A stretch of DNA of 64,000 nucleotides from an uncultured Bacteroidota bacterium. GTDB taxonomy: Bacteria > Bacteroidota > Bacteroidia > Chitinophagales > Chitinophagaceae. Below are positions 1-64,000 of this stretch, piece by piece (positions within the stretch are counted from its first letter, which is position 1; every line of letters begins with the position of its first letter). A model generated the notes under the pieces. It was not told the DNA's origin. It did not search any database and was given only the letters and a program-made list of their open reading frames with translations. The DNA is taken from positions 1 through 64,000 of the forward strand of contig CAILLK010000128.1 in the NCBI GenBank assembly GCA_903835005.1, read 5' to 3'. Made by a program: the position numbers and the translations under genes.

Positions 1-1
1 C

Positions 2-112
2 AAGACCATATATCGTATCAATGCAACCAAGCCTAAGACCCGTGAACAGGTTGCCAGGGTCATCATTACAACTGAGGAGCAGCGCCTCCTGGCCAATTTA
101 TTCGGTTTTTAA
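2..112 (+). CDS. C-terminal end of an unidentified protein (partial)
   Basis: Frame 2 is open from the first complete codon to TAA at 110-112 and gives 36 residues, rich in Lys, Arg and Thr and ending in LLANLFGF. The start lies outside the window. The composition looks like a normal protein tail and not like a chance frame, and a convergent terminator-type hairpin follows at 259-293. The family cannot be recognised from this fragment. Confidence 0.5.
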   Translation, partial: KTIYRINATKPKTREQVARVIITTEEQRLLANLFGF

Positions 113-258
113 AACTGGGTGTCCCAGTGCGGAAAACAGGAAATCGGCGAAACGGGAGAATAAGTTACTTACAGTTGGGTATTTGCAGCAACCAACACTC
201 AGGTAAGCTGTATTTATCCTGAAGGATCAAAAGCTAATTTAGTTATTTGGTTTTATAC

Positions 259-293
259 CAGAAGCCCTGCCAATAAATACGGCAGGGCTTCTG
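259..293. terminator. Hairpin between convergent genes (probable bidirectional terminator)
   Basis: Perfect 13-bp arms, CAGAAGCCCTGCC at 259-271 and its complement at 281-293, with a 9-nt loop. It lies between a plus-strand gene end (112) and the minus-strand DinB-like gene end (342). The tail after the stem is AT-rich but not a clean T run. Confidence 0.6.
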
Positions 294-341
294 AATAAAT
301 TCTGAATCATCATTTTTTTTGAGCCGGTCTTTTTATTCCGG

Positions 342-875
342 TTAATTTCCTAAAGCCTCATCAGCTACTGGTACTGCGGCAGGACGTTCGTCATGGCTAG
401 GACCATACATACCAGGTACCGGCACGTCCAGCAGGCGCAGGTATACGCTCAGCTGGCCGCGATGATGCACCAGGTGATTGTATGCCATAGAGCGGATAAC
501 TACCTTCTTGGGCATAGTAAATATTATATGCTCGCCACGGCGCAGCGTCCACATCTTTTCAAAGTCTTCGTCGGTGGCGTTTTCAAGCGCTTCGATAGCA
601 TGCTTTACATTTGTATCATGCAGCTCCAGCAATTCTTCCGCGGTCGGGTTTGTCAGCGGCTTGAACTCCATTTTGAGGAAATCAAGTTCATCGGCTTTTA
701 AAGTAAAAGCAACCCATCCCGGCAGCTCGGCTACATGTGTGGAGAGGCGGCCCAGTTTCATTGATTTTTCATGTGGCTGCCAGTCGTTTTTTTCTGTTGG
801 TACTCGTTCCAGCATCTTGCGCGATGATGCGGCTTCCATTTGCAGCTCTGCAATTAAGGCTCTTTTCATTGACAT
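342..875 (-). CDS. DinB family protein
   Basis: 177 residues. The DinB/YfiT four-helix bundle is suggested by the spacing of metal-ligand histidines: His47 in LSTHVAEL, and His134 and His138 in YNHLVHHRGQ followed by a helix rich in Leu and Tyr. DinB-type proteins bind a divalent metal; some are thiol-dependent S-transferases, others (as in Bacillus) are damage-induced and of unknown activity. The C terminus adds about 20 Pro/Ala-rich residues. The ATG at 875 begins MSMKR; the second ATG at 869 is also possible. It is divergent from the EEP-family gene at 947. The family call is good, the substrate unknown. Confidence 0.85.
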   Translation of the reverse strand: MSMKRALIAELQMEAASSRKMLERVPTEKNDWQPHEKSMKLGRLSTHVAELPGWVAFTLKADELDFLKMEFKPLTNPTAEELLELHDTNVKHAIEALENATDEDFEKMWTLRRGEHIIFTMPKKVVIRSMAYNHLVHHRGQLSVYLRLLDVPVPGMYGPSHDERPAAVPVADEALGN

Positions 876-946
876 ATATGATCGTATTTTTGTGAAAATT
901 AGCTAAAAAAACGGGCAAATTATTTGGGTTCTTAAAGAAATTTCTG

Positions 947-2005
947 ATGAAGACCAGAAAATTAACATTCCTGCTGATTTTGCCGGCATTTGCAGCACTT
1001 TTCAGCTGCCGGTCACGTAATGTTGCCACCAGGGTAATGGTTGCTTTCTACAACTGCGAAAATTTCTTTGATACTATTCACAACCCTGCTGTTGATGACA
1101 CCGGGTTTACCCCATCCGGGAAATACCATTACACTCAGAAAATCTACGAGCAGAAGCTACGCAATATTGCAACCGTCATTCAGAGTATAAGTGAAAAGAC
1201 CCGCCCGGCTGTGATAGGGCTTGCCGAAGTAGAAAATGATTTTGTGCTTAAAGATCTTATAGCACAGCCCGAAATAGCAGGTTTCCATTACGGGTATATT
1301 TGGTACAGCGGGCACGATGAAAGAGGTATTAATGTGGCTATGATCTACAATCCGGAGTATTTTAAACCTCTGAAGTCTGAGTCGTTGCATGTGATCCTGG
1401 ATTCGGTAAAGCCTGTAGCAGAAGGAAGTAAAATGAATACAAGGGATATTCTTTATGTATGCGGTATTCTATTGGGCGATACAGTGAATATATTCATCAA
1501 TCACTGGCCGTCACGAACAGATGGCGATTCTGAGAGCAGTCCCAAACGAATGGCAGCTGCACGGGTATTAAAAGGAGCCATAGGCAAACTGAGGCTTGCT
1601 GATTCGTTAACGAATATTATAATTATGGGTGATTTTAATGATAACCCTGCAGACAGCAGCATTGCAAATGTATTGGGCGCATCAGAAAGTAGAAACAGCG
1701 GACTTTTTGATCCATTTAAAGCGATATATAAAACGGGTGAAGGCACAGAATTGTTTAACCATAGGTGGAATTTATTCGACCAGGTAATTATTTCTAAAGG
1801 GCTATTAACCACCAGTGCAAACCAACTTAGCTATGACAGTGCGGGGATTTATAAGCCAGATTTCCTTACTGACCACCACAAGGGGCATGAAGGAGAACCT
1901 TTCAGGAGCTGGCTGGGCAATTTTTGGCTAAACGGATACAGTGATCATTTTCCGGTTTTGCTTTACCTTAAAAAAAGGCGGGTAATTAGAATAACAGGAA
2001 TTTGA
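947..2005 (+). CDS. Endonuclease/exonuclease/phosphatase (EEP) family lipoprotein
   Basis: 352 residues. The N terminus is a lipoprotein signal with Cys21 in the lipobox (ALFSC), so the protein is probably exported and lipid-anchored. EEP-fold landmarks appear in order: YNCENFF near residue 36, LAEVEN near 94 (the metal-binding Glu), NHWPSR near 185, GDFNDNP near 229 and the terminal SDHFPV His. Such proteins cleave phosphodiester bonds of nucleic acids or phospholipids with a divalent metal. The Bacteroidota subgroup is usually annotated as endonuclease or phosphodiesterase without a proven substrate. It is monocistronic as far as can be seen, with 222 unassigned bases downstream. Confidence 0.85.
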   Translation: MKTRKLTFLLILPAFAALFSCRSRNVATRVMVAFYNCENFFDTIHNPAVDDTGFTPSGKYHYTQKIYEQKLRNIATVIQSISEKTRPAVIGLAEVENDFVLKDLIAQPEIAGFHYGYIWYSGHDERGINVAMIYNPEYFKPLKSESLHVILDSVKPVAEGSKMNTRDILYVCGILLGDTVNIFINHWPSRTDGDSESSPKRMAAARVLKGAIGKLRLADSLTNIIIMGDFNDNPADSSIANVLGASESRNSGLFDPFKAIYKTGEGTELFNHRWNLFDQVIISKGLLTTSANQLSYDSAGIYKPDFLTDHHKGHEGEPFRSWLGNFWLNGYSDHFPVLLYLKKRRVIRITGI

Positions 2006-2227
2006 AAAAGTGGGAATGTGCCAGATTTGTGTAAAAAGCAGCAGGGGAAAATATAGAATCAGGATAAAAAGATTTGCTGGCAGGCCAATCATGATTTACC
2101 TGAAAGGATAATGATGATACAGGCTAAGAAGATGTAAAGTTTGGGTAGTGTCCCGGTTTGAGCAATACCCATTCTCAATACTCATTTTCCAATTATCTTT
2201 ATCATTCCAAAAATCCAATGGCAATTA

Positions 2228-2599
2228 ATGAACACTTTTTTGTGGGTCTTACAGGGTATTTTAGCCGCCTTTTTTATTATGCCTGGTGCAGGTAAAATTA
2301 GCGGTAGCAGAGAAAGCCACATTGCTGACGGACATATTAAACCAGACGGGAATTTGGTTCCTGTTCGTGTGCTCGGCTTACTGGAGCTGCTGGGATGCAT
2401 CGGTATCATTGTACCTTGGCTGACAGGGATTGCACCAATTCTTACACCTGCCACAGCAGTTGGTTATTCCCTGATAATGATAGTGGCTATCATCAACCAC
2501 ACGATAAAGAAGGAATATAAAATGTTGCCTATGCTAACTACGGTCCTGATAATGACTTCGTTAGTGGCGTATTACAGGTTTGCTTCTATCAACAGATAA
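2228..2599 (+). CDS. DoxX-like integral membrane protein
   Basis: 123 residues with four predicted transmembrane stretches: about 5-20, 45-65, 72-92 and 101-117. The segment IMPGAGKISG near residue 18 and the repeated hydrophobic blocks fit the DoxX/DoxD-like family, small inner-membrane proteins linked in a few cases to thiosulfate or quinone chemistry but mostly uncharacterised. It stands alone, preceded by about 220 bases in which I recognise no gene. Confidence 0.7.
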   Translation: MNTFLWVLQGILAAFFIMPGAGKISGSRESHIADGHIKPDGNLVPVRVLGLLELLGCIGIIVPWLTGIAPILTPATAVGYSLIMIVAIINHTIKKEYKMLPMLTTVLIMTSLVAYYRFASINR

Positions 2600-2689
2600 A
2601 AATTTAAACTGAAACACTACCAAAGTTTGCAATTTCTTGTTTAAACAGAATTGTTGTTGTATAATTGTAGTACGAAAAATATTGTTGAT

Positions 2690-2953
2690 ATGAGACTGCT
2701 GGTACTTTTGTTTGTTGTGGTAATGTTTGCATCCTGTGCGCCCAAAAATTGCTATATGTGTATTACTACTACGTCGGTAGGTTATACCGTCAATACTATT
2801 GATACTGTTATGAAATGCGATTTTACATCAAAGGATGCCAATACCTATCAAAACGACCATACTACTAATGCTCCGGCGCTTACTTACTTCAATGAGCCGC
2901 CATGCGCCTCTTGCACCACCGTTGCCACAAGGTGTGAAATTCCTACAAAGTAA
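2690..2953 (+). CDS. Small Cys-rich lipoprotein, function unknown
   Basis: 87 residues from the ATG at 2690. This start is preferred over an upstream in-frame TTG at 2651 because it opens directly into a lipoprotein signal, MRLLVLLFVVVMFASC, with Cys16 as the acylated residue. The mature part is short, rich in Thr, Asn and Cys (CYMC near 20-23, CASC near 75-78), which suggests disulfides or metal binding. No family is recognised. Confidence 0.65.
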   Translation: MRLLVLLFVVVMFASCAPKNCYMCITTTSVGYTVNTIDTVMKCDFTSKDANTYQNDHTTNAPALTYFNEPPCASCTTVATRCEIPTK

Positions 2954-2978
2954 TCAGTTAATCTGCTTTAATAAAGAA

Positions 2979-3007
2979 TAAAAAAATACCTGGAATAATC
3001 CAGGTAT
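2979..3007 (-). terminator. Intrinsic terminator of the OB-fold gene
   Basis: ATACCTGGA at 2986-2994 pairs with TCCAGGTAT at 2999-3007 over a 4-nt loop. Read on the minus strand the stem is followed by a run of seven T. It lies 30 bases beyond the stop of the minus-strand gene at 3038. Confidence 0.75.
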
Positions 3008-3037
3008 CAGATATGAGGTTATAATTTTGGATGTAAT

Positions 3038-3763
3038 TTATTTCAGTTCCGCATCTTCAATCAATACTTCGAATAAGTAACCATAACCGAAGTCCTTATT
3101 CAAAACGACTTTACCCTCAAGGGTTACTATATCGCCGTTTTTAACCGTAGCTGCCGAAGTTATTGTAAGATCGAATTTTCCGTTATTTTCTGTGCCATCC
3201 TGCAGGTGTATCCAGTTTTTGTTCATGATCTCAGCGCTGAATTTGGTTACCTGGCCTTTTATTTTCACAGTTTTACCAGCATAAGAATCCTTCCTGGAAA
3301 ACAGTTCCGCAATGGTAATGCAATCTTTCGGAACGACTATTTTGATATCCTTTTTCACTTCTGGTGCCGCTTTGCGCGTGTAAGGCTGCGAACCTGTTTG
3401 CCCGCCATGAGGATTAGCGGCAACAGCGGGTTTGCCGCCTATTGGTTCGGTGCTCACACCACCCAGAAACAGTACTAAATCAAAAGTGCGGTGCAGCTCC
3501 TTACTTTCAAACTGCTGCATGGGCAGGCCTTCCGAGTAATAATAAGTATCGCCGGCCAGCGCCTGCATAGATGGCACCGCCAGCCATTTCAATGAATCTG
3601 ATTCTTTTACATGCAGGTAAGTATAGTTGGATGTCTGTATTACCTCCGTAACAACTACTTTATGGCTGGCGATGTGTTTGCCATCAGGTATTCTTGCCAC
3701 GGAGGCCTGGGTCGTTAAAACAACTAATGGTATAACGACTGTTAAAAATGATATGATCTTCAT
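3038..3763 (-). CDS. Secreted OB-fold (nucleic-acid-binding-like) protein
   Basis: 241 residues with a Sec signal of about 20 residues. The N-terminal half (25-100) carries a small beta-rich domain ending in WLAVPSMQALAGDTYYYSEG, a pattern seen beside periplasmic OB-fold proteins. After a flexible Gly/Ala/Pro linker, residues 150-240 form an OB-fold of the tRNA-anti-like type (GKTVKIKGQVTKFSAEI, NWIHLQDGT, GDIVTLEGKVVL). Proteins of this kind (NrfJ-like) often lie beside cytochrome or copper genes. Here the gene is divergent from the multiheme operon that begins at 4021, so a link is possible but unproven. Confidence 0.65.
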   Translation of the reverse strand: MKIISFLTVVIPLVVLTTQASVARIPDGKHIASHKVVVTEVIQTSNYTYLHVKESDSLKWLAVPSMQALAGDTYYYSEGLPMQQFESKELHRTFDLVLFLGGVSTEPIGGKPAVAANPHGGQTGSQPYTRKAAPEVKKDIKIVVPKDCITIAELFSRKDSYAGKTVKIKGQVTKFSAEIMNKNWIHLQDGTENNGKFDLTITSAATVKNGDIVTLEGKVVLNKDFGYGYLFEVLIEDAELK

Positions 3764-3877
3764 TATATGAGTATTTAAAGGAACTACCGGAATTGATCTT
3801 TTCCCGGTACAATATTACATCGGCATCTATATTTCATGGATGAAAAATGTCATGTTTTTTGATGATTAAGGTCATTA

Positions 3878-3905
3878 TTTGCAGGCTCCGCCATAGATAC
3901 TTTTA
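3878..3905 (+). promoter_or_regulatory. Candidate promoter of the multiheme operon
   Basis: TTTG at 3878-3881 and TACTTTTA at 3898-3905, one mismatch from the Bacteroidota -7 consensus TAnnTTTG, with 16 bases between them. It is followed by a leader of about 110 bases before the ATG at 4021. Confidence 0.35.
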
Positions 3906-4020
3906 CACCTGTTTTACAAGAAAAAATGAATCATTGCCGGGAATAATTAAGCGAAACATAATTAAACAACTACCCGGTTGCCAGGCTAAAAACTATATTC
4001 TAAAAGTAAAAACCGAACGG

Positions 4021-5112
4021 ATGAGAAATACAAGAGGTAGTACAATTATAATAATATTCCTGCTGGGTGTCTTTTCTGTTTTTGCTACTTCATGTGCCAG
4101 TTTTATGCACAAGAAAGCAAAAATAAAAAAGACAGAGGCCATATTTTACCCGCCGCTGCCCGATACCGCGCACCTGCAATATCTCACCAGCATAAGTGGC
4201 AGTGACTTTATGGGCAAGCGCACAAAATTTGCCACCTTTATTATGGGGGCTGAAGATGTTTCGAATATGGTAAAGCCATACGGAATGAACATCAGCAACG
4301 GAAAGCTGTATATATGCGACCCCGGAATAGGAGGGCTTGAAGTAATAGATTTCAAAAACAACAAGTACAGCAACTTCACTCCGGGAAGTACCGGGCAGCT
4401 GAAGTCGCCGCTCAACTGCTTTGTTGATAAAAATGACTTTCTATATGTAGCTGATCCGGGCAGGCATGAGCTGGTGCTTTACGACAGCCTGGGAAATTAT
4501 ACCGGGAAAATTACAGATACCGGAAACTTCAAGCCAACCGATGTAATGATTGATGGTGATGAACTGTGGGTAACCAATCCGGACAACCACAGGCTTAATA
4601 TCTATGATAAACATACCAAACAGTTGTTGCGCTATTTTGCCGAGGACTACGGCCCCGGTGATGATGGTTTTTTATACTCGCCCTACAACATTTTTATTAC
4701 TGCCGATATAATATATATAACCGATTTTGGAGATTTTAAAATCAAGAAATTCGACCGGTCGGGTAAATTCCTGTCTTCAATAGGCAGTTATGGCACCGGT
4801 GTAGGTCAGTTTGTAAGGCCCAAGGGAATAGCCTGCGACAGGGATGGTATTCTTTATGTGGTAGATGCGGGTTTTGAAAACGCCCAGATGTTCAATGAAA
4901 AAGGGCAGTTGCTCATGTATTTCGGAGGGCCCTACAAGGGTCCCGGCGACATGTGGCTGCCGGCAAAGGTTATTGTTGATTATGATAACCTGGATTATTT
5001 CAGAAAGTATGTCGACCCTAAATATAGTCTCAACTACCTGGTAATTGTATCCAATCAATACGGGCCCGACAAGATCAATATTTACGGAGCGATATCACCG
5101 GTGAAGAACTAA
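4021..5112 (+). CDS. NHL-repeat beta-propeller lipoprotein, first gene of the multiheme operon
   Basis: 363 residues. The ATG at 4021 is chosen because it opens a lipoprotein signal (IIIIFLLGVFSVFATSC, Cys25 as lipobox Cys); the frame runs further upstream without a plausible start. The mature protein is a run of NHL-type blades: KLYICDPGIGGLEVID, FLYVADPGRHELVLYD, ELWVTNPDNHRLNIYD, IIYITDFGDFKIKKFD, ILYVVDAGFENAQMFN. NHL propellers are binding scaffolds without known redox activity; NHL-repeat genes also lie beside outer-membrane multiheme cytochromes in Geobacter. The stop is followed 9 bases later by the next operon gene. It is probably anchored in the outer or inner membrane facing the periplasm or the outside, as a scaffold for the cytochrome complex (inference). 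Confidence 0.85.
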   Translation: MRNTRGSTIIIIFLLGVFSVFATSCASFMHKKAKIKKTEAIFYPPLPDTAHLQYLTSISGSDFMGKRTKFATFIMGAEDVSNMVKPYGMNISNGKLYICDPGIGGLEVIDFKNNKYSNFTPGSTGQLKSPLNCFVDKNDFLYVADPGRHELVLYDSLGNYTGKITDTGNFKPTDVMIDGDELWVTNPDNHRLNIYDKHTKQLLRYFAEDYGPGDDGFLYSPYNIFITADIIYITDFGDFKIKKFDRSGKFLSSIGSYGTGVGQFVRPKGIACDRDGILYVVDAGFENAQMFNEKGQLLMYFGGPYKGPGDMWLPAKVIVDYDNLDYFRKYVDPKYSLNYLVIVSNQYGPDKINIYGAISPVKN

Positions 5113-5121
5113 ACTGATAAG

Positions 5122-7449
5122 ATGAAGAAAAAGCCAAATAATAGTGTAGCTTATACCATAAGTATAATACTGATTACATTGTTCTTTGGTTGCACTGTAG
5201 AACAAACACATAAGACTCTTGTATTCTTTTTTGACGGCGTAGATCAGGTTATTTTTCACAACGACTACCTGTCGCATGATTCACTGGGGCAGATAGCAGC
5301 CGCCAAAAGAGAGGCTTTACTTAAAAAGAACAGGCCCGATATGTGTGTGCATAAACCCTATAAAGAGAAGAAATGTGAAGAGTGCCACACACCCGACAAG
5401 CGCCTCATTATGCCAATGCCGGATCTGTGCTTTAAATGCCATACCAGTTTTGCCAAAACATACGCTGTTGTGCATGGTCCGGTAGCGGCAGGAGCATGCC
5501 TTAACTGCCACAACCAGCATTCATCAAAATACCCGAAACTACTTATCAGGCAAGGGCAGCAGATATGCGTTTACTGTCACAACCCATCACTTGTTTTTGC
5601 TTCAAAGGTGCACAGGGATATTGAAGATGCAGAATGCACAATGTGCCATAATCCGCATGGGGGCAAGAGCAGGTATATGCTTAAGGACAACATTTCGAAA
5701 GATGCCAACCGGATAGCGCTGATGGACGAACTGACCTACAGGCATCTGTATGGCCAGATATACTGTAAAACACCCGGAGATGTGAATCACATCATGGAGA
5801 TATACATTTTGGACGAGAAGGGTAATACTGTGGCTACTGTTCATCCGGATGCCGCCGGTAAATTCTTCCTCACTAATCTGCATCCCGACCAGAATTATAC
5901 TTTCAGATTTAAAAAGGATTTCCCGGATTGCAGGATTAATGTTACGGATAACAATGGATCACTGCTCTATGTGATCCAGAAAAACAAGAAAGGCAATTAT
6001 GCGTTCGATAAGAATGCTTACGAAACCGTGCACAATGCGCTGAATGATGCCCATTACCTGGGCGATACCTCTTTGCTGCATGCCGGACTGGCAAATGTAG
6101 CGCCGGTAGCGGAAAATACGCTCAGAGATACTGCTGGCCCGCTCACGTTTGGTACCAAACAGTTAGCCGATACCTCTGGTCATCCCGCGAATGCAGAACC
6201 GGTAACTGCCGTGCAAAGGGGTAAGATTATCGTTACATCGCTGCCCGGGAATGACGATACTAAGGAATCAATAAATAAAGGGCCAGATACTATTGTGACT
6301 GCTGTACCACAACCGGCTGTAAACAAAGTGACCGATACCGCTGCTTATAAAGGAAAGATTGTGGTTAAAGAACTTCCCGGTGATGTGCCCCCGGAGGAAT
6401 TGCTGCATAAAGAACCAGGTAATGCTGCTGCCAAAGGCGACCAGACTTCAATAAATAAAGTAAACGATACAGCAGCTTATAAAGGAAAGATTGTTGTTAA
6501 AGAACTTCCCGGTAATGTGCCTTTGCAGCAGCTTATTGATTCAAATAAGGCTGCAGGCAGGGTCACAAATAGTATTGCACAAGACAGTACTTTATCGCAG
6601 GGGGCGGTAGTACAGAAAGCATGGTTGCCGGATCAGAAACCACAGGAGGGAAATGCTAAACAAAGCAAAATAGTGGTTACCACACTGCCCGATACAATTG
6701 AAGTAAAGGCAATGGACCGTTTCCGGACTATGGCCGGAGCTCAGGAAGTGGTACATAAACTGGAGGCAGGAGGTATGAAGCTGACAGATCTTACTTCCCA
6801 ACTGGCCAACTACCTGGATGGCAACGTAATATGTGTAATTAACGCCGCAGGCGACCTGATTGAAGTGACTCCTGTAAATGCAAAGGGTGAATTCTACCTC
6901 TACGATTTCCTGTATTACAGGTTACTCCTTCCGGAAAAGAAACAGGGTATCATCAGTCAGACAATATACATCAATGATAAGATGGAGGTCATAGAAACTA
7001 TAAATAAAAGACTGGTCAACGGACATTATATATATGTAGCCAACAGTAAGGAACAACCTGCCAACAGAGCAGTTGTGAAAATATACACCAATAAAGACAA
7101 TGCCGTTTTGTTTTCATCAGTTTATTTCGAAGAAGGCCGGTCAGCAATTACAAAGGAGGGAATCAAGGCGCTCGATAAAGTAGTTGATTACCTTCTGCAG
7201 AACCCGAACGCTGATATTTATTTGCTGGCTCATGCCCTTTCTATGGGTACTTCCGGATTCAACAGGCAGCTTGCTGAAAAACGTTCAGAGGCTGCAATAA
7301 ATTATCTGACTTCAAAAGGAGTAAAACTGAACAGGATAAAGCTTAAAGGAAGCAGGAAAAACGGAGTGGTCGGAGAATTTGAAACAACGCTCGGTTCGGC
7401 CGAAGAAGACCAGAAAAACCGGAGAGTAGATGTGTATATAAAATTGTAA
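5122..7449 (+). CDS. Multiheme (5 x CXXCH) lipoprotein fused to a C-terminal OmpA domain
   Basis: 775 residues. Lipoprotein signal with Cys24 (TLFFGC). Five CXXCH c-type heme motifs lie at residues 85 (CEECH), 103 (CFKCH), 126 (CLNCH), 149 (CVYCH) and 172 (CTMCH), with the paired spacing and the NPHGG/NQHSS signatures of the doubled-CXXCH family. Residues 210-280 look like a small carboxypeptidase-regulatory-type beta domain. Residues 365-530 hold four degenerate copies of GKIVVxxLPG in a Pro/Thr-rich linker. A second beta domain (about 570-640) precedes an OmpA/MotB-like peptidoglycan-binding domain (SSVYFEEGRSAI near 665, NRRVDVYIKL at the end). It would tie heme groups to the cell wall within the same envelope assembly as its neighbours. 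The combination is unusual. Confidence 0.88.
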   Translation: MKKKPNNSVAYTISIILITLFFGCTVEQTHKTLVFFFDGVDQVIFHNDYLSHDSLGQIAAAKREALLKKNRPDMCVHKPYKEKKCEECHTPDKRLIMPMPDLCFKCHTSFAKTYAVVHGPVAAGACLNCHNQHSSKYPKLLIRQGQQICVYCHNPSLVFASKVHRDIEDAECTMCHNPHGGKSRYMLKDNISKDANRIALMDELTYRHLYGQIYCKTPGDVNHIMEIYILDEKGNTVATVHPDAAGKFFLTNLHPDQNYTFRFKKDFPDCRINVTDNNGSLLYVIQKNKKGNYAFDKNAYETVHNALNDAHYLGDTSLLHAGLANVAPVAENTLRDTAGPLTFGTKQLADTSGHPANAEPVTAVQRGKIIVTSLPGNDDTKESINKGPDTIVTAVPQPAVNKVTDTAAYKGKIVVKELPGDVPPEELLHKEPGNAAAKGDQTSINKVNDTAAYKGKIVVKELPGNVPLQQLIDSNKAAGRVTNSIAQDSTLSQGAVVQKAWLPDQKPQEGNAKQSKIVVTTLPDTIEVKAMDRFRTMAGAQEVVHKLEAGGMKLTDLTSQLANYLDGNVICVINAAGDLIEVTPVNAKGEFYLYDFLYYRLLLPEKKQGIISQTIYINDKMEVIETINKRLVNGHYIYVANSKEQPANRAVVKIYTNKDNAVLFSSVYFEEGRSAITKEGIKALDKVVDYLLQNPNADIYLLAHALSMGTSGFNRQLAEKRSEAAINYLTSKGVKLNRIKLKGSRKNGVVGEFETTLGSAEEDQKNRRVDVYIKL

Positions 7450-7482
7450 CAAAAGAGATTTTTATAGATTAAAGTAACTGGA

Positions 7483-9444
7483 ATGCGCCAACTGAAAAAA
7501 ATATTTACTTCACTTTTTCTGCTCTTGCCGGTTGTCAGCTTTGCCCAGCAAAGCTTGTTATCGCTTGGCTTGTGGAATATCAGCGCACTATCGGGAGAAC
7601 TGAAACTGGGGGGCTTGTACGGAGGTGGCGATATTAATACTTATGGCATCAATAATAAACTGACGGAAACAAACTATTACGGCGGGCTTTACGTGAAAAC
7701 AAGCAGCTTTATATGGAATCCCAGCTTCCTTACGGTTGATGTGGATGGCGGTTATTATCCTGAATCAAGACAGGACCTTTACCTTGTTTCGCCCGACCTG
7801 TACAATGTGGTAAATACTCAAAAACTCCATATCGGAGCCACTCTCTTTCCCCGGAAAATAATCAGCCTGAGCGGCCACATCAACTGGGATGACAGCTATG
7901 ATAACAGGGAGAACCTAACCGATATACGAACCAACAGCAAAACTTATGGCGGCTCATTGTCTTTCAGGAATAAATTCCTGCCACTGACCATGAATTATAA
8001 TCAGAGTAAATGGGACAGCAGGGAAGTACTCACAGGCCGTGATTTTAGTTATGATCAGAATAATTTTGAGGCCCGTATAAATAAGTCTTTTACAAGAAAG
8101 GATAATAATAACTGGTCTTATACGCATTACGATTATACAACCAGGCAGTATACAGCAGCTACAATAAACAACCGGTCGGACAACCTGATGCTTCAGGATG
8201 GCTTCTTTCTCGATTCTGCCCGCAGGTCAATGTTTAATTCAAATATCCTGGGTACAGCACAACGCGGCAACGACAGTTTCAACCAGTTCAGGGCCAATGA
8301 AAACCTGTTCTTAAGGTTGCCTTACCTGCTTACGTTAAATTCCGGCTATACCTTTTATTACCTGCAGCAATTCCCCGAAAAACTGCAGCAGAATACATTT
8401 AACACCTTGCTGGGCCACCAGTTGTTCCAAAGCCTTCATTCGGGAGTTTTGTATGAGTACAATGGTGCCCTGGAGTCTTCTTATAATGAGACAAATAATA
8501 AGGTTGGTCTGGAACTGAACTATACCAAGAAAACATTTGCCGATGGCCTGCTGAATATGCAATACAGTTATTACCGCATTGCAGAAAAGAGGTCGAGCTC
8601 TGATGCATTGCTTCTTATCCAGAATGAACTCTATATCCTGTCTGACAGGGTGCTGCTCAAAAGGCCCTATGTAGATCAGGGTACATTTATACTCAAAGAT
8701 TCTACCCAAACCATAATATACCAGTCGGGAGTTGATTATACCCTGAATCTGATAGGAAGTTTTCTGGAAATCCAGCGCATACCGGGCGGGCTTATTCCCG
8801 ATAACGGGCGGGTATATGCATTTTATACAGCCACCCAGCCGGGATCATACAGCTATAATATCAACCAGAATAATTTTTCAATCAATTTCTCAGTCTTTAA
8901 AGGGCTCATTGATGTTTATTACCGTACTGTGCGCACAGATTTTACTCAGATACACCGCGCCGATAACCTGCTGCTTGATTACCTCACCGATGACCTTGTG
9001 GGTGGTAATTTGAAATATAAATCTGCTACACTTGGCGCTGAATATGATAATTACCAGAGCACCCTGGTTCCCTATACCATGATGCGGTATTTCTTCTCCT
9101 GGCAAGGCACTTATAATAATCACCTGGTATTTGCCATCAATGCCAACTACCGCGATTACAAAATGCCCACCGAGACGGAACACCGGCTGTTCGGAGACCT
9201 GAACGGAATGGCTTCCTATGCCATAAATGCAAAATCAAAATTTGACCTTACTCTGGGCTACCAGTCCCAGCAGGGTCAGCAGATCAATCTGGATTATCTT
9301 TCTTTAAGAGCTAAATATTCAACAATAATAAGGAAACTCACCTGTGTAGTTGGGGCCGATGCATACAACCGTGTGTATCTCGAAACCCAGAAAACCAATT
9401 ATGCAGGTATATATGTTCAGGTCATAAAAAGATTTAAATATTAG
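7483..9444 (+). CDS. Large outer-membrane beta-barrel protein of the multiheme operon
   Basis: 653 residues with a Sec signal ending in SFAQQ near residue 22. The mature chain alternates short hydrophobic/aromatic strands with polar turns throughout, is rich in Tyr, Asn and Thr, and ends in an aromatic residue (IKRFKY), all typical of an outer-membrane barrel of roughly 20 or more strands. No heme motif is present. Its position between two multiheme genes is like that of the MtrB/PioB/OmbB porins that sheath cytochromes across the outer membrane. Sequence similarity to those porins cannot be judged here, so the role is inferred from context. It is separated by 33 bases from the gene before and 5 from the gene after. 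Confidence 0.8.
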   Translation: MRQLKKIFTSLFLLLPVVSFAQQSLLSLGLWNISALSGELKLGGLYGGGDINTYGINNKLTETNYYGGLYVKTSSFIWNPSFLTVDVDGGYYPESRQDLYLVSPDLYNVVNTQKLHIGATLFPRKIISLSGHINWDDSYDNRENLTDIRTNSKTYGGSLSFRNKFLPLTMNYNQSKWDSREVLTGRDFSYDQNNFEARINKSFTRKDNNNWSYTHYDYTTRQYTAATINNRSDNLMLQDGFFLDSARRSMFNSNILGTAQRGNDSFNQFRANENLFLRLPYLLTLNSGYTFYYLQQFPEKLQQNTFNTLLGHQLFQSLHSGVLYEYNGALESSYNETNNKVGLELNYTKKTFADGLLNMQYSYYRIAEKRSSSDALLLIQNELYILSDRVLLKRPYVDQGTFILKDSTQTIIYQSGVDYTLNLIGSFLEIQRIPGGLIPDNGRVYAFYTATQPGSYSYNINQNNFSINFSVFKGLIDVYYRTVRTDFTQIHRADNLLLDYLTDDLVGGNLKYKSATLGAEYDNYQSTLVPYTMMRYFFSWQGTYNNHLVFAINANYRDYKMPTETEHRLFGDLNGMASYAINAKSKFDLTLGYQSQQGQQINLDYLSLRAKYSTIIRKLTCVVGADAYNRVYLETQKTNYAGIYVQVIKRFKY

Positions 9445-9449
9445 CATTT

Positions 9450-10796
9450 ATGCGCTTCAGAATAAGTATAATATTGGTAATACTGGCTGGCGTTTATTTC
9501 AGCGCCAGCGGGCAGATAGATACCAGCAAGGGAAGTTGTGCCAGTACCGGTTGCCATGGCAATCTGGTAGCCCAGGAGGTGGTGCATGATGCACTGAAAA
9601 GAGGATGCGATAAATGCCACCAGAGCAATGGCCAGCAGCATCCGCAGAAAAATGTGAAGACATTTTCACTGGTGACCAATATTCCCCAGCTATGCTACAA
9701 ATGCCATGATGAGAACAATACCATGAGGGTGGTGCATCCGCCAGTGCAGAAGGGCAATTGCCTGGAGTGCCATAATCCGCACGGTGGCCCGGAAGCTTAT
9801 ATTCTCAAAATAAACCCGACAGGTGATTTATGTGCCAAATGCCATACATTGGAATCGGCTAAGAAAAAGTTCAAGCATGAGCCTGTTGCCAAGGGCGAAT
9901 GTGTGAAATGCCATGATCCGCACCAGTCTGAAACAGACAGGCTGCTGGTACGCGACATCCCTGCACTTTGCACCAAATGCCACAAGCCACAGGCCGAAGA
10001 ACTGAAGATGGATTATGTACATCCGCCTTTTCAGAATAACTGCCTCAATTGTCATAACCAGCACAGCTCAAATGAAGAAAAACTGCTCGACCTGACCCCT
10101 CAGAACCTGTGTCTCTATTGCCACGATGATATGCAGAAGAAGATAGACAAAGCTACCCTGGTGCATGGCGCCATTACCGAAAAGAGGTCCTGCATCAACT
10201 GCCACTCACCCCATGCATCCAACCAGAAAAGATTTCTGATCAAGGATACTAAAACATTATGCCTGAGCTGCCACGACCGTACCTATGTAAGCGGCACCCG
10301 GAAAATCAACAATATTGCCCAGACCTTGCAGAAGAGCAAATCGGTACATGCTGCCATTGAGAAAGTGGGCTGCTCAGGCTGTCATGACCCTCATGCCTCA
10401 TCCAATCCGTTCCTGCTCAATAAGACCTTCCCGTCGGGATCGTATACACCGGCAGTAAAGGAGAATTTCGCATTGTGTTTCACCTGCCATAAGAGTGAGA
10501 TCATTGAAAAGGCCGCAACAACCACTGCTACCGGTTTCCGCAACGGCGATAAAAACCTGCATATGGTGCATATTAACGGTGAGAAAGGCAGAAGTTGTGT
10601 ATTATGTCATAATCCGCACGGCTCGCCCAATGACCACCTGATCAATGAGAAAACTCAGTTTGGCGGATGGGAAATGCCATTGAAATACCAGTCAACCGCC
10701 ACCGGAGGTTCATGTGCACCGGGCTGTCATGCCGAAAGGAAGTATGACCGGACAGTGGTGATACCTGCCAGCCCTGAGGTTGTGCCAAAGAAATAG
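9450..10796 (+). CDS. Periplasmic multiheme c-type cytochrome, 15 heme-type motifs (doubled-CXXCH family)
   Basis: 448 residues with a Sec signal (about 1-21). Thirteen canonical CXXCH motifs are spread over the whole chain: CDKCH, CYKCH, CLECH, CAKCH, CVKCH, CTKCH, CLNCH, CLYCH, CINCH, CLSCH, CSGCH, CFTCH and CVLCH. Two expanded motifs mark the ends: CX4CH at residues 30-36 and CX3CH at 422-427. The alternating xCxxCHxPH and LCxxCH pattern is that of the doubled-CXXCH family, with spare histidines (VHPP, VHG, VH) as likely distal heme ligands. It is long enough for a heme wire of the MtrA type inside or below the barrel encoded just upstream, and it is the last gene of the operon. Heme attachment would need the cytochrome c maturation machinery, which is not in this window. 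Confidence 0.92.
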   Translation: MRFRISIILVILAGVYFSASGQIDTSKGSCASTGCHGNLVAQEVVHDALKRGCDKCHQSNGQQHPQKNVKTFSLVTNIPQLCYKCHDENNTMRVVHPPVQKGNCLECHNPHGGPEAYILKINPTGDLCAKCHTLESAKKKFKHEPVAKGECVKCHDPHQSETDRLLVRDIPALCTKCHKPQAEELKMDYVHPPFQNNCLNCHNQHSSNEEKLLDLTPQNLCLYCHDDMQKKIDKATLVHGAITEKRSCINCHSPHASNQKRFLIKDTKTLCLSCHDRTYVSGTRKINNIAQTLQKSKSVHAAIEKVGCSGCHDPHASSNPFLLNKTFPSGSYTPAVKENFALCFTCHKSEIIEKAATTTATGFRNGDKNLHMVHINGEKGRSCVLCHNPHGSPNDHLINEKTQFGGWEMPLKYQSTATGGSCAPGCHAERKYDRTVVIPASPEVVPKK

Positions 10797-11198
10797 CAGT
10801 TATTTGATTCTGACATTAGGCTGACCATCTATTTTGTTATTGTTTAGAGAGCAATCGGATTGGTTCAGTTTTAGCAATTAAATATTAAAGTGAAGAAAAT
10901 TGATTAAATGATGATCCACCAGGTGATGGGTCATTATTTATTTTAAGAATAATGGAATTAAATATGGTGTATTTTTGTATTGAAAATTCTTGAGATCCTT
11001 AAAAGTGATATTTAGTATTATGGGATATTATGTCAGAATTTCAGGTACAGTGACCAGGATATCAATGTTCGGGATTTGGAGAATGGAATAAGAGAGTAAG
11101 GGTTAAAAGCCCGGATTGAAATTGATGAACATGAAGAACCAGGAAAATGGACATTATTAGATGTATATAACGAGTACAGGGTGCGTTTTTAACTTCCC
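10797..11198. other. Intergenic stretch after the multiheme operon
   Basis: AT-rich, with no convincing reading frame on either strand. It holds the weak hairpin at 10911-10934 and a perfect -7 type element, TATTTTTG, at 10970-10977 that has no recognisable gene close behind it. Confidence 0.5.
10911..10945 (+). terminator. Weak terminator-like hairpin after the multiheme operon
   Basis: ATGATCC (10911-10917) can pair with GGGTCAT (10928-10934), one G-U pair, followed by an AT-rich tail with several T. It lies about 115 bases beyond the last stop of the operon. Confidence 0.35.
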
Positions 11199-11588
11199 AT
11201 GGGGTTATTCAACGTTGAGTTCCGCAATATCCCTTTATTCTATTTTCATAATAAATATTTAGTGATTGCCTTATTCTTATTTTTTACAATTGCCGCTTTA
11301 ATTTCTTCATGTTCCTGTAAAGCCTGTATCATTGCTTTATGTTTTATTACCGGAAATACCTTCTATACAAAATCCATGGATGATAGCATGGACGAAAGTT
11401 CTTTTGCTTTAGCTGGAGATTTAATTTCAATGACTAATGTTTTCATAAATCAAATTTACGTAATACTAATGTTGTATTCCTGGCAGTATTTGTTGCGCCG
11501 AAAAAATGGATTAAAGTGGAAGCAAGATCATTCGCAATCCGGCGAAAACACACTAATATTAGGCCCTCATTCTAAAACAGTCCTTTAA
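11199..11588 (+). CDS. Doubtful small membrane protein
   Basis: 129 residues from the ATG at 11199, with two or three hydrophobic stretches (about 19-37, 40-52, 84-98) and a charged C terminus. The stop abuts the ATG of the nitronate monooxygenase gene with no gap, which would fit a two-gene operon. No family is recognised, Phe and Cys content is high, and the upstream DNA looks non-coding, so it may be a chance frame. Confidence 0.3.
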   Translation: MGLFNVEFRNIPLFYFHNKYLVIALFLFFTIAALISSCSCKACIIALCFITGNTFYTKSMDDSMDESSFALAGDLISMTNVFINQIYVILMLYSWQYLLRRKNGLKWKQDHSQSGENTLILGPHSKTVL

Positions 11589-12563
11589 ATGCTTTTCCAG
11601 GGGAAATTTACAACAGACGGTTTCGACAACCGCATCACACAATTGTTTGGAATTCAATATCCCATTATACAGGCCGGTATGATCTGGAACTCGGGCTGGC
11701 GGCTGGCCTCGGCAGTGAGCAATGCAGGCGGCTTAGGCATAATAGGGGCGGGTAGTATGTACCCCGATGTGCTGATGGAGCATATTCAGAAATGTAAAGC
11801 GGCTACGAACAAGCCGTTTGCTGTAAACCTGCCACTGCTGTACCCCGATATTGATAAGCATATTGCGCATATTGTATCCGAAAAAGTACACATAGTATTT
11901 ACCTCAGCCGGTAATCCCAAAGCGTGGACGGCTAAACTTAAAGAAAACGGTATCATTGTAGTGCATGTGGTATCGAGCGCTAAGTTTGCCAGGAAATGCG
12001 AAGAGGCCGGATGCGATGCCGTGGTGGCAGAGGGGTTTGAAGCAGGCGGGCACAATGGCCGCGAAGAGACTACCACACTTTGCCTCATTCCGGCCGTAAG
12101 GGATGCTATTAAAATACCGCTCATAGCCGCCGGCGGAATAGCTACGGGCAGGGCCATGTATGCTATGATGGCTTTGGGGGCAGAAGCTGTTCAGATGGGC
12201 AGCCGTTTTGTTTGCTCCCCCGAAGCTTCAGGGCACAAGCATTTTAAACAAGCGGTTATAGCCGCAAAAGAAGGAGATACGGTACTCACATTGAAAAAAC
12301 TGACTCCTGTAAGGCTTATCAGAAATGATTTTTATAACAGGGTTCATGATGCCGAAAACCAATGTGTGCCACTTAATGAGTTGGAAAGCCTTTTAGGGCG
12401 GGGCCGGGCAAAGCAGGGTATGTTTGAAGGCAACCTGGCAGAAGGCGAACTGGAGATAGGCCAGGTAAGTGCATCAATCAATGAAATAAAACCCGCCGGT
12501 GAAATTGTAAATGATGTATGGAAGGAATTTAAACTAACCGCTGCAAATCCGTTTTCCTATTAA
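11589..12563 (+). CDS. Nitronate monooxygenase / FabK-like flavoenzyme
   Basis: 324 residues forming the FMN-binding TIM barrel of the 2-nitropropane dioxygenase family. Visible landmarks: PIIQAGM at the first strand, SNAGGLGIIGAG, the active-site block AEGFEAGGHNGREETTT with the catalytic-type His, the phosphate-binding PLIAAGGIATG and GAEAVQMGSRFV. Members oxidise toxic alkyl nitronates to carbonyl compounds and nitrite; the close relative FabK reduces enoyl-ACP. The EAGGHxG block is shared by both, so the substrate is not settled. The ATG at 11589 gives the usual N terminus. No fatty-acid genes lie nearby, which favours nitronate oxidation. Confidence 0.85.
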   Translation: MLFQGKFTTDGFDNRITQLFGIQYPIIQAGMIWNSGWRLASAVSNAGGLGIIGAGSMYPDVLMEHIQKCKAATNKPFAVNLPLLYPDIDKHIAHIVSEKVHIVFTSAGNPKAWTAKLKENGIIVVHVVSSAKFARKCEEAGCDAVVAEGFEAGGHNGREETTTLCLIPAVRDAIKIPLIAAGGIATGRAMYAMMALGAEAVQMGSRFVCSPEASGHKHFKQAVIAAKEGDTVLTLKKLTPVRLIRNDFYNRVHDAENQCVPLNELESLLGRGRAKQGMFEGNLAEGELEIGQVSASINEIKPAGEIVNDVWKEFKLTAANPFSY

Positions 12564-12744
12564 AATGTTTAAGAATTGCCAACCCCTGGAGTAAATTTGA
12601 GTGTCTTATTAATAATTACGCAGTATTTGCCTTTAAATCTGTAAGAATATAACCGGCAGTTAATTCCGGTTCTGGGGTTTATCGAATAATTTTTATAATT
12701 TGGCTCGGAAAATTTAAATAAGAAAACTTTCTGCTGAATTTTGA

Positions 12745-12752
12745 TATATTTG
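12745..12752 (+). promoter_or_regulatory. -7 promoter element before the type IX secreted giant
   Basis: TATATTTG is a perfect match to the Bacteroidota -7 consensus TAnnTTTG, 35 bases upstream of the ATG at 12788. No clear -33 TTG is seen at the expected distance. Confidence 0.5.
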
Positions 12753-12787
12753 TGTTTGTATTTTTATTATTGCCTGATAAAGTGTTT

Positions 12788-15700
12788 ATGAAAAGAATAT
12801 TACTTATACTCGTTACAATATTTTGGATAACCTCCGTTACCCATGCGCAGACGCCGGCCCCTATCACAGGCGCTTCTGCAGTGTGTCTTGGCTCTGGCAC
12901 CGCACTAAGTGATGCTACTCCCGGAGGTATCTGGAGCAGCAGCAGCACTGCAGTTGCTTATATTAACCCTGCTACAGGCTTTATCTCAGGTATTTCGGCC
13001 GGCGTTGTTAATGTTACTTATACTGTTGGAACACATAGTGTTACAAAAATATTCTCGGTTTGGGCGTTACCTGTTATTACACCAGATACTATTAAGGCCT
13101 GCGTTGGTAGCACTTATTACCTCACCCCCGATCCTTCGGGTGGCGGCTGGACTACAAGCACCCCCAGCGTAGCTACAGTAAACTATGCGGGTGCAGTGCT
13201 GGCCACAGGCACAGGCACTGCCACAATTACCTATACGTCATCTGCTGGTTGTATTTCTTCAGCTACTATTACTGTAAACCCGATTCCTTTGCCGATAACC
13301 GGTACCAGCTATTGTTATACCGCTACCAGTACCACACTCACCGATGTATCTCCCGGGGGTACATGGAGCACCAGTGATGCCTCTCTGGCAACGGTAGATG
13401 TATCTGGTGTGGTAACCGGTGTTACCTCTGGTCTGGTACTCATTTCTTATCAGATACCATCATCGGGTTGCGCCGCAACTTACAGGGTCGATGTAAACCC
13501 CCTTCCCGGTACTACCAACCTATATGCCTGGTATCCGTTTTGCGGCGACACTACCGACCATAGCGGCAACGGGCGCGACCTTTTTACTTTTTATACTGGT
13601 GCGCCGGTAGGTGCAAGGCCTACTTTAGCTGCCGACCGTTTCGGTAATGCCAATAACGCTTACTTTTTTGCCGGTGGCAATGGCATCATGCAGTTCAGTA
13701 CCTATTTTACCGATCCCGGACTTCCTCCCGATTTCACTTTGTCCTGCTGGGTAAATCTTAATAGTGTTGCTCAGTCTTCTATTATATTATATAATGGAAA
13801 TCCAAACACTGATGGATTTGGATTTGTAATAAATGATGGCCTTTCTGGTTTCCCTGGTGTGGCTGGTTACCAGGCCTCTGTGCTTTTTGGTGGTGTTGGG
13901 ATGTTCTCAACAACTGATCTTACCCCTTTAGGTATAGGTGGCTGGCATAACCTGGTATTGGTAAAAAATGGAGGCAGCTATCACTTTTATGTGGATGACG
14001 GGCCGGCATTATTTTTTATCGCTTCTTATAATATTCCTTCTATCGGTTCCGTATTTGCTTTAGGGGGCAATGCTTCCATTACCGCTCCGGGCAACACGCT
14101 TGGCAGTATGGGCTTTACCGGCGACATTGATGATGTGGCCTATATCACCAGGCAACTTAGTCTTGTCGAAAGGACTTCCATTTACAATTTCAATCCCGAT
14201 GCCAAGCATTTTTCCTTTGGCACACACGATACTACTATCTGCTCGGATAATATGAAGCTGGCGCCCAATCCTCAGACCATTGGCGGCCAGTATACCTGGA
14301 CCACCTTTGTTACCGGTACGGGATATGTAGTTACAGATACTGCCGATACGTCAATCGTCGTTTACCCTCAATCGGGTATAATAGGTAATTCTTATGCACT
14401 TACAATATCCAAGCCTTATGGCTGTTCTGCCGCCGATACTATAGAGGTTTATAAAAGCCCCATCAATGTTAATCTCGGGCCGGCATCAAGGAATTTCTGT
14501 AAGGGAGATACCATTACGCTTTCAAGCCATAATCCGGGATCTACGTTTACCTGGAGTACCGGCGATACTTCTCATTCTATACAGGTAACTACCACTGGAA
14601 CATATTATGTCACGGTGGATAGTATCATCCATCTTGGTTCCGGCGACAGCGCTGTTTGTGTGGGCCGCGATACGGTTTATCTGCATGCGTCCATTGTGCC
14701 CATAATTACTATGCCCACTTCGGTAATTAATTGTGCCGGCAACCCTGCCCAGATTTATACTTACGCAGGATCGGGTTATACCTATATATGGAGCAACGGA
14801 TATTTTGGCGACAGTACTTTCCTCGCCAGTTCCGGCAGTTATTATCTGCAGGTTACCGACAGTGGCTGTGTAAGGTCAGATACAGGCCATGCCGTTATAA
14901 TTAATGAGGCGGTAACTTTATTAAATCATGATACCGCTGTATGCTATACCGATAAAGTGCAGGCCATAGCCACCAATAATCCGGCCGTTACCTACCAATG
15001 GACGCCTACTGCTGGTATATCAGTTTCCAATCTTCCATCTGCAACCATTATCGCCGATACTTCGGCTGAATACTATGTTACGGTAAGCTTCCCTGGTTGC
15101 CCGGATATTGTCGATTCCTTCCACATTGATGTGCAGCCTATTCCAACTGTCAGCATCGGAGGTAATAAAGATTTATGCCAGGGAGATACACTGCATATTA
15201 CCGCCGTTACCGGCCAGCCATGGTATAGTCACTATATTTCTATCTGGAATCCGCCTACTTCAAATCTGGATACTATAGATGGTTCTACTGTCGTATATAC
15301 TGCAAATACTATTCACGATTCTGAAATCCTTATTGTTAAAGTATATCCGCCTGTTTATCTCACAAACCCGGGCGATTCCTTCTGTTACGCAATGGATTCT
15401 GCTGCTATTTACGTTCATCCCAGCCGCTTCTTGAATTACGATACCTCTTTCTCCATCTGCCCCGGCGATTCCATACAATTTATGCCTGCAGATACAAGTA
15501 CAATACCAGGCATGGGAATAGCATCATACTGGTATAGCCCGGGCGTCTATCTGAATGACTCATTGGGTAATAACCCCTGGACTCATCCGGTTACATCTGT
15601 TGCCTACCGCCTTATAGCAACCAGTATTTATGGATGCAGGGATACCCAATCAATCAAAGTTCAGGTCAATCCCGCTGCTATTCTCAATATTGATAATGGT

Positions 15701-16186
15701 GATTCTGTAGTATTATCTTTGGGACAATCATACCATATTCAGCCGCAAACCAATTGCGAAACTTTCTTATGGTATCCTCCGTTAGGCATGGATAATATAC
15801 ATTCTTCCGACCCAACAATTACGCCACCCACAAGCACCACCTATTCTGTAGTTGCTACCACCCCCGACGGATGCGTTGTGTATGATTCCTTCAGGGTGCA
15901 TGTAGATCTTGGAATGGTAGTTGCGATTCCCAATGCATTTACACCCGAAGGGCCGGTCAATACGGTATTTAAAATTATCAATCAGGGAGCTGTTGGCATC
16001 AATTATTTCCGCATCTTCGACCGTTGGGGCAATAAAGTTTTTGAAACCACTAATATCAATTCCGGATGGGATGGTATGTATAATGGCAAGCCGCAACCTT
16101 ATGGCGTATATGTTTATGACCTGGAGGCAATTACCAGTTCCGGTATTGTCATCCGGAGGGAGGGGAATCTGACACTTATCAGGTAA
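12788..16186 (+). CDS. Large secreted multidomain protein with type IX (type B) sorting domain
   Basis: 1132 residues. The ATG at 12788 opens a Sec signal (KRILLILVTIFWITSVTHAQ); an upstream in-frame TTG at 12752 lies inside the promoter element. Order of parts: three Ig-like (BIG2-type) repeats with the theme GGxWSSSxxxVAxV (about 25-235); a LamG/concanavalin-like jelly-roll beginning YPFCGDTTDHSGNGRD (about 240-470); several PKD- or SprB-like beta repeats rich in Thr, Ser and Tyr (480-1030); and the gliding-motility-associated C-terminal domain, with IPNAFTPEGP, FRIFDRWGNKVFET and GWDGMYNGKPQPYGVYVY. That last domain sends the protein through the type IX system. It is probably a cell-surface or released adhesin; the ligand is unknown. 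Confidence 0.88.
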   Translation: MKRILLILVTIFWITSVTHAQTPAPITGASAVCLGSGTALSDATPGGIWSSSSTAVAYINPATGFISGISAGVVNVTYTVGTHSVTKIFSVWALPVITPDTIKACVGSTYYLTPDPSGGGWTTSTPSVATVNYAGAVLATGTGTATITYTSSAGCISSATITVNPIPLPITGTSYCYTATSTTLTDVSPGGTWSTSDASLATVDVSGVVTGVTSGLVLISYQIPSSGCAATYRVDVNPLPGTTNLYAWYPFCGDTTDHSGNGRDLFTFYTGAPVGARPTLAADRFGNANNAYFFAGGNGIMQFSTYFTDPGLPPDFTLSCWVNLNSVAQSSIILYNGNPNTDGFGFVINDGLSGFPGVAGYQASVLFGGVGMFSTTDLTPLGIGGWHNLVLVKNGGSYHFYVDDGPALFFIASYNIPSIGSVFALGGNASITAPGNTLGSMGFTGDIDDVAYITRQLSLVERTSIYNFNPDAKHFSFGTHDTTICSDNMKLAPNPQTIGGQYTWTTFVTGTGYVVTDTADTSIVVYPQSGIIGNSYALTISKPYGCSAADTIEVYKSPINVNLGPASRNFCKGDTITLSSHNPGSTFTWSTGDTSHSIQVTTTGTYYVTVDSIIHLGSGDSAVCVGRDTVYLHASIVPIITMPTSVINCAGNPAQIYTYAGSGYTYIWSNGYFGDSTFLASSGSYYLQVTDSGCVRSDTGHAVIINEAVTLLNHDTAVCYTDKVQAIATNNPAVTYQWTPTAGISVSNLPSATIIADTSAEYYVTVSFPGCPDIVDSFHIDVQPIPTVSIGGNKDLCQGDTLHITAVTGQPWYSHYISIWNPPTSNLDTIDGSTVVYTANTIHDSEILIVKVYPPVYLTNPGDSFCYAMDSAAIYVHPSRFLNYDTSFSICPGDSIQFMPADTSTIPGMGIASYWYSPGVYLNDSLGNNPWTHPVTSVAYRLIATSIYGCRDTQSIKVQVNPAAILNIDNGDSVVLSLGQSYHIQPQTNCETFLWYPPLGMDNIHSSDPTITPPTSTTYSVVATTPDGCVVYDSFRVHVDLGMVVAIPNAFTPEGPVNTVFKIINQGAVGINYFRIFDRWGNKVFETTNINSGWDGMYNGKPQPYGVYVYDLEAITSSGIVIRREGNLTLIR

Positions 16187-16213
16187 AAGAAATTGCTATT
16201 TTGATATAAGAAG

Positions 16214-16239
16214 AATCCGGCTGATGCCGGATTTTTTTA
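16214..16239 (+). terminator. Intrinsic terminator of the type IX secreted giant
   Basis: AATCCGGC (16214-16221), loop TGAT, GCCGGATT (16226-16233), then a T run. Perfect 8-bp stem, 28 bases after the stop codon. Confidence 0.85.
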
Positions 16240-16377
16240 TGCCTGCATTTCCGGTTTTTTTGTATGCAGAAAAGCATCTGTTTTTATCAGTTTATTGACG
16301 GGTTGAAAAACCAAATCAGAATATCTGTCGTAAATCATTGGGTAAAACAATTTTTAACCAATCTAAACAGGTAAAGT

Positions 16378-16932
16378 ATGAAAAAGATTTTCATTATCCC
16401 GGTTATCGCATTAAGCATAATAGCAGGAAATGCAACGCACATTTATGCACAAAAAACGGTTATGGTGGGAGGCGCTGCAATGTATCCCGCAAAAAACATC
16501 ATCGAAAATGCAGTCAATTCCAAAGATCACACAACATTGGTAGCTGCAGTAAAGGCTGCAGGCCTTGTGGAAACACTGGAAGGTGCTGGCCCTTTCACTG
16601 TATTTGCACCTACCAATGAGGCTTTCGGTAAGCTTCCGTCCGGAACCGTTGATAATCTCCTTAAACCTGAAAACAAACCCAAGCTCACCAGTGTGCTCAC
16701 TTATCATGTAGTTCCGGGGAGCCTTGATTCCAAAGCACTTATGGATAAAATTAAAGCTGGCAAGGGAATGGCAATGCTAACTACCGTTCAGGGCGAGCAA
16801 CTGACCATTATGCAAAAAGGTACCCACCTGGAAGTGAAAGATACCAAGGGAAACATTGCTATGATTACTATTAAGGATGTATACCAGAAAAACGGCGTAA
16901 TACATGTAGTAGATAAGGTATTGATGCCCTAA
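16378..16932 (+). CDS. Secreted fasciclin (FAS1) domain protein
   Basis: 184 residues: a Sec signal of about 24 residues, then one FAS1 domain (about 40-184). Family motifs are plain: TTLVAAVKAAGLVETLEGAG, the H1-type block FTVFAPTNEAFGKLP, YHVVPG near 110 and the C-terminal GVIHVVDKVLMP. FAS1 domains mediate adhesion or binding to matrix and are common as secreted single-domain proteins in Bacteroidota. The gene sits alone between the terminator at 16214 and the sdaA promoter. Confidence 0.92.
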   Translation: MKKIFIIPVIALSIIAGNATHIYAQKTVMVGGAAMYPAKNIIENAVNSKDHTTLVAAVKAAGLVETLEGAGPFTVFAPTNEAFGKLPSGTVDNLLKPENKPKLTSVLTYHVVPGSLDSKALMDKIKAGKGMAMLTTVQGEQLTIMQKGTHLEVKDTKGNIAMITIKDVYQKNGVIHVVDKVLMP

Positions 16933-16974
16933 TAGTTTCTGATTATTTTCGCAGGGCAGAGGCTATATTTAACT

Positions 16975-17003
16975 TTTGTCATTTCACATATGGCATACCT
17001 TTG
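16975..17003 (+). promoter_or_regulatory. Complete Bacteroidota-type promoter of sdaA
   Basis: TTTG at 16975-16978 (-33), 17 bases, then TACCTTTG at 16996-17003 (-7). Both elements match consensus exactly, giving a start of transcription near 17009. Confidence 0.75.
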
Positions 17004-17004
17004 A

Positions 17005-17028
17005 GGGGAAATTTATTTCCCCTTTTTT
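17005..17028 (+). terminator. Terminator-like hairpin at the sdaA transcription start
   Basis: GGGGAAA (17005-17011), loop TTTA, TTTCCCC (17016-17022), then six T. It looks like an intrinsic terminator. It either ends the fasciclin transcript (stop at 16932) or sits at the extreme 5' end of the sdaA message, 10 bases before its ATG. Confidence 0.6.
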
Positions 17029-17037
17029 CATTGAACC

Positions 17038-18471
17038 ATGCGTAGTTTAAAACAGGAAAGCATATCGGTATTTGATATTTTCAAGATAGGTATTGGCCCC
17101 AGCAGTTCTCATACTTTGGGCCCCTGGCGGGCTGCATTGCGTTTTCTCGGCACATTAAATAACCTCGGGCTTGAAAATGTGATTAATGTAAAGGTGATGC
17201 TTTATGGTTCGCTTGCAAAAACCGGTATAGGGCATGGTACCAATGTGGCTGTTGTACTTGGCCTTTGCGGCGAAGACCCCGTAACTTTTGATGTGAATGA
17301 GGTATCGCCGCGTATGGCTCAAATTACAGCTTCTGAAAAGATGCTCCTTGGGGGTTCTGCTGAAGTGGCATTTACTCCCGATAAGGATATAATTTTCCTT
17401 TACGATGAAAGCCTGCCCTACCACCCCAATGCATTGACTTTTTTATGTACGCTGCGCAATGGTAATCAGATTGCTGAAACATGGTATTCTATCGGTGGTG
17501 GATTTGTGGTAAAGGAGGGTGAGGAAGATCTGGCCGATAATCATGTACAGTTGCCATACCCCATAGAGAAGGCTGGTTACCTGCTGGCTGCATGCGAGCA
17601 AACGGGGATGGATATTTCGAGCCTGGTAATGGAGAATGAAAAAACCTGGCGCAACGAGGCTGATGTGAAAGAAGGGGTTTGGCAGATATGGGAAACTATG
17701 CGCGATTGTATTTTCAGGGGTTGCCATATTGGTGGAGTACTGCCCGGTGGCCTCAACGTAACCCGCAGGGCTTTCGAATTGAATAAATCGCTGACGGCAG
17801 GTAAAACTTACCGCGATTTCAACGAATGGCTGTATGTAATTATGAGTGGCGGTCAGTCATTTAAATCCACACTGGATTGGGTGAGCTGCTTTGCCCTTGC
17901 AGTCAATGAGGAGAATGCATCCTTCAGCCGTGTGGTTACGGCACCTACCAATGGCGCTGCCGGCGTGGTTCCTGCTGTATTGCTTTACTTTATAGCTTTT
18001 TGTCAGGGCAATGATAAAGAAAGAATAATCCGTTTCCTGCTCACGGCCTCCGAAATAGGCAGTATTTTCAAAAAAGGCGCCACACTTTCGGCCGCTATGG
18101 GCGGATGCCAGGCAGAAATAGGCGTGTCTTCTTCTATGGCCGCCGCTGCCCTTACCGAAGCAATGGGGGGCACCCCGCAGCAATGCCTCATGGCCGCCGA
18201 GATTGCTATGGAGCACCATCTGGGTCTTACCTGCGACCCCATAGGCGGTCTCGTGCAGGTGCCTTGCATTGAACGCAATACCATGGGCGCCATAAAAGCT
18301 ATTACGGCGAGCCAGCTTGCTTTGCAGAGTAACCCTGAAAAAGCCCGGGTTTCGCTCGATGATGTGGTCAATACCATGTGGGAAACCGCACTGGATATGG
18401 ATCATAAATACAAAGAAACAGCCGAGGGCGGCCTTGCCTTGCAGTTGCCGATAAGCTTGCCTGAATGTTAA
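17038..18471 (+). CDS. sdaA: L-serine ammonia-lyase (L-serine dehydratase), iron-sulfur type, single chain
   Basis: 477 residues, the usual length of the one-chain enzyme. It deaminates L-serine to pyruvate and ammonia with an oxygen-labile 4Fe-4S cluster in the cytoplasm. The N-terminal beta domain starts [21 protein letters not shown]; the C-terminal alpha domain holds the catalytic and cluster region: [51 protein letters not shown], with three Cys in the expected places. The ATG at 17038 follows a full TTTG/TAnnTTTG promoter and a short hairpin. Monocistronic. Confidence 0.95.
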
Positions 18472-18763
18472 TGCAGCTACTCAGAAAATACTCCCCCACT
18501 TATGTTTTCATTTCAGTAGTAGAGAACTATTGTATGTATGCTTCTGATTTTTTCAATTCATTCCCCACGTTTCTCCTTTTTTGAGAATAATTGTGCTTAT
18601 TTATTTTCCAAAACGTAATATCCTGGCCGGCAGCTAAATTGTCGTCTCTCTTAAGGGAGGGCACAGAGGCACCTGCCGTATTAATACCCTCTCAAATACC
18701 GTATTTTTCCCGTTGCCTTATTAAGGAATCTTTGCAATCTTTACATGACTTAAACAGAAAGAC

Positions 18764-18982
18764 ATGGAGAACACTATTAAACTAAACGGACCAAAACTAA
18801 CATTGCGCGAAATTGAAATTCTGGATTTCATTGCAAAAGGGTTCAGCTCCAAACAGATTGCCGACCGGCTTTCCATCAGCACCAATACGGTGGCCAATCA
18901 CCGCAGGAATATGCTGCGCAAACGGGGCGCAAAAAGCAGCGCCGAGCTGGTAAGCTATAATTCCTTTCAGTATGCCATCTGA
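18764..18982 (+). CDS. Stand-alone LuxR-type HTH regulator, 72 residues
   Basis: Nearly the whole protein is a GerE/LuxR helix-turn-helix: LTLREIEILDFIAKGFSSKQIADRLSIS is followed by NTVANHRRNML, the recognition helix, and ends KSSAELVSY. There is no receiver or ligand domain, so it must be governed by its own level or by a partner. A 292-base non-coding stretch lies upstream, and a perfect hairpin follows 9 bases after the stop. Its targets are unknown; the genes just downstream are candidates by position. Confidence 0.85.
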   Translation: MENTIKLNGPKLTLREIEILDFIAKGFSSKQIADRLSISTNTVANHRRNMLRKRGAKSSAELVSYNSFQYAI

Positions 18983-18991
18983 AGTTATTTT

Positions 18992-19037
18992 TTCTATCTT
19001 TAGCTGTTTTCTGAAAAAGAAACAGCTAAAGATAGAA
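18992..19037. repeat. Perfect 18-bp inverted repeat directly before a start codon
   Basis: Arms at 18992-19009 (TTCTATCTTTAGCTGTTT) and 19020-19037 are exact complements with a 10-nt loop. No T run follows on either strand, so it is not a standard terminator. It ends two bases before the ATG at 19040 and could hide the translation start. Confidence 0.8.
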
Positions 19038-19039
19038 TT

Positions 19040-19306
19040 ATGCAGGCCAATGTAAGTATCGTGTTTTTAAATGGGGTGGGGCAGGTTGAAGCTGAACTGA
19101 TCCGTAATGGTAACAGTATCGACATGCGGGCTACCGACAAAACCGGGACTCTGCAGTTTCCCGAGGTTCTGGATGAGGATATTATTTCTCTTAATGGTGC
19201 CTGTACCGGTAATGGCGAAATAATAATTGATATTCCTGTACTTCCCCCTTCACCTGTCAATATTCAGGCCGGTAATTTCTTTCTTAATTTCATCGTTGGT
19301 AAATAG
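19040..19306 (+). CDS. Small protein of unknown function, 88 residues
   Basis: No signal peptide or membrane segment. The sequence is beta-prone, with acidic stretches and alternating hydrophobic residues (VSIVFLNGVGQVEAELIRNG, GEIIIDIPVLPPSP), and may be one small beta-sandwich. The ATG lies two bases after a strong hairpin. Its stop is 7 bases before the proposed GTG start of the next gene, so the two probably form an operon. No family is recognised. Confidence 0.5.
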   Translation: MQANVSIVFLNGVGQVEAELIRNGNSIDMRATDKTGTLQFPEVLDEDIISLNGACTGNGEIIIDIPVLPPSPVNIQAGNFFLNFIVGK

Positions 19307-19313
19307 CACGCTC

Positions 19314-20561
19314 GTGATTTTGAAAAGATTCTTATTAGCCTCAGCAGCACTTCTGTCGGTACTTGGCAGCTGGGCCCAGATATCTGGTGATACAACAAGG
19401 AGGCCATTTCTTATTACAGCCGATTCCCTGGCATCTGGTAACTACAAGGATGTCTTTACCAGTTTTTTCCAGCTGGCTTTCAATGATATAGCCGGCCCTG
19501 GCAAGGGTATTGCATTCGCATCCAATCCCTATGCTATGATGTCCAAGTCAAACCCCGCCTTGCTGGTTGATACCAACTATGTTAAATACCGCCATCTGCG
19601 AGATCTCAATTTCAATATTGGTTTGTCTGTCGATTCTTTATGGCATCTTAATGGGTTTAGTGCAGGCCTTAAATATGCTATTGTCAATAAGCGGGATGTC
19701 AGTATCTCGCACAAATTTATTGGCGGGAATATCCGCAACACAAGCCAGCTCAAAAATTTCAACCGGCAGGTAGCCATATGGTTGTCCCGGAACATCGCCA
19801 GGGATGCCGCTTTTGCCGAACTGCTCAATACAAAAGTGAATCTATGGGAAAACAACGACACTTTTTCATTCAGCATGATGCCCGCCGATGTAAGAGATAC
19901 GGTTTTGGCCATCATCAATAATCCGGATAACGGGCTGGATACAATGGCTAAATTGATGAAGGATGACCCCAACCTTATTTTCAAAAAAACATCAGATGGT
20001 ATCTATAAAGAACTGGAAGGTAGATGGCAGAATAAACCGTTATGGATTGTAGCCGCCAACAGTTCATTTTCAGCCGAAGGCTCGGGAAACCTTAAAGCCA
20101 TCAGTCCGGACAATGTAATGGTATACTCCGAATTCCTTGCAGGGCTGAATAACCCTAAATGCAAAATAAAGTGGGATCTGGATGTGCTGGCTTCTTATAG
20201 TATGGTCTCAGACAGCACGCTGACCCGGCAAAATATTGAAGTGCATAAATTTGAGTTCAGGCCGGGTTTCAATTTTGTATTAAAATCAAGTGGCACAACT
20301 TCATCAGAAGCTTCAAAACCTTACCTCGAATTCAAGATCAGCGGCAGTTACTACCACATTTTTTCCGCCCTCGCCCCCGGTCAGAAAGCAGATGACAACA
20401 CCATCAACGGCGAGTTGCGGCTCCGTATATACCAGGATATCTGGGTGCCGGTCTCCATCACCTGGGATCCTGCAAGCGGCAAGGTATTTGGTTATCTCAG
20501 CATAAAAGCCAACTTCACAGCCCTCAACAATGCAATGAAAAAACTGGGATTGGGCAGCTAA
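19314..20561 (+). CDS. Exported protein of unknown function, GTG start
   Basis: 415 residues. No ATG is available near the N terminus. The GTG at 19314 gives a clean Sec signal (ILKRFLLASAALLSVLGSWAQ); a TTG at 19320 is the alternative. The mature part has amphipathic beta segments (FNIGLSVDSLWHLNGFSAGL, LEFKISGSYYHIFSAL, LRLRIYQDIWVPVSITW) and could be a periplasmic or outer-membrane protein, perhaps a small barrel. No family is recognised. It lies 7 bases behind the 88-residue gene. Confidence 0.6.
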   Translation: MILKRFLLASAALLSVLGSWAQISGDTTRRPFLITADSLASGNYKDVFTSFFQLAFNDIAGPGKGIAFASNPYAMMSKSNPALLVDTNYVKYRHLRDLNFNIGLSVDSLWHLNGFSAGLKYAIVNKRDVSISHKFIGGNIRNTSQLKNFNRQVAIWLSRNIARDAAFAELLNTKVNLWENNDTFSFSMMPADVRDTVLAIINNPDNGLDTMAKLMKDDPNLIFKKTSDGIYKELEGRWQNKPLWIVAANSSFSAEGSGNLKAISPDNVMVYSEFLAGLNNPKCKIKWDLDVLASYSMVSDSTLTRQNIEVHKFEFRPGFNFVLKSSGTTSSEASKPYLEFKISGSYYHIFSALAPGQKADDNTINGELRLRIYQDIWVPVSITWDPASGKVFGYLSIKANFTALNNAMKKLGLGS

Positions 20562-20842
20562 GGAACGCTGACAAAATAACTTCCACCTCTTGCTCGTTCT
20601 TTTCCAGCCTCTCTTCGTTATAAAAGTAAATAATGCATTATCCGCAGATGAGCTTCGCTCGCGCCCTTGCAGGCATGCCTCATAAAAAAGAAAAATAACT
20701 TCGCAATATTGCAGGAATTATTTTGAAAACTTCAACTACTTGTTTTTTGTCCCCTTATTCTGGTTGAAATCCTTTCGCCTCTGCCTCTTTGCTGCTCCTA
20801 TTTGAGACATAATCAAGCCATAATATAATCGTTTACGCGAAA

Positions 20843-20872
20843 AATAAAATAGTCATTTATGACTATTTTATT
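20843..20872. repeat. Palindromic hairpin, copy 1 (inverted copy at 21772)
   Basis: AAAATAGTCA, loop TTTA, TGACTATTTT (20846-20869), extended by three further base pairs to 13 bp. A-run and T-run flanks make it terminator-like in both directions. The 24-bp core is the exact reverse complement of the one at 21774-21797. Confidence 0.8.
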
Positions 20873-20906
20873 AGTGGCAAAATTTCCGGATCATTACGGC
20901 ACTAAC

Positions 20907-20938
20907 AACGGGAGGCCGAAAACGGATTCAGAGTAGGC
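20907..20938 (+). promoter_or_regulatory. Shared leader element, copy 1
   Basis: A 32-bp block whose core is GCCGAAAACGGATTC followed by AGAGTAGGC, ending 15 bases before the ATG at 20954. CCG-AAAA-CGG can form a small hairpin. The same block precedes the next two genes at nearly the same distance. Confidence 0.7.
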
Positions 20939-20953
20939 ATTAAATCACACAGA

Positions 20954-21745
20954 ATGAACTATTTATTATTGGATGTAAAGCCATTCGAAACACACCAGGT
21001 CTGGTTCTGGATACCCTTCATCTTTCTGTTATTACTTACTTTTTTGCTTCGTAACTCAATTTTGAAAGACGCCAGTGCGGCAAAGAACAGGCCATATAGT
21101 TACGCCCGCACCCAGCTTGTTTGGTGGACAATTATAGTACTCTCTTGCTTTATAGCTGTATATTTCAATACCGGCTACATACCCACTTTCTACGATTCCA
21201 CGCTTATCCTGCTGGGCATCAGCGCAGGTACTCTGGCTACAGCTAAGCTCACAGACAATTCCGACGCGGCCAATCCGAATATTACCCGCTCTCAGGATGA
21301 TGAAAGCAAGGGTTTTATGAGCGATATATTATCCGATGAAAACGGCATCAGCATTCACCGTTTCCAGGCAGTGGTATTCAATGTCATTATAGGCTTCTGG
21401 TTTGTACAGCAGTTTCTCTGCAATCTCAAAGGCTTTCATCAGTGCAATGTTGTTTGCTCCGACTGCCATTTCCCTGCCTGCCTCGACTGTGTGCTCGATG
21501 TAACCAAAAAAGGAATAGACAGCCTCATACCCGATATCAGCAACAATAACCTCATCCTCATTGGCCTCAGCGCCGGCACCTATGCCGCCCTCAAGACCAC
21601 TGAAAATAAAACTACCCCAACCAACACAAATAACACTGATCCGGTCACAGGGCCAGGCTCCGGAGGTGGAACCGGAGCAGGCAATTCTGTAGCAGCCATA
21701 CCAACACCGCCTGCTGCTACTGACCCAACTGTTCAGACTACTTAA
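20954..21745 (+). CDS. Membrane protein with internally duplicated GISAGT module
   Basis: 263 residues with about five membrane segments (17-33, 55-73, 82-98, 140-158, 195-212). Two halves repeat the same plan: an amphipathic R-x-Q start and a Trp/Phe-rich helix, then a short helix ending in a GISAGT-type motif: LILLGISAGTLATAKLTDN and LILIGLSAGTYAALKTTEN. Between them lies a Cys cluster (CNLKGFHQCNVVCSDCHFPACLDC) with eight closely spaced Cys or His, perhaps a metal site. The C-terminal 50 residues are low-complexity Thr/Asn/Gly/Pro. I know of similar bacterial membrane modules without a defined role. First gene of the leader-element trio. Confidence 0.65.
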   Translation: MNYLLLDVKPFETHQVWFWIPFIFLLLLTFLLRNSILKDASAAKNRPYSYARTQLVWWTIIVLSCFIAVYFNTGYIPTFYDSTLILLGISAGTLATAKLTDNSDAANPNITRSQDDESKGFMSDILSDENGISIHRFQAVVFNVIIGFWFVQQFLCNLKGFHQCNVVCSDCHFPACLDCVLDVTKKGIDSLIPDISNNNLILIGLSAGTYAALKTTENKTTPTNTNNTDPVTGPGSGGGTGAGNSVAAIPTPPAATDPTVQTT

Positions 21746-21771
21746 ATCTCAATACAAATTAATTCTGGCAT

Positions 21772-21799
21772 AAAAAATAGTCATAAATGACTATTTTTT
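21772..21799. repeat. Palindromic hairpin, copy 2
   Basis: AAAAAATAGTCAT and its complement over a 2-nt centre, 26 bases after the stop of the membrane-protein gene and with a T run, so it can act as that gene's terminator. Its 24-bp core is the exact reverse complement of copy 1 at 20846-20869. Confidence 0.8.
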
Positions 21800-21834
21800 G
21801 AGTGAGGTATAAGGTAGAATTTTACATCATAAAT

Positions 21835-21866
21835 AACGGGAAGCTGAAAACGGATTTAGAGTAGGC
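21835..21866 (+). promoter_or_regulatory. Shared leader element, copy 2
   Basis: GCTGAAAACGGATTT followed by AGAGTAGGC, ending 15 bases before the ATG at 21882. The C-to-T change in the small stem keeps pairing as U-G. Only a few of 32 positions differ from copy 1. Confidence 0.7.
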
Positions 21867-21881
21867 GGAAACAAACAAATT

Positions 21882-22346
21882 ATGGCCACACAAAATGATT
21901 TAGTAATGGATATTGTAACCGATCTTAAGGCAAATCCAGCAATTTTGAATTATGCAAGAAATATAGCAACAGCTATTGTAGATGGTCCGGCTAATCATTG
22001 CGCTGCTACATTAAGTGCCCTATTAGTTTTTGCAGGAATTTATCCGGTAGGTGGTGGAACAGGTCAGGGTGATTTAGAGCCATGGGTACCTTCATTGGCA
22101 TATGATTTGGAAAACAGGAGAGGGTGGTCACACATAAATATAGGTGATCAAATAAATACAGGAGATGTAGGAGTAGTATTAGTTAGTGCTAGTATACACC
22201 ATATTTATTTGGTTATTGATGCAACAGACCAGCCAAATCCAATGATTGCTGATAATGACCAAAGTTCATTTCACACAAGATTAGTTGTAGGTGACCCATC
22301 TCAAAGCTATTCACCAACTAGTTATTTTCTAAGAGCAGTAAATTGA
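21882..22346 (+). CDS. Papain-like (CHAP/NlpC-type) hydrolase candidate
   Basis: 154 residues with no signal peptide. The order of possible catalytic residues fits a papain-like cell-wall amidase: Cys40 in GPANHCAATLSALL at the start of a helix, His106/His107 at the start of a strand (GDVGVVLVSASIHHIYLVID) and an acidic/Asn cluster at 124-126 (IADNDQ). CHAP and NlpC/P60 enzymes cut peptidoglycan peptides; deamidases use the same fold. The lack of an export signal would suit an effector delivered by another route, or an intracellular target. The DNA is visibly AT-richer than the flanking core genes. Second gene of the leader-element trio. Confidence 0.55.
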   Translation: MATQNDLVMDIVTDLKANPAILNYARNIATAIVDGPANHCAATLSALLVFAGIYPVGGGTGQGDLEPWVPSLAYDLENRRGWSHINIGDQINTGDVGVVLVSASIHHIYLVIDATDQPNPMIADNDQSSFHTRLVVGDPSQSYSPTSYFLRAVN

Positions 22347-22378
22347 CAATAAGACATAATGAATATATTTAAAGAAAA

Positions 22379-22410
22379 AACGGATTGCCGAAAACGGATT
22401 TAGAGTAGGC
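22379..22410 (+). promoter_or_regulatory. Shared leader element, copy 3
   Basis: GCCGAAAACGGATTT followed by AGAGTAGGC, ending 16 bases before the ATG at 22427. No associated palindrome here: only 32 bases separate the element from the stop of the preceding gene. Confidence 0.7.
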
Positions 22411-22426
22411 TAATATTATATAAATT

Positions 22427-23380
22427 ATGAAAAAAATAATTTTCTTTTATTTGCTTTTAAATGTTTGCACTAGTAATGCGCAAGATACTATAGCAGTTAT
22501 CATTAGGCCAGCATTAGATAAGTCGAAATTATCTAAAATTGATCCAGCTACTTTGGAGCAAATTCCACAGATTCCTACTAATGCTCCCATGGAAAATATG
22601 AAGGTAAACAACCCAATAGTAAATAAAAACAGTGAATATATTATTAGATTTCGTGATTTAAAGACCAAAGGATTATTACAGATTGGTCAATTAGATGCGG
22701 CAATGACTGTTGAGGTAATTGTTAATAGTAAAACTTATACAAGAAATATCTCACAAGGTGAATTGAAAATGACTGATTTGAATATAAACTTTTCACAGCT
22801 TTTCAATGGAGATATAATTCCAGATAATAGTAACATCAGAATTGTTGTTACTACAACAAATAAAAATTATGAAATATTAAATACAGAATTAGATACTAAA
22901 TATTATAATAAAATACAACATTATCAATCTTTAGGCCAGGATTTGGGTGGTTTTTGGATTCCGACTTTGCTCTATTCAACTAATTTTAAATCAACTAGTA
23001 CGGGAGTACCTTTCGCAACTTTACCTATTGGTATTGCATATGGATGGAAATTTTATGGGAAAGGAGTAGGATATATTGGTGTATCCGCTATGGCTAATTG
23101 GTTAATCTATTCTCAGCCATCAAGTTCAAGTTCCACCAGTACAAATAGTTCATTCAATTTACAAGGATTAACCGGAGGCATTTTGATAGATTTTAGTGAT
23201 ATCATATCTATAGGTTATGCATATGGTAAGAATCTTGAATCTGGTGGAACAGATCCAGGTAGTATGTTTGTTCTTGGCATTGGTTCTAAAACTTTAAGTT
23301 TCTTTAAGAAGGATAAATCATCGCAACAAACTACTCCGGCATCGCCACAAACTCTTGATGTTCAATCAATGCTAGAATAA
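22427..23380 (+). CDS. Exported protein of unknown function, AT-rich gene
   Basis: 317 residues with a Sec signal (IIFFYLLLNVCTSNAQ). Residues 60-150 are beta-rich (EYIIRFRDLKTKGLLQIG, NIRIVVTTTNKNYEIL). The second half reads like membrane-spanning beta strands separated by Ser/Thr loops (IGIAYGWKFYGKGVGYIGVS, IISIGYAYGKNLESGGTD), so it may be a small outer-membrane barrel with a periplasmic N-terminal domain. It is third in the leader-element trio and strongly AT-rich. No family is recognised. Confidence 0.6.
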   Translation: MKKIIFFYLLLNVCTSNAQDTIAVIIRPALDKSKLSKIDPATLEQIPQIPTNAPMENMKVNNPIVNKNSEYIIRFRDLKTKGLLQIGQLDAAMTVEVIVNSKTYTRNISQGELKMTDLNINFSQLFNGDIIPDNSNIRIVVTTTNKNYEILNTELDTKYYNKIQHYQSLGQDLGGFWIPTLLYSTNFKSTSTGVPFATLPIGIAYGWKFYGKGVGYIGVSAMANWLIYSQPSSSSSTSTNSSFNLQGLTGGILIDFSDIISIGYAYGKNLESGGTDPGSMFVLGIGSKTLSFFKKDKSSQQTTPASPQTLDVQSMLE

Positions 23381-23471
23381 GAAATGAATAAAATAATAAT
23401 TAACATTATAGTATATAGTATATCTTATTTTATAAATAAAATTTATCCATATAAAATTTAAAAAATAAACA

Positions 23472-24380
23472 ATGAAAAATTTACAAAAAAAATGCATATT
23501 TATTATCTTATTTATAACTGCATGCATAAATAATGTTAAATCTCAGAATTATTTTTATACAGAAAATCAGTATGACGTTGCAAATAATGAAAAAGGTAGT
23601 ATTACAAATGTCCAATTCGAGGAGGCATTTAATACTGTACTGAAATTTGGAATCCCATTTAAGTATTCTCAAGGAGGATGTGAAAGTCGAGCATATGCAA
23701 TGTATTTATTGTTAGATAGCATGCATATACCAAACTTTAGGATTTGGATTTTTGCACCAAGTAAATATTTGCAAAACAACTATGATTTGTTACATGTAAA
23801 GGATAGAAATGATCCAACTAAAACAATTAATTGGGGTTACCATACAGCGCCAGCAGTGGTAATTAAAGAAAAGGATAAATTGGATACATTTATTTTAGAT
23901 CCGTCGTTAAGCAAGAAACCATTAATCTATAAAGACTGGTTATTATTAATGGATGGATATAATATTGCATATTATACTTTCATATCTTCAGATTTTTTCA
24001 TGTTTTATACAACACCAATTAGTGATAATAAAAATAAGATTGATTTCTTTAAATATGAAGGTATTGCGAAAGGTTTGAATTATGGTGACATGAAATTGGA
24101 GAAGAATTTGGCTCTAGATTATGTTGGAAGGTATTTATATGGAAAATACATCAAAAATGATGAAAGTAAAAAAATAGATTACATTAAGCCTATAATTTCA
24201 AGTATAGCAAATCTTGAGAATTTTATTCTTGGTAATAAGTTGCCAGATGAAATAGATATTTCACTTAGGCAACTTTATAATGAATTTCCCGATTTTGTTA
24301 AGGATAGTAAAAATGTTTATAATAGAGAGTTTTATAAATGGTATAGGAAAATAAATGCATATCAAAAGAAAGGCAATTAG
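23472..24380 (+). CDS. Secreted protein-glutaminase-like deamidase
   Basis: 302 residues with a Sec signal (about 1-24). The core matches the protein-glutaminase fold known from Chryseobacterium, with a transglutaminase-like Cys-His-Asp triad: Cys70 in GGCESRAYAMYLLLD, His124 in NWGYHTAPAVVI and Asp143 in FILDPSLSKKPL. Those enzymes deamidate glutamine side chains in proteins and release ammonia. The order, spacing and flanking residues (GCxxRA, W/GYHxAP, DPSL) all agree. The C-terminal 130 residues are Lys/Tyr-rich and unassigned. The gene is very AT-rich, lies 91 bases after the previous gene and lacks the shared leader element. Secretion suggests an extracellular protein target. Confidence 0.75.
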   Translation: MKNLQKKCIFIILFITACINNVKSQNYFYTENQYDVANNEKGSITNVQFEEAFNTVLKFGIPFKYSQGGCESRAYAMYLLLDSMHIPNFRIWIFAPSKYLQNNYDLLHVKDRNDPTKTINWGYHTAPAVVIKEKDKLDTFILDPSLSKKPLIYKDWLLLMDGYNIAYYTFISSDFFMFYTTPISDNKNKIDFFKYEGIAKGLNYGDMKLEKNLALDYVGRYLYGKYIKNDESKKIDYIKPIISSIANLENFILGNKLPDEIDISLRQLYNEFPDFVKDSKNVYNREFYKWYRKINAYQKKGN

Positions 24381-25429
24381 TGATGGGAGATTTTAGCAAA
24401 GCCTTTTGTTTACCTGACTAAGGTCTAATCAATCTGGTCAGTTCGTAGATGATAATTAGATATATGAATAATGGCGCGCAGTTTGTAGCAAAGCATTGTT
24501 CGTAGCTGACTCATGCATGCACATTCTCGTCAGTTTATAATATACGCATATGTACTATTGCCTAATAAAAATCATAACAAAAACCTGATATTTGGATGCT
24601 TCTAAAAAACTGATGAATCAAATAACATATACCACACTAATCCACAACTAATTATCCCCGAAAAAAATGACATGATGTACAATATACGGTACATGATAGT
24701 ACACTTTTCGTACTGTCATAAAAACTTCTTTTTGCCAATCCAATAACCCTTCCCACCTTTGCCTGCCCGCCGAAGCTTTTCAGTGTAGGAGGCTTCCCGC
24801 CGAAATTGTTTTGATTAGTAGCTGGAGCTTTATAGTAGCATATTGCGAAGGCGAGGATCAAAATGTATTAAAAGGCAACGCTGGTATTATTATTATTCGC
24901 GCAATAAAACAATTAAGGCTTAAAATTTTCGCTTGAAAAAATTAAACTATTGAAAATCAATAAATTGCGCCGCTACAATCTGCAAAAGTGGGAAATTTCA
25001 GGCAATAGTGGGAAGCAAGTGGGCAATTTAGTGCAGCAAGTGGGAAGTTTTCTAAATGCATGCAGTAAGCCTGAATAATACATCATCTGCCTACAAATGA
25101 ATCAATATCGTTGGTTATTTTTTCCGAAAAGCTGGTTTATAAAGTATAACATGCTGTAAATATGTTGGTTAAAATTTCAAAAATTGCAAAAACAGGCAAT
25201 TTTTGAAGAAAATTGAAGCATTTCTGAAGCGTTTTTGAAGAAAATTGAAGTGTTTTTGAAGCGTTTTGAACTAAAATTGAAGTATTCCGTAATTGATCTT
25301 AAAATAATCACATCATTAAATTTGGTGAATTTAGTTACACCCGCAATTTATCGCTATGAAGAATAGATGCTTTTCCGAATCTAAAAGGAAAAACCTTCCC
25401 AATCCCAAATTCCCAATTCCACAAAAAAA
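24381..25429. other. Gene-free kilobase ending the accessory segment
   Basis: No credible reading frame on either strand. The motif GTGGGAA recurs four times between 24988 and 25055, and a 32-bp tandem repeat lies at 25200-25288. The composition changes from AT-rich to core-like after 25380. It could be the decayed end of an insertion. Confidence 0.55.
25200..25288. repeat. 32-bp tandem repeat, about 2.5 copies
   Basis: Units start at 25200, 25232 and 25264; the theme is GAAGAAAATTGAAG then TGAAGCG. Units 1 and 2 differ at three positions; the third is partial and diverged. No spacer structure of a CRISPR type. Confidence 0.75.
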
Positions 25430-26479
25430 CTATTCCAAAGACTTCGCCCTCCACCCCAGATCCGAGAATTTCTTCCGCCTCAGCAGGAAGTAGTCCCACA
25501 CAATACTCCGACGGTATATACCTTCCTCATTGCGTTTCGTGATAAGTAGCTTGTTCTCACGCCGGCGCTGCAGCCATTTGCCCAGGTCGCGGTAAAAATG
25601 GAAATGAGCTTTAAGTATAGTGCCGGTCTGTTTGTATTCCCCGGTCAGCAGCAGCCTCAGGCCAGCCACCCCATCCAGTATCAGCCTTAGCGGAAACAAC
25701 CACAGCAGCTTGCTGGTCTTTTCATTCTTTATCAGCAGTATCAGGTTATTCCTGAAGTTGTAATACAGCTTGGCAGGGCTGCCGTAGCTGATCACACTGC
25801 CACCCACATGATACACCAGCGATTTGCCAATGTAGCCTATTTTATAACCCGCATTCTTGAGCCTCCAGCACACATCTACCTCCTCCATATGCGCATACAG
25901 GTCCTTATCAAGTCCGCCCACTTTTTCATACAGGTCGGCTCGTACCATAAAGCACCCGCCCGAGGCCCAGAACACCTCAATATTATCATCATACTGCCCC
26001 TTGTCTTTCTCAATATCAAAGAACACGCGCCCGCGGCAAAACAGGTACCCGAAGTTATCCATAAATCCGCCCCCGGCTCCGGCATACTCAAAACATTGCT
26101 TGTCTTTCCAGTAGCGTATTTTGGGCTGGCAGGCCGCCAGCATTTCATCGCGCTCCATAGCGGCATGCAACGGCGGAAACCACCCCTCCGTTACCTCAAA
26201 ATCGGCGCTGAGCAGCACAAAGTACCTGGCCTTTATCTGTTTCAGTCCTTCGTAATAGCCGTTGGCAAACCCGAAGTTAACAGCAATCTGCAGCGTATGT
26301 ATGGTCGGGAAGTTGGTCTGCACATAGCTAAGCGTATCGTCGGTCGATGCATTATCTACCACAATCACCTCATAGCCGGTATGGGCTTCTTCAACAATTT
26401 TGGGCAAAAAAAGTTCATGCCACTTAGTTCCGTTGTAGCTGAGTATTACAACGGCTGTATCCTTATGGCATACGATCAT
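25430..26479 (-). CDS. Glycosyltransferase family 2, rhamnosyltransferase-like
   Basis: 349 residues. A GT-A fold is shown by VVILSYNGTKW at the N terminus, VIVVDNASTDDTL (nucleotide-sugar site), VNFGFANGYYEGL, LLSADFEVTEGW in place of the usual DxD, and the acceptor-side block DLYAHMEEVDVCWRLKNAGYKIGYIG with the conserved ED/EE-W pair. This pattern is typical of cytoplasmic or membrane-associated GT2 enzymes that build surface polysaccharide. It lies 19 bases downstream of the small membrane gene on the same strand, probably one transcript. Confidence 0.88.
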   Translation of the reverse strand: MIVCHKDTAVVILSYNGTKWHELFLPKIVEEAHTGYEVIVVDNASTDDTLSYVQTNFPTIHTLQIAVNFGFANGYYEGLKQIKARYFVLLSADFEVTEGWFPPLHAAMERDEMLAACQPKIRYWKDKQCFEYAGAGGGFMDNFGYLFCRGRVFFDIEKDKGQYDDNIEVFWASGGCFMVRADLYEKVGGLDKDLYAHMEEVDVCWRLKNAGYKIGYIGKSLVYHVGGSVISYGSPAKLYYNFRNNLILLIKNEKTSKLLWLFPLRLILDGVAGLRLLLTGEYKQTGTILKAHFHFYRDLGKWLQRRRENKLLITKRNEEGIYRRSIVWDYFLLRRKKFSDLGWRAKSLE

Positions 26480-26498
26480 AGCGGGGCGGTGCTATTGA

Positions 26499-26717
26499 TT
26501 AATGATACTTGGGTTCGTAAAGAGTATTATCGGGCGCTACAGTCTTGTCATTGGGCTGGTAGTGGTGCTCATAAAGGTTGTAGCAACCGGCCCAGGCAAA
26601 AATAAAGAAGCCGAAGAAACTCAGTACAAATAAAAAACGCGATTTAGAAGGCTTATTCAGCTCTATATCATGCGGATTGTCAATTTCAATTTCGTGATCG
26701 TTAGTATGGCTATCCAT
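26499..26717 (-). CDS. Small single-span membrane protein
   Basis: 72 residues: an acidic, His-containing N terminus (about 1-25), one transmembrane helix (FLFVLSFFGFFIFAWAGCYNLY, about 29-50) and a short polar tail. No family is recognised. The minus-strand -7 element TATTTTTG at 26747-26740 supports it as the first gene of a two-gene unit with the glycosyltransferase. Confidence 0.6.
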   Translation of the reverse strand: MDSHTNDHEIEIDNPHDIELNKPSKSRFLFVLSFFGFFIFAWAGCYNLYEHHYQPNDKTVAPDNTLYEPKYH

Positions 26718-26739
26718 GATAGTATTTTGATTTCCGGGG

Positions 26740-26747
26740 CAAAAATA
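26740..26747 (-). promoter_or_regulatory. -7 promoter element of the small membrane gene
   Basis: TATTTTTG read on the minus strand, a perfect TAnnTTTG, 22 bases before the ATG at 26717. Confidence 0.5.
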
Positions 26748-26808
26748 ATAGTAATTCCCTCAAAATCATAATATTTTTACCTTTCCTTCGTTATCCCGAT
26801 GTATTTCT

Positions 26809-27951
26809 ATGCGACAGTACCTGAATTGGAAAACTTATTTATCTTTAATTGCTCTGTTTATAGTCAGCGCTTCACTCTATTATACCAACCAACTGGCTGG
26901 CAAACTGGCCGATGAAGAAAAGAAAAAAGTACTGGAAGTTGCCAATGCCATCAAAATACTCAGCAACGATAAGTCCAACACGCAGGATCTGGGTTGCGCC
27001 TCCAACCTGCTTTTTCAGAATACCACTATCCCGCTCATTTATACAAACGAATCGGGTATCATACAGGGCTCTATTAATATTGATACCATTCATTCTCTTA
27101 CACCCAAAAACCGGATTGTTCAGGAAAAACTGGAAGAATATAAAAAAATACACCCTGTTATCATAGCCGACTATGGCACAGGCAAAGACTATGTTTACTA
27201 TGGCGAGTCGTACCTGCTCACACAGTTGCGGTATTTCCCATATGTCCAGTTGGCCATTATTCTCATCTTCCTGGCGGTAGTTTTATTTGCATTAACATCT
27301 GCCCATCGCAGTCTGCAAAACCAGGTATGGGTCGGGCTATCTAAAGAAACAGCCCACCAGTTGGGCACGCCCCTCAGCTCCATAGAGGCATGGCTCGAAT
27401 TGCTGCGGGAAGAAAACCCCGACAGTGAGGCCGCCCTGGAAATGCAGAAAGACCTCGACCGCCTCAAGCTGGTAGCCGACCGGTTCAGCAAGGTAGGCAG
27501 CGCCCCCCAGTTGGTAGAAGAAAACCTTGTTAGCCGCCTCGAAGGAATTGTGGAATATATGCAACGCCGCTCACCACAGAAAGTAAATATCACCCTGCAC
27601 AAAACCGAGGCAGATATACCCGTCAATATCAGCGGGCCTCTTTTCGACTGGGTAATGGAAAACCTTATCCGCAATGCACTCGATGCAATGGCTGGCCAGG
27701 GCAAGATAGACATTACTGTTACCAATACCCCCCAGCAGGTATGGGTAGATGTACAGGACAACGGCAAAGGCATACCCGGCCACCAGGTGAAAAAGGTGTT
27801 CACTCCCGGCTTCACCACCAAGAAACGCGGCTGGGGCCTCGGCCTCTCCCTTTCCCGCCGCATTATAGAGAAATACCATCACGGCTCCATTTTCGTGAAG
27901 CAGAGCGAGGTAGGCAAGGGCACTACATTCAGGGTAATATTGAGGAGGTAA
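26809..27951 (+). CDS. Membrane sensor histidine kinase
   Basis: 380 residues. Two transmembrane helices (about 9-25 and 145-165) enclose a periplasmic sensor region of 120 residues. The dimerisation helix has the H-box KETAHQLGTPLSS with His183. The ATPase domain shows the N-box NLIRNALDAM, G1 VQDNGKGIPG, the F-box region FTPGFTTK and the G2 block GWGLGLSLSRRIIEKYHHG. It autophosphorylates and passes phosphate to a response regulator; none is encoded next to it, so the partner is elsewhere (a free OmpR-type regulator lies at 36184). The signal is unknown. Confidence 0.92.
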   Translation: MRQYLNWKTYLSLIALFIVSASLYYTNQLAGKLADEEKKKVLEVANAIKILSNDKSNTQDLGCASNLLFQNTTIPLIYTNESGIIQGSINIDTIHSLTPKNRIVQEKLEEYKKIHPVIIADYGTGKDYVYYGESYLLTQLRYFPYVQLAIILIFLAVVLFALTSAHRSLQNQVWVGLSKETAHQLGTPLSSIEAWLELLREENPDSEAALEMQKDLDRLKLVADRFSKVGSAPQLVEENLVSRLEGIVEYMQRRSPQKVNITLHKTEADIPVNISGPLFDWVMENLIRNALDAMAGQGKIDITVTNTPQQVWVDVQDNGKGIPGHQVKKVFTPGFTTKKRGWGLGLSLSRRIIEKYHHGSIFVKQSEVGKGTTFRVILRR

Positions 27952-28009
27952 GCATCCGGTACCATATATATTGTAAGTGCAGAAATGGTTTTTGATTTAT
28001 CTTTAAGTA

Positions 28010-28780
28010 ATGAAAACAAAGCAGGAAATAGTAGAAAACTGGCTGCCGAGGTATACCGGGCTTGAACTGAAAGATTTCGGAGAGTATATATTGCTTTGTA
28101 ATTTTGATAATTATGTAACCCGGTTTGCCGAGATACACAAGGTCAAAGTGGTGGGGCGGGACAAGCCTATGCAATGTGCTACTGCCGCGGATATTACCAT
28201 TATCAACTTCGGGATGGGCAGCCCCGGCGCTGCAACTATGATGGACCTTTTGTCTGCTATATCACCCAAAGCTGTTTTATTTTTAGGTAAGTGCGGCGGG
28301 CTCAAAAAGAAAAACAAAGTAGGCGACCTGATACTGCCAATTGCAGCTATAAGGGGCGACGGTACAAGCAATGATTACTTTCCGCCAGAAGTGCCTGCAC
28401 TTCCTGCATTTGCGCTGCAAAAAGCCATCTCTACCACCATACGCGATTATAAGCAGGACTACTGGACGGGCACTGTATATACCACCAACCGTCGGGTATG
28501 GGAGCATGACGAGGGGTTCAAAGACTACCTGCGAAAGATCAGGGCTATGGCTATTGATATGGAAACGGCAACCATTTTCATCACCGGTTTTTTCAATCAT
28601 ATTCCTACAGGTGCATTGTTGCTGGTGTCAGATCAGCCTATGGTGCCTGAGGGCATAAAAACTGAGGCTAGTGATAATAAAGTAACCAAATCGTATGTAG
28701 AGATGCACCTGAAAATAGGTATTGATTCGCTTAAGCAACTGATAAATGGCGGGCTGACGGTTAAACACCTGAAATTCTGA
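28010..28780 (+). CDS. amn: AMP nucleosidase (short Bacteroidota form)
   Basis: 256 residues with the phosphorylase/nucleosidase fold: ITIINFGMGSPGAATMMDLL, the ribose/purine site VLFLGKCGGLKKKNKVGDLILP, and MAIDMETATIF with the Glu that binds the ribose hydroxyls. The protein lacks the N-terminal extra domain of the E. coli enzyme, as is normal for this phylum. It splits AMP to adenine and ribose 5-phosphate and so adjusts the AMP pool. The stop overlaps the start of the ABC ATPase gene (TGATG). A near-consensus TATCTTTA lies just before the ATG. Confidence 0.85.
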   Translation: MKTKQEIVENWLPRYTGLELKDFGEYILLCNFDNYVTRFAEIHKVKVVGRDKPMQCATAADITIINFGMGSPGAATMMDLLSAISPKAVLFLGKCGGLKKKNKVGDLILPIAAIRGDGTSNDYFPPEVPALPAFALQKAISTTIRDYKQDYWTGTVYTTNRRVWEHDEGFKDYLRKIRAMAIDMETATIFITGFFNHIPTGALLLVSDQPMVPEGIKTEASDNKVTKSYVEMHLKIGIDSLKQLINGGLTVKHLKF

Positions 28781-30510
28781 TGCCGGGGCCGGAAACTATA
28801 CTGGCAGTTAATGACCTGAGCATTGCTTTCGGAGGGAAGGAAAAATTTACTGCGGTAAACAAAATCTCATTGAGTATTGATAAGGGCAGAACCCTGGCCA
28901 TTGTGGGCGAAAGCGGCTCAGGCAAATCGCTTACGGCGCTGGCGCTGATGGGGTTGCTGCCGAATGGGGCGGAGAAGTCCGGAGAAGTCCGGCTCAATCT
29001 TCCTGAATCTGAAGCAAGGATTAATTTTACATCCGGAACTCAAAATGAAAAATTACTTAAAGGAGACTTAAGACTTGCGACTTACGACATACGGCTGATA
29101 AGAGGCAAGCATATCGGGATGGTTTTTCAGGAACCTATGAGTTCTCTGAATCCGGTGATGAGAATTGGTAAACAGCTGAAAGAAGCGCTACTGGTGCACC
29201 AGGACCTTAGTAACAGCAGTGCAAAGGAACTTGCTGAAGAGTGGCTGGCAAAAGTGCAACTGCCGGAGCCTGAGAAAATATATAACCGGTATCCGCACCA
29301 GCTATCGGGCGGGCAGAAGCAGAGGGTTATGATAGCTATGGCCATGTGCAACCATCCCGCACTGCTGATCGCCGATGAACCAACCACTGCCCTTGATGTA
29401 ACGGTGCAGCAGGAGATAATAAGGCTTATGAATTATCTGCAGCAGGAGCATCGAAGCGCAATGATATTTATTACTCACGACCTGTCGCTGGCAGCAACTA
29501 TTGCCGATGATGTTCTGGTAATGTATAAAGGCATGGTGATGGAATACGGACCGGCTGAACAGGTGCTGCAGCTGCCGCAAAACTTCTATACCCGGGCGCT
29601 TTTAGCCTGCAAACCATCGGCAGAGAAGAAGGGCCTGCCGCTGCCGGTTGTGGCTGATTATATGGCTGCAGAAAGCGGCACAGGTGAGGTGATAGCAGCG
29701 CCGAAGGTTATAGCCATGCCTGCTGAGCAAGGGTCTTTGATTGAAGTTAATAACCTGCGGGTTTGGTTTCCGGAGCACACCAATATGCTTGGGAAAACAA
29801 CCAGCTATTTTAAGGCAGTGAATGATGTATCATTCACAATAAAGAAAGGGGAAACGCTGGGGCTGGCAGGGGAGAGCGGATGCGGCAAAAGTACACTGAG
29901 CCGCAGCCTGGCAGGATTAATACCTGTATATAGCGGTGAATTGTTGTTTAAGGGACGCGATCTGGCAAAGCTGTCTTTGCCTGAGTGGCGGGCAGTGAGG
30001 AAGGATATTCAAATGATATTCCAGGATCCCTATTCTTCGCTGAACCCCAGGATGACGATAGGGGATATGCTGCGGGAGCCATTGAGGATACATAATACAG
30101 TGCCTCCCTCAGACATGGATAAGGAAGTGAAGCGTTTGCTTGAGCTTGTGCAGTTGCCTGCAGCAGCCGGGAGCAGATACCCGCACCAGTTTTCAGGAGG
30201 GCAGCGGCAGCGCATAGGTATAGCCAGGGCGCTGGCCATGCGGCCGCAACTGCTGATATGTGATGAAAGTGTATCGGCGCTGGATGTAAGCATACAGGCG
30301 CAGATACTGAACCTGCTGAAAGAACTGCAGCGGGAGTTTGGACTTACCTACCTCTTTATCTCTCACGACCTTACAGTAGTACATTATTTCAGCGACAGGG
30401 TGATGGTAATGCACCAGGGAAAAATTATTGAAACCGGCAGTGCTGATGATGTGCTGAAGCGGCCTAAAGAAGCCTATACCAGGAAGTTGGTTGATGCAAT
30501 ACCTGTTTGA
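28780..30510 (+). CDS. Fused double ABC-transporter ATPase, oligopeptide-type (DppD-DppF-like)
   Basis: 576 residues with two complete nucleotide-binding domains. NBD1: Walker A GESGSGKS near 46, signature LSGGQKQR near 171, Walker B LLIADEPTTALD. NBD2: Walker A GESGCGKS near 366, signature FSGGQRQR near 473, Walker B LLICDESVSALD. Each ends in the extra segment of peptide/nickel importer ATPases. The fused form resembles YejF or GsiA, which power uptake of peptides or glutathione. Permease and binding-protein genes are not adjacent, so the substrate is open. Translation is probably coupled to amn through a 1-base overlap. Confidence 0.9.
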   Translation: MPGPETILAVNDLSIAFGGKEKFTAVNKISLSIDKGRTLAIVGESGSGKSLTALALMGLLPNGAEKSGEVRLNLPESEARINFTSGTQNEKLLKGDLRLATYDIRLIRGKHIGMVFQEPMSSLNPVMRIGKQLKEALLVHQDLSNSSAKELAEEWLAKVQLPEPEKIYNRYPHQLSGGQKQRVMIAMAMCNHPALLIADEPTTALDVTVQQEIIRLMNYLQQEHRSAMIFITHDLSLAATIADDVLVMYKGMVMEYGPAEQVLQLPQNFYTRALLACKPSAEKKGLPLPVVADYMAAESGTGEVIAAPKVIAMPAEQGSLIEVNNLRVWFPEHTNMLGKTTSYFKAVNDVSFTIKKGETLGLAGESGCGKSTLSRSLAGLIPVYSGELLFKGRDLAKLSLPEWRAVRKDIQMIFQDPYSSLNPRMTIGDMLREPLRIHNTVPPSDMDKEVKRLLELVQLPAAAGSRYPHQFSGGQRQRIGIARALAMRPQLLICDESVSALDVSIQAQILNLLKELQREFGLTYLFISHDLTVVHYFSDRVMVMHQGKIIETGSADDVLKRPKEAYTRKLVDAIPV

Positions 30511-30600
30511 TAAGTTGATTTACTCTATGTTCCATACAACTATTGCATTAGTAATGTGCATAACGTGTGCATTTCACATTTTATTATTATGAAGGTAATG

Positions 30601-30641
30601 ATTTAGTAATACTATAATCCGTAACTTTAGTATTACTAAAT
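30601..30641. promoter_or_regulatory. 14-bp perfect inverted repeat over a -7 element
   Basis: ATTTAGTAATACTA at 30601-30614 and its complement at 30628-30641, 13 bases apart. The near-consensus -7 TAACTTTA at 30622-30629 lies at the edge of the right arm, and the ATG of the next gene is 9 bases on. It could be an operator or a leader hairpin. Confidence 0.65.
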
Positions 30642-30650
30642 ATATTAATT

Positions 30651-31124
30651 ATGGAATGGCGAAAATTCAGCGGGGAACCATTGAGGCTCCCCGTAAAAAA
30701 GGCGGTAGAGGAGGCGATCATCAGGGAAACCAGCGCCGGCTACAAGCTCAAGGTATGCATTGGAACTGACTCTCAGGTGCGCAATACAGAAACAGAATTT
30801 GCAACTGTTATTGTGTTTCTGCGCGAAAAGCGTGGCGGATTTATGTTCATCAGCAATGACCGTACAAAACAGCCCTACACCATCAAGGAGCGGATGCTGG
30901 TAGAGGTGGCCAAAAGCATTGAGATAGCATTTGAGCTATGCGACCTCTTCAACCAGTATGATGTGGACATGGAAGTACATGCCGATATCAATACAAATCC
31001 TCAGTTTAAAAGTAATGAGGCGCTGCGCGAGGCTATGGGCTACATACTGGGCATGGGTTATGCATTTAAAGCAAAGCCCGATGCTTTTGCCAGCAGTTGT
31101 TGTGCCGATAAAATGGTGAATTAG
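30651..31124 (+). CDS. YkuK-family (RNase H-like) protein
   Basis: 157 residues. The motif LKVCIGTDSQV near residue 35 and the following strands (ATVIVFLREKRGGFMFIS) are those of the DUF458/YkuK family, which has an RNase H-like fold. An acidic residue in GTDSQ and a second in HADINTN near 105 could form the metal site. No activity has been shown for the family as far as I know. The gene is alone, behind a strong inverted repeat. Confidence 0.75.
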   Translation: MEWRKFSGEPLRLPVKKAVEEAIIRETSAGYKLKVCIGTDSQVRNTETEFATVIVFLREKRGGFMFISNDRTKQPYTIKERMLVEVAKSIEIAFELCDLFNQYDVDMEVHADINTNPQFKSNEALREAMGYILGMGYAFKAKPDAFASSCCADKMVN

Positions 31125-31315
31125 AGCGCTTTGAATTATCAGTGCGTACATTTCATTAATCACCAATTAATATTCTCTTCTTTTTACAAGGGCATTCTCC
31201 CTTGAGTGGCGTTGTCTCCATTTATTTTTATCGCCACAGAAATTATTTTTCAATTATTTTGCCTGTTTATAAGATAAAAATCTTAAATTTACTATTGGAA
31301 TTCAAAAAAATAATT

Positions 31316-34300
31316 ATGAAACCCCGTTATAGTATTTTTTACTGTTTTTTTATGCTTATTTCCTTGCAGGGATTCTGCCAGGCACCTACTGAGTTTATAG
31401 AAAACCGGGGACAGTGGGGGAATTGGTTTAAATATAAAGCATCTACCCCAGGAGGCGGAGATGTATGCCTTGAGCCTGATGGATTCCGATACATCATGGC
31501 CGATCATCAGAATAATATCAGTATGGATGAGTTTCATCATGGAAAAACAAAAAAAAATCCAGTGCTGAAATTTCACTGTTATAAGGTAACTTTTGAAGGG
31601 GCGTTAAAGCCGGAAATAACAGGAGAAAAACCATTGAAAGTTTACTACAATTACTTTCTTGGCAATGATTCTGCCCGTTGGAAATCAGGTATTCATCCGA
31701 TGCAGGCGGTAAATTATAAGCGCCTCTATAATGGGATTAATATGCATGTAACATCCTCCAGAGGCAATGTAGAGTATGAATTTATAGTGCAGCCCAATGC
31801 TGATGCATCTCAGGTGAAATTGAAATTTGAAGGACAGGACGATCTTTTTTTAAAGAACCATAACCTTTATGTTAATACTACAGTCGGTCAGGTCAGTGAA
31901 CTAAAACCTGTCGCATTCCAATACATCAATGACGAACGTGTTGAAGTGCCATGCGAATATCAACTGGAGGGCAATCTTCTTACCTATAATTTCCCTGATG
32001 GCTATGATCATAATCAGCAACTGATTATTGACCCGACAGTTGTTTTTTGTACAATGACAGGCTCTACCGCTGATAACTGGGGCTTTACAGCTACCTATGA
32101 CGATGCTGGTAATTTCTATAACGGAGGATTGGTAAATACGCTGCAGTATGGAGGTCATTTCCCGTTTAGTCCCGGGGCTTTTCAGACTACCTTTGGAGGA
32201 GGATTTACCGCTGTTACACTATATCCCACTTCTTATATAGATTCTACTTATGCTTCTGATATTTCTATTATCAAGTACGATCCGACCGGTGTAAGCCGTA
32301 TTTATGCTACTTACCTTGGAGGTAGCGGCAATGAACGTCCGCACAGTATGATAGTAGATCCTTCGAATGAACTTATTGTTGTTGGCAGGACACGTTCTAC
32401 CGATTATCCGGTAACACCTGGCGCTTACCGCACTACAAACTCCGGAGGAACTGATATTATACTGACCAAATTCAATTCGGCAGGTACAGCGCTAATTGGA
32501 TCTACCTATATGGGAGGTTCGGGTAATGATGGGGTCAATTTTGATTCAACTGAAGTTATTTTCGGGCAATTGAAATTCAATTATGGCGATGATGCACGAA
32601 GTGAAGTGCAGATAGATAAAGCAGGGAATATTTATATGACCGGTTCTACCAGTTCAGCTGATTTTCCGGTAACTGCAGGAACAGCGTTGGCTACTACACT
32701 ATCAGGAATGCAGGACGGAGTGGTTTTTAAAATGAACAGTACACTTACCAATCTTATCTGGAGCACCTATATTGGTGGCTCTGGCTCAGACGCCGGTTAT
32801 GTGCTCGCTTTCGATACTGCTCAGACGTCATTGTTTGTTGCAGGTGGCACCAATAGTCCAAACTTTCCTGTAACACCGGGTACTTTGCATACTACCTACC
32901 AGGGTGGCCCGGCAGATGGATTTGTTTTAAGATTCAAGAACAGTGCCCCATATAGTTTGCAGGCTGGCACCTATGTAGGTACCAGCAATTATGACCAGAT
33001 TTATGGTGTCCAGGTGAGCGGAGATGACCATGTATATGTAATGGGGCAGTCGCTGGGAGGTACTTTCCCGGTTACAGTTCCGGCTGTATCCGTTTTTACT
33101 CCGAATTCCTGCCAGTTTGTTATGAAGATGGATAATCTGCTGACTACTGATTTGGTTTCTACAGTTTTTGGAAATGGCCATCCTGATTCAACCAATATTT
33201 CCCCGGTAGCCTTCCTTGTTGATACCTGCGAAAATGTGTATATCTCCGGTTGGGGAGGCGACCTGGGCCTGAGTAGTCAGTATTTGGCTACTGGTACGGC
33301 AGTTGGAATGCCTACAACTACCGATGCTATAAGGCTGACATCTCCTCTTGGCCGTGATTTTTATTTTATAGTATTAGGTTCAGGTATGACCACTTTGCGT
33401 TATGCTACTTATTACGGAAGAGATTGCGGCGCACCTGGTGAAGAATGGGAAGGTTGTCATGTGGATGGAGGAACGAGCCGTTTCAGCAGGCAGGGTATTA
33501 TTTATCAGGCCATGTGCGCCAACTGCGGCGGTGCCCCTGGTACCATGATTGGTGTCTCATGTGCGTCTCCATTCCCTACAACATCCGGAGTTTGGAGCAT
33601 GATTGATTCCAGCTCTAATTGCAATGAAGCGGCCCTGAAAATTGCTTTTAATATCGGCCCTGTAACAGTGGATATTGTTGCTGGTCCAAGCACAACAGGA
33701 TGTGCGCCCCTTACGGTCAACTTTACCAATCTCTCTACCAATGTGCTGACCTATGTGTGGAATTTTGGTGATGGTACTACTACAAGTACTGTCTTTTCTC
33801 CTACCCATACATTTACTGCTGCAGGGGTTTATACCGTGACACTGAATGCAGCCAACTCCAATGCATGCTTCCGCGTAGCCGACAGTATGAAGCTGGTAAT
33901 TTCTGTGGGTACAAATCAGATAACACCCGGTTTTACCTTCGTGTATAACGACAGTTGCGGACCCTATACAGCCACATTTACGAATACATCGGCTGATACC
34001 GTAGGCACGCCTGCATACCAGTGGTGGTTTGGCGATGGCAGTACCTTCAGCGGCGCGAACCCTCCTTTGCATACTTATCCCGATACTGGTACCTATGTTG
34101 TAACCATGGTTATGACCGATGCTGCCGCCTGCAAATCGCCGGATACCATAATACATGTGGTTCATTTTCTTAAAGAGAGCTCTTCAGCTTCTTATACCAT
34201 ACCCGATTCTATTTGCCTGGGTTCCGCATTTTCACCAATAGTTAAGCTGAGCAATGTCAATAACATTACATGGGCATTCGGCGACGGGCAAAGCTCCACT

Positions 34301-34936
34301 CAGACCGATCCTTCACATACATATAATTCAGTTGGCAGCTATACAGTTACATTAACAGCATTAAATAGCACAGGTTGCGGAGGCGGTGATACCATTTCCG
34401 AAACCATTAAGGTATTGCCGGTGCCTACCGCCAACTTCTCCCTGGCACCAATAACAGCAGAACCTAATATACCTACCACATTTACCAATCTTTCGGTCAA
34501 TGCAACCAGGTATCTGTGGGATTTTGGCGATAATACCACAAGTACAGAGGTAAACCCAATACATCAATACCAGAAAACAGGTGTATATAAGGCATGCCTT
34601 ACTGCTTATAATCGCAGTAATTGCCCTTCAATAGCCTGCAAGGAAGCGCCTGCCGATATTGAACCCCTGCTTGGGCTGCCCACCGCGTTCAGCCCGAACG
34701 GAGATGGTGAAAACGATGTGCTATATGTTCGTGGCGCGGCAATTGCCAATCTCGACCTGAAGATTTTTAACCGCTGGGGTCAGCTGGTATTTGAAACCAC
34801 CAGTCAGCAGAAAGGTTGGGACGGAACCTTCAACGGGCAGCCACAGCCTATAGATGCTTATGCCTATGTGCTCAACTGTACCTTTATTGATGGTACAGCT
34901 AAAATGCTGAAGGGGAATATTACATTGCTGAGATAA
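31316..34936 (+). CDS. Giant type IX secreted protein: SBBP propeller, PKD repeats, type B sorting domain
   Basis: 1206 residues. The ATG at 31316 opens a signal peptide (SIFYCFFMLISLQGFCQ). Residues 20-235 form the conserved N-terminal domain that begins EFIENRGQWG and ends LIIDPTVVF. Then come beta-propeller repeats (SBBP type) of the pattern YMTGSTSSADFPVT and STYIGGSGSDAGY (about 240-720). Four PKD domains follow (YVWNFGDGTTT, YQWWFGDGST, ITWAFGDGQSS, YLWDFGDNTTS; about 790-1115). The C terminus is the gliding-motility-associated sorting domain: LPTAFSPNGDGENDVLYVRG, LKIFNRWGQLVFET. Exported by the type IX system, it is probably a surface adhesin. The PorP/SprF gene behind it supports this. 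Confidence 0.92.
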   Translation: MKPRYSIFYCFFMLISLQGFCQAPTEFIENRGQWGNWFKYKASTPGGGDVCLEPDGFRYIMADHQNNISMDEFHHGKTKKNPVLKFHCYKVTFEGALKPEITGEKPLKVYYNYFLGNDSARWKSGIHPMQAVNYKRLYNGINMHVTSSRGNVEYEFIVQPNADASQVKLKFEGQDDLFLKNHNLYVNTTVGQVSELKPVAFQYINDERVEVPCEYQLEGNLLTYNFPDGYDHNQQLIIDPTVVFCTMTGSTADNWGFTATYDDAGNFYNGGLVNTLQYGGHFPFSPGAFQTTFGGGFTAVTLYPTSYIDSTYASDISIIKYDPTGVSRIYATYLGGSGNERPHSMIVDPSNELIVVGRTRSTDYPVTPGAYRTTNSGGTDIILTKFNSAGTALIGSTYMGGSGNDGVNFDSTEVIFGQLKFNYGDDARSEVQIDKAGNIYMTGSTSSADFPVTAGTALATTLSGMQDGVVFKMNSTLTNLIWSTYIGGSGSDAGYVLAFDTAQTSLFVAGGTNSPNFPVTPGTLHTTYQGGPADGFVLRFKNSAPYSLQAGTYVGTSNYDQIYGVQVSGDDHVYVMGQSLGGTFPVTVPAVSVFTPNSCQFVMKMDNLLTTDLVSTVFGNGHPDSTNISPVAFLVDTCENVYISGWGGDLGLSSQYLATGTAVGMPTTTDAIRLTSPLGRDFYFIVLGSGMTTLRYATYYGRDCGAPGEEWEGCHVDGGTSRFSRQGIIYQAMCANCGGAPGTMIGVSCASPFPTTSGVWSMIDSSSNCNEAALKIAFNIGPVTVDIVAGPSTTGCAPLTVNFTNLSTNVLTYVWNFGDGTTTSTVFSPTHTFTAAGVYTVTLNAANSNACFRVADSMKLVISVGTNQITPGFTFVYNDSCGPYTATFTNTSADTVGTPAYQWWFGDGSTFSGANPPLHTYPDTGTYVVTMVMTDAAACKSPDTIIHVVHFLKESSSASYTIPDSICLGSAFSPIVKLSNVNNITWAFGDGQSSTQTDPSHTYNSVGSYTVTLTALNSTGCGGGDTISETIKVLPVPTANFSLAPITAEPNIPTTFTNLSVNATRYLWDFGDNTTSTEVNPIHQYQKTGVYKACLTAYNRSNCPSIACKEAPADIEPLLGLPTAFSPNGDGENDVLYVRGAAIANLDLKIFNRWGQLVFETTSQQKGWDGTFNGQPQPIDAYAYVLNCTFIDGTAKMLKGNITLLR

Positions 34937-35027
34937 ACCCCTGACCTCTGAAAGGGAACAAGCTTTTTAGCTTTATCGCTGATTTTGGGGAGTTGGGTTG
35001 ATGGACCAGAATGATTTTGAAGGACGA

Positions 35028-35059
35028 TTTGGAAAAATATTCAGAAAGAATTAGATTTA
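35028..35059 (+). promoter_or_regulatory. Candidate promoter of the PorP/SprF-like gene
   Basis: TTTG at 35028-35031, 20 bases, then TAGATTTA at 35052-35059 (one mismatch from TAnnTTTG), 24 bases before the ATG. Confidence 0.4.
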
Positions 35060-35083
35060 TTTAAGAACAGAAATTTTGTGCAG

Positions 35084-36124
35084 ATGAAAAGGATAATAGG
35101 GATGATGGGTATGGTTGCATTACTGATTGGCATTAAGTCGGCCGGACAGAGTATGCACTTCAGCCAGTATTATAATGCGCCCATGCTGCTCAATCCAGCC
35201 AACACTGCCCTGATGCCTGATGATGACTTCAGGGTAGGGCTGAATTACCGCAACCAGTGGGCTGTGGTTCCGGTTCCTTATAATACTTTTTCTGCCTTCG
35301 GTGATATAAAAGTAGGTGGCAATAAAAACAATGAGAACCACAACAACTGGCTGGGTATAGGGCTGGCTTTCTTTGACGATAAAGCAGGTGACGGTAACCT
35401 GTCGCTTACAGATATACAGGCAAGCCTGGCCTATCATCTGCAACTGAGCAAAACATTTATGGTGTCACTTGGTTTCTCTGCCGGCTATGTGGAGCGGAGT
35501 GTTGATTATGATAAAATTACCTTCGACTCTCAGTGGGACGGGCTGACATTTAACAGCAACATCCCCAACAATGAAAAGATAGGTGTCATTAAAACATCTT
35601 ACTATACCGCAGCCCCCGGAATTAATTTTTCTTATTTCCCAAATGATAATGTTTATGTGAAGCTGGGCAGTTGTGTGGATAACGTCAACAAACCTACCGA
35701 AAGCTTCTACAGTACAGGTAAAAATACGCTGGATTACCGGCCTATCATTAATCTGGATATGCTGTTTAAAACCGGGCCGGTGCTCATCGTGAATCCCTCT
35801 ATCTATTATACACAACAGAGCGGGGCACAGGAATTGGTGGCTGGAGCCCAGTTCCGTACTGTGCTTACAAATACAAACCAATTGAATCCGATGATTACCC
35901 AGTTGATTCTCGGCGCTTACGACCGGCTTAACGATGCAGTAATTGGCGTCGCAGGTGTTCAGGTGGGTGGTATACAGTTTACAGTTAGCTACGACTTTAC
36001 TATGTCGGCCCTGGCTCCCTATAATGCATCTTATGGTGCCCTGGAATTTTCTCTGATCTACACCGGCAAATATGATAAAAACAAAGGTGTAAAAAAGACT
36101 TATAACTGTCCGCGGTTCTTTTAA
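35084..36124 (+). CDS. PorP/SprF family outer-membrane protein
   Basis: 346 residues from the ATG at 35084 (an in-frame GTG two codons earlier is less likely). Signal peptide, then the family opening QSMHFSQYYNAPMLLNPANTAL, a hallmark of PorP/SprF, and YRNQWAVVPVPYNTFSAFGD. The remainder is an outer-membrane barrel with strands such as FMVSLGFSAGYVERSV and FTVSYDFTMSALAPYNASYGALEFSL. Family members work with type IX secretion and anchor or export one partner protein of the SprB type, which is almost certainly the giant encoded just upstream. Confidence 0.92.
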   Translation: MKRIIGMMGMVALLIGIKSAGQSMHFSQYYNAPMLLNPANTALMPDDDFRVGLNYRNQWAVVPVPYNTFSAFGDIKVGGNKNNENHNNWLGIGLAFFDDKAGDGNLSLTDIQASLAYHLQLSKTFMVSLGFSAGYVERSVDYDKITFDSQWDGLTFNSNIPNNEKIGVIKTSYYTAAPGINFSYFPNDNVYVKLGSCVDNVNKPTESFYSTGKNTLDYRPIINLDMLFKTGPVLIVNPSIYYTQQSGAQELVAGAQFRTVLTNTNQLNPMITQLILGAYDRLNDAVIGVAGVQVGGIQFTVSYDFTMSALAPYNASYGALEFSLIYTGKYDKNKGVKKTYNCPRFF

Positions 36125-36158
36125 CAAATAATTTCGGTGTAAAAGCGTTTCCCGGTAT

Positions 36159-36166
36159 TATATTTG
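36159..36166 (+). promoter_or_regulatory. -7 promoter element of the response-regulator gene
   Basis: TATATTTG, a perfect TAnnTTTG, 17 bases before the ATG at 36184. Confidence 0.6.
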
Positions 36167-36183
36167 ATCTACTAAATTTCAAT

Positions 36184-36885
36184 ATGGAAAACCAAAAAAA
36201 TAAGATACTGTTGGTAGAAGATGATACCAACTTCGGGCAGGTTCTTAAGAACTACCTGGAACTGAATGATTTTATTGTAGAGCTGGCGCGTGACGGCATC
36301 CTCGGACTGGCCGCTTTCCGCCGCGAGCGGTATGACATATGCCTGCTGGATGTGATGATGCCCAATATGGATGGCTTCACACTGGCAGAAGAGATCAGGA
36401 ATGTAGACCCTGATGTGCCATTATTTTTCCTGTCTGCCAAAAGCATGAAAGATGACATACTGACAGGTTATAAACTGGGCGCTGACGATTATATAACCAA
36501 GCCTTTCGATAGCGATGTACTGTTGTCGAAAATCAAGGCGGTTTTGAAACGCAACCAGGAGTTGCAGGAAAAACAACATTCACAGATAGAATTTATCATA
36601 GGTTCATACCACTTTAACAGCAAGCTGCGTACCCTGAAACATGGCGGCAGCTCAAGTACACTTTCTCCAAAAGAGAATGAACTGCTGCTGATGCTGTGTG
36701 AATATAAAAACGACCTGCTGCCACGCGAAACCGCATTGAAGCGGATATGGGGCAGCGATACCTACTTCAATGGCCGGAGTATGGATGTTTACATAGCCAA
36801 GCTGCGTAAATACCTTAAAGAAGACAGCAGCGTGGAGATAGTGAATATACATGGTAACGGGTTCAGGCTGGTAGTACCGGAGTAA
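36184..36885 (+). CDS. OmpR-family response regulator
   Basis: 233 residues. Receiver domain (about 6-120) with the acidic pair Glu12/Asp13/Asp14, phospho-acceptor Asp56 in CLLDVMMPNMDG, Ser84 and Lys106 in YITKPFD. A winged-helix DNA-binding domain follows (about 137-232), with LSPKENELLLMLCEYKNDLLPRE and the recognition helix region RSMDVYIAKLRKYL, ending HGNGFRLVVP. No kinase gene is adjacent; the kinase at 26809 is one possible partner. A terminator follows at 36981. Confidence 0.94.
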   Translation: MENQKNKILLVEDDTNFGQVLKNYLELNDFIVELARDGILGLAAFRRERYDICLLDVMMPNMDGFTLAEEIRNVDPDVPLFFLSAKSMKDDILTGYKLGADDYITKPFDSDVLLSKIKAVLKRNQELQEKQHSQIEFIIGSYHFNSKLRTLKHGGSSSTLSPKENELLLMLCEYKNDLLPRETALKRIWGSDTYFNGRSMDVYIAKLRKYLKEDSSVEIVNIHGNGFRLVVPE

Positions 36886-37193
36886 AAGCCCCAGTCACCC
36901 CGCCCTTAAAGGGGTACTATGTATTGGGCTTATGTGCTTGAGTTGAACATTCGATAGTAATTTGGTATATTTATTTTGAGCAGGATGCAAGTAATTGTAT
37001 CCTGTTTTTAATTTCCCCGATTCTCTTGGAAATATCTGGCATATATGCTGCCATAACAATATATTTTTCAGGTAAATCTATAAACCTTCTGTGCCGGTAA
37101 AAATAACTTCAGCCAGCCCGGGACATTGGAGCAATTCTGTGCTCCTGGTGAATCAACATAATAACACCCGCTTATTTTCCTAACTTTATAGCC
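36886..37193. other. Intergenic stretch with terminator and downstream promoter
   Basis: No gene seen. It holds the terminator at 36981-37009 and, at 37181-37188, TAACTTTA, one base from the -7 consensus, ending only 5 bases before the thioesterase ATG. Confidence 0.6.
36981..37009 (+). terminator. Intrinsic terminator after the response-regulator gene
   Basis: CAGGATGCAA (36981-36990), loop GTAA, TTGTATCCTG (36995-37004) with one G-U pair, then five T. Confidence 0.85.
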
Positions 37194-37760
37194 ATGCAAA
37201 CAGATAATTCAGGATTCAAAACCGTACGCAACTCCAGGACTACAATTACCGAACTGATGATACCCTCATATGCCAACTTCGGCGGAAAGATACATGGGGG
37301 CATATTGCTGGGGCTGATGGATAAGGTGGCTTATGTGTGTGCCGCCAAACATGCGGGTACTTATTGCGTTACAGCTTCCATTGATAATGTAGACTTTCTG
37401 CAACCCATAGAAGTGGGTGAACTGGTTTCCCTCAAAGCATCGGTAAATTATGTAGGCAGCACATCGCTCATTGTGGGCATCCGCATCACTTCCGAGAATG
37501 TGAAAACACAAGCTATAAAGCACACCAATACCAGCTACTTTACTATGGTAGCCAAAGATGATAACCACCACAGTGTAAAGGTGCCGGGCCTGATACTGGA
37601 GACCAAGGAAGATGTGCGTCGATTTGCTGATGCCCTGCGCCGTAAGGAACTAAAGAAGCAAAACCATACTGTTCTCAAACAAATAAAATCACCACAGGAA
37701 ACAGACAATTATAAACAGCTATTGAAAAATGAGCGGTGTGTAATTGATATAATTTTATAG
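37194..37760 (+). CDS. Acyl-CoA thioesterase, hotdog fold (YkhA/YciA-like)
   Basis: 188 residues. Residues 10-135 are a hotdog domain: TTITELMIPSYANFGGKIHGGILLGLMDKVAYVCAAKHAG, with the Asn-Phe-Gly-Gly-x-His/Gly-Gly segment and the Asp in LMDKVA that activates water, then SIDNVDFLQPIEVGELVSLKASVNYVGSTS. Family enzymes hydrolyse acyl-CoA thioesters. The C-terminal 50 residues are charged and not part of the hotdog. The gene ends 3 bases from the convergent helicase gene. Confidence 0.88.
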   Translation: MQTDNSGFKTVRNSRTTITELMIPSYANFGGKIHGGILLGLMDKVAYVCAAKHAGTYCVTASIDNVDFLQPIEVGELVSLKASVNYVGSTSLIVGIRITSENVKTQAIKHTNTSYFTMVAKDDNHHSVKVPGLILETKEDVRRFADALRRKELKKQNHTVLKQIKSPQETDNYKQLLKNERCVIDIIL

Positions 37761-37763
37761 GTG

Positions 37764-39104
37764 TTACTTTTTCTTCTGTCCCCTCGTTTTGGGTTTTCCG
37801 TATTTGGCCATCATTTTGTCTTTATGGCTCACCTTTATGTTTACCTTTTTATTCTTCTCTTTCTTTTCATGAAAGGCAGGGCCCGACTCATCCCAGCGGG
37901 GCAGGCGGATGAGTGTATCCCGCATCTTTACCTTCGGCATTTCATCGTCAGTCAGCACATCCGATATTATTAGGTCATCAGGCAGCACGGCTACTGGCAC
38001 TTTGTAGTTCATGAGGGTTTCTATACGTGCCAGGTTTTCGGCTTCGCGCGGGGTTACCAGGGTAATAGAATTGCCTTTTTTATCGGCCCTGCCGGTCCGG
38101 CCAATGCGGTGAATATATGCTTCGGGCACTTCGGGCACATCGAAGTTGATAACGTGCGATACATCTTCAATATCCAGGCCCCGGGCAATAAGATCGGTGG
38201 CAATAATAAACCGGAAATTACCTGCCTGAAACTGGTTTACCGTATTGAACCGGTGGTTCTGTGATTTATTGGAGTGGATGACGCCGGCAATGCCGGGAAA
38301 CTTGGGGTCGAGTTCGTCGAACAACTGATCGGCAAGCGATTTGGTGGCTACAAATATCAGCACCTTATTCATTTCGGGATGATTGGTCAGCATCAGCTCA
38401 AGCAGGTTCACCTTTGTATAGAAGTTGGGTACATTGGAGAGTACCTGGTCAATATTTTCGAGCGGGGTACCTGTTGGAGCAGCCTCTACCCTTTCGGGAG
38501 CGGTGAACCAGTCTTGCATAAGGGCTTCTACATCATCGGTAATTGTGGCCGAGAACATAAGATTCTGTCTTTTTTCGGGAAGCATTTCCAGCACGCGGGT
38601 AATTTGTACCCGGAAGCCGAGATTGAGCATTTCATCTACTTCATCTATAATGAGCCGCTTGATGCCTTTCATGCGCATGGAGCCATTGAGCGCCAGATCG
38701 AGCAGGCGGCCAGGGGTGGCTACTACTACATCACAGCCATTCTCTAAAGCCAGCGCCTGAGGTTTCAGGTTGACGCCGCCATATACCCCCACAACTTCGA
38801 GCGTAAGGTAGGCAGAAAGTTTTTTCACTTCTTCCACCACCTGTATCACCAGTTCGCGGGTGGGGACCAGAATGAGCATCTGCGGCAGGCGGTCTTTCGA
38901 ATATTTCCACAGGCGCAGGCAGGGTAGCAGGTAGGCATAGGTCTTCCCTGTGCCGGTCTGAGCAATACCGCACACATCGCGCCCGGACATGATGACCGAA
39001 AATATCTTCCGCTGGATAGTGGTAGGGTGTTTCAGGCCCAGATCATCAAGAGCGGTGAGCAGGGGTTTATTCAGGTTAAGATCGTCGAAAGTCATCAATT
39101 CCAT
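37764..39104 (-). CDS. DEAD-box-type RNA helicase with DEVD in motif II
   Basis: 446 residues. All helicase motifs are present: Q motif (TFDDLNLNKPLLTALDDLG, then PTTIQ), I AQTGTGKT (48-55), Ia PTRELV, Ib TPGRLLD, II DEVD (154-157), III SAT, IV VLIFVATK, V ARGLDIEDV, VI HRIGRTGR. The DEVD in place of DEAD is the only departure in the core. The C-terminal 60 residues are Lys-rich and probably bind RNA, as in RhlE-like cold-response and ribosome-assembly helicases. Its promoter at 39112-39138 leaves almost no 5' leader. Confidence 0.93.
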   Translation of the reverse strand: MELMTFDDLNLNKPLLTALDDLGLKHPTTIQRKIFSVIMSGRDVCGIAQTGTGKTYAYLLPCLRLWKYSKDRLPQMLILVPTRELVIQVVEEVKKLSAYLTLEVVGVYGGVNLKPQALALENGCDVVVATPGRLLDLALNGSMRMKGIKRLIIDEVDEMLNLGFRVQITRVLEMLPEKRQNLMFSATITDDVEALMQDWFTAPERVEAAPTGTPLENIDQVLSNVPNFYTKVNLLELMLTNHPEMNKVLIFVATKSLADQLFDELDPKFPGIAGVIHSNKSQNHRFNTVNQFQAGNFRFIIATDLIARGLDIEDVSHVINFDVPEVPEAYIHRIGRTGRADKKGNSITLVTPREAENLARIETLMNYKVPVAVLPDDLIISDVLTDDEMPKVKMRDTLIRLPRWDESGPAFHEKKEKNKKVNIKVSHKDKMMAKYGKPKTRGQKKK

Positions 39105-39111
39105 TGTGGCT

Positions 39112-39138
39112 CAAAGGTAGGTTACATAACGCAGGCAA
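39112..39138 (-). promoter_or_regulatory. Promoter of the DEAD-box helicase gene
   Basis: On the minus strand TTG (39138-39136), 16 bases, TACCTTTG (39119-39112). The -7 element ends 7 bases before the ATG at 39104, so transcription would start almost at the start codon. Confidence 0.65.
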
Positions 39139-39248
39139 CCCATATTGTAAAAAATTTTAACTTTGGATACGTTTATTAATTCCTTTTTTACTCTATTTGC
39201 AACTAAAAACACCTCAAAACACTCCCGAAAACTAAAGTTTTTGTGGAG

Positions 39249-40256
39249 TCATTTTTCGTTAAGAAGAAATTTGTTGGATATTACCTTAAACGAAACATCC
39301 CTGTTGTGCGATCGTATTACTATCCCTTCCCGGTCGGTAGCAGAGTTGAGAGCGCTCTTGCCATCTGCCATCTGCAATAATTCATCTATAGTTGCAGGAA
39401 GCGTAAAGGCAGTTGCAAGCACAGGTACTGTCTGCAGACTTAAGCTGGCGGCAAGGCCAATGAATTCTTCAAAACCGAGATGCATACGCTTATCGGTATC
39501 AAAGGCATTAAAGAAGTGCACAGTCTGGCCCCTTAGCTTGTAAGGATTGCCCTGCACGCCTTCGCCAATGCACTCACCCTGCAAGGCGAAATTTTTATTC
39601 AGTCCTCTCAGCTTATTTTCAATATCCAGCGATCGGGCCACCTTCCACAGTGTATTGTCCTCAGTTTCCAGCAGATCCAGGTTTCGGCTGCAAACACTGA
39701 ATAAATCATTCTGTAGATAAAAGGTAACTGATGAACCATCCAGTTTTTCGGTTACGTAATACTTTTCACCCTTCAGCTTGTATGCCTCATATTCCCCGGT
39801 AAGGTTCTGAATTCGTTCCTCATCCGTTTTCTGCAGAAAAGACGGGAACCCGCCCCTCATTATTCCTGCAAGCTGAGCTGGAACCGGCGGTTCATATTTA
39901 AGGATACCCAGCAGTTCGGTTACATCATCGCCCGGCTCAAATTTCCTGTTTGCAGGCAGTACAGACATTGGCAACAGCAAACCTTGAGATACCTGCCCGC
40001 GCATCTTGACGGTGCGCAGCCGGAAACCTTCGGTGTTGCCCATTTTCTTATATGAAGTGCGGCGCAGGAATTCAAACTCCGGCTTCAAGGGCAGAAAGCT
40101 GTCTATCTCGCAATAAACCGCTTTGGTGCCTGCAGCAAATTCCCCTTTCTTACATACCAGCTTCCACGATTTTACGGTGGCGACCTCTATCATATCGGCG
40201 CCTTCAATGGTGTTAATTTCAGAGATGATCTGCACTGTGGCTAACTTTCTTTCCAT
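39249..40256 (-). CDS. RNA ligase (ATP), Rnl5/DraRnl-like, with N-terminal OB-type domain
   Basis: 335 residues from the ATG at 40256; the frame continues to a TTG at 40295, but MERKLATVQII is the better start. Residues 1-130 are beta-rich, an OB-like N-terminal domain (WKLVCKKGEFAAGTKAVYCE, MRGQVSQGLLLPMSVL). The nucleotidyltransferase domain has motif I KLDGSSV with Lys171 as AMP acceptor, SRNLDL, LQGECIGEG, motif IV REGIVIRS and motif V SFKVISNKFL. Ligases of this layout, known from Deinococcus, seal nicked RNA in duplexes. Expected role: RNA repair. No RNA-repair partner gene is adjacent. Confidence 0.85.
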   Translation of the reverse strand: MERKLATVQIISEINTIEGADMIEVATVKSWKLVCKKGEFAAGTKAVYCEIDSFLPLKPEFEFLRRTSYKKMGNTEGFRLRTVKMRGQVSQGLLLPMSVLPANRKFEPGDDVTELLGILKYEPPVPAQLAGIMRGGFPSFLQKTDEERIQNLTGEYEAYKLKGEKYYVTEKLDGSSVTFYLQNDLFSVCSRNLDLLETEDNTLWKVARSLDIENKLRGLNKNFALQGECIGEGVQGNPYKLRGQTVHFFNAFDTDKRMHLGFEEFIGLAASLSLQTVPVLATAFTLPATIDELLQMADGKSALNSATDREGIVIRSHNRDVSFKVISNKFLLNEK

Positions 40257-40340
40257 AACGGTTGTTATATTTTCAGCAGAATTGCGATTACGCAATTGAG
40301 CTACAATGCTAAGTTATCTAACTTTCTTCATGGTTTTAAG

Positions 40341-41966
40341 CTATTTTCTTTTGTAAAATTCAGCCCATTTATCACCATAAGTGATTTTATGAATCAACAT
40401 AAAATCGGGGTTTGACAGGTAGTAACCGGGGGTAGCTTTAATATCTTCAACATTATCATACATAATCAGATCTGTAGTTGGCAATAGATCAATTAAAGTA
40501 TACTTAAATATCTTCCCTGATTTTAAGAAACCGCAATATGGGTCCCTGAGGTGGGTATAACCCATAAAAGAATTGACGTAAATATGTTTGTCATAAAAGT
40601 TATTGGCTTCCATATACTCAATTTCTGCCACCTGGGTTTTTACACCTTTCACAAATCCCATCTCTTCATCTCCCCAGCCTGTACTGCTTTTAAAAGAAAG
40701 AATGGATGAAAATAAGATAATGATTATCAGCACATAATAAAGCGGATTCCAGGTATACCTCATCAGTATTTCAAAAAACACAGCAACCAAAAATAATACA
40801 GCAATACCGCTTGCAAGTACATACCGCGGAATAAAATAGGCTACCGACGAGAATAAGGAAAAAGCAAGAATAAAAAGGCCTGTTAAAAGTATCAGTTGTC
40901 TTTGTGACCGGGCAGGATTAAATTCTTTGTTTTTAAAGAAAAATAATATGCTTAAATAGATGCCAATAAAACCAAAAAATACGACATAGGTAATAATAAA
41001 CATCCCGGATCCCTGCCCGTACAAATTGATAATACGGGGGTATTCCAGATAGTAGGCTGTAATTATCAGCACTATGAGCAACAAAGGGATAATATACCTT
41101 ACCTTTTTTTGGGTAAATAGTAAGACAACGGAATAAGCAAACATTGTGAAGAATAGTATGTACTCAAAACCCATACAGAAATCGGCATGTATTACTCCTG
41201 TGCCAAACCGGTCCCAGATAGCTTCCCATTTTACCAGGATAGTATCTGTATAAAGTGGTAGTACATACCAGCCTGTAATGTGCTTCTGCAATATAAAAAA
41301 CAGGCCTATAAAAATACACCCTACAGTGGCAGGCATTAGTTTTTGCAGTCGCTTCCTGATTTCTGTTTTCGTGTTAAATAATGAAATGAGCGCGTCTGTG
41401 CCCAGCACGAAACCCACGATAAGACCGCTTTCTTTGGTAAAAAACAAAGCTGTAAGTGATATTGTTGCCAGAATATATCGCTCTCTCACATACAACACGA
41501 TACTTAAAAAAGCAAGGAACGCCACCATTATTTCAGGCAGAACAAACGATGACTGTACAAAAAACGGCACATAGGTAGCTACCAGCAGCAGGCCCAGAAC
41601 ACCAACCCGCTGATTGAAAACCCGCAGGCCTGTTTCATAAATTGTAATCAGGAATAGCAGGGAAATAAGCAAGGCGAAAGAGTGCAATGCAAAATTTGAA
41701 CTCCCGAAAATATTCATCCATAATCCGTACATAAAATGGAAAAACATAGGATGGCCTCTCGACAGATTGGGATCTATGGCATTAGGAAGCAGACTTATTC
41801 CGTTATGATACATTTGTCTCACAGCACTTGCATAAGGCCATGACTCATCCCAATAGAAGGGGAGCAGCAAGTGCGGTATTTTAAATAGTGTAAACAGCAG
41901 CAGTACTGTTATAAGTATCCATCTGCTTTTCAAAAATTTATTCATCAGTCTGTTTCCCTCTGGCAT
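40341..41966 (-). CDS. GT-C type membrane glycosyltransferase (family 39-like)
   Basis: 541 residues, mostly hydrophobic, with about 11-12 transmembrane helices up to residue 425 and a soluble C-terminal part of 110 residues. The first periplasmic loop holds YWDESWPYASAVRQM, which contains the DE acidic pair expected for GT-C/GT39 enzymes, and RGHPMFFHFMYGLW follows near residue 70. Enzymes of this kind move a sugar from a lipid-phosphate carrier to protein or lipid on the periplasmic side. The divergent neighbour at 42105 is a GT2 of the type that makes such lipid-linked sugars, which is a sensible partner. The acceptor is unknown. Confidence 0.75.
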   Translation of the reverse strand: MPEGNRLMNKFLKSRWILITVLLLFTLFKIPHLLLPFYWDESWPYASAVRQMYHNGISLLPNAIDPNLSRGHPMFFHFMYGLWMNIFGSSNFALHSFALLISLLFLITIYETGLRVFNQRVGVLGLLLVATYVPFFVQSSFVLPEIMVAFLAFLSIVLYVRERYILATISLTALFFTKESGLIVGFVLGTDALISLFNTKTEIRKRLQKLMPATVGCIFIGLFFILQKHITGWYVLPLYTDTILVKWEAIWDRFGTGVIHADFCMGFEYILFFTMFAYSVVLLFTQKKVRYIIPLLLIVLIITAYYLEYPRIINLYGQGSGMFIITYVVFFGFIGIYLSILFFFKNKEFNPARSQRQLILLTGLFILAFSLFSSVAYFIPRYVLASGIAVLFLVAVFFEILMRYTWNPLYYVLIIIILFSSILSFKSSTGWGDEEMGFVKGVKTQVAEIEYMEANNFYDKHIYVNSFMGYTHLRDPYCGFLKSGKIFKYTLIDLLPTTDLIMYDNVEDIKATPGYYLSNPDFMLIHKITYGDKWAEFYKRK

Positions 41967-42094
41967 TTATTTTATTCAATTGCATTTAATGCCGGTTCTG
42001 TGAATTTATCCGGTATAAAAGTAATAAAACAGATCATGAGGCGTTACTTGCCGGGGCAAAATAGTTTCCCTCTACCGTCTTTTATAATAAAGGT

Positions 42095-42102
42095 TACCTT
42101 TG
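42095..42102 (+). promoter_or_regulatory. -7 element touching the GT2 start codon
   Basis: TACCTTTG, a perfect TAnnTTTG, ends two bases before the first ATG (42105). If used, the message would start at or next to the ATG at 42108. Confidence 0.45.
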
Positions 42103-42104
42103 CC

Positions 42105-42806
42105 ATGATGCTCGTATCCATTGTTTTACCTTGCTATAATCCTCCTCCTGGTTGGGAGCAGATTATATATGAGCGCTATTACGAATTCTGCAAACTTACC
42201 GGTGAGCAGGCCCAGTTGCTTGTAGTTATGGATGGCAAGGGGAGCCGAGATTATACAGATGCATTGACTTTTCTTGAAAACACGATCGGGAATCTGAAGG
42301 TGATAGCATATGATGAAAACAGAGGTAAAGGATATGCTATTAGGCAAGGTGTAGCGGTAGCCTCGGGCGATCTCATCATTTATACCGATGTCGATTTTCC
42401 CTACACAGCAGATAGCCTTATTGCAGTGTATAACGGCCTCAGAAATGAGGAGTATGATGTTTGTATCGGTGTGAAAAACGACAGTTATTACAGCCATGTG
42501 CCCTTTCTTCGAAAAGCCATTTCGCATTTCCTCCGGTTCATGATAAGATTGTTTCTGTCTATGCCGGTAACCGATACGCAATGTGGCCTCAAGGGTTTCA
42601 GAAAAAATGTAGCGCCCATTTTCCTGCAAACCACCATCAACAGGTATCTATTTGATCTGGAATTTGTACGGAACTGCTATAAAGGTCGGAACCTCCGGGT
42701 AAAACCTATACCAGTAGCGCTGAATGAAAATGTTCATTTCCGTAAAATGGATTATCGTATATTATTGCCTGAATTGCTCAACTTTATGAAGCTGCTGTTC
42801 AAATAA
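42105..42806 (+). CDS. Glycosyltransferase family 2, dolichyl-phosphate-sugar-synthase-like
   Basis: 233 residues from the ATG at 42105. The frame is open further upstream, but the GT-A core begins at once with LVSIVLPCYNPPPGW, so upstream codons are unlikely to be used. Motifs: ENRGKGYAIRQGVAVASGD, IYTDVDFPYTADSL (DVD metal site), and the acceptor region MPVTDTQCGLKGFRK with FDLEFVRN. This is the pattern of enzymes that load a sugar onto a polyprenyl phosphate. There is no C-terminal membrane helix pair. The next gene, a large membrane protein, starts 6 bases after the stop. Confidence 0.88.
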   Translation: MMLVSIVLPCYNPPPGWEQIIYERYYEFCKLTGEQAQLLVVMDGKGSRDYTDALTFLENTIGNLKVIAYDENRGKGYAIRQGVAVASGDLIIYTDVDFPYTADSLIAVYNGLRNEEYDVCIGVKNDSYYSHVPFLRKAISHFLRFMIRLFLSMPVTDTQCGLKGFRKNVAPIFLQTTINRYLFDLEFVRNCYKGRNLRVKPIPVALNENVHFRKMDYRILLPELLNFMKLLFK

Positions 42807-42812
42807 CACCTG

Positions 42813-45122
42813 ATGGGAAAAATACAGAGAAACCTCTGGTTTCTGGCAACAACAATATTTGCGGTTTACCTGGTTACCTATGCATTATCAGGTATAGTGA
42901 AGCAGCCGTGGCACGAAATACCGGAGCTGGGAGGCGATGGTGCAAAAAATATATTTACCTATCTCTATCAGTCCACTCAGGGTTCGGGTTATTGGTTCAG
43001 TGGTATGAATTATCCTTATGGCGAGCATATTGTATATACCGACGGGCAGCCTGTATTATCGGTACTGTTGTCTTCCATTAAAGGTGTAACCATAGGTCAG
43101 GCGCTGAGTATTCTCTGGTGGCTTATAGGTTTAAGTTATGTGGTTTCTATACTTTTCCTCTATAAAATCCTCACCCGGTTCAAACTGGCACCGCTTGCCG
43201 CCCTGCTTTTTGCCGGCCTCATAGGGATTTTTACTCCTCAGATGCTTAAGTTGCAGGGCCACTATGCGCTTTCTTATACCTGCATTATCCCCATGCTTTT
43301 TTACTGGACCATTCTGTATACCGACAGGCCACACTGGCGGTACTGTATTTACTTCTTTATCCTTGGCTGCATTGCAGCATTTATTCATCCCTATTATGCT
43401 GCAATGATGCTGGTATGGGTATTTGCCTTTGCGGCTGGTTTTATCCTGTTTACCCGGCAGCCTTTCATTCATAAGTTGAAAATTGCTGCTCCTCTGGTTA
43501 TCAGTGTTATAATGGTACTGGGTGTAGTGGCAATAGTAATGAAACTTACCGACCCTGTTACCGACCGCCCGGTAACACCTTTCAATACACTTTATGAAAC
43601 CTGCACGCGCCTCAAACAACTGGCTACCTCCTTCAATTCACCAGTGTGGAAGCCGCTGTTGCATACCCGTTTTTTCTACCGCATCAGCGATGGTGGCGAG
43701 GGGTATGCCTATATGGGTGTGGTTACCATCTTCACTATTGGGTTATGCCTGCTGGCCATACTCGTAAAAAGTTTCAGGCAGAAAAAGGCAGCAACAGATT
43801 TAGGTACTGGTTTTTCTCCAGTTTGGTTGTTCGTGGCTTTCAGCACACTGTTGTTCGGTATGGGCATACCATTTATATGGCATATTGAGTGGATGAGCTA
43901 TCTGTCAGTTTTTAAGCAGTTCCGTTCGCTGGGCAGGTTTAGCTGGATATTCTACTATATCATTTCGGTTTACAGTGCTGTGGTTATTTATACTGCTTAC
44001 TCCCGTTTGCTGGCCTCAGGCAAGGCTGTAGCTGCTTATGCCGTTATCGCAGCCGCTCTCGCAATCTGGACCTGGGAGGCATCGGGATATGTAGAATATT
44101 CCCGCCGGCTGGCAAAATCAGGCTCCTATAATTACGATATGATGTTCTCCACCCACGAGCAAAACTGGGAAGGTTTCCTGGGCGATCACCAATACAAGAA
44201 GAGCGATTTTCAGGCGCTGCTTCTTTTACCCTATTTCCATGTGGGAACAGAAAAATTATGGGTAGGTTATGGAAACTGGCTCATTACATTGGGCAGCAAG
44301 GCATCGTTGCAATTGCATCTGCCCATGGTCAATGTAATGATGTCGCGCTCATCATGGGGGCAGGCAGAGAAACAGGTAAAAATAGCTGCAGGACCATTTG
44401 CATCTAAACCCCTGCTTAAAGATATCAGCAGCAACAGGCCTTTCCTGCTGTTGTGTTTCGATGAAGACACTTTGAATGAAGACCAGAAATACTTGCTGAC
44501 CGCATCCGATTACCTGGGCCATTACTCCCAGTGTTATGTATATGCCTGCTACCCGGATCGCATAGCCACCCACGACAAAAAAATGGCCGATAGTGTAAAC
44601 CGCATCCTGCCTTTCATGCACCGCCCCGATACGGTAATTAACGGCAATGGAAACTATTATACAAATCACTTCGATAATGTTCCATCCTCATTTCACCTCT
44701 TCGGTACTGGCTGTATGCCAGCTATAGCGCAGGACAGCGCTATAATAGCCACAATTCCTATTACCAGCCCTCCAAAAGACAGTGAACTCTATGAATTCTC
44801 GTGCTGGTTTTTGCTGCACAATGATGACCCCCGCGCACCAAATTTCAGTCTGGAACTGATGGATGGCTCTGGCCGAAATGTTACAACTGCGGATGTGCTC
44901 ACCCGGCAGGGCACAGATAATAAGGGAATGTGGTTTCGTGCGGGCAAATACTTTTATATATACCACAACACCCACGAAATACACTGTAAAATTATGAATC
45001 TTCCAAACCCTTCCTACATCGCGCTTGATGAGTTGTTGCTCAGGCCTGCCAATGCACTGGTGATTTCGAAATCGGCAGATGGGCAGGTGATGGTGAATAA
45101 TCATCTGGTGGGTAACTGGTGA
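42813..45122 (+). CDS. Large polytopic membrane protein, probable glycan-related (GT-C-like)
   Basis: 769 residues. About 12 transmembrane helices in the first 430 residues; the first periplasmic loop has an acidic site (ELGGDGAKNIFTYLYQ) where GT-C enzymes keep their catalytic Asp, followed by YPYGEHIVYTDGQP. The C-terminal 300 residues are soluble and end in a beta-rich part (FSLELMDGSGRNVTTADVL). The architecture is like YfhO-type or other GT-C proteins. A position 6 bases behind a polyprenyl-sugar-synthase-like gene suggests that it uses that sugar donor. Assignment is by architecture and context only. Confidence 0.6.
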   Translation: MGKIQRNLWFLATTIFAVYLVTYALSGIVKQPWHEIPELGGDGAKNIFTYLYQSTQGSGYWFSGMNYPYGEHIVYTDGQPVLSVLLSSIKGVTIGQALSILWWLIGLSYVVSILFLYKILTRFKLAPLAALLFAGLIGIFTPQMLKLQGHYALSYTCIIPMLFYWTILYTDRPHWRYCIYFFILGCIAAFIHPYYAAMMLVWVFAFAAGFILFTRQPFIHKLKIAAPLVISVIMVLGVVAIVMKLTDPVTDRPVTPFNTLYETCTRLKQLATSFNSPVWKPLLHTRFFYRISDGGEGYAYMGVVTIFTIGLCLLAILVKSFRQKKAATDLGTGFSPVWLFVAFSTLLFGMGIPFIWHIEWMSYLSVFKQFRSLGRFSWIFYYIISVYSAVVIYTAYSRLLASGKAVAAYAVIAAALAIWTWEASGYVEYSRRLAKSGSYNYDMMFSTHEQNWEGFLGDHQYKKSDFQALLLLPYFHVGTEKLWVGYGNWLITLGSKASLQLHLPMVNVMMSRSSWGQAEKQVKIAAGPFASKPLLKDISSNRPFLLLCFDEDTLNEDQKYLLTASDYLGHYSQCYVYACYPDRIATHDKKMADSVNRILPFMHRPDTVINGNGNYYTNHFDNVPSSFHLFGTGCMPAIAQDSAIIATIPITSPPKDSELYEFSCWFLLHNDDPRAPNFSLELMDGSGRNVTTADVLTRQGTDNKGMWFRAGKYFYIYHNTHEIHCKIMNLPNPSYIALDELLLRPANALVISKSADGQVMVNNHLVGNW

Positions 45123-45244
45123 TTTACCAGGTGGTGAATGGTATAGGAATTATTTAAGAAGCGCCTGATAGGTTACGCTTAGGAAAAATTCAGTTCTGGT
45201 TTTTTTAAATTCCTGATTTGATTAGGAATAAGTAGTTTTACAAT

Positions 45245-45685
45245 ATGCGTAAATGGATAATAGTTTCCATGTTGATGATCTTTATTTGTTCAAAAGGTTT
45301 TGGTCAGCAAAATCAAATTGGGCAGAGCAAAGTGTCGCCCGGAAAACCAAAGGATGTAATACTGAAGGATATTTTCAGAGGAAATATACCTGCCAATGGA
45401 TATGAAAATACCACAGAGCTGATACTGGAACATCAGAAGTACTATGATATAGGGGCTTTTACTTTATCAGAAACTTCGAAAAGCGGTACCTTGACCAGGA
45501 AAGGGCAGTGGACAGTAATAAAAGGTTCGGCCAAAGATGAGAATGCAACTGTTGTGGAATTGGATCTCACTGGTAATACTGAATATTTTCTGCGGATGAA
45601 AAATGGTAATCTGCAAAAACTGGATACTGCTTTGCGGGAGATTAAGCCAGCGGGTAGGTATATTTTGGTGAGGCAGGGGAAATAA
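45245..45685 (+). CDS. Exported protein with NlpE N-terminal-like fold
   Basis: 146 residues with a Sec signal (about 1-20, ending FGQ). The mature part reads like the small barrel of the NlpE N-terminal domain: YENTTELILEHQKYYDIGAFTLSE, then KSGTLTRKGQWTVIKGSA, TVVELDL and the closing YFLRMKNGNLQKLD. NlpE-type proteins sense envelope or copper stress in enterobacteria. The Cys-containing motif of true NlpE is absent and there is no lipobox, so the function may differ. A small antitoxin-like gene follows 10 bases on. Confidence 0.6.
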   Translation: MRKWIIVSMLMIFICSKGFGQQNQIGQSKVSPGKPKDVILKDIFRGNIPANGYENTTELILEHQKYYDIGAFTLSETSKSGTLTRKGQWTVIKGSAKDENATVVELDLTGNTEYFLRMKNGNLQKLDTALREIKPAGRYILVRQGK

Positions 45686-45695
45686 AAAGTTCGGT

Positions 45696-45878
45696 ATGAT
45701 CAGAAACAAAAACAAGAATGCAGATAATCCGAAGATTCCGGAAAATGCGTCAAGTTTTTCGAATGAAATACCATCAGGCAGCGCTGCCCGTTTTAAAGGA
45801 ATATTAACCAAGGAAGAAGCTGGGAGTTACCATGAATATTTGAAACAAGCCCGCAATGAGTGGGGCAAAATTATTTAG
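45696..45878 (+). CDS. Small antitoxin-like protein without a toxin partner
   Basis: 60 residues. The C-terminal half, ARFKGILTKEEAGSYHEYL followed by KQARNEWGKII, resembles the tails of small Bacteroidota antitoxins that precede PIN-domain toxins (short R-F-x-G-I-L block, then a charged helix ending R-N-E-W). No PIN or other toxin gene follows: the next frame is the rRNA methyltransferase. It is either an orphan antitoxin, a remnant, or an unrelated small protein. The family likeness is from memory and unverified. Confidence 0.45.
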   Translation: MIRNKNKNADNPKIPENASSFSNEIPSGSAARFKGILTKEEAGSYHEYLKQARNEWGKII

Positions 45879-45913
45879 TTATAATTACCAGCATTTATTT
45901 TACAATCTTATAT

Positions 45914-45946
45914 AGATTTGTCAACTTTTTAAAAGTTGACAAATCT
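45914..45946. promoter_or_regulatory. 33-bp perfect palindrome upstream of the RlmK-like gene
   Basis: Arms AGATTTGTCAACTTTT and its exact complement, 16 bp each, around a single T. The left arm overlaps a perfect -7 element TAGATTTG (45913-45920). It could be an operator, a terminator-like hairpin or a member of a dispersed palindromic repeat family. Confidence 0.75.
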
Positions 45947-46005
45947 TGCAACTCGCCACTAAACAATAATTAAATCCATTGATCTTGCCCGAATCCAAAC
46001 TCCCC

Positions 46006-46932
46006 ATGTTTCAAAACCGCCTCACTAAAGTGTACAAGCACTTCAGCAAGCTGGCGCGCCGTCAGGAAATATCGTGCTACCGGTTTTATGATCACGACCT
46101 GCCGGAATTTCCTTTTGCCATAGACTGGTACAATGGCGTGGTACATGCAGCTGAGTATAAGCGCCGGCATGGCATGGAGGATGAAGAACATGATGCCTGG
46201 CTGCTAAGCTGTAAGGAGGTGCTGGCCACTGTGCTTGAAATTGCCCCTGAAAATATCTTTATGAAGGTGCGGCAACGCAAAGCAGGCAGGCAGGGGCAGT
46301 ATGAAAAGTTTGATGAGCAGAAGGTGGAAAAGATTGTGCCTGAAGGTGGCTTGAGTTTTATAATCAATCTTACAGATTATCTTGATACCGGTTTGTTTCT
46401 CGATCACCGCATAACCAGGGGAATGGTTAAGGAAGAAGCCAAAGGGCTCAATGTACTCAACCTGTTTTGCTATACAGGCTCCTTCAGTGTGTATGCCGCT
46501 GCGGGCGGGGCAAGTACGGTAACTTCGGTAGACCTCTCGAAGACATACCTCAACTGGGCTAAACGCAATATGCAATACAACAAGCTGTATAAAGATACGC
46601 AGCACGATTTCATTCATGGAGATGTGATAGAGTGGCTGGAGTATATGCCATCTGACGCCTATGATCTCATCATCTGCGACCCACCAACATTCAGTAACAG
46701 CAAGCGGATGGAGGATAACTTTGATGTGCAGCGGGATCATGTGTTCCTGCTCAAAAAACTGCTGAAGGGCCTCACAGATGGCGGCAAAATATATTTCAGC
46801 AATAACTACCGCGATTTTGTGCTGGACAGGGATAGCATACCCGCACTGACGGTTAAGGATATTACAGGCATTACAACTCCATTCGATTTTCAGGGGAAAC
46901 TGAACAGGAAGTGCTATTTGATTGAAAAGTAA
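46006..46932 (+). CDS. rlmK: Stand-alone RlmK-type 23S rRNA (guanine-N7) methyltransferase
   Basis: 308 residues from the ATG at 46006; the frame extends to a TTG at 45979, but family proteins begin MFQNRL. The sequence follows the C-terminal half of E. coli RlmL (RlmKL): a PUA-like/EEHEAD-type N-terminal part (CYRFYDHDLPEFPFAID), VKVRQRKAGRQGQYEK-type loop, NLTDYLDTGLFLDHR, SAM motif I VLNLFCYTGSFSVYAA, motif IV ICDPPTFSNSKRMEDNFDVQRDH and FSNNYRDF. That half makes 7-methylguanosine at position 2069 of 23S rRNA. The N-terminal RlmL half (m2G) is missing here. Confidence 0.88.
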   Translation: MFQNRLTKVYKHFSKLARRQEISCYRFYDHDLPEFPFAIDWYNGVVHAAEYKRRHGMEDEEHDAWLLSCKEVLATVLEIAPENIFMKVRQRKAGRQGQYEKFDEQKVEKIVPEGGLSFIINLTDYLDTGLFLDHRITRGMVKEEAKGLNVLNLFCYTGSFSVYAAAGGASTVTSVDLSKTYLNWAKRNMQYNKLYKDTQHDFIHGDVIEWLEYMPSDAYDLIICDPPTFSNSKRMEDNFDVQRDHVFLLKKLLKGLTDGGKIYFSNNYRDFVLDRDSIPALTVKDITGITTPFDFQGKLNRKCYLIEK

Positions 46933-46937
46933 GGCGG

Positions 46938-47325
46938 CTATTTACCCTTATTTTGATGTTGATTTTCTTCCTGTTTCTTTTTGATTTCCTCACTAACCCA
47001 GGCAGAATCATGAGGGGTCATAGTGCTGTCTGCAGCATACAAAACGACCTCATTTGAAACACTAGTTTTTATTAGACCTCTGGCTGAAAAAAATTGCTTA
47101 TCTGTTCCCGGATAATGCCAGAATCCGATTTGTCATGCAGTCATGATTTTGTTTATACTCTTGTTCTATCTGTTGCAGTTGCATATAAGGTAACGCCTGC
47201 TGTCGTACCATTTGTTTCATCCAGTTATATAAAACCGAAACCTCCTTATGGTAATTTTGTACGTTCTCTGCAATAGAATATACAGAAAACAGTGTTATGA
47301 GAAAAGGCAGGGTTACTGATTTCAT
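46938..47325 (-). pseudogene. Frameshifted gene for a small exported protein
   Basis: From the ATG at 47325 the frame gives a signal-peptide-like start (KSVTLPFLITLFSVYSIAE) and 75 residues, then a stop at 47098. A second frame, shifted by +1, takes over near 47131-47136 and continues with IGFWHYPGTDKQFFSARGL, then about 45 more residues rich in Lys, Glu and Gln to a TAG at 46938. The join looks like one extra base near 47133. Joined, the product would be about 128 residues. It is either a true pseudogene or a sequencing error. No family is recognised. It converges on the methyltransferase gene, 5 bases away. Confidence 0.65.
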
Positions 47326-47351
47326 ATAATAGGGAATTTTCGGATTAATGC

Positions 47352-47450
47352 ATAGAAGAGGCTATCTGTTTGTAGCACTTGGATTTACAAAACGAGGCAT
47401 GCCCCGTAGGTGGCTATCCAGCCCGCGAATATGCTCATTTGAAATCCAAT
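47352..47450. repeat. Dispersed repeat, class 2, copy 1
   Basis: Shares GAGGCTATCTGTTTGTAG, then TTGGAT, AAAACGA and GCCCCGTAGG, GGCTATCC and CCCGCGAAT with the stretch at 48850-48940, in the same order and spacing. Not coding. Confidence 0.7.
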
Positions 47451-47555
47451 CGTCCCTAATCCTTTCTATAATTATCACAGCCATCTACGCCAATTATTTT
47501 GACATTCAATCAATTATCAAATAAATACAAGAAAATACAAAATTATTTCCTTTTT

Positions 47556-47576
47556 ATTTGGATATTATATCCAAAT
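47556..47576. promoter_or_regulatory. 21-bp palindrome, probable operator
   Basis: ATTTGGATAT, one T, ATATCCAAAT: perfect 10-bp arms, about 110 bases before the terminase-like gene. Confidence 0.6.
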
Positions 47577-47631
47577 TGCATAATTTTACAGCCATTTATT
47601 TTGGAAAACATAATTCTTCATATTGAAATAA

Positions 47632-47678
47632 ACTAACTACTAAATACTTTAGACTAACTACTAACACTAACTACTAAA
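47632..47678 (+). repeat. Three 13-bp direct repeats before the terminase-like gene
   Basis: ACTAACTACTAAA at 47632, ACTAACTACTAAC at 47653 and ACTAACTACTAAA at 47666; the last ends 10 bases before the ATG. Possible iterated protein-binding site. Confidence 0.7.
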
Positions 47679-47688
47679 GACTGAAAAA

Positions 47689-48477
47689 ATGAAACACGAA
47701 CAAATGCTGCAAGCCGAGGCCCTCTACATGCAGACCAGCCTCGCCAAATCCGAAATCGCCGATCAACTCAACATCAGCCGAACCACGCTCTACACTTGGG
47801 CGCAGGAAAACGACTGGGACCGACTTAAATCAAATTCCAGGAATATGCCAACGCTTATAGCCGAGAACATGTACATCCTCCTCGGCCATAAGCTCAATAG
47901 TGTGCTGGCAGCCTGCAATATGGGTAAAATCGTCCCGCTCAACGATCTGAGCATGATCTGTAAACTCACTAATGCTGTTCATAAGCACACCAACCGCAGC
48001 ACTATCAATGAAACCATGGAGCTCCGGATGCATTTCATGGACTATGTCAAGGCCCATGAGCCTGCCATGGTCGCCGCTGTGCAGCCACTCATTGATGGCT
48101 TTATCCGCTCCCGCACCAAAACCAAACCCGGAAAACCAGCTATGGGATATCTGCCGGTAAAAACCCAATCACCCAATAAAACACCCAATGATCAGGAAAT
48201 GCTGCAGGTTATTGACGATATCAAAGCCCGTTCTCAAAACAGGCTGGCAGGACAACAGGCAGGCAATATAACAGAGCAGCCGGAAGACCTCGGAGCAATA
48301 AATAAATTCCGGGATCTGGCCGAACAATACTTGACAGAACATCCCGAAATCACCAGCACACCCGAACCCCAAATTCCCAAACATTCAAACAACAATCCCG
48401 GCAACCTCAATCGTGCACAACGACGCGAACTCGAAAGAATAGCCAAAAAGAAAAACCAGCAGAAACAGGCCGCATAA
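47689..48477 (+). CDS. Orphan HTH protein, phage terminase small-subunit-like
   Basis: 262 residues. Residues 8-50 are a helix-turn-helix of the terminase gpP/small-subunit type: EALYMQTSLAKSEIADQLNI followed by SRTTLYTWAQENDWDRLK. The middle (60-140) is helical; residues 145-225 are Pro/Gln/Asn-rich, and the end is strongly basic (RAQRRELERIAKKKNQQ). No large terminase, portal, capsid or integrase gene lies nearby, so it is not part of a visible prophage. It may be a domesticated DNA-binding protein. An operator-like palindrome and three 13-bp repeats precede it, and structured repeats follow. Confidence 0.7.
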   Translation: MKHEQMLQAEALYMQTSLAKSEIADQLNISRTTLYTWAQENDWDRLKSNSRNMPTLIAENMYILLGHKLNSVLAACNMGKIVPLNDLSMICKLTNAVHKHTNRSTINETMELRMHFMDYVKAHEPAMVAAVQPLIDGFIRSRTKTKPGKPAMGYLPVKTQSPNKTPNDQEMLQVIDDIKARSQNRLAGQQAGNITEQPEDLGAINKFRDLAEQYLTEHPEITSTPEPQIPKHSNNNPGNLNRAQRRELERIAKKKNQQKQAA

Positions 48478-48680
48478 TCCAGATGCGCCTGCCTTATAAT
48501 GCCCTGAAGGGCAATTTCATTAAGTTCAGAACTCCTGATTTCTCGCAGTTTGTATTGCAGCATTTTTTGTTGAAAATAGGGATGAAGTCAAATGAGCTTG
48601 ATGCCGTATTCCCCCTTGCCGCGAGGGTTTTGTGGGTGTGCAAAAGTCTATCCTGGTTTTCCATCGGGAGGGGCAAGGGG

Positions 48681-48826
48681 CAATGTCATTTGGTTAAGAA
48701 AGCCCGAAAGCGCTTTAAGGTGAATAGCCGGTGGTGAAACCACCGGTAATCTGTCCTGATTGCCGACCCCATAGCGGGTCGAATGTAAGTTTGGAAACGC
48801 TAAAAAACCTTAGCTAAACGGCATTG
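48681..48826. repeat. 146-bp structured repeat, copy A
   Basis: Starts CAATGTCATTTGGTTAAG and ends with a sequence that pairs with it (differences are transitions only, so G-U pairs keep the stem). Inside are three hairpins: AAAGCCC...GCTTT, CCGGTGG...CCACCGG and CGACCC...GGGTCG. Nearly identical to 48941-49086. Confidence 0.85.
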
Positions 48827-48849
48827 TATTGTGAAGTAAGTGCTGCCTC

Positions 48850-48940
48850 GTAGAGGCTATCTGTTTGTAGAATTTGGATAGATAAAACGATGGATGCCCC
48901 GTAGGCGGCTATCCTACCCGCGAATAGGTCATTTATAATC
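48850..48940. repeat. Dispersed repeat, class 2, copy 2
   Basis: Matches the repeat at 47352-47450 in order and spacing of its blocks. Lies exactly between the two 146-bp elements. Confidence 0.7.
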
Positions 48941-49086
48941 CAATGTCATTCAGTTAAAAAAGCCCGAAAGGGCTTTAATGTGAATAGCCGGTGGTTTCAC
49001 CACCGGTAATCTGTCGTAATTGCCGACCCCATAGCGGGTCGAATGTAAGTTTGGAAACGCTAAAAATCCTTAACCAAACGACATTG
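48941..49086. repeat. 146-bp structured repeat, copy B
   Basis: Same length and hairpins as copy A; the hairpin loops and one stem differ (GGTGAAACC versus GGTTTCACC), which conserves pairing. Terminal pairing CAATGTC...GACATTG is kept. Confidence 0.85.
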
Positions 49087-49476
49087 GGCAAGGGGGATGT
49101 AACTATTTTAATATTTTAGTAGTTCCAATCCGCAAATAATTGTTCAAAGCTGAGGAAAGGGCAAGGATTTCTGAAGTTAAGGATTATTGAAAACTCAAGC
49201 AGCGCTGAAAGAGCGAAATCTAATAGCCGTGGGTGGCGCGCACGGTATATAATGTTGTACTGGCAAGCTCTGGCCGCATGCTGCCTTTGCTTTAGCGGTG
49301 GCGCAAGGGGCGAAATATCTGGCAACAACCTTCAAGTAGAAGACATCCCTATAAATCTGATTGCTTTTGATCGGGTAAAATAAATGGTACACTGTTCAGA
49401 ATTTGTTCACTTTTAAAAACCCAATCCTTTGATAATCACTAAAACAATGTCCAATTTTTTTACGTTAAATAAACAA

Positions 49477-50223
49477 TCAATAATACTCAATCTTTCGTTC
49501 AGTGATCATTACCGGCTTCCCGTTTTCATAAGTCGTCTCCTTCAGCCAGTTGCCTGCCTTATCGGGATTTTCATAGCTGTAGGTAAGCTTATGATCCAGC
49601 GATCCGTCAGCCTTGTAGTAGTCCAGCTCTGTCTCTTCACCATTGTCGTTATAGATATAGGTTATCCTGAATTCAAGCTTCCCGTTATGATCAAAATAAT
49701 GCTCTTCAAGTATCTTGCCGCTGGCATCCACTTTATTCACCACCCTGAATTCCAGGCTGTCGTCTTCATAATAACTGGCAAACTCCACCTGGTGGCCTTC
49801 GCTGTTATATTTAAACTTATGCTTGTTCACCAGGTTGCCTTCCAGGTCATAATCATCCTGCTCCACCTGGTTGCCCTGTGCATCGTATGCATAGGTGCTT
49901 TTTGTGCCCTGGGCATTATCGCTTACGGTTTCAATACCGGTTACGCGCTTGCCTGCATTATCATAGGTATAGCTCATCTTGCTGTCTACAATGCTGTCGG
50001 CGGTATAGTATACCGATTCGGTTTCATTGCCGCCTTCATCATACCGGAACAGAACGGTATTGTCAAGCCTCTTCTGCTCAACACCTTTCTTTACCTGCAC
50101 CTTATATTCTGTTTCAAGTATAGACTTCACTTTACCCTTCCAGTCGTTCTTAGGCGCAGCATAAAGCACCCTGCCGTAAGTAGCAAGTGTGATGAATATA
50201 AACGCTGTTATCAATAATTTCAT
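49477..50223 (-). CDS. Exported protein with YD/RHS-like repeats
   Basis: 248 residues with a Sec signal (about 1-22). From residue 55 it is built of short repeats with the pattern Y-x-Y-[DN]-x-x-G: FRYDEGGNETES, YTYDNAGKRVTG, YAYDAQGNQVEQ, FKYNSEGHQVEF, YIYNDNGEETEL. These are YD-type beta-hairpin repeats as in RHS proteins, but without an RHS core or toxin. About seven repeats. Function unknown; probably periplasmic or surface-located. It lies 60 bases downstream of the His-rich membrane gene on the same strand. Confidence 0.75.
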   Translation of the reverse strand: MKLLITAFIFITLATYGRVLYAAPKNDWKGKVKSILETEYKVQVKKGVEQKRLDNTVLFRYDEGGNETESVYYTADSIVDSKMSYTYDNAGKRVTGIETVSDNAQGTKSTYAYDAQGNQVEQDDYDLEGNLVNKHKFKYNSEGHQVEFASYYEDDSLEFRVVNKVDASGKILEEHYFDHNGKLEFRITYIYNDNGEETELDYYKADGSLDHKLTYSYENPDKAGNWLKETTYENGKPVMITERKIEYY

Positions 50224-50283
50224 AAACTATGATTTGTGTATAGTAACCCTGTTTTTATAGTAACTGCAAAAAGGCTGAAAGCC

Positions 50284-50841
50284 TTACAGAATAGCGATCA
50301 GAGCTGCAAGTGCTACGATTTCAACTATTCCAATGATCAGCCCGGCTGTGGCCAGCCGCCTGCGGTGCCCCCTGTTCATACCTATAAGGCCGAACACCAC
50401 CCCCAGCGCCGAAAAAAGAAAAATGGGTATCAGTCCCAGCACATCAAAAATTACAGACCAGCCTGCATAATCGGTACCCCACCACCAGGTATCATGGTAG
50501 GTATGATAATGATGGTGGTAATGGTGGTAATGCTCGGCATAATGATGGTAATGCCCGCGCGGCGAATGATAGGAATGATGCGAGTGCCCGCCATGATAAT
50601 GGCCTCCGCTATGATGGTGACCACCGCCGTGGTGCCCTCCGTGCCCGGCTGCTGCGTCATCCTCATCAGCAGCATCAGCTGTTGCCGTGTTCTGGCCATC
50701 GCCCGTTGGCACCACATTACATTCCGTATGCCTGGCATGGGGTGGCAATGCAGCATAGGTCTGCACACTTACAGCAGTTGCAATAGTGAGTACCATCAGC
50801 CATACAATATAGTTTTTAGGTATTATGTGGTATTTATTCAT
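50284..50841 (-). CDS. His-rich membrane protein with C-terminal DUF4190-like helices
   Basis: 185 residues. An N-terminal hydrophobic segment (about 12-31) is a signal or anchor. Residues 65-120 are extreme in His and Gly/Tyr (GHGGHHGGGHHHSGGHYHGG and beyond, over 25 His), a likely metal-binding or buffering stretch. The C terminus has two membrane helices, IPIFLFSALGVVFGLIGM and AGLIIGIVEIVALAALIAIL, with a basic turn NRGHRRR, like the DUF4190 module. A role in handling Zn, Ni or Cu is inferred from composition only. Confidence 0.65.
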   Translation of the reverse strand: MNKYHIIPKNYIVWLMVLTIATAVSVQTYAALPPHARHTECNVVPTGDGQNTATADAADEDDAAAGHGGHHGGGHHHSGGHYHGGHSHHSYHSPRGHYHHYAEHYHHYHHHYHTYHDTWWWGTDYAGWSVIFDVLGLIPIFLFSALGVVFGLIGMNRGHRRRLATAGLIIGIVEIVALAALIAIL

Positions 50842-51169
50842 TCAGGAAATTTCAGTGGTGCAATTATAATAAAAAATAAATACAATAAATAAAATAACTC
50901 CGAATGGGTGCAGTTCAAATTTTCGCATAAACATTTCCATAATAGCAAATGAGATTAAAGCCCAACGGGCTTAAACTTGAATAGCCCTGGGTGAAACCCC
51001 GGGAGATTGTCATAGGGTTTTATGGCAACCCTGAAAGGGTTGAATAGGATATGTGGAGCGAAGATTTGAAATGCCCCCCTCCGAATGCCTTAATTTCCAC
51101 CTGAATCAGTATTTCAATTAGTGATAAATTCTGGCATGGTATTTGATGATGAAATATAGAAATTCCGGC
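50842..51169. other. Intergenic stretch with degenerate structured repeat
   Basis: No gene seen. Around 50953-51050 AAAGCCCAACGGGCTT, TAGCCCTGGGTGAAACC and CAACCCTGAAAGGGTTG form hairpins in the same order as in the 146-bp elements, so this is probably a diverged member of that family. Confidence 0.5.
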
Positions 51170-51646
51170 ATGAAATACAAGCACTTCATCTTCCTTGCTT
51201 TGTTGTTCCTTTGGTTCAATGCTTGCAAGCGGCAGTGCACTACCATATTTCTGAACAGGGGTTTGCTGGCAACATATGACTCCCTTACCGACTCAACCGC
51301 TTTCATTGTAAAATGTGTAAAAGGCACCAACTTTTCAAAAGTAAAGGATACCACAACCACACCTATTTATGCAGCTAACCCGGGAGTCAATAACTATGCC
51401 CCGATTGGCTACGACTTCTCAGATGCAGCTTACGACTACCTGGTTACAATTTTGCCGTCGGGAAGAGTTTACAAAATAACCAACATCCATTATGGTGAAG
51501 AAAAAGCCAATGAGGGTTGCGGAGGCAGCAACTGGACCAGTTGTTCTTATGGGTATTCTGTAAATGGAACTGTTTATTTCACAGGAGCGGCATCGCACGA
51601 TGACAATAATTCAGGCTCGGGCTCTGTCTCGTTATCGATACAGTGA
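51170..51646 (+). CDS. Lipoprotein of unknown function
   Basis: 158 residues. The ATG at 51170 is preferred over an earlier one at 51143 because it leads directly into a lipoprotein signal (HFIFLALLFLWFNAC). The mature part has six further Cys, including KRQC, GCGG and SCSYGY, and a Ser/Gly-rich tail. No family is recognised; probably surface- or periplasm-facing. Confidence 0.6.
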   Translation: MKYKHFIFLALLFLWFNACKRQCTTIFLNRGLLATYDSLTDSTAFIVKCVKGTNFSKVKDTTTTPIYAANPGVNNYAPIGYDFSDAAYDYLVTILPSGRVYKITNIHYGEEKANEGCGGSNWTSCSYGYSVNGTVYFTGAASHDDNNSGSGSVSLSIQ

Positions 51647-51877
51647 CCTTTTACAAGGGGCTAATTTAAAAGATGGCATTAAAATTAGTAACTTTCATTT
51701 TGACGTTTATTACACAAACTGATAACTTTAAAGATGGAAAATTTCTGATAGTATAGTTTTAATTTTCAGTAACACACTATTTTTATTTTTTTCACACCAG
51801 AAAATTCCTTTAGCTTTATCCTTTGAAAAATCCCGGCCCCCTCAGCCGAAATAATTCAATCACTACAACAAAAAAAA

Positions 51878-52063
51878 ATGTCCACAAGGAAAAGAATAGC
51901 CAGCAAAGTACCGCTTTACAAGCTACCCAAAAAACAGGAAGAGCAGGAAGAAATGGATTTGAAAAAAGTAAGGGCAGCCATGCTTAAAGAACTGGATGAA
52001 AACAGGAAAAAGCTCAACGAATGGTATGACACCGAGATGGATAAAAACCTGAAGAAAGCTTAG
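51878..52063 (+). CDS. Small highly charged helical protein
   Basis: 61 residues, about half Lys, Arg, Glu or Asp, predicted as a single long helix after a basic start (STRKRIASKVPLYKLPKK). There is no signal or membrane part. It could be a small nucleic-acid- or ribosome-associated protein, but nothing in it is diagnostic. Confidence 0.5.
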   Translation: MSTRKRIASKVPLYKLPKKQEEQEEMDLKKVRAAMLKELDENRKKLNEWYDTEMDKNLKKA

Positions 52064-52147
52064 TCGCACTGCCCATAAGCGCCTCATTTTTGGTTAAGCC
52101 AATCAGGTTGAAAGAAATTAAAAATGGTTGCGGAGGGTGGCTTAAAG

Positions 52148-53236
52148 TTATCGCGCATCAAAATCTATAACTACCCGCTCGGTCCTTGGGTGGCTCTGGC
52201 AGGTAAGCACATATCCTTGCTGCACTTCATGTTCATCAAGGGCATAATTTACTTCCATTTCCACCTCGCCTTCCATCACTTTGGCGCGGCAGGTGCAGCA
52301 CACTCCGCCCTTGCAGGCATATGGCAGGTCGGCCCCGCTTTTTAAGGCGGCATCCAGTATACTTTCGCCGTTAAAGGGCACGTCCATATCAAAGGTCACA
52401 CCATCCAGTGTAATGCTCACCTTGCATTTATGTTCTCCGCTGTCTTTATGCCCTTCCACCCATTTTTCGTGGGTCTCCTTGGGCTGGTCGGGAGAGGTAA
52501 ACAGTTCGATATGCACATTTGCCTGGGGCATACCCAGATCAATCAATTGCTGGCGCACGGAAAGTATCATTTCTTCAGGCCCGCATATAAAAGCCTCATC
52601 AGTATTTTGAATGTCAATCAGCGATTTGCAGAATTCAGCCACTTTTGGCGCATCTATACGGCCGTTCAGCAAGGGTATATCCATATATTCCCGGCTGATG
52701 ATGTGGTGAACCCTAAGGCGCAGCATATATTTATTCTTCATGGCCTCAATAGCTTCCCTGAAGATGATGCTGTTCTTGCTTTTGTTGCCATACACCAGTG
52801 TAAAACAACTGTCCGGTTCTTCTTCCAGCACTGTTTTCATGATGCTCATAACGGGTGTAATACCACTACCCGCCACAAAAGCCAGATACTCTCTGTGCCC
52901 GGCCTTTTTATGCTTAATCACAAAATTACCCATAGGGGGCATCACTTCAAGCACATCGCCTTTCTGCAGCTTCTCGTTGGCATGTGTCGAAAACTTACCC
53001 TGTTCTACTTTTTTTATGGCTACCCGCAATTCATTTTCGCCCTTGCTCGAGCAGATAGAATAAGACCTGCGGATTTCAGCGCCATCCACATTATGACGAA
53101 AAGTAACATACTGGCCCGGCACGAACCTGAATTTTTCAGCCAGTTCAGCCGGAACCTCCAGCGATACCGATACACAGTCAGCCGTTTCCTGGCGAACATC
53201 CTTAACTTTCAGCGGGTAAAATTGCAGCAAAGACAT
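52148..53236 (-). CDS. paaE: PaaE-like ferredoxin-NAD(P)H reductase with C-terminal 2Fe-2S domain
   Basis: 362 residues from the ATG at 53236 (the frame begins earlier with a TTG). FAD domain: FRFVPGQYVTFRHNV and RRSYSICSS (the R-x-Y-S flavin motif). NAD(P) domain: FVAGSGITPVMSIMKTVL, FICGPEEMI. Plant-type ferredoxin domain near 300-345: ACKGGVCCTCRAK, with the last Cys in VLTCQSHP. This is the layout of the phenylacetyl-CoA epoxidase reductase, which feeds electrons to PaaA. The oxygenase genes paaABCD are not in the window, so it may serve another oxygenase. The symbol is tentative. Confidence 0.8.
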   Translation of the reverse strand: MSLLQFYPLKVKDVRQETADCVSVSLEVPAELAEKFRFVPGQYVTFRHNVDGAEIRRSYSICSSKGENELRVAIKKVEQGKFSTHANEKLQKGDVLEVMPPMGNFVIKHKKAGHREYLAFVAGSGITPVMSIMKTVLEEEPDSCFTLVYGNKSKNSIIFREAIEAMKNKYMLRLRVHHIISREYMDIPLLNGRIDAPKVAEFCKSLIDIQNTDEAFICGPEEMILSVRQQLIDLGMPQANVHIELFTSPDQPKETHEKWVEGHKDSGEHKCKVSITLDGVTFDMDVPFNGESILDAALKSGADLPYACKGGVCCTCRAKVMEGEVEMEVNYALDEHEVQQGYVLTCQSHPRTERVVIDFDAR

Positions 53237-53369
53237 AAATGATGGCAAATGTAAGAAAAACAAAACCCTTCTGGAAAAAGAGTATCGATTATCCTATAAT
53301 GATTATTTAAATATATATAATAACACTGTTTTCCTGTAAGAATTATAAAAATCACTCCTGTTACTAATG

Positions 53370-54851
53370 CTATATTTTAGTTAGCTCATCCGGGTCCCTG
53401 TCCAGAAACCGCTCTGCAGCCATTAGTTTTTCATGCATAATCTCATCATGAGCCATAAACGATACTTCCTTTCTGAATGCATTGAAAACATTTTCCAGCG
53501 CCGGCGAAGAGGTAAGCGGCCTGCGCAGCTCCAGCGCCTGGGCGGCAGCAAGCAGTTCTATTGCCAGTACCCGCTGCACATTCATCACCACCCTTCTCAG
53601 CTTTGTTACTGCATTGGCGCCCATACTCACATGGTCTTCCTGCCCGTTGCTGCTCACAATACTGTCTACAGATGCCGGAGTGCAGTATTGCTTGTTCTGG
53701 CTCACTATTCCGGCCGCAGTATAATGGGCAATCATAAAGCCGCTGTTAAGGCCTGCATGGGGCGTAAGAAAAGCAGGCAATCCCCTCTGCCCGCTGATCA
53801 TAAGGTAGGTTCTTCTTTCCGATATATTGGCCAGTTCTGCCATAGCTATCGCCAGAAAATCGGCATGGAGCGCCAGCGGCTGCCCGTGAAAATTCCCTCC
53901 GCTCATTATAGCGTCCTCCTCACTGAAAATGATCGGGTTGTCTGTAACGGAGTTAATCTCTGTTTCAACCACTCCTGTTACTGTATCAATCACATCGGCG
54001 GTAGCGCCATGCACCTGTGGTATACACCTGAAAGAATACGGGTCTTGTACCTGCTCCTTGGGCAATTGCTGGATCTGGCTGTCCGTCAGCAGCTTCCTGA
54101 TCCGCGCTGCTACAGCAATCTGACCTTTATGGGGCCGCACCCTGTGTATAGCCGCATTAAATGGCTCCCCCTTTACCATAAATGCCTCCGCCGACATTGC
54201 ACTGATCACATCTGCCCAAAGCATGAGCCGTTTTGCAGCCATAAGTGCCCATACCGAGTATGCCCCCATAAACTGGGTACCGTTAAGCAATGCCAGCCCC
54301 TCTTTGGCTGCCAGCGATACCGGCTGCAATCCTGCCAGTTTCAGTGCCTCTGCGGCAGCCATTTTGCTCCCTTTATACCTTACCCATCCTTTACCAAACA
54401 AAGGCAGGCTCATATGCGCCAGAGGTGCCAGGTCGCCCGATGCACCCAGCGATCCCAGTTCATACACTACAGGGGTTATGCCCAGGTTATAAAAGTCCGT
54501 CAGCCTGCCGGTAATCTCTGATCGCACACCGCTGTAGCCCTGGCTCAACCCATGCACTTTCAGCAACAGCATCAGCCGCACAATTTCATCCGGCACTTCA
54601 TCTCCCATTCCGCAGGCATGCGAACATACCAGGTTTTCCTGCAATTGCGCAAGGTCTTCACTATCTATTCGCACATTGCACAAAGCGCCAAATCCGGTAT
54701 TTATACCATAATAGCTTTTGCCGTCTGTAAGTTTGTTATCCAGGTAAGTCCTGTTTGCAGTAATCCGGTCAATTGCCGGTGCAGACAGGGAAATAAGATG
54801 ATTGCCTTTTTCCTTTAAAAGATCTATAGAAAGATGCTCAGGTAACTCCAT
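53370..54851 (-). CDS. hutH: Histidine ammonia-lyase
   Basis: 493 residues, normal full length. It converts L-histidine to urocanate and ammonia, the first step of histidine degradation. YYGINTGFGAL near 47-57 carries the catalytic Tyr, and GSLGASGDLAPLAHM holds Ala137-Ser138-Gly139, which cyclise to the MIO group. Also present: GLALLNGTQFM, QDPYSFRCIPQVHGA, DNPIIF and SNGQEDHVSMG. Other hut genes (hutU, hutI) are not adjacent. A perfect -7 element lies 16 bases before the ATG on the minus strand. Confidence 0.95.
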   Translation of the reverse strand: MELPEHLSIDLLKEKGNHLISLSAPAIDRITANRTYLDNKLTDGKSYYGINTGFGALCNVRIDSEDLAQLQENLVCSHACGMGDEVPDEIVRLMLLLKVHGLSQGYSGVRSEITGRLTDFYNLGITPVVYELGSLGASGDLAPLAHMSLPLFGKGWVRYKGSKMAAAEALKLAGLQPVSLAAKEGLALLNGTQFMGAYSVWALMAAKRLMLWADVISAMSAEAFMVKGEPFNAAIHRVRPHKGQIAVAARIRKLLTDSQIQQLPKEQVQDPYSFRCIPQVHGATADVIDTVTGVVETEINSVTDNPIIFSEEDAIMSGGNFHGQPLALHADFLAIAMAELANISERRTYLMISGQRGLPAFLTPHAGLNSGFMIAHYTAAGIVSQNKQYCTPASVDSIVSSNGQEDHVSMGANAVTKLRRVVMNVQRVLAIELLAAAQALELRRPLTSSPALENVFNAFRKEVSFMAHDEIMHEKLMAAERFLDRDPDELTKI

Positions 54852-54867
54852 AATAAATTTTGGGCTG

Positions 54868-54875
54868 CAAAGATA
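54868..54875 (-). promoter_or_regulatory. -7 promoter element of hutH
   Basis: TATCTTTG read on the minus strand, a perfect TAnnTTTG, 16 bases before the ATG at 54851. Confidence 0.6.
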
Positions 54876-54955
54876 ATTATTTCCAGGGGTAAATTATCTT
54901 AATTACCATATACTTATATGAAGGCAGGATATTTGGTCTAAGCCAATATACCGAT

Positions 54956-55486
54956 TCAATGCAGTTCCTGCCCGGCCATATCTTTTTCAATAATGGCTGA
55001 CAGGTCGCCCTCTATGGTAGTTTTAACACTTTCTGTAATCCTGCCGGCTTCCAGATCCCCTTTAAACAATATTATAGTAGGCACATTGGTGATCTCATAT
55101 CTTCTGTGCTCATATCCCGTAGTGGCTTTGTTGCGGTCTACCCCATACATGGTGAGCGATGCCTCGGGATAATGCGAAACCTGCAGAACCTTGGCCAGCT
55201 TTGGTATCAGGTCATGAGAGTCATCGCACCAGGTGCCCAGGAATACGACCATCCTGTATTGGCGCAGGTAAAATTTCAGCAGGTTCATAGCTTTCTCTCC
55301 CGGAACATACTCCTCAATCCCTTTCTTATACCAGGCAAAAGTAGGTTCTTTGGCAAGGTTCTCCAGGCTCACAACTCCGTTAAATATCAATCCGCCATCC
55401 ACTGTATCTTTCGTTTCCCGGTATAGTTTCTGCCCCATTGCAGTTATACTTATTATCATTGCAATCGTTAAAAATATCGTTTTCAT
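54956..55486 (-). CDS. Exported thioredoxin-fold protein with CDDS active-site motif
   Basis: 176 residues. The ATG at 55486 opens a Sec signal (TIFLTIAMIISITAMGQ); the frame extends 35 codons upstream with no reasonable start. The thioredoxin fold shows in MVVFLGTWCDDSHDLIPKLAKVL, with CxxS in place of CxxC, and in the cis-Pro segment NVPTIILFKG. A single active-site Cys fits monothiol or disulfide-isomerase-like chemistry, or a non-redox role. The -7 element TAAATTTG at 55523-55516 (minus) supports its own promoter. Confidence 0.82.
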   Translation of the reverse strand: MKTIFLTIAMIISITAMGQKLYRETKDTVDGGLIFNGVVSLENLAKEPTFAWYKKGIEEYVPGEKAMNLLKFYLRQYRMVVFLGTWCDDSHDLIPKLAKVLQVSHYPEASLTMYGVDRNKATTGYEHRRYEITNVPTIILFKGDLEAGRITESVKTTIEGDLSAIIEKDMAGQELH

Positions 55487-55515
55487 TTTCTGATTTTTTA
55501 TTCCACGCTGGTTCC

Positions 55516-55523
55516 CAAATTTA
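55516..55523 (-). promoter_or_regulatory. -7 promoter element of the thioredoxin-like gene
   Basis: TAAATTTG on the minus strand, a perfect TAnnTTTG, 29 bases before the ATG at 55486. Confidence 0.5.
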
Positions 55524-55605
55524 TCATAATCCGGTGAAAAAGAATTCTTAAGAATCAGTCCTAAACAATTAAAATCTTCGCCACAGCTCAATACATGTTC
55601 TATCT

Positions 55606-56172
55606 TTAAGGTGTAGTGATATGGCTTTGCTTTTGTATCTGATTCCTAATTATCACCAGTTTATTTCTCAGTTGCAGCAACGATTGTTTCAGGTCAATAG
55701 TTTCCACGTCCCTTTTATTTTGCACCTTCAGTTTGGCTTTAGCTCCCGACAGGGTAAAACCACGCTCCTTAACCAGGTGGTGTATTGCCTTTAGTTCCCG
55801 CACCAGGTCGGCGGTATAAAGCCTGTCGCCTTTTCGTGTTGTCCGCACGTTCAGCTTAAATTCGTTGGTCCAGAACCTTATGTGAGAGGTTTTTACACCA
55901 AAAAGTGCTGCCACCTCGCCTATCGAATAGTATTTCTTTTCGCCTTTCCAGTCTTCCGGAAATACAAAATTTTTAACCTCCTCTTCCTTTTCAGGCACCG
56001 GTTCCGGAACAGGAGTTGTTTCAGGTTCTGGCTCTGGTTCTGGTTCAGATGGGGTATTATTTTCAGGCAGGGCCACTTCTTCCTGCTTCTTTTTAGCACG
56101 ACTGTTGCCTACACCTTTTATCAGTTCAGGTACTTCTTCTTCACCAAAGAGTGTTATTATCTTAGCGCTCAT
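55606..56172 (-). CDS. MerR-family transcriptional regulator with Pro/Glu-rich N-terminal arm
   Basis: 188 residues. Residues 80-150 form a MerR winged helix: YYSIGEVAALFGVKTSHIRFW, TNEFKLNVRTTRKGDRLYTADLVREL and IHHLVKERGFTLSGAKAKL. Before it lies an acidic low-complexity arm (EPEPEPEPE and similar, 43-68); after it, a short helix for dimerisation. There are no effector-binding cysteines, so it is not a metal sensor of the classic kind. This form is usual in Bacteroidota; the targets are unknown. Confidence 0.88.
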   Translation of the reverse strand: MSAKIITLFGEEEVPELIKGVGNSRAKKKQEEVALPENNTPSEPEPEPEPETTPVPEPVPEKEEEVKNFVFPEDWKGEKKYYSIGEVAALFGVKTSHIRFWTNEFKLNVRTTRKGDRLYTADLVRELKAIHHLVKERGFTLSGAKAKLKVQNKRDVETIDLKQSLLQLRNKLVIIRNQIQKQSHITTP

Positions 56173-56225
56173 TCCTTTGGGTTGTAAAACAGATTTCTAT
56201 GCAAAGATGAATGATTTATAACAAA

Positions 56226-56265
56226 AAAAAGAAGTTGTCCTGAAAATAAAGGACAACTTCTTTTT
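56226..56265 (-). terminator. Strong intrinsic terminator after the PpiD-like gene
   Basis: Perfect 16-bp arms (56226-56241 and 56250-56265; core GAAGTTGTCCT) with an 8-nt loop. Read on the minus strand it continues in a T run. It ends the gene whose stop is at 56298. Confidence 0.9.
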
Positions 56266-56297
56266 ATAGTTTAAATTTTATCAATAAAGCCTGGCGA

Positions 56298-58490
56298 CTA
56301 AAAATTACCGGCATTATATTTTACATCTGCCTGGCGTATTACGCTTGGCTGCAATTGCTGGCTTATAGCGTTCCTTAACTGGCCCTGCTGCGACCTCTGC
56401 TGCTGTGGCGCAATCATATTCATCAGGTTGTCTGGCACTGCGCTGGCGCTGCGGTTCAATACCGTAATGAAATATACACCGCCATTGCCCTTTATGCCCG
56501 GAGAAAGCGTATTGGGCTGGAATGCAGTATTGAATGCATAACCGGTAAGCCTTGGCTCAAAACCCAAACCTGGTACACCGTTACCCAGGGTTGCCGAATC
56601 AGACTGCTGTACCGGCTGGCCGCTGGCCTGTGCAATAGCATCCAGTGAGCCGGAACTTCCGTATTTCTTGCTGATAGCTTCTGCTTTCTTTTCTTCACGA
56701 ACTTTCTGTTCCAGCATTGGCTTATTCGATTCATTCAGTTCGGCCAGGCCTTTGTCCTGAATAGCAGCCAGCTTGGCAACTACATAGCGCTGATCGCCCA
56801 ACTGGAACACGGGAGATATTTCGCCCAGCTTATGGTCATACATCCAGCGGATCACTTCGCGCGATGCTCCCAAGCCCGGAATAGTAAAGTTATTGATCTT
56901 CACATTCTCACCAAGCCTTTTATCCAGGCCCTGCTTTTTGATGGTAGCATCAAATTCTGCCGCAGTAGGGTTTTTGCCTGCAAACTCATTGGCTTTACCA
57001 TAAATTGCATTCACTGTGCTGTCGCTCGGCGCCAGGTTTTTGGCTACAGTAGCTATCTGAATTGATGGCCCTGTTCCTTTTTGCTCCAGAATTTCTATAT
57101 AGTGAATTCCATGATAAGCCTCGTTAGAAACTTTCACCTGTTTCTTTTCTCCTACTTTTCCTTCAAAAATAAAATCACCAAATTCTTTTGATATACCCGG
57201 CCGGTCGCGGAGGGTAAAGGTATATTCGCCGCCCTTAGCCTTGCTTCCTTCATCTTCTGAATATTTAGCAACAACTGAATCAAAGCTAACACCTGCCGCC
57301 AGCTCATGCAATGCGCTGTCCATTTTCATCTGTGCTGCGCTGTCGGTAGCAATGTCTTTACCGCGATCCTGGGTCCTTATTAATATATGCCTGGCTTTCG
57401 CACTATCCGGCAATGTTTTCCTGTCTATAATTTTAGTCATCCTGTATGCACCATTCTCAAAATAAGGACCATAAACGGTACCTACCGGGAGGCTGTTGAT
57501 GGTATCTGCAAAGCGCGACATAAAAGTGCGCTTATTTACATAAGCCTCATTGAATGAATTGGCATCATCCGATTTATTGTTTACAAAAGTCTTATTATCC
57601 TTGGCATTGGTGAATTCATCTTTGATCTGGGTCAGTTGCTCAATGCAACGTGCAGTATCAGCCGAAGAAGGAATAATATCGAACGATACATACTCTATGC
57701 TCCTGGTGGGCTGGTCATTTTCATACATACCCGGATGAGCCTTTATATAAGCCTTCAGGTCATCATCGGTAACCTTGATATCGTTATCGGCCACGCTGGA
57801 AAAAGGCACCTTAATATACCTCAGTGAGCACATGGAATTTTGTTCGGTAACGTTCTTTTTAGCCAGGTAGGTTGGCGAATAAACAGAACCGGCGAACAGT
57901 TCATTGAATTTATTTACCCTGCTCATGCGCAGTACATAGTCCTTTACCGTGTTCCACTGCTCCATTACTTTGCCCGTAGGGTCATATTTCGCAGGGTCTT
58001 CTGAGAATTGTTTTTCAAAATACTTTACGCGCTGCGGGTCGAACTGATTGGTTTGCGGGTCGGCAAAAACCTGCTGACCTTCGATCTGGAACTGGCGAAC
58101 CAGGGGGTCGGCATTTTCGCCATAGATGAGGTTTTTCTTCTCCTCTTCTGTAGTGAGGATTCCCAGCTTATCGCACTCTTCATTCACCACGGTTTCATAC
58201 ACCGTCATCTGAGCTACCTGCTCATCCATCTGCGCCCTGGTAGCCTCATCCAGCGGACGGCCCTTGTTGAACATGACATACAGCGTTTCATATTCCTTCA
58301 TCAGGTGCTGATAATCTTTAGGGTCAATTTTGGTGCCATTGATTTTCATTACACTCGAATCATGGCCGCTGAAGAAACTGGATATCGAGCCATTGCGGGC
58401 GTCGGATACTATAAAGCCTACTAGGGCAAGTGCAATTAATCCACCGGCTATTTTACCGAACCTGTTTCTGATAGTTAGTATGACAGACAT
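56298..58490 (-). CDS. PpiD-like membrane-anchored peptidyl-prolyl isomerase/chaperone
   Basis: 730 residues. One N-terminal membrane anchor (GGLIALALVGFIVSDA, about 15-30), then a SurA/PpiD N-terminal chaperone region beginning MKINGTKIDPKDYQHL. A parvulin (PpiC) domain lies at about 350-460: KARHILIRTQDRG, SFDSVVAKYSEDEGSKAKGG and FGDFIFEGKVGEKKQVKVS, ending GIHYIEILEQK. A second, degenerate rotamase-like part lies beyond 480. It helps fold exported and outer-membrane proteins on the periplasmic face. The -7 element TAAATTTG at 58532-58525 (minus) precedes it. Confidence 0.9.
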   Translation of the reverse strand: MSVILTIRNRFGKIAGGLIALALVGFIVSDARNGSISSFFSGHDSSVMKINGTKIDPKDYQHLMKEYETLYVMFNKGRPLDEATRAQMDEQVAQMTVYETVVNEECDKLGILTTEEEKKNLIYGENADPLVRQFQIEGQQVFADPQTNQFDPQRVKYFEKQFSEDPAKYDPTGKVMEQWNTVKDYVLRMSRVNKFNELFAGSVYSPTYLAKKNVTEQNSMCSLRYIKVPFSSVADNDIKVTDDDLKAYIKAHPGMYENDQPTRSIEYVSFDIIPSSADTARCIEQLTQIKDEFTNAKDNKTFVNNKSDDANSFNEAYVNKRTFMSRFADTINSLPVGTVYGPYFENGAYRMTKIIDRKTLPDSAKARHILIRTQDRGKDIATDSAAQMKMDSALHELAAGVSFDSVVAKYSEDEGSKAKGGEYTFTLRDRPGISKEFGDFIFEGKVGEKKQVKVSNEAYHGIHYIEILEQKGTGPSIQIATVAKNLAPSDSTVNAIYGKANEFAGKNPTAAEFDATIKKQGLDKRLGENVKINNFTIPGLGASREVIRWMYDHKLGEISPVFQLGDQRYVVAKLAAIQDKGLAELNESNKPMLEQKVREEKKAEAISKKYGSSGSLDAIAQASGQPVQQSDSATLGNGVPGLGFEPRLTGYAFNTAFQPNTLSPGIKGNGGVYFITVLNRSASAVPDNLMNMIAPQQQRSQQGQLRNAISQQLQPSVIRQADVKYNAGNF

Positions 58491-58938
58491 TACTTGTTGA
58501 TTATGATTTTTTTATTAAGGACGGCAAATTTATGGGAAATTTCCTGATTTTGTATCCTTATTCATTATTTATCCGGATTTATTTCGAATATAAAAAGTTG
58601 TGGTGGATGATAGTTCTTTATAAATATAATAATTCTATTGACAACAATTCTCTTAACAAAATTAATCTTGCATCTCTTATCAAGGTAAAAACCCAAACCC
58701 AAGCGGAATGCCGATAGAACTGCCATGCAATAATCATTTTAATATTCATTTTTCACAATATTTGAATATCAAAAAAATCAACTGAACCCATTATATATAT
58801 ACATCATCAAACTTGCACAAAGTTCCTGATAACTATAATCCAAAAGGTGTGAATTATGTAAATCACCGCTGAAGTATTGTAACGTTTATCCGATTTAAAG
58901 GGTCACCTTTACATTTATCTACCCGAAAAAATAATTTA
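58491..58938. other. AT-rich intergenic stretch between divergent genes
   Basis: Holds the PpiD-like promoter. A 61-codon frame at 58532-58717 has chance-like composition and overlaps that promoter. Nothing else is recognisable. Confidence 0.5.
58525..58532 (-). promoter_or_regulatory. -7 promoter element of the PpiD-like gene
   Basis: TAAATTTG on the minus strand, a perfect TAnnTTTG, 34 bases before the ATG at 58490. Confidence 0.5.
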
Positions 58939-59511
58939 TTGAAAATATTTATTAAATACATGGTAAGCGCCCGTTGCAAACTGGCAGTAAAAGAAGAGTT
59001 GAAAAAGCTCGGTCTTCACTTTATTCTGGTAGAGCTGGGAGAGGTGGATATTATGGAAACCCTGTCGAAAGACCAACTGGAGCAATTAAAACTTGCTTTA
59101 CTGAGTACCGGGCTTGAGCTGATGGATGATAAACGGGCAATACTGATAGAAAGGATCAAAACAACTATTATTGAAATGGTGCATCATTCAGATGGGGAAA
59201 GCAATGTTAACTTCTCTGATTTTCTGAGCAAAAAACTGGATCATAATTATACCTACCTGGCCAATTTATTTTCTGAAGTACAGGGAACAACCATTGAGCA
59301 GTTTATGATATCGCATAAGGTAGAACGGATAAAGGAACTGATTATATATGACGAACTGAACATTACTGAGATTGCCTGGAAAATGAACTACAGCAGTGTA
59401 GCACACCTTTCCAACCAGTTTAAAAAAGTTACCGGACTCACACCTACCCATTTTAAGCAGTTGAAAGATAAAAGGCGTAGCCCGATTGAAGATATAGGAA
59501 ACCAACAATAA
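58939..59511 (+). CDS. AraC-family regulator with metal-binding-like N-terminal domain
   Basis: 190 residues. The TTG at 58939 is chosen because family relatives begin KIYIKNMVCxRCK-like; an ATG at 58960 would cut that domain. Residues 1-75 look like a heavy-metal-associated (HMA) fold in which the CxxC is reduced to SARC (YMVSARCKLAVKEELKKLGL), so metal binding is doubtful. Residues 85-185 are an AraC double HTH: FSDFLSKKLDHNYTYLANLF, then IEQFMISHKVERIKELIIYD and LNITEIAWKMNYSSVAHLSNQF, KKVTGLTPTHFKQ. It lies 41 bases before the hybrid kinase gene and may be co-transcribed with it. Confidence 0.85.
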   Translation: MKIFIKYMVSARCKLAVKEELKKLGLHFILVELGEVDIMETLSKDQLEQLKLALLSTGLELMDDKRAILIERIKTTIIEMVHHSDGESNVNFSDFLSKKLDHNYTYLANLFSEVQGTTIEQFMISHKVERIKELIIYDELNITEIAWKMNYSSVAHLSNQFKKVTGLTPTHFKQLKDKRRSPIEDIGNQQ

Positions 59512-59552
59512 AAACAGAGATTAACTGCGTCAGTTAATATAAAAGGAGGAAA

Positions 59553-62423
59553 ATGGAAAGAACAAGATCGCATGAACCACAGTATGCGAGCAGTTTGATA
59601 GAAGCGAGCCCGGATCCATTGTTTGTAATAAGCAATGCAGGAAAGATCATTGACCTGAACCATGCAGCATCTGATATTACAGGTTACAGCCTGAAAAGCC
59701 TTTTTGACACCAATTTCAGTGATTATTTTACTAACCCGCAACAAGCGATTATACTTTATGAGCAGGGACTTACAAATGGATCTGTAACAGAAGCCCCCCT
59801 GTCGCTAAGGAATAAGGATGGCTTACTGATAGAATTAATTTTCAACGGTTCGGTTTATAAAGATGACAGCGGAAATATTTTGGGCCTGGTGGTGGTGGCA
59901 AGGGAATTAAGTATTGCCAATAAAGAACTCAGCTTTCAGAATGGTGAAAAAGAAAAAAGGGCGGCTGAACTGATTATAGCCAATAAAGAACTGGAGCACC
60001 AGAACGATATAAAAGAAAAAAGGGCGGCTGAACTGATCATTGCCAACGGCGAACTGGCATTTCAGAACGCGGAAAAAGAAAAACGGGCGGCCGAATTGCA
60101 TATAGCCAACAAAGAGCTTGCTTATCAGAATGACGAAAAGGAAAAACGGGCGGCTGAATTAATAATCGCCAATAAAGAACTTGCCTTCCAGAACGAAGAA
60201 AAGGGTAAACGTGCAGATGAACTGATCATTGCCAATAAGGAACTTGCTTTCCAGAATGATGAAAAAGAAAAACGGGCAGCAGAGTTATTTATAGCCAATA
60301 AAGAATTGCTGTTTCAGACCGGTGAAAAAGAAAAACGGGCGGCGGAACTGATGATTGCCGATAAGGAGCTCAACTTTCAGCACCAGGAAAAAGAAAAAAG
60401 AGAAATAGCCAGCAGGGAACTGGAGGCTTACAACAACAGTGTAAAATTAGCATCGCAATATGCCCGGAGCCTGATTGAAGCCAGCCTTGACCCCTTATTC
60501 ACCATCAGCCCGGAAGGAAAAATAACCGACATGAATAATGCTTCGGTTAACATTACCGGTAAAACCAGGGAACAATTGCTGGGAACTGATTTTTTCGACT
60601 ATTTCACTGAACCGGAAAAAGCACGGGAAGGCTACAAAGAAGTTTTTGCGAAAGGATTTGTAACAGACTATCCGCTGACGATAAGGGACCATAAACTTAC
60701 AGATGTACTGTTTAACGGCTCTGTGTACAGAGACACGAAGGGCAATGTGCTGGGTATTGTAGTAGTAGCAAGAGATATTACCGAGCAAAAAAGAATTGAG
60801 AAAGAACTTACAGAAGCTATAGTGATTGCAGAGATGGCAACAAAATTTGCAGAAGATGCAAAAATAAAAGCTGAAGCGGCAACCCTACTGGCTGAAGATT
60901 CGGTGAAATCGAAACAACAGTTTTTATCGAACATGAGTCATGAGATCAGGACTCCTATGAATGCCATCATCGGATTTACCAAAGTAATTTTAAAAACCGA
61001 ACTGACGGCCAAACAAAAAGAATACCTTACAGCTATAAAAATAAGCGGAGATGCATTGATAGTGCTGATCAACGATATTCTGGACCTGGCTAAAGTAGAT
61101 GCAGGTAAAATGACCTTTGAGCAGGTGCCTTTCAGAATGGCCTTATCTATTTCAGCAATGCTGCATATGTTTGAAACCAAGATCCTGGAAAAAAACCTGG
61201 AACTGGTAAAGGTTTACGACAAAAACATACCTGAAGTACTGGTTGGCGATCCGGTAAGGCTGCACCAGATTATACTTAACCTGGTAAGCAACGCTGTTAA
61301 GTTTACGGCTTCCGGTAAAATTACCGTAAGCGTTTGTATGCTGGAAGAAACTGAAGATAAAGTAAAATTAGAATTTGCGGTTACTGATACAGGTATCGGC
61401 ATCCCCGAAAATAAAATAGGAAGAATCTTTGACAACTTTCAGCAGGCATCCAGCGGAACTTCGCGGCTATATGGCGGCACAGGCCTGGGCCTGGCCATAG
61501 TGAAGCAACTGGTGGAACCCCAGGGAGGAAGCATAACGGTAACCAGTAAAGTAGATGAAGGTTCTGTATTCAGTTTCAGGCTGGATTTTGCAAAAACAAC
61601 CAATGACACTGAACCAATAGCTGAAATTATAGAACTTGATTCGGAAATAAAAAGTATAAAAGTACTTGTAGTTGAAGATATAGCACTTAACCAGTTGCTG
61701 ATGAAGACACTGCTGGATGATTACGGATTTGAACGCGATATAGCCGGGAACGGCAAAATCGCTATTGAAAAAATGCTGACAAATACTTTTGATATTATAC
61801 TCATGGACCTTCAGATGCCGGAAATGAACGGATTTGAAGCTACTGACTATATAAGGAACACCCTGAATTCAAACATACCGATTATTGCATTAACAGCCGA
61901 TGTAACAACAGTGGATCTTGCAAAATGCAAAGCAGTGGGTATGAATGACTACATAGCCAAGCCTGTTGATGAAAAACTTCTGTATAGCAAAATTGTAAGC
62001 CTGGTAAAAAAACCGGTTTCTATAAATTTCGCACCACCTGGTCCGGAAGACAATAAAAAGTATAAAAGCATTGACCTGGACTACCTGATACACAGGACCA
62101 AGTCTGACCCAGCACTGATGATGGAGATGATCTCCCTATACCTGGAGCAAACTCCACCACTAATAAAGATAATGAAACAGAGCCTGCTTGAAAAAGACTG
62201 GCCCTTATTGCAAGGCACCATACATAAAATGATACCCTCTTTTTCTATAGTTGGGATCAGTAGTAATTACGTGACTCTGGCAAAAAAAATTCAGGAATTT
62301 GCCCGGACACAACAAGAAACAGACGGTATTCCCGGTCTGGTGATGCAGATAGAAAACATTTGTGCTGATGCCTGCAGAGAACTGGAGACCGAATTACTGG
62401 CCATTAAAAATACCAACTCATGA
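59553..62423 (+). CDS. Soluble hybrid histidine kinase: PAS, coiled-coil repeats, PAS, HisKA, ATPase, receiver, Hpt
   Basis: 956 residues, no membrane helix. PAS1 (10-120), a coiled coil of eight exact 21-residue repeats (about 121-292; unit EKEKRAAELIIANKELAFQN plus one residue), PAS2 (305-415) closely related to PAS1, a short linker, HisKA with His463 in FLSNMSHEIRTPMN, ATPase with NLVSNAVKFT, VTDTGIGIP, GGTGLGLAI, a receiver with the acceptor Asp in IILMDLQMPEMNG, and an Hpt domain with the His in GTIHKMIPS. All phosphorelay stations are in one chain. The output may be the receiver encoded by the overlapping next gene. Confidence 0.93.
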   Translation: MERTRSHEPQYASSLIEASPDPLFVISNAGKIIDLNHAASDITGYSLKSLFDTNFSDYFTNPQQAIILYEQGLTNGSVTEAPLSLRNKDGLLIELIFNGSVYKDDSGNILGLVVVARELSIANKELSFQNGEKEKRAAELIIANKELEHQNDIKEKRAAELIIANGELAFQNAEKEKRAAELHIANKELAYQNDEKEKRAAELIIANKELAFQNEEKGKRADELIIANKELAFQNDEKEKRAAELFIANKELLFQTGEKEKRAAELMIADKELNFQHQEKEKREIASRELEAYNNSVKLASQYARSLIEASLDPLFTISPEGKITDMNNASVNITGKTREQLLGTDFFDYFTEPEKAREGYKEVFAKGFVTDYPLTIRDHKLTDVLFNGSVYRDTKGNVLGIVVVARDITEQKRIEKELTEAIVIAEMATKFAEDAKIKAEAATLLAEDSVKSKQQFLSNMSHEIRTPMNAIIGFTKVILKTELTAKQKEYLTAIKISGDALIVLINDILDLAKVDAGKMTFEQVPFRMALSISAMLHMFETKILEKNLELVKVYDKNIPEVLVGDPVRLHQIILNLVSNAVKFTASGKITVSVCMLEETEDKVKLEFAVTDTGIGIPENKIGRIFDNFQQASSGTSRLYGGTGLGLAIVKQLVEPQGGSITVTSKVDEGSVFSFRLDFAKTTNDTEPIAEIIELDSEIKSIKVLVVEDIALNQLLMKTLLDDYGFERDIAGNGKIAIEKMLTNTFDIILMDLQMPEMNGFEATDYIRNTLNSNIPIIALTADVTTVDLAKCKAVGMNDYIAKPVDEKLLYSKIVSLVKKPVSINFAPPGPEDNKKYKSIDLDYLIHRTKSDPALMMEMISLYLEQTPPLIKIMKQSLLEKDWPLLQGTIHKMIPSFSIVGISSNYVTLAKKIQEFARTQQETDGIPGLVMQIENICADACRELETELLAIKNTNS
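59913..60425 (+). repeat. Eight 63-bp in-frame repeats inside the hybrid kinase gene
   Basis: The Arg of each RAAEL-type block falls at residues 136, 157, 178, 199, 220, 241, 262 and 283, an exact 21-residue period, which equals three heptads. Confidence 0.9.
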
Positions 62424-62851
62424 AAAACGAGAAGATTAAATTGTTCCTGGTAGATGATGACGCATTGTTTTTAAGACTGCTGGAAATGGAATTTATGGAA
62501 CATGCAGATTTCACGATACAAACATTTGCTACAGGAGAACTTTGCCTTGGACATCTCTCTGTACATCCTGATGTAATTATTTTAGATTATCACCTGGATG
62601 GCATTGATAAGACCGCGATTAATGGTATTGAAACACTGGACAGGATAAAAGCCGTAAACCCGGAAATACCGGTAATAATGCTTTCCTCGCAGGACAAAAT
62701 TGATGTTGCCATCAACTGTATGCACCACAGGGCATTTGACTATGTGGTAAAAAGCGAAACCGCTTTTGTAAGGTTGCAGAAAATTATCACCACTATTTTT
62801 AAGTACAAAAAAATGGAAAAAGAGCTGAGCTGGTATATGGACAGGATGTGA
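62420..62851 (+). CDS. Receiver-only response regulator
   Basis: 143 residues: one CheY-like receiver with the acidic pocket Asp12-Asp13-Asp14 (LFLVDDDALF), acceptor Asp56 in VIILDYHLDG, Ser in IPVIMLSSQD and Lys in YVVKSETA. There is no output domain. The start overlaps the stop of the hybrid kinase gene by four bases (ATGA), so the two are translationally coupled. It is probably a phosphate sink or a protein-interaction output of that kinase. Confidence 0.92.
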   Translation: MKNEKIKLFLVDDDALFLRLLEMEFMEHADFTIQTFATGELCLGHLSVHPDVIILDYHLDGIDKTAINGIETLDRIKAVNPEIPVIMLSSQDKIDVAINCMHHRAFDYVVKSETAFVRLQKIITTIFKYKKMEKELSWYMDRM

Positions 62852-62925
62852 TTTCTTTCACTAGTAGCCTACCCTCCCTTATAATTCTTCCGGAAAGTTT
62901 ATTGCCTGGTTAATTCCGTTGAGAG

Positions 62926-62958
62926 AAAAGAGCGCTGCACAATATGTAGCACTCTTTT
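62926..62958 (+). terminator. Terminator after the receiver gene
   Basis: AAAAGAGCGCTGCA (62926-62939) pairs with TGTAGCACTCTTTT (62945-62958), one mismatch and one G-U pair; 75 bases after the stop. Confidence 0.65.
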
Positions 62959-63039
62959 CTGTTGTTGATGTACCATGTCCAATGTGTAAATCATGTGACT
63001 TATAGGCAATGTTTTGTAATGTTCTGAGATATAAATATC

Positions 63040-63182
63040 TTGAACAAGCTAACGGAGAAGAAATCGCCGCACGGCACGTAAGTCAGCTAATCCTGGCAGG
63101 TAAAACTTGCCTTTACCTGCGTTATTAATTTTCTGAATTACAACTTACCCAAAGAGTGGCACATGTGTGGCACTCTTTTTTT
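63040..63182 (+). ncRNA. Possible small RNA
   Basis: A -7-like TATCTTGA just upstream (about 63035), a perfect 9-bp hairpin GCAGGTAAA / TTTACCTGC (63096-63104 and 63112-63120) and a terminator hairpin at 63151-63178 with seven T. No coding frame. The transcript is inferred only. Confidence 0.3.
63151..63182 (+). terminator. Intrinsic terminator
   Basis: AAAGAGTGGCAC (63151-63162), loop ATGT, GTGGCACTCTTT (63167-63178) with one mismatch, then more T. Confidence 0.75.
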
Positions 63183-63265
63183 AGTTTAAACGGTCATTGT
63201 TTGTTACATGTGAATCATGTAAGTCTTATCAAATGTTGTGTAATGGTTAACGGGAATACAGCCGA

Positions 63266-63273
63266 TACCTTTG
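63266..63273 (+). promoter_or_regulatory. -7 promoter element of the ice-binding-type gene
   Basis: TACCTTTG, a perfect TAnnTTTG, 38 bases before the GTG at 63312. Confidence 0.55.
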
Positions 63274-63311
63274 TGCCTTGTGGAAATTCTTTCGCAATTA
63301 ATACAAATCAG

Positions 63312-64000
63312 GTGAAAAATAAATTACTTAAAGCGTTTACAGGGCTTATTCTGCTTATGACTGCAGGAGTGTCTAATGGACAAACGGCGCCAACATTGGG
63401 TAATGCGGCAGGTTTTGTCCTTTTTACTACAAATGGAGCTGTGACCTGTTCCGGAACAAAGTACCTTACCCACCTAACGGGCAATGTAGGATCAGATTTG
63501 CCTGGCAGCGTAACCGGCTTTGGTAATGTAGATGGAGTGATGCACATAGCTGATGGAACAACCGGGCTATGCACGCCGGATGTTGTGAGTCTGTATACTC
63601 AGTTAAGTACATCAATACCCACCGGCCCACTGACTAGTCCGTTTGGCGGGGGTGATACCCTGGTTGCAGGCGTGTACCATGCCATTGGTGCATCAACACT
63701 TACCGGGAATCTTATTCTTAACGGGCAGGGAAATCCAAACGCCCTGTTTATTTTCCAGGTTGGTGGGGTACTTACTACTAATGCATTATCCAAAGTAACA
63801 TTGATTAACGGCGCTCTGGCCTGCAATGTATTCTGGCAAATTAACGGAGCCGCAAATGCAGGTACCGGAAGTACTATACGGGGAACAATAGTGGCCAACG
63901 GCCAGATAGATTTTACCAGCACACTGGATACACTGGAAGGAAGAGCGCTCGCCATGAATGCGGCCGTACTGGAAAGTCAGTTGGTAGCATGGACGCCAAT
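63312..64000 (+). CDS. Ice-binding family (DUF3494) secreted protein, cut by the window edge
   Basis: At least 229 residues, open to the end of the window. The GTG at 63312 gives a Sec signal (KNKLLKAFTGLILLMTAG...NGQ); no ATG precedes it. The mature part shows the DUF3494 beta-solenoid pattern: TLGNAAGFVLFTTNGAVTCS, THLTGNVGS, TLVAGVYHAIGASTLTGNLI, NPNALFIFQVGGVLTTNALS and FWQINGAANAGTGSTIRGTI. Members bind ice or serve as surface adhesins in cold-adapted microbes. Since the C terminus is missing, a type IX sorting domain or adhesin repeats may follow. Confidence 0.85.
   Translation, partial: MKNKLLKAFTGLILLMTAGVSNGQTAPTLGNAAGFVLFTTNGAVTCSGTKYLTHLTGNVGSDLPGSVTGFGNVDGVMHIADGTTGLCTPDVVSLYTQLSTSIPTGPLTSPFGGGDTLVAGVYHAIGASTLTGNLILNGQGNPNALFIFQVGGVLTTNALSKVTLINGALACNVFWQINGAANAGTGSTIRGTIVANGQIDFTSTLDTLEGRALAMNAAVLESQLVAWTP

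Follow-up and report, generated by a model that had tools for sequence, protein, structure and literature searches.

A candidate porin-cytochrome conduit in Bacteroidota, encoded by a conserved four-gene unit and co-occurring with OmcE-family cytochromes

Introduction

MtrAB, PioAB, and Omb/Oma/Omc systems move electrons across the outer membrane by pairing an outer-membrane barrel with a multiheme cytochrome. Most of what is known about extracellular respiration comes from Shewanella, Geobacter, and similar bacteria; to our knowledge it has seldom been attributed to the Bacteroidota, abundant as this phylum is. The Omb/Oma/Omc layout is given, in the available part of one source, as a barrel, a periplasmic cytochrome, and a second cytochrome (PMC6344600). 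The available portions of two reports (PMC6344600, PMC8258643) mention putative new conduits found in Bacteroidetes MAGs, one of them combining a single barrel with six multiheme cytochromes, and the main text of a 2014 survey of pcc clusters, as far as it was accessible, does not name Bacteroidetes (PMC4245776). A beta-propeller is encoded with 16- and 26-heme cytochromes and a PPIase in an operon of the ANME partner SEEP-SRB1, according to an excerpt of its description (PMC5539420). Structure 7TFS is a filament of OmcE in which a heme ligand is shared between subunits (PMC12954529, PMC9473688); its helix has a reported rise of ~34 Å (PMC12954529), and OmcE is reported to be extensively glycosylated (PMC9473688), all these statements being from extracts of the papers.

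Here we describe an operon of an uncultured bacterium of the Chitinophagaceae that pairs a barrel outside the named families with a cytochrome related to MtrA and DmsE, and whose relatives are found with homologs of OmcE. In the literature examined, which was accessible in part, we met neither this family of barrels nor the four-gene unit as defined here nor its tie to OmcE homologs; in the same partial texts no OmcE-type cytochromes tied to Bacteroidota stood out, and texts containing OmcE, nanowire, and Bacteroidota exist.

Results

The window, by which we mean the whole 64,000-nucleotide stretch of DNA that was analyzed, encodes at positions 4021-10796 an NHL lipoprotein, a heme lipoprotein, a barrel, and a cytochrome, all on the forward strand and separated by intergenic gaps of 9, 33, and 5 bases; the coordinates and features of this arrangement in the initial annotation were all confirmed. 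The NHL beta-propeller lipoprotein (4021..5112, +; 363 aa) is recognized by its NHL match (E 6.5e-10) and the lipobox ATSC. Its open frame starts at 3847, and the ATG at 4021 is preferred as the start because the lipobox then lies near the N-terminus. The second gene (5122..7449, +) encodes a pentaheme lipoprotein of 775 aa with a lipobox-like FFGC, five CXXCH motifs, and a C-terminal OmpA-type (peptidoglycan-binding) domain (E 1.8e-11). Its heme module, delimited by the CXXCH positions and forming the conserved part, spans residues 85-176 (5374..5649, +), and the OmpA domain (Pfam PF00691) residues 668-743 (7123..7350, +). The outer-membrane beta-barrel P0003 (7483..9444, +; 653 aa) and the 15-heme MtrA/DmsE-like cytochrome P0004 (9450..10796, +; 448 aa) complete the operon.

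A gene for a secreted 241-aa protein with an OB-fold-like C-terminus (3038..3763, −; a weak tRNA_anti-like match, below cut-off) diverges from the operon; it is absent from the gene list of the initial annotation and recurs beside the operon in relatives. Its homologs adjoin the conduit in five of the seven loci in which all four genes are visible, namely the locus described here, L011 (65% identical), L040 (48%), L013 (49%), and L014 (50%), and none was seen beside the conduit in L016, a short contig, or L041. Paralogs adjoin the OmcE-type cluster in the source genome, G946, and G1107. The OB-like gene is a conserved conduit neighbor. The divergent intergenic region between it and the operon (3764..4020, without strand), a candidate promoter region, is partly conserved with L011 and L040, and the conserved sequence upstream of the operon yielded no identifiable regulator site.

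Searches with barrel P0003 gave nothing in Pfam or NCBIfam up to an E of 1, nor among PDB sequences up to an E of 10. Its AlphaFold2 model (pLDDT 86.1, pTM 0.64) has ~28 long strands and a small inserted domain at residues ~375-452; the MtrB/PioB fold is a 26-strand barrel, as in 6r2q_B. MtrB and TonB receptors were tied by Z as structural matches of the model, and a Pfam scan of the barrel revealed no TonB plug. A comparison with MtrB/PioB profiles, proposed in the initial annotation, gave no match to the barrel; nine barrel homologs gave stray matches of single members to Pfam and NCBIfam families and none to MtrB/PioB. The MtrB_PioB family PF11854 had no match in the source genome or G007, and its matches in 11 of 385 genomes of the class were short and weak, three of them over the cut-off. 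Membership of the barrel in the MtrB/PioB family is not supported by these sequence comparisons.

The heme motifs of P0004 (13 CXXCH, one CX3CH, and one CX4CH) use all 30 of its cysteines, and its 31 histidines are enough for 15 bis-His hemes. These motifs are not a product of chance, since residue shuffles of the protein gave a mean of 0.13 CXXCH and a maximum of 3 in 5000. The DmsE family was its best match among long curated models (TIGR03508: E 6.7e-44, 150.3 bits, under the cut-off of 192.2), and all seven members of the cytochrome family matched the same model at E ≤ 0.001. P0004 also matched chain A of 6r2q, which we take to be MtrA, with an E of 6.1e-15 over 207 residues (profile E 2.4e-15). 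Because the other scanned multihemes of the genome scored 20-48 bits with the DmsE model, these matches indicate that P0004 is related to known conduit cytochromes. In the 6r2q entry, titled as the Mtr complex, the molecule name of chain A reads "Cystathionine beta-synthase." The initial annotation had called the system independently built; that description can apply at most to the barrel, which has no MtrB_PioB match, and the system is not wholly independent because its cytochrome is akin to MtrA and DmsE.

Full-length barrels were found at nine loci in eight genomes: the source genome, G1107 (locus L011), G946, G007 (twice), G064, G100, G271, and G517. The samples of class, phylum, and order in which barrels were sought overlap. 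Matches were obtained in 6 of 395 genomes in the class search (including the source genome and a marginal one in G186), in 6 of 395 in the phylum profile search (full length only in the source genome and G517), and in 2 of 396 in the order search (the source genome and G946); among named contigs the search returned one relative, L011, 63% identical. Short matches in G186, G457, G507, G511, and G531, each covering less than one-fifth of the query, were judged to be of the chance type and excluded from the counts; no CXXCH proteins were found around those of G457, G507, and G511 or in the short flanks of that of G186.

Gene order is conserved. An MtrA-like gene follows the barrel in all nine loci at gaps of 12 bases or less (genes of relatives were taken by a simple open-frame script as the longest non-overlapping frames from the first start codon, so their starts are approximate, as is any gap measured from them). 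The heme lipoprotein gene precedes the barrel in 8/8 loci whose contig reaches that far, and the NHL gene is first of the four in 7/7 whose contig reaches it; contig G007:C25 breaks off ~350 bases short of the barrel, and G271:C142 stops shortly ahead of the expected NHL start. The four-gene order is kept in all seven loci long enough to give a full view, from two classes of the phylum, which answers the question, raised by the initial annotation, of whether the genes stay together in relatives.

The heme content of the unit varies. The MtrA-like cytochrome and the lipoprotein carry 15 and 5 heme motifs, respectively, in the source genome, G1107, and G946, and 9 and 9 in G007:C9, G100, G271, and G064; the MtrA-like cytochrome of G007:C25 has 15, on a contig that does not show the lipoprotein. 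It is as if the two larger groups combined a long cytochrome with a short lipoprotein wire and the reverse, the two proteins sharing the spanning of the periplasm. G517, with 11 and 5 motifs, fits such a length trade-off poorly. The heme module is present in all eight lipoprotein homologs and the OmpA domain in two, those of the source species and L011. An OmpA tether was accordingly rejected as a defining feature, and the cell-wall-tethered heme module that the initial annotation saw as a trait of the system does not hold for it generally. The lipoprotein of the source species probably faces the periplasm, because of its OmpA domain. We regard the pentaheme lipoprotein as a probable periplasmic electron feeder and the NHL lipoprotein as a probable scaffold or assembly factor.

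Contig C85 of the source genome (L030) encodes an NHL protein, the multiheme cytochrome P0007, two tetrahemes (P0005 and P0006), and a large repeat protein. P0007 is a 581-aa protein with 12 heme motifs, eight of which lie behind an OmcE domain. Its residues 5-209 matched the OmcE chain 7tfs_A with an E of 1.8e-38, and P0005 did so with 5.1e-13; the profile of the family (A4) matched 7tfs_A (E 1.6e-49), 9yuq_N (6.3e-39), and, weakly, 6i5b_A (0.0053). Alignments to P0005 and to residues 5-209 of P0007 cover nearly all of OmcE, and P0006 aligns with both. The histidines of four CXXCH motifs and four further histidines are invariant in 7/7 aligned family members; the latter (H32, H63, H159, and H210 of P0005) have counterparts in the OmcE row and on this alignment are taken as distal heme ligands. 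Filament formation by these OmcE-type cytochromes is possible. O-mannosyltransferase-like genes are found close to the 12-heme gene in four genomes (G100, G064, G271, and G128), those of G064 being judged by likeness of the first residues only; PMT_2/TMTC matches, some under the curated cut-off, were obtained for a single protein from each of G100, G271, and G128 and for one beside the conduit in G946.

The L030 cluster also encodes a putative quinone module: a monoheme cytochrome c, a 4Fe-4S protein (DsrO-like, E 3.5e-53, under its cut-off), NrfD, and a membrane protein of 304 aa. Some 12 kb further on are genes for a regulator of the Crp family and for a ResB-CcsA heme-attachment fusion, and two more cytochrome-assembly genes are found elsewhere in the genome; the heme maturation genes that the initial annotation had suggested looking for are thus present. 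The 304-aa subunit was considered as a specific mark of co-occurrence and rejected, being found in three of four barrel-less genomes with OmcE homologs and missing in G517. Heme-copper oxidase matches comprise two strong subunit I proteins and a less strong third match, which reads as NorBC-like and has a monoheme gene for a neighbor, and a cluster resembling alternative complex III was recognized by reading. There are two molybdopterin-oxidoreductase matches, neither beside the operon; the one over its family cut-off reads, from its sequence and neighbor, as an NAD-linked formate-dehydrogenase-type subunit. No DmsA-like partner was found among the molybdopterin matches of the genome or near the operon. 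With these oxidases, the alternative-complex-III-like cluster, and a formate-dehydrogenase-type enzyme, the organism looks like a facultative aerobe.

Homologs of P0007 occur in all eight genomes with a full-length barrel, the 12-heme form in seven and a tetraheme only in G007. In the class sample they occur in 9 of 395 genomes, comprising all five with a full-length barrel and four of the 390 others (Fisher p 1.6e-9 by genome and, at 3/3 versus 4/194, 2.8e-5 by genus), counts in which genomes are not independent and three of the five barrel genomes come from one genus. G186, with its marginal barrel match and no P0007 homolog, was counted as barrel-less; as a barrel genome it would make the proportion 5/6. 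The barrel profile matched none of the four barrel-less genomes with OmcE homologs (0/4, with no positive control in the same search), and the sister barrel profile A1 did detect the source genome in the phylum and order searches.

Linkage points in the same direction. The conduit and OmcE-type clusters are on separate contigs in the source genome, and in four genomes OmcE homologs lie on the contig of the conduit, together with a 12-heme gene in G517 and G100. Immediately before the NHL gene, four of seven loci (L013, L014, L016, and L041) carry a tetraheme OmcE homolog; the genomes concerned are G007, G064, G100, and G517, and what G064 retains is the final 48 residues of one at its contig end. 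In the source genome, G1107 (L011), and G946 (L040), the OB-like gene is there instead and no tetraheme adjoins the conduit. Within ~9 kb, G517 (L041) encodes an NHL protein, a 12-heme cytochrome, a tetraheme, a second NHL protein, a pentaheme lipoprotein, the barrel, and an 11-heme cytochrome. One G100 contig (L083 and L014) holds both clusters, the quinone-module genes, and a ResB-CcsA fusion within ~25 kb: first NrfD, the 304-aa homolog, monoheme c, NHL, 12-heme, and a Crp regulator; then two TPR/mannosyltransferase-like proteins (one scanned) and a tetraheme; and last NHL, heme lipoprotein, barrel, 9-heme cytochrome, OB-like protein, and the ResB-CcsA fusion. The single L011 contig carries monoheme c, the Fe-S protein (90% identical to that of the source genome), NrfD (83%), the 304-aa homolog, the OB-like protein, all four genes of the conduit, what reads as a Crp-like gene, and ResB-CcsA (73%), and Fe-S and NrfD homologs (54-57%) are found on G007:C25, the contig of the second barrel in that genome. 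On the basis of co-occurrence and linkage, the conduit and the OmcE-type cytochromes likely act in one pathway.

Discussion

The initial annotation proposed a trans-envelope electron conduit, and gene order, the large barrel, the MtrA/DmsE-like cytochrome, the maturation genes, and co-occurrence with OmcE homologs all favor that proposal. We think it likely, with good confidence, that the operon works like a porin-cytochrome conduit, and probable, with somewhat less assurance, that it is the conduit of a quinone-to-surface pathway with OmcE-type cytochromes outside. In such a pathway, the NrfD/4Fe-4S/monoheme-c module encoded on the other contig would exchange electrons with the quinone pool, and the pentaheme lipoprotein would pass periplasmic electrons to the 15-heme cytochrome, the probable wire inside the barrel. 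By holding this cytochrome, the barrel would wire the periplasm to the cell surface, the NHL lipoprotein would aid assembly of the conduit, and the two tetrahemes and the 12-heme OmcE homolog would exchange electrons with an outside partner, whether solid, humic, or cellular. We infer the assembly of barrel and cytochrome, the order of electron steps, polymerization, and a net outward flow, in a bacterium that is otherwise of aerobic type. The pathway possibly ends in OmcE-type filaments. A fuller version, a complete quinone-to-nanowire chain with a new barrel family in which a P0007-type 12-heme adaptor docks glycosylated OmcE-type filaments on the conduit, is a tentative proposal that we rate as rather doubtful; if true, the adaptor would explain how filaments of cytochromes are joined to a conduit in the outer membrane.

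The direction of flow admits another reading, in which the conduit runs inward as in MtoAB and PioAB, and quinones and the aerobic chain receive electrons whose source is Fe(II), a cathode, or a partner cell. A barrel and an MtrA-like cytochrome with no MtrC-like gene in the operon is the PioAB/MtoAB arrangement, as the available part of PMC6344600 describes it, and the genome holds heme-copper oxidases and the cluster read as resembling alternative complex III; against this, Geobacter, from which OmcE is known, reduces metals, and sequence cannot set direction. We consider inward flow unlikely. It is very improbable that the barrel represents an unrelated transporter, with the cytochromes serving as an electron store or wire confined to the periplasm: the equal Z of MtrB and TonB receptors and the lack of sequence relation to known families would suit a transporter, but Pfam finds no TonB plug domain and the MtrA/DmsE-like gene comes next, within 12 bases, in every one of the nine loci. 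Least credible is a DmsEF-type conduit feeding an extracellular molybdoenzyme reductase (of DMSO or iodate) rather than a solid or filament, since the DmsE family is the best long curated model of the cytochrome but the sole over-cut-off molybdopterin match reads as formate-dehydrogenase-type and neither match is beside the operon.

The quinone-to-surface pathway thus remains our preferred reading, and as its conduit genes are kept with homologs of the OmcE nanowire protein, this group may breathe onto solids outside the cell. The operon and its companions would give a defined, searchable gene set for extracellular respiration in Bacteroidota, and an outer-membrane conduit tied genetically to a nanowire-family cytochrome makes the connection of filament to cell testable in a new group.

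The locus resembles MtrAB, MtoAB, PioAB, and DmsEF in that a large barrel gene adjoins the gene of an MtrA/DmsE-like secreted multiheme cytochrome. It differs from them in a barrel outside the MtrB_PioB profile, in 15 (or 9 or 11) heme motifs in the cytochrome rather than 10, and in the additional heme and NHL lipoproteins; the operon also lacks an MtrC-like gene. With Geobacter Pcc systems (OmbB-OmaB-OmcB and Ext), as outlined in the accessible literature, it shares an operon that joins a barrel to two cytochromes, one of them periplasmic; here, however, the barrel matches no named Pfam or NCBIfam family, and the lipoprotein of the source species probably faces the periplasm, given its OmpA domain. 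The likeness to the conduits of Bacteroidetes MAGs is one of description only, their component families being unnamed in the portions available. P0005 and residues 5-209 of P0007 keep all eight conserved heme-type histidines of the OmcE filament (7TFS), whereas P0007 has eight extra heme motifs. As in the ANME-partner operon, whose description was available in part and for which a six-bladed propeller, large cytochromes, and a proposed role in extracellular electron transfer are given (PMC5539420), a propeller gene accompanies cytochromes; the four-gene core described there is without a barrel, whereas here propeller and barrel are encoded in one operon.

Further features of the probable conduit and related loci

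The outer-membrane barrel of the conduit operon (P0003; positions 7483-9444 of the window, forward strand) contains a small, well-conserved inserted domain at residues 375-452 (about 8605-8838 of the window), which separates two sets of barrel strands. In the pentaheme lipoprotein encoded at 5122-7449, the segment joining the heme module to the OmpA domain includes, within residues 368-523, four near-repeats of a KIVVxxLP-like stretch, at residues 368, 412, 456, and 516. The reverse-strand gene at 3038-3763 encodes a secreted protein that matches an OB-like fold weakly; its kin adjoin the conduit and also the OmcE-type cluster in several genomes, and we regard it as a candidate for an unnamed accessory factor.

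Elsewhere in the same genome, the OmcE-type cluster (locus L030) encodes a 1,578-aa repeat protein (8139-12875, reverse strand) placed between the tetraheme cytochromes and the quinone module. Its C-terminal end, as read from the sequence, is probably a type IX secretion sorting tail, and the start of a similar protein occupies the same position in locus L088. A cytochrome with seven CXXCH motifs fused to TPR repeats is encoded at a separate locus (L018, 16025-17980, reverse strand), away from the conduit operon.

Membrane proteins combining TPR and O-mannosyltransferase-like regions are encoded beside an OmcE-type gene or the conduit at loci L083, L084, L085, L087, and L040 (15352-17214 in the last), taken together in tandem runs of up to four; these may be filament glycosylation genes. 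In a relative's genome (L012; G007, contig C25), the second barrel-cytochrome pair is flanked by a number of genes for NrfD, ferredoxin-like proteins, and small cytochromes, as if several quinone modules had been stacked.
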